A stretch of 10,039 nucleotides of DNA from Akkermansia sp. (lineage in GTDB: Bacteria > Verrucomicrobiota > Verrucomicrobiia > Verrucomicrobiales > Akkermansiaceae), in the NCBI GenBank assembly GCA_017379255.1, contig JAFNWZ010000387.1:1-10039 (forward strand), in the 5' to 3' direction. Shown here piece by piece: positions 1-10,039 of the stretch. Position 1 is the stretch's first letter; each line of letters begins with the position of its first letter. The notes beneath the pieces are model-generated. The model had not been told where the DNA came from and did no database searches. It worked only from the letters and a program-made list of their open reading frames with translations. The translations under genes were made by a program, and so were the position numbers.

Positions 1-2052
1 ACCCAGGAGGGAGCGGAGTTGCAGTTTGCCCTCGTTCTGCCGGGTGTTTTCCAGCGTGAGCTGTGTACCAGTGGCGCAGAAATGGCCATTGTGGCGGATT
101 TCCTGCACACTTGCCTCCACCCGGGCAGCTTTTTGCATGTTGTGCCAGGCATCAGCCAGATTCAGCCCCTCTGGTATGTGGATATCCAGGTGTATTCCTT
201 GTGCGGAGGTGTCTTCAATGGCGATGTTTTCCGCCTGGAGCCTGGCCTTGATGGCACCGGAACGCGCCTGGCCATCTGCCAGTACCAGCTCTGCCAGTTC
301 TGCTGTGCCGTGCAGCTTTTCAACGGCTGCTTTTTCCGTGGTGGCGGCATCTGCGCTCACTTGCAGCCTGGCGCTGCCTATGCGGTGCGTGTTGCGCTCC
401 GTCGCCGTTTGCAGGTGACTGAGCTCTGCGCTGAATACGACTGATTCTGCTGCATCCGACTCCCGCTTGAAGGAGGATAAGGCGCCGATGCTGATGCTTT
501 CGATGCTGATTTCCTGCGTGTTGTAGCTGATTCCTGATGCATTCAGTGAGAGTGAGTTGCCTGTGAAGATGGTATCTCCATAGCTCAGCTGGTCTGTGTT
601 GAATTGCAGTTCCAGCCCCACCAGCGAGGGGAGCAAATCCTCAATCCGGCTTTTGCCAGGTTCAAATGCTGCAACCTGCATATCGCAGTCAACCTGCAGG
701 CGGAGATTGCTGCCAAAGCTCAACCCATCGGGAAGTGCCAGGTGTGCATTGTTGCTGAAATCACGGACCAGGGTCAGCAGGGTTTCATCCGGCAGGTTAA
801 CGAGGAGTTTGGCAAAGCCTTTGCCCTCTGCCGCCTGGGATGTTGCTTTTATGGTTCCCTCGGGGAAATCCAGCTGCAGGTTGTCGATATTGAAGCTGCC
901 GTCCCGGATGAAGAAGCTCAGCTGCGCGCGGTTGACCTGGGTCTGCCCGAGGCGCATCTGGTTTTGCTCTACCTTGCCGCGCAGGGTGATGGAGTTGAGT
1001 GCGTAATCATCGCTGAAATTGGCGCGGCCATCCAGTTCTATGCTCGGGGTGGAATCTCCTTCCGATTTAATCTGGCTGAGAATCCCGGATGGGGCTTCTC
1101 CCAGGTAACTCTGGAGCATTTTCACCAGCGGGGCTGTGCTCTTGGTGTGGAATTCCAGTTCCCGGGTGTTCAAATCATACGCAGCCTGGAGAGATATCCT
1201 GGTGTCAGGGTTGATGGTGAGAAATCGCAGTGTGTTGACGGTAAGGGTGTTATTTTCAAATTCAGCGTCGATTTCTGCATCCCGGAAATGAAAGGGCTCA
1301 AGCTCATAGTGCGGCACCTGGGCGGTGATGCCGTAGCGCCAGTATTTCCCTTTCCGGATGGTGAACTGGATTTTCGGGTGTTCTTCCTCTGTCCAGTGCT
1401 GGGTATCCAGCTGGTTTTTCAGCTGCTGCAGCACAGGACGGTATTCTGCCAGAAGGCTGGAGAGTTCAGCCAGCGGTTCTGTGGTTGTGTCACTTGTTTC
1501 CTGTTTTTCCGGGAAAAGTTGCCAGAGGCCGTCCTTCTCGCGCAGGGAGAGATTCCATTTCAGTTCCACGCCGTGCAGGTACGTGCTCAGCGTGGCGTTG
1601 ATGCTCTGCCACTCTGTGCCGAACCCGACCTGTAAATCAAGCGGTTCCAGCTTGAGCTGCTCTGTTTCATTTGCTCCAAGCGGCACATTCAGGGAAGCTC
1701 CCTTCACTTGCAGCTGAGTGGGGGTGCAGTCTCCGGCCAGCAGGCGGCCAAGGCTGAACACCACCTGGATTTTGCGGATACGCAGTGCGCCGGGAGGGAG
1801 TTCCTGCTGCGGCATGGAAAGACTGATTCCTTCTGCTTTGATGGCAAGCCCGGAGCTGGGCTGAAGCTTGATTTTCTCCAGTTTGACTGGAAAACCTGCT
1901 TCAGAAGCCTGTTGTTCTATATAGCGCAAAGCACAGCCGGGGATACCGGCTGTGCTGAGCCATACAATGATGCCTACCAGGAGCAGTACACCTGCCAGAC
2001 AAAGGTGTGGTAAGAGATTTCCAACGCGTCTGATGGTGATTTTGCCTGCCAT
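1..2052 (-). CDS. AsmA/YhdP-like envelope protein, 3' end outside window
   Basis: The minus frame is open from an ATG at 2052 to base 1 (684 codons, no stop), so the C-terminus lies beyond the left edge. Residues about 13-32 form one hydrophobic segment after a basic start (MAGKITIRR), which fits an inner-membrane signal anchor with the rest in the periplasm. Next comes a segment of the type 'IEQQASEAGFPVKLEKIKL', typical of the start of AsmA-like proteins, then long alternating polar/hydrophobic beta-rich sequence with no catalytic motif. Large AsmA/TamB/YhdP proteins are beta-groove bridges linked to phospholipid transport to the outer membrane. That role is inferred from the fold pattern only. 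The gene starts 34 bp after rbfA in the same direction and has no clear Shine-Dalgarno, so it is probably the last visible gene of the nusA operon. All plus-strand frames here look like shadows. The coding call is firm; the family is moderate. Confidence 0.68.
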   Translation of the reverse strand, partial: MAGKITIRRVGNLLPHLCLAGVLLLVGIIVWLSTAGIPGCALRYIEQQASEAGFPVKLEKIKLQPSSGLAIKAEGISLSMPQQELPPGALRIRKIQVVFSLGRLLAGDCTPTQLQVKGASLNVPLGANETEQLKLEPLDLQVGFGTEWQSINATLSTYLHGVELKWNLSLREKDGLWQLFPEKQETSDTTTEPLAELSSLLAEYRPVLQQLKNQLDTQHWTEEEHPKIQFTIRKGKYWRYGITAQVPHYELEPFHFRDAEIDAEFENNTLTVNTLRFLTINPDTRISLQAAYDLNTRELEFHTKSTAPLVKMLQSYLGEAPSGILSQIKSEGDSTPSIELDGRANFSDDYALNSITLRGKVEQNQMRLGQTQVNRAQLSFFIRDGSFNIDNLQLDFPEGTIKATSQAAEGKGFAKLLVNLPDETLLTLVRDFSNNAHLALPDGLSFGSNLRLQVDCDMQVAAFEPGKSRIEDLLPSLVGLELQFNTDQLSYGDTIFTGNSLSLNASGISYNTQEISIESISIGALSSFKRESDAAESVVFSAELSHLQTATERNTHRIGSARLQVSADAATTEKAAVEKLHGTAELAELVLADGQARSGAIKARLQAENIAIEDTSAQGIHLDIHIPEGLNLADAWHNMQKAARVEASVQEIRHNGHFCATGTQLTLENTRQNEGKLQLRSLLG

Positions 2053-2086
2053 AGGGTGCTGGTAGGTGGGGGGATAGGGGATAAAA

Positions 2087-2473
2087 TCAGATTTCCGGGT
2101 CTGATTCTCCCTCTGGCAGCGGTGGTGCCTTGGGGAGATTCTGCTCGATGTCGTCCAGAAGGTTGACAAGATCCACGCCGCGCTGGGCGGAGTTATCGTG
2201 TTTGAAGGTGAGACGGGGCGTGTTGCGCAGCACCACGCGCTTGCTCACGGCCCGCTGGATTTCTCCACGTTTGCGGTTCAGCTTTTCGATAACCTGGGCG
2301 GGGGCCATGCGGCCCACCACGCCCACCCAGACGCGACCTTCCTTGAGGTCTTCGGTAATCTCAACATCCAGAATCGAGACGATGGTACCGGACCATTCGT
2401 ATTCCTTCTGAATGAAGGTGCCGATTTCCCGCTTCATCAACTCGTTCACTTTGTCAAGACGTCGTGTAGCCAT
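2087..2473 (-). CDS. rbfA: 30S ribosome-binding factor RbfA
   Basis: This 128-aa protein has the usual RbfA length. It opens with the family pattern MATRRLDKVNELMKREIG, followed by the KH-type core with the 'SILDVEITEDLKEGRVWVGV' strand-helix region (residues about 33-52) and 'LRNTPRLTFKHDNSAQRG' (about 82-99), which matches the conserved RbfA end segment. The tail is acidic and proline-rich. RbfA binds the 30S subunit during late 16S rRNA 5'-end maturation and helps cold adaptation. The ATG is 6 bases after the infB stop codon, so translation is likely coupled to infB; no Shine-Dalgarno is visible in the gap. The infB-rbfA order is widely conserved in bacteria, which supports the call. Confidence 0.96.
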   Translation of the reverse strand: MATRRLDKVNELMKREIGTFIQKEYEWSGTIVSILDVEITEDLKEGRVWVGVVGRMAPAQVIEKLNRKRGEIQRAVSKRVVLRNTPRLTFKHDNSAQRGVDLVNLLDDIEQNLPKAPPLPEGESDPEI

Positions 2474-2479
2474 GTCTGC

Positions 2480-4558
2480 TTACAATGTCTGTTTGATTTT
2501 CTCCAGGGAGTAGCATTCGATGATGTCGCCCACTTCGTAGTCGTTGTAGTCTGCCAGGCGGATACCGCATTCCAGACCTGCCTTGACCTCCTCCACTTCG
2601 TCCTGGAAGCGGCGCAGGGTAGACATCTTGCCGTCGAACACCACCTGGCCATCACGCAGCACGCGGGCTTCGGCGGTGCGGAGCATCTTGCCATCGGATA
2701 CATAGGAACCGGCGGCCTTGCCCTTGTTGAGTTTGAATACCTGCTTGATTTCGGCATGGCCGAGCACGGTTTCGCGGGTTTCGGGTTCCAGCAGACCCAG
2801 CATGGCATCCTTCACCTGGTCGATAAGTTCGTATACGATGGAGAAAATCTTTACCTGCACGCCTTCGCGCTTCACGGCCTTCACCGCGTTGCTTTCCACT
2901 TTCACGTTGAAGCCGAGGATAACGGCATCGGAGGAGGAGGCAAGCAGAACATCGCTTTCGGAGATGGGACCGGCGGCTGCACCGATGAACTGGCATTCCA
3001 CCTTGTCGCTCTCAATGTCCATGATAGCCTTCTTGATGGCTTCAACAGAGCCCTGCACGTCACCCTTGAGGTAGAGTTTGAGCACAGCTTTCTGGGCGCC
3101 ATCGCCCATCATGGCCAGAATATCTTCCATGCGGGAGCGGCGCGGGGCTGTGAGGCGCTGCTGGCGCAGTTCCTCCAGACGCTCATCGGAAAGTTTGCGT
3201 GCGGCGCGTTCGTTCTCCATTTCCACGAGTTCGTCTCCCACGTTCGGGGTCTCCAGGAAACCGGAAACTTCAGCAGGCATACCGGGCGTTGCCTTCTTGA
3301 TGCGCTGGCCCTTGTCGTCGAGCATGGTCTTGATTTTGCCGGAGTACGGGCCGCAGATGAAGGGCATACCGACCTTGAGCGTGCCGCTCTGCACAATCAC
3401 TGTAGCGGAGCTGCCTTTGCCTTGTTCCATGCGGGCTTCGATGATGGAAGCGCGGCAGTTGGCTTTCGGGTTGGCTTTGAGCTCCAGCACTTCGGCCTGC
3501 AGGCAGAGCAGGTCGAGCAGGTCATCAATACCAGCGCCAGTGTGGGCAGAAACATCCACGCACTCAATCTCACCGCCGAAATCGGTGGGCATCAGGTCGT
3601 TTTCCATCAGCTGCGTGCGCACACGCACCGGGTCAGCTGCGGGAAGGTCGCACTTGTTCACGGCTACGATGATGGTCTTGCCGGCGGCTTTGGCGTGCAT
3701 GATGGCTTCCTTGGTCTGGGGCATGATGCCGTCGTTCGCCGCTACCACAAGCACCACAATGTCGGTCACGTCTGCACCGCGGGCGCGCATTTCGGTGAAA
3801 ATGGCGTGGCCGGGTGTGTCGATGAAGGTCAGCGTGTTGCCGGCATGCTCTACCGTGTAGGCGCCGATGTGCTGGGTGATGCCACCGGCTTCACCGGCGG
3901 TCACCTTGGTGCGGCGGATGTAGTCGAGCAGGGAGGTCTTGCCGTGGTCCACGTGGCCCATCACGGTGATGATGGGGGTGCGCACCTTGAGGGCGTCCTC
4001 GGGTTCTTCCTCTACGGCTACGGCTTCGGGTTCCTTGATTTCTTCCACCGGGGCTTTCACGCCAGCGCCCTTTTCTCGGCGCACGCGTTCGTAGGTGAAG
4101 CCGTGCTTCTCGCACAGGGCTGCCACCTGGTCGCTGTCAAGTGTGGTGCCGGGGTTGGCAAACACGCCCATGGGCAGCAGCTCTGCAATGAGCTTGAAGG
4201 GTTTCATTCCCATCTGCGTGGCCAGGTCAGCTACGGTGATGGGGGCTTTGATGTTCATTACCTTGCCGCTATCGGCAGCGGGTTCTGCTGCAGGGGCCGG
4301 TGCAGGGGCGGGCTTGGGAGCAGGCACCGGCTTGGGCTCGGGTGCCGGTGCGGCGGCTGCAGGCTCTGCCTTGCGGTTGTTCTTGCGCGGGGCAAGCAGG
4401 TCAAGAGCTTCTTTTTTAGGGGCTGCTGCTACTGCTTTGGCGGCCGGCTTCCTGGCCGGTGCCGGGGTGGCCTCTTCCGTGGGGACGGAGGCCTTTTTCT
4501 TCCGGGCTCCCCCGATGAGGTCGAGCACGGGGGCTTTAGCGTTATCGTTCTTTGCCAT
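2480..4558 (-). CDS. infB: Translation initiation factor IF-2
   Basis: A 692-aa translational GTPase that places initiator fMet-tRNA on the 30S subunit and promotes subunit joining. An Ala/Pro/Lys-rich linker covers residues about 25-98. An IF2_N-type domain follows at about 99-160 (starting '[18 protein letters not shown]'). The G domain has all signatures: GHVDHGKT (201-208, P-loop), GGITQHIG (225-232, switch I), DTPGH (247-251), NKCD (301-304) and SAHTG (337-341). Domains II, III and the C-terminal fMet-tRNA-binding barrel follow to the end, so the gene is complete. Length is short to medium for IF-2 because the N-terminal extension is only one linker plus one IF2_N domain. The ATG lies 40 bp after the nusA stop, without a Shine-Dalgarno. 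A 795-codon open frame on the opposite strand is a composition artefact. Confidence 0.99.
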
Positions 4559-4598
4559 TGTATCTGGGAAAATTGCGTTGTGTAAATATCGTTATTTA

Positions 4599-5888
4599 TC
4601 AGGCATTGGCCTGGGCCTTGGACATGATTTCGCCGGCTTCGTCCTCAGTGATGCCGAGTGCTTCCACCAGTGTCTCCACATCGGCGTACTGGGCAATGCC
4701 TTCCACCGTGGTGAAACCAGTGGCGACCATGGCGGCGGCCAGTTCATTGGTGATGCCCAGCACGGTGGCCAGTTCGCTGGCGCCTTCGTTTGCCTGTGCC
4801 TTGGCCTGAGCCTTGTCGTCGTACGCTTCCACCCGCACATCCCAGCGCTCCTCGGGGGTGGAGATAAGGCGGGCGGTCAGGCGCACGTTCTGGCCCTTGC
4901 GGCCCTTGGCCTTGGCGGCAGCCTTGTCGTCTTCCACCACTACGGTTACCACGTGGGCTGCCTTGTCTACGTTGACCTTGAGCGGTTCAATGGGAGCCAG
5001 GGACTCTGTCACCATGGCGGCCTTGTTGTCGGTGTACTCAAGAATGTCCACCTTCTCGTGGTTCAGCTCATTCACCACATTCTTGACTCGGGCCCCGCGC
5101 ATGCCGACGCAGGCGCCGATGGGATCCACGTTCGGGTCGTTGCTGCGTACTACCATCTTGGTGCGGTAGCCGGCTTCGCGCACCACTGCGAGGATGTCAA
5201 CCGTGTGTTCGGCGATTTCAAGTACCTCGTTTTCGAACAGACGGCGAACCAGGTTCGGGTGGCTGCGGGAGAGGATGAGCTCCTGGCCACGCACTCCGTC
5301 GCGCACCTCTACCACATAGAAGCGCATCTTGTCGCCGCTGTTGTATTCCTCCCCGGGAATTCGCTGGCGCAGGGGAACAAGACCCTCGAACTTCTCTACC
5401 TCCACAATCACATCGCCCTTGTCATAGCGCTTTACGGTGCCGGTCACAACTTCGCCGGCGCGGTCGCGGAAGGCTTCGGCCAGCATTTCCTGCTCAGCCT
5501 TGCGGATGCGCTGCTGCATGGTCTGGCGCGCAGTCTGCACTGCGATGCGGCCAAAGTCCTTGGGGGTGATGTTCACGCTGATGGTGTCTCCAACCTTGTA
5601 TTCCTTGCCGCTGCGGGCACCGGCGGCCTGGGCTACGGAGAGTTTTACCTCATTGAAGGCGTCCACAAGCTCCTCGTCCTCGACCACAGTCATCTCTGCC
5701 TTGATTTTGACGGTGCCCTTCTGCGGGTTCACCACGGCGCGGATGTTGTTGATACGGTCTGCACCCGGCACCATCTTGTTGTACGCGGTGATGAAGGATG
5801 CCTCAAGAGCCTGGATGACGCGTTCGCGGGTCAGGTCTTTTTCGCGGACGTAGAAATCAATCAGGGCGGAGATATCAGTAGTGGCCAT
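4599..5888 (-). CDS. nusA: Transcription termination/antitermination factor NusA
   Basis: NusA binds RNA polymerase and the nascent RNA and tunes pausing, intrinsic termination and rRNA antitermination. The chosen ATG gives 429 aa starting MATTDISALIDF. The N-terminal RNA-polymerase-binding domain covers about 1-135, S1 about 140-205, KH1 about 206-285 (with SRSHPNLVRRLFE at 207-219 and VDPIGACVGMRGARV at 254-268) and KH2 about 286-345 (GRKGQNVRLTARL at 329-341). The tail at about 370-429 looks like a single helix-hairpin-helix acidic repeat (LATVLGITNELAAAMV), fewer than in E. coli NusA. The frame stays open to a TTG at 5933, but that codon lies in the U-tract of a terminator hairpin and adds 15 non-conserved residues, so it was rejected. 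No rimP gene precedes it. First gene of the operon; probably expressed by reading through the leader terminator. Confidence 0.98.
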   Translation of the reverse strand: MATTDISALIDFYVREKDLTRERVIQALEASFITAYNKMVPGADRINNIRAVVNPQKGTVKIKAEMTVVEDEELVDAFNEVKLSVAQAAGARSGKEYKVGDTISVNITPKDFGRIAVQTARQTMQQRIRKAEQEMLAEAFRDRAGEVVTGTVKRYDKGDVIVEVEKFEGLVPLRQRIPGEEYNSGDKMRFYVVEVRDGVRGQELILSRSHPNLVRRLFENEVLEIAEHTVDILAVVREAGYRTKMVVRSNDPNVDPIGACVGMRGARVKNVVNELNHEKVDILEYTDNKAAMVTESLAPIEPLKVNVDKAAHVVTVVVEDDKAAAKAKGRKGQNVRLTARLISTPEERWDVRVEAYDDKAQAKAQANEGASELATVLGITNELAAAMVATGFTTVEGIAQYADVETLVEALGITEDEAGEIMSKAQANA

Positions 5889-5931
5889 TGTTCTTGTGTG
5901 TCTTGCTTGTGGGTTGATGATGCCCGTGTAC

Positions 5932-5957
5932 AAAAAAAGAGCGGGTCTCAGACCCGC
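5932..5957 (-). terminator. Intrinsic terminator in nusA leader (attenuator candidate)
   Basis: Read on the minus strand, GCGGGTC (5957-5951), loop TGA, GACCCGC (5947-5941) forms a perfect 7-bp GC-rich stem, followed by TC and seven T residues (5938-5932). The other strand has no T-tract, so it works only toward nusA. It lies about 30 nt after the predicted start of the strong promoter at 5993-6021 and 44 nt before the nusA ATG. No other gene lies between promoter and terminator, so it should end most transcripts early unless antitermination occurs. Confidence 0.85.
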
Positions 5958-5992
5958 CCCAATCTCTCACGGACCGGAACTTGTACGCGCGT

Positions 5993-6021
5993 ATTATAGT
6001 TATGGTGTTCCCACGTGTCAA
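5993..6021 (-). promoter_or_regulatory. Consensus sigma70 promoter of the nusA operon
   Basis: On the minus strand, TTGACA (6021-6016) is separated by exactly 17 bp from TATAAT (5998-5993). Both hexamers match the housekeeping consensus 6/6. The predicted start is near 5986, giving a leader of about 98 nt to the nusA ATG. So strong a promoter on a housekeeping operon fits the terminator that follows it in the leader. Confidence 0.85.
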
Positions 6022-6049
6022 GCATTTTGTCTCCGGAATGACAATATGT

Positions 6050-6214
6050 TCAGTTCTTTTCAGGCGCAGGCAGGGTGTAGTAGTGCTGCAGCGCCTCGGG
6101 AATGGGGCGGCACAGCGTTTCAGGGGCTGGCGGGGGGATGGGGCCAGCTGCCTGTTGCGAAAACTGCGTGCAGCCGCAACAGACCAGACTCAGAATCAGG
6201 GGAAGAGCTCTCAT
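6050..6214 (-). CDS. Small probable lipoprotein (54 aa)
   Basis: A short frame, ATG at 6214 to TGA at 6050, encodes 54 residues beginning MRALPLILSLVCCGCTQFS. A single Arg then a hydrophobic run (about 3-12) ending in a Cys cluster (C12, C13, C15) resembles a lipoprotein signal peptide, with C13 or C15 as the possible lipidated residue; the lipobox is not canonical. The mature part is short, Pro/Ala-rich (GPIPPPAPETLCRPIPE) and has one more Cys, with no known domain. A promoter-like pair sits directly upstream. The gene ends about 28 bp before the -35 of the nusA promoter and is divergent from rplY. It could be a chance frame, but the signal-like start, the promoter and the placement argue for a real gene. 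Function unknown. Confidence 0.55.
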   Translation of the reverse strand: MRALPLILSLVCCGCTQFSQQAAGPIPPPAPETLCRPIPEALQHYYTLPAPEKN

Positions 6215-6223
6215 GTTGCCCCC

Positions 6224-6252
6224 ATACTAGTGGTAAATGTCTCATTTTTCAA
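6224..6252 (-). promoter_or_regulatory. Promoter candidate for the small lipoprotein gene
   Basis: On the minus strand, TTGAAA (6252-6247, 5/6) lies 17 bp from TAGTAT (6229-6224, 4/6). The expected start falls about 2-4 bases before the ATG at 6214, so the message would be leaderless or nearly so. The GGGGG just upstream of the ATG would then be promoter sequence and not a ribosome binding site. Confidence 0.45.
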
Positions 6253-6272
6253 GGAAAATGTGGGGTTTTTGC

Positions 6273-6300
6273 TTGACTTTTCCTGAATAATGCGTATCCT
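6273..6300 (+). promoter_or_regulatory. Sigma70 promoter of the bL25 gene
   Basis: TTGACT (6273-6278, 5/6) is 16 bp from TATCCT (6295-6300, 4/6). The predicted start near 6307 leaves a leader of about 113 nt before the rplY ATG. It is divergent from the small-lipoprotein promoter, with about 20 bp between the two -35 boxes. Confidence 0.6.
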
Positions 6301-6419
6301 GTGCGTCCACCTTGCTTTCGCTGGCAGGGTGCGATATCCCGGCGGGTGACGCAAGCGCACCGACGTCGGAAGAACTCCAGACAAAACCGCAATTTCAAGA
6401 CATAGAAAGAATTACAACT

Positions 6420-6974
6420 ATGACGACATATTCCCTTAAGGCCACCAAGCGTGAGGCCGTTGGTACTGGTAAGCTCAACGCTCTGCGCGCTCAGGGTTAC
6501 CTCCCCGGCGTGGTGTACGGTTCCGCCGTTGCCGAGAACATCAACATCCAGCTCAAGACTTCCGATGTGCGCGCCCTGTTCGCTTCCGTGGACACCGACT
6601 CCATCCTGGTGAACCTTGAGCTCGACGGTCAGACCATCCTGACCCTGGTGAAGGACGTGCAGCGTAACTGGCTCACCGACTCCACCAACCACGTTGATTT
6701 CTGCGCCGTGACCCCCGACACCGTGGTGAAGACCCGCGTGCAGGTGAAGCTTGTGGGTACTCCCGTGGGTACCGCTATGGGTGGCGTGGTGCACCAGATT
6801 GTGCACGAGATGCCCGTGAAGTGCGCCGTGAAGGACATCCCCTGCTGCATCACCGCCGACATCTCCGGCGTGGGCATGAAGGAATCCTTCCGTCTGGGCC
6901 AGGTAGAGCTGCCCGCCAACGTAAGCACCCCCTTCAACGGTACTGTGGTGCTTGCCTCCGTGATCAAGCCCTGA
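6420..6974 (+). CDS. rplY: Large-subunit ribosomal protein bL25 (CTC/TL5 type)
   Basis: bL25 binds 5S rRNA in the 50S subunit. The ATG at 6420 gives 184 aa with the family start MTTYSLKATKREAVGTGK and the conserved ALRAQGYLPGVVYG at 21-34. The 5S-binding L25 domain covers about 1-95 (ending near HVDF at 91-94) and the beta-rich TL5/CTC C-terminal domain about 100-184 (PVGTAMGGVVHQ, then PVKCAVKDIP). The frame stays open upstream to an ATG at 6312, but those 36 residues are unlike L25 and fall in the structured leader, so the downstream start was taken. Only a weak AGAAAG lies near the usual Shine-Dalgarno place. Codon use is very biased (CTG, GTG, AAG, ACC, GAC), as expected for high expression. 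Usual partners such as prs and pth are not adjacent; it appears to be transcribed alone. Confidence 0.95.
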   Translation: MTTYSLKATKREAVGTGKLNALRAQGYLPGVVYGSAVAENINIQLKTSDVRALFASVDTDSILVNLELDGQTILTLVKDVQRNWLTDSTNHVDFCAVTPDTVVKTRVQVKLVGTPVGTAMGGVVHQIVHEMPVKCAVKDIPCCITADISGVGMKESFRLGQVELPANVSTPFNGTVVLASVIKP

Positions 6975-6999
6975 TTTGCCCCTCGGCAATCCGATTTAC

Positions 7000-7034
7000 A
7001 AAAACTGCTTCCTCTCACCGGGGAAGCAGTTTTT
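7000..7034. terminator. Bidirectional terminator between rplY and the nuclease gene
   Basis: AAAAACTGCTTCC (7000-7012) pairs perfectly with GGAAGCAGTTTTT (7022-7034) across a 9-nt loop: 13 bp with A-tract/T-tract ends on both sides. It starts 25 bp after the rplY stop and ends 8 bp before the stop of the convergent nuclease gene, so it can end both transcripts. Confidence 0.9.
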
Positions 7035-7042
7035 CTTTTGCT

Positions 7043-7810
7043 TTAATCTCTCAGCGGGCGGCGGTCGGCATGCGTGCCGGTTTTACCCTCCTCGCGTTCC
7101 ATGGCGCGTTGTTTCCACAGCGGAATGTGCGATTTGCGGGCCTTGAGGCGGCGGCGTTCTGCCACGCGGGCGCGGTGGCGTTCCTGTTCTTCTGCCACTT
7201 TCCGGGCGTGGTCCTGTTCCCTCTGGGCATTTTCTATGCGCTTGCGGATGCGGGCTGAATGTTCATTGCCCGCCGGTGTGATAGTCCACGGCCCTGCGCC
7301 ACCGGATTCTGTGATGGGCAGGCAGAGCATCTGTGGGTCAATGAAGCGCATCTGGCGGTAGAGCAGGTCTCGTATGGTCGAGAGCAGGGCTTTGGGAGGG
7401 AAAAGTCCGGTGTTGCCCAGCTCAATGGTGAACGCCAGGCGTATATGCTTGGCCTGTAAGCTCATGCGTGCCATTTCCCGCAGGGAGATGCCTTCCTCCG
7501 GCTCCTCCTCCGGCGCGCAGAGCGCCGCTGTGCGCAGCAGGAACAGGCAGTCCCTCACCTTGCGGCAGAGTTTTTCTACCAGCTCGCGCACCTTGGGGCG
7601 GGCGTTGAAGCGGTAATCTTTCACCTCCACCAGCCACAGTTCCTTCTTCCCCGGATGATAGAGCACAAAGTCCATCTCCTTGCAACTGTTGCAGAAGTTC
7701 TGCGCGTGGTGCGAATAAAAGGGCGAGCACTCAAAACGGCACACATAGTACCCCGCTTCAAAATTGAAGCGGTGCATACCTTCCACACAACTGGTACCTG
7801 CCTGGAACAC
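7043..7810 (-). CDS. Putative PD-(D/E)XK nuclease, partner of the ATPase
   Basis: 255 aa, GTG start at 7810. The start is supported by GAGGA at 7824-7820, 9 bases upstream inside the end of the ATPase gene; the gap after the ATPase TGA is 2 bases, so translation is coupled. Residues 46-67 read MDFVLYHPGKKELWLVEVKDYR: D47, then E62-x-K64 on a hydrophobic strand, followed by a helix (about 72-92). This is the core signature of PD-(D/E)XK nucleases. A Cys/His cluster just before it (C24, C28, H34, H35, C40, C43) could bind metal. Middle region 110-180 is of unknown fold. The tail (about 183-255) is strongly charged, Arg/Lys-rich and probably coiled coil, suited to nucleic-acid or partner contact. 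I do not recognise a named family. The inferred role is DNA or RNA cleavage controlled by the ATPase, probably in defence. Confidence 0.7.
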   Translation of the reverse strand: MFQAGTSCVEGMHRFNFEAGYYVCRFECSPFYSHHAQNFCNSCKEMDFVLYHPGKKELWLVEVKDYRFNARPKVRELVEKLCRKVRDCLFLLRTAALCAPEEEPEEGISLREMARMSLQAKHIRLAFTIELGNTGLFPPKALLSTIRDLLYRQMRFIDPQMLCLPITESGGAGPWTITPAGNEHSARIRKRIENAQREQDHARKVAEEQERHRARVAERRRLKARKSHIPLWKQRAMEREEGKTGTHADRRPLRD

Positions 7811-7812
7811 CG

Positions 7813-8898
7813 TCAGATTTCCTCGTTGAGTTGGGGCATGAGACTCAGGTAGCGGTCGGCTTGTTCCTGCTCGGCCTCCAGACTATCCAGGTGGGCGAGC
7901 TTGTCGAGCTCATCGGCCTCGCTCACCCGTTTCCCGTCCACCTTACCCGCCTGCAGCCCGAAAAAGCGGCGGCCCACATTCATGTTCTGCGCCTCGGAAA
8001 GCTGGATGACCAGCTCCCGCAGCAGGAACAGGCTGTGCGTGGTGAGCAGCAGCTGAATGCCCGCGCGGCAGAGTGTCATCATCAGGCTCACGAGCAGGGG
8101 CAGATGCCCGGCATTGAGGTTCATCTCCGGCTCATCCCAGAACAGCGCCGTGCCGGGACGCACCGTGCCGTTGCTGATAAGCAGCCCCAGCGTGCCGATG
8201 CGTTTGAACCCCTCTGCAATGAGGTTGAGCTCCAGCGCCTCCTGGCCGGGACGCTGCAGGTAGAAGCGCCCGTTGCGGCGCAGCAGCTTGCCGCCCAGCA
8301 ACTGCTCAATCTGGCGCACCACATAACGCAGCGCCTGGGGCAGGGGAGTGCCGCTTGGTTCGCTCTCCAGCGCGCGGCAGAGCTCCCAGCTGGCGGAATC
8401 CAGCAGCTCCGGGTAGCGTTTACCTGCCTGCATATAGCAGGGGTAAATGGAAAGCACCTCGCGCGGCGAGAGAAAGACAGCATTGTTTCCCAGGTAGCGT
8501 TCCGGCATGGTGGTAATGCGCAACCCCTCTTCCTCGCAATGTGCTTTGAAGTTGAATGCCAGATCGGCTGTGCCTGCAGGCACTTTTTCGCCCTCCAGTG
8601 ATGCGCGGACCTTTGCCTGTACATCTCTGCCACCCTGGCGAGAGGTGAGACTCGTCAAATCATGCGTGCCGAAAACGCGCAGCAAATCCTGCCGCAAGCG
8701 TTTCTCTTCTGCCCACACCTCGGGTAGATCCCGTCTGCTGCCGCCGCATCCCCATTTGCTGATGGCATAGCAAAGCTTCATCAGGTGGCTTTTGCCCGAA
8801 TCATTGCCGCCTACTATGATATTGATTCCGGGGACAAAATGAAACGACTCCTGGTGTTGAAACACCGTCATGCCTTCCACCGTCAGTTTGCGTATCAT
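7813..8898 (-). CDS. AAA/ABC-type (SMC-like) ATPase of accessory cassette
   Basis: 361 aa from the ATG at 8898 (MIRKLTVEGMTVFQ). Order of motifs: an N-terminal strand-turn typical of OLD/RecF-like ATPases ('FVPGINIIVGGNDSGKS'), Walker A GGNDSGKS at 30-37, a central insert about 50-220, the segment LIAEGFKRIGTLGLLI (226-241) at the signature position, Walker B ALFWDEPEMN with D255/E256, and the switch LLLTTHS (283-289). The tail ends in a charged helix with no TOPRIM or nuclease domain. The family (AAA_21/AAA_15) is frequent in phage-defence systems, where the ATPase senses and a nuclease partner acts; here the partner follows 2 bp downstream. The frame is open to a TTG at 8964, but a promoter -10 (8919-8914) lies inside that extension and an AAGG precedes the ATG at 8898, so the shorter form was chosen. 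GC and codon use resemble the host genes. Confidence 0.85.
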   Translation of the reverse strand: MIRKLTVEGMTVFQHQESFHFVPGINIIVGGNDSGKSHLMKLCYAISKWGCGGSRRDLPEVWAEEKRLRQDLLRVFGTHDLTSLTSRQGGRDVQAKVRASLEGEKVPAGTADLAFNFKAHCEEEGLRITTMPERYLGNNAVFLSPREVLSIYPCYMQAGKRYPELLDSASWELCRALESEPSGTPLPQALRYVVRQIEQLLGGKLLRRNGRFYLQRPGQEALELNLIAEGFKRIGTLGLLISNGTVRPGTALFWDEPEMNLNAGHLPLLVSLMMTLCRAGIQLLLTTHSLFLLRELVIQLSEAQNMNVGRRFFGLQAGKVDGKRVSEADELDKLAHLDSLEAEQEQADRYLSLMPQLNEEI

Positions 8899-8913
8899 AT
8901 TGCCTTGCATGCT

Positions 8914-8941
8914 ATCATACAGGGCAAATGAACGCAAGCAA
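8914..8941 (-). promoter_or_regulatory. Promoter candidate of the ATPase-nuclease operon
   Basis: On the minus strand, TATGAT (8919-8914, 5/6 to the -10 consensus) is preceded at 16 bp by TTGCTT (8941-8936, only 3/6). The expected start near 8907 leaves a very short leader with AAGG (8906-8903) before the ATG at 8898. The weak -35 may mean low basal expression or need for an activator. Confidence 0.45.
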
Positions 8942-8981
8942 GGATTTATTGTTTTGCCCGACAATCAGCATTTGGACGCAA

Positions 8982-9003
8982 AAAATGAAAATATTTTCAT
9001 TTT
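8982..9003. repeat. 22-bp perfect AT-rich palindrome
   Basis: Each half is 11 bases, and the centre ATGAAAAT/ATTTTCAT (8985-9000) is flanked by AAA and TTT. It ends 4 bp before the tRNA -35 box and lies about 40 bp upstream of the ATPase -35. Its position and A/T tracts fit an UP element for the tRNA promoter; its symmetry also fits a dimeric repressor site acting on either divergent unit. Confidence 0.7.
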
Positions 9004-9007
9004 AGAC

Positions 9008-9036
9008 TTGCCATTCGCTCCTGTTTCTGCTAAACT
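9008..9036 (+). promoter_or_regulatory. Promoter of tRNA-Val
   Basis: TTGCCA (9008-9013, 5/6) and TAAACT (9031-9036, 4/6) are 17 bp apart. The predicted start near 9043 is only a few bases before the mature 5' end at 9047, so the 5' leader for RNase P is very short. An AT-rich palindrome sits just upstream. Confidence 0.6.
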
Positions 9037-9046
9037 ACTGGCACAC

Positions 9047-9118
9047 GCACGAGTAGCTCAGTGGTAGAGCGGCTGTCTTACACACAGTTGGTCAGGAGTT
9101 CGAATCTCTTCTCGTGTA
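9047..9118 (+). tRNA. tRNA-Val, anticodon UAC
   Basis: The full cloverleaf folds. Acceptor stem GCACGAG (9047-9053) pairs with CTCGTGT (9111-9117), with one G-U pair at the end. U8-A9, D-arm GCTC/GAGC, anticodon stem GCTGT/ACAGT with loop CTTACAC (anticodon TAC, 9079-9081), a 5-nt variable loop, and T-arm AGGAG/CTCTT with loop TTCGAAT follow. The discriminator base is A. The 3' CCA is not encoded (the genome continues TAA), so it must be added by the CCA-adding enzyme. Confidence 0.95.
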
Positions 9119-9128
9119 TAAACCTCGC

Positions 9129-9162
9129 AATCCTCTAACGCTTAATGCGTTAGAGGATTTTT
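9129..9162 (+). terminator. Intrinsic terminator of tRNA-Val
   Basis: AATCCTCTAACGC (9129-9141), loop TTAAT, GCGTTAGAGGATT (9147-9159) form a 13-bp perfect stem followed by TTT, ten bases after the tRNA. The tRNA is therefore a single-gene transcript. Confidence 0.9.
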
Positions 9163-9320
9163 AGTAACAATCAACGACTTAACAACCTTGTGCAGAATCG
9201 GTATACGCCTGTTTTAGCCTACCATTTTGCTCTGAAACCACGCTTCCTATGCGCTCTAGGACTGCAAAGGACTAGGGATGCGGCAGCGCTTTGATTGGGG
9301 CAAGCCCAATTACTACTGAT
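9163..9320. other. Non-coding gap between tRNA terminator and HNH gene
   Basis: No convincing gene was seen. It holds a short direct repeat AGGACT (twice, about 9258-9273) and a modest hairpin, ATTGGG (9294-9299) / CCCAAT (9305-9310), 11 bases beyond the HNH stop. That hairpin has no T-tract in either direction, so it is at best a weak or Rho-assisted 3' end for the HNH transcript. Confidence 0.4.
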
Positions 9321-10039
9321 TCAAAGAAGTAGGTCGCCTTTTCCTAAATTGCAATCAGAACAGAGTGTTTGCAAATTATCGATAACGGTCTCACCTCCTT
9401 GAGACCATGGAATGATATGGTCAACATGTAGAATTGTTGAAGGGGTCGTAGCGGGAGAGGCACCGCATGCTTGACATTTGAAATTATCGCGAGACAAAAC
9501 TTTAAAGCGCAATCTTAAATTTATATTTCTTGGTGTTTTTCGCGCGTCTGAAGAAGATGTTTTTAATGCGTTTTCTTCGTTATTGTCGCAATTATCGGCA
9601 TAAATATTTATCTCTTCGGAAGCGGAATCATGCTCAGCATCCGTTACTCCATTCACATATGCAATGAACGCCTCTAAGGCTTTTCTCCACCCTCCAAATC
9701 TTCGCTTGTAAGTGTCCAGAGAATACTTAGCGAGCGCCAATTTTTGAACATCAGTTGTTGTAGGTTGTCTGCCTAATGTCACCCACATGCGTTCTATATC
9801 CTCGAGACATTCTTTTTCTGTAACTTTCATTTTTGCTTTGCCCGTTGGAGAAAGTCCCGCCATTGTCAAAGCCGTATCCCAATGCTTGAAGCGTTTTATT
9901 ATGTGTGTTGCCGCATACTTACCCCTATCGCAATAATCTTTGTACGAAATGGTAGCGCTATTTAGTTCTTTTGCTACTCTCTGTAAATCATCAAAGTATT
10001 GCTGATTTGAAATGCGGTTTAGTTCATCTTGATTTCTCG
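9321..10039 (-). CDS. HNH endonuclease with homing-type repeats, 5' end outside window
   Basis: The frame is open from the right edge to TGA at 9321; 238 residues are visible and the N-terminus is missing. A TTG at 9869 is in frame but is not the start, because conserved sequence continues upstream. Numbering from the edge, two repeats of the homing-endonuclease-associated HNH_repeat type are visible: about 14-62, ending KRFKHWDTALTMAGL, and about 77-125, ending RRFGGWRKALEAF. An acidic Asn/Ser-rich linker (about 130-165) leads to an HNH domain: C188-x2-C191, HVDH (204-207), DNLQTLC with N221, and C226-x2-C229, with all metal and catalytic positions intact. It is probably a DNA endonuclease of phage, intron or defence origin; the biological role is not visible. 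The gene is clearly AT-richer than the other genes, a sign of recent transfer. Confidence 0.85.
   Translation of the reverse strand, partial: RNQDELNRISNQQYFDDLQRVAKELNSATISYKDYCDRGKYAATHIIKRFKHWDTALTMAGLSPTGKAKMKVTEKECLEDIERMWVTLGRQPTTTDVQKLALAKYSLDTYKRRFGGWRKALEAFIAYVNGVTDAEHDSASEEINIYADNCDNNEENALKTSSSDARKTPRNINLRLRFKVLSRDNFKCQACGASPATTPSTILHVDHIIPWSQGGETVIDNLQTLCSDCNLGKGDLLL

Follow-up and report, generated by a model that had tools for sequence, protein, structure and literature searches.

A pair of adjacent genes in the window (the whole 10,039-nucleotide stretch of Akkermansia DNA analysed here) encodes an ATPase with a predicted SMC/PtuA-like fold and a putative PD-(D/E)XK-type nuclease, and is nearly fixed in the genus. 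On profile matches, the pair belongs to HEC-02, an already catalogued candidate defence family; what is new here is the genus-core state of a candidate defence pair, not the family itself. The odds are somewhat better than even (a probability of about 0.55) that the pair is a divergent, stand-alone HEC-02 lineage, nearly fixed and vertically inherited from before the split of the sampled Akkermansia species. Defence genes are usually gained and lost often. A preliminary description of this DNA had proposed a defence system; its observation is right and its defence reading plausible, but it missed the genus-core state of the pair and its agreement with the species clades, both unusual for a defence gene.

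The two ORFs are as first described, with a 361-aa ATPase followed after 2 bp by a GTG-start gene on the same (-) strand (Table 1). The other genes of the window, which derives from a bacterial chromosome, are rbfA, infB and nusA (names that we assign from reading the sequences), rplY (identified by a Pfam match), then tRNA-Val (9047-9118), then an HNH gene. A promoter and a terminator of the pair's own had been proposed. A consensus scan found no promoter on the strand of the pair, but inspection by eye shows a GCTTGC-N~16-TATGRTAG-like block before the ATPase in several of 16 upstream regions; a terminator-like hairpin is present, but is common to the pair and the convergent rplY. A perfect 22-bp palindrome (8982-9003) lies between tRNA-Val and the ATPase gene, and was rejected as a conserved operator as it is present in only two of the 16 upstream regions (G000 and G036).

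The tRNA and the HNH gene of foreign composition are indeed neighbours of the pair, but neither travels with it and other clades have other neighbours. The HNH endonuclease gene (9321-10037) has homing-type repeats (PF18780) and a GC content of ~0.40-0.43, compared to ~0.60 for the pair, which is like the core. Near-identical full-length copies of the HNH gene occur in three genomes (the window's own, G033 and G043); those of the latter two are 98-99% identical, and thus the gene is probably recently mobile. As a third component of the system it was rejected, since any match is found in 8 of 76 genus genomes and the G033 and G043 copies are on a contig other than that of the pair. The idea that the pair is an island newly arrived next to the tRNA was rejected too, as its GC is core-like and adjacency to rplY is found in 4 of 58 loci (G000, G033, G036 and G040).

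Table 1. Features of the gene pair and its flanks, in window coordinates.
Feature	Position	Strand	Detail
ATPase gene, AAA_21 / SMC-head type, HEC-02 ATPase	7813..8898	(-)	361 aa, ATG 8898 to stop 7813; PDLC04146 E 3.2e-67, residues 1-353
PD-(D/E)XK-type nuclease gene, GTG start, HEC-02 nuclease	7043..7810	(-)	255 aa, GTG 7810 to stop 7043; PDLC04145 E 8.8e-20, residues 8-160
Walker A, residues 30-37, GGNDSGKS	8788..8811	(-)	K36, S37 in 58/58
Walker B, residues 252-258, LFWDEPE	8125..8145	(-)	D255, E256, P257, E258 in 58/58
ATPase C-terminal helix, residues 338-352, E-x-x-Q-A-D-R motif	7843..7887	(-)	helix in predicted model
Nuclease core D47-x14-E62-x-K64	7619..7672	(-)	58/58 genus pairs
Four cysteines C24, C28, C40, C43	7682..7741	(-)	all 58/58 in genus
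Basic C-terminal nuclease tail, residues 186-255	7046..7255	(-)	long helix 186-224 + PLWKxR motif
Promoter-like block GCTTGC-N~16-TATGAT, upstream of ATPase	8914..8941	(-)	by eye
Terminator-like hairpin, between nuclease gene and convergent rplY	7000..7034	.	common to both genes

The HEC-02 profiles of PADLOC match nearly the whole ATPase (profile positions 1-342 of 344) and much of the nuclease (positions 5-151 of 170), and with these matches the suggestion of a new or little-described two-gene type falls away. PADLOC-DB holds several HEC-02 models (PDLC04145, 04146, 04213, 04214 and others); the parts are named here by function because the A/B labels are swapped between the submodels. The pair is like HEC-02 in the match of both proteins, the ATPase-then-nuclease order, the D...ExKDY core and the short spacing. 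By contrast, the genus pair stands alone and is genus-core, its nuclease has four extra cysteines and a basic tail of ~70 residues, and the core ATPase scores 225 bits compared to 348-475 bits for two second copies and an Hma-embedded relative. HEC denotes a Hma-embedded candidate, the genes being described inside Hma clusters in two reports (PMC12988326, PMC11411939), and several HECs, HEC-06 among them, are antiviral according to one of these (PMC12988326). A literature search with the spelling 'defence' found no use of HEC-02 for a defence system; the 'HEC-02' matches listed are unrelated, and as a whole word the term was found in one chemistry paper. We know of no activity of a HEC-02 pair, which counts against the defence-lineage reading.

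The earlier view that the partner fits none of Septu, Gabija/OLD and PARIS holds, as it is without a PtuB, AriB or TOPRIM match. PARIS (AriA + AriB) is alike in its AAA_21-type ATPase (AriA model E 2.5e-14), but the HEC-02 nuclease models match the partner here instead. Gabija/OLD (GajA) is alike in P-loop ATPase stretches (E 3.4e-9), but the ATPase here is just 361 aa and has no TOPRIM match. Septu and retron PtuAB resemble the pair in predicted ATPase fold, with the ATPase sequence far nearer to HEC-02, and in the concept of an ATPase with a small nuclease. That the pair is a true Septu member with an exchanged nuclease would agree with the PtuA-like ATPase model but is very improbable, given that the ATPase sequence favors HEC-02 over PtuA (E 3.2e-67 vs 3.1e-4) by ~60 orders of magnitude and that the partner has neither an HNH (Pfam) nor a PtuB match. 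The BxaP of Akkermansia is a different protein (DUF4145; PMC10799925).

The ATPase matches only P-loop ATPase families in Pfam (AAA_21, E 2.4e-15; AAA_15; SMC_N; AAA_23), in line with the earlier statement that it has no TOPRIM or nuclease domain of its own. Its Walker motifs and switch His, described as intact, are widely conserved: G30, N32, G35, K36, S37, D255 and E256 are each found in 58/58 aligned genus pairs, the switch His (H288) in 57/58, and D255, E256, P257 and E258 of Walker B are invariant in a 23-row alignment that includes seven outgroups. Identity among the core copies of the genus is 52-100%. The predicted fold is about equally near to SMC and Rad50 heads and is also PtuA-like, with a Foldseek E of 1.6e-13 to 8eea, which we take to be a Septu (PtuAB) structure. 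The C-terminal helix, in which E343, Q346, D348 and R349 are kept in 58/58 pairs, is a tentative candidate for the place where the nuclease docks. L223, whose nuclease is 20% identical, keeps the helix motif, but L221 (19%) and L224 (21%) lack it. An N-terminal extension of ~85-125 residues, perhaps a sensor domain, is seen in the ATPases of L219:6540-7949, L223:9557-10858 and L220:4200-5561; those of L219 and L220 are without a Pfam match.

The 255-aa partner has no Pfam match at all. Its D-x14-E-x-K core, the basis for the original nuclease call, is kept in every aligned genus pair, and the residues named for mutation (K36 and E256 of the ATPase; D47, E62 and K64 of the nuclease) are at the numbered positions. 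D47, E62, K64 and K84 are invariant in a 43-row alignment that includes nine outgroups, and in the predicted model the D...ExK core sits on adjoining strands (48-52 and 57-65). Also against the preferred HEC-02 defence-lineage reading, the match of the nuclease model to known folds is weak, and E10, present in 58/58 genus pairs, is not kept in the outgroups. The four cysteines, possibly a metal site, and the basic tail are likewise absent from seven aligned outgroup nucleases. Identity among the core nucleases of the genus is 46-100%. Two outgroup nucleases (L222:8865-9488 and L223:8926-9639) have a cysteine-rich insertion of their own near the place of the four genus cysteines.

Within Akkermansia, the ATPase is found in 70/76 genomes and the nuclease in 69/76, the extra ATPase genome (G023) having a distant second copy of 32% identity. 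Of the good genomes (completeness of 90% or more, contamination of 5% or less), 53/55 have both genes. Co-occurrence, a check put forward in the preliminary description, is borne out: the genes are adjacent by coordinates in 69/69 genomes with both, and in 58/58 loci read in detail (the window and 57 others of these 69, which form the aligned pairs). The core ATPase is never without the nuclease in the 69 genomes, as would suit an abortive or toxin-like effector, a sub-form of the defence-lineage reading in which the ATPase silences a toxic nuclease that infection frees to attack host nucleic acid. PARIS offers an analogy, being an ATPase-plus-effector pair in which the ATPase restrains the effector until infection. 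Presence in almost all species of a genus would be unexpected for a suicide device, and such an effector is improbable here. PARIS is named as abortive in one source (PMC10799925).

Seven genomes are without the core pair, five of which are below 90% complete; the good genomes without any match are G045 and G051. The two flanks of the pair in G053, a near relative of G051, sit in G051 inside contigs that lack the pair, and thus loss or relocation of the pair is possible. To the extent that incomplete assemblies can be trusted, some species seem able to do without it. At the edge of the pair-bearing block of G053, near a rearrangement boundary, is a ~60-bp interspersed repeat (L099:7440-7500) with dozens of matches in G051 and G062. 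Second divergent HEC-02-like ATPases occur in G058 and G027 (L118:6470-8085 and L119:5496-7101); these score above the core copy with the HEC-02 model, and PADLOC matches none of the small ORFs next to them.

The inheritance of the pair follows the species. The nuclease and ATPase trees each keep all seven species clades (6 changes, the minimum, compared to a shuffled mean of 31), the clades being set by eye from a NusA+IF2 species tree in which 51 of 58 rows are grouped and 7 ungrouped, and the nuclease tree being made by a quick method. Pairwise identity correlates with that of the species marker (Spearman 0.84 for the nuclease and 0.70 for the ATPase, 57 genomes). A tree with outgroups places the 37 tested core ATPases in a single clade with 100/100 support and a long stem of 1.49; the second copies of G058 and G027 fall outside of this clade. 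Exchange of the ATPase partner within the genus, suggested by an ATPase identity near 52% vs ~73% for the nuclease in several of G063-G074, was rejected as the ATPase tree holds the same seven clades.

Both genes are under purifying selection, with dN/dS of 0.02-0.15 in 16 of 18 values (nine genome pairs x two genes); the other two are 0.00 and 0.33, the latter from a comparison with G053, where the nuclease match has a split in its tail. This split and an internal TGA in the nuclease match of G070 are what a decaying or neutral remnant would leave, yet with mostly low dN/dS and catalytic residues kept in 58/58 pairs, a remnant is hardly credible.

The pair is kept together, and its location varies between clades. 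Ten flanking proteins from six loci include an FtsH-type protease, enoyl-CoA hydratase, nucleotidyl transferase, GH109, PEGA protein, aminopeptidase P, two GDSL-type proteins, MetRS and triosephosphate isomerase. PADLOC at E 1e-20 on 91 flanking ORFs (from 20/57 loci, the neighbor genes being called by a rough script) matches IetA twice, and methylase models, AbiEii and mad2 in one ORF each. The IetA match presumably reflects a shared AAA domain, because one of the two ORFs is the FtsH-type protease. The neighbors at the genus loci are mostly housekeeping, and defence genes are few but not none.

Near-universality, mostly housekeeping surroundings and clade-true inheritance weigh against the preferred reading, as they fit a resident cellular role equally. 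One such role is a genome-maintenance device, Rad50-Mre11-like (SbcCD-like), that was domesticated from a defence pair and processes broken or branched chromosomal DNA. Core presence in 53/55 good genomes, trees that match the species clades, mostly low dN/dS, an ATPase model about as close to Rad50 as to SMC heads and the genus-specific tail and cysteines all agree with it, but good genomes without a match (G045 and G051), pair-free contigs around the G051 flanks and several relatives in defence loci do not, and overall this role is unlikely, if a serious contender. A scenario that we hold as possible, though short of probable, is that a candidate defence pair entered the Akkermansia ancestor in a single capture, gained the genus-specific tail and metal-site cysteines, and went on to be a core genome-surveillance device (a standing DNA-integrity system or a domesticated repair nuclease).

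Beyond Akkermansia, the distribution of the pair is sporadic. In the taxonomic family, any ATPase match is found in 79/260 genomes, 70 of them in the genus; of the nine others, only that of G131 is full length (30%). In the phylum (387 genomes), the nuclease model matches 23 genus genomes, with G045 the sole genus miss among the genomes listed, and seven genomes in 7 of 196 other genera. Protein searches cover the best 120 of 154 nuclease matches and the best 120 of 392 ATPase matches. Named-species genomes gave ten loci with the outgroup nuclease alignment, four of them being records that supplied outgroup sequences. The ten outgroup loci are of Lentisphaerae, Acetobacteraceae, Synergistota, an actinobacterium, Chloroflexi and Hymenobacter, and at nine the ATPase is directly upstream of the nuclease; none is detected in L231. 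Viral carriage was rejected: 41 pattern matches in viral contigs gave none confirmed, and phage records gave no match, which is a further point against the defence-lineage reading. Of 72,556 plasmids, one matches the pair; this Paracoccus plasmid has a toxin-antitoxin pair, an integrase and a type ISP restriction enzyme nearby, and the pair is not in an annotated Hma operon.

Some relatives reside in defence operons. In G131 (same taxonomic family, other genus) the pair is between HmaB and HmaC (E 0 each), the L219 pair has the same two neighbors plus HmaA upstream, and the pair of L224 is beside PglX of BREX. The setting from which HEC-02 is named (Hma or another defence operon, taken as typical and not defining) is seen in L120, L219 and L224 but not at the genus loci. 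Of ten neighbor proteins from L228, L229, L231, L232 and L235, PADLOC (E 1e-10) matches two: the subtilase of L229 and, near the L231 nuclease, a protein with an MkoA match. Likewise, five of six neighbors in L218, L220 and L222 have no match at E 1e-8. Since so few neighbors match (2/10 and 1/6), defence embedding is not general, and this too weighs against the defence-lineage reading. A strong PDC-S05 candidate defence gene (L220:6911-7453, E 4.5e-81) is just downstream of the HEC-02 pair of L220.

For the pair as a HEC-02 defence lineage, the proposed working is likened to Septu with a PD-(D/E)XK-type blade. The ATPase, of predicted PtuA/Rad50/SMC-head fold, would form an ATP-dependent dimer that engages DNA, while its C-terminal helix would restrain the small nuclease. 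A foreign or abnormal DNA structure would change the ATP state and free the nuclease to cut, with invading DNA as the target or, if the response is abortive, any DNA.

HEC-02 is thus one candidate family in two states: sporadic, with some members in Hma/BREX loci or on a plasmid, vs nearly fixed in a gut genus, over a divergence in which NusA fell to 52% identity. With both states in one family, the point at which an immune nuclease turns into a household gene can be tested cleanly. If the pair is still antiviral, nearly all Akkermansia would have a phage barrier, and perhaps a barrier to gene transfer, which would bear on engineering and phage work in Akkermansia.
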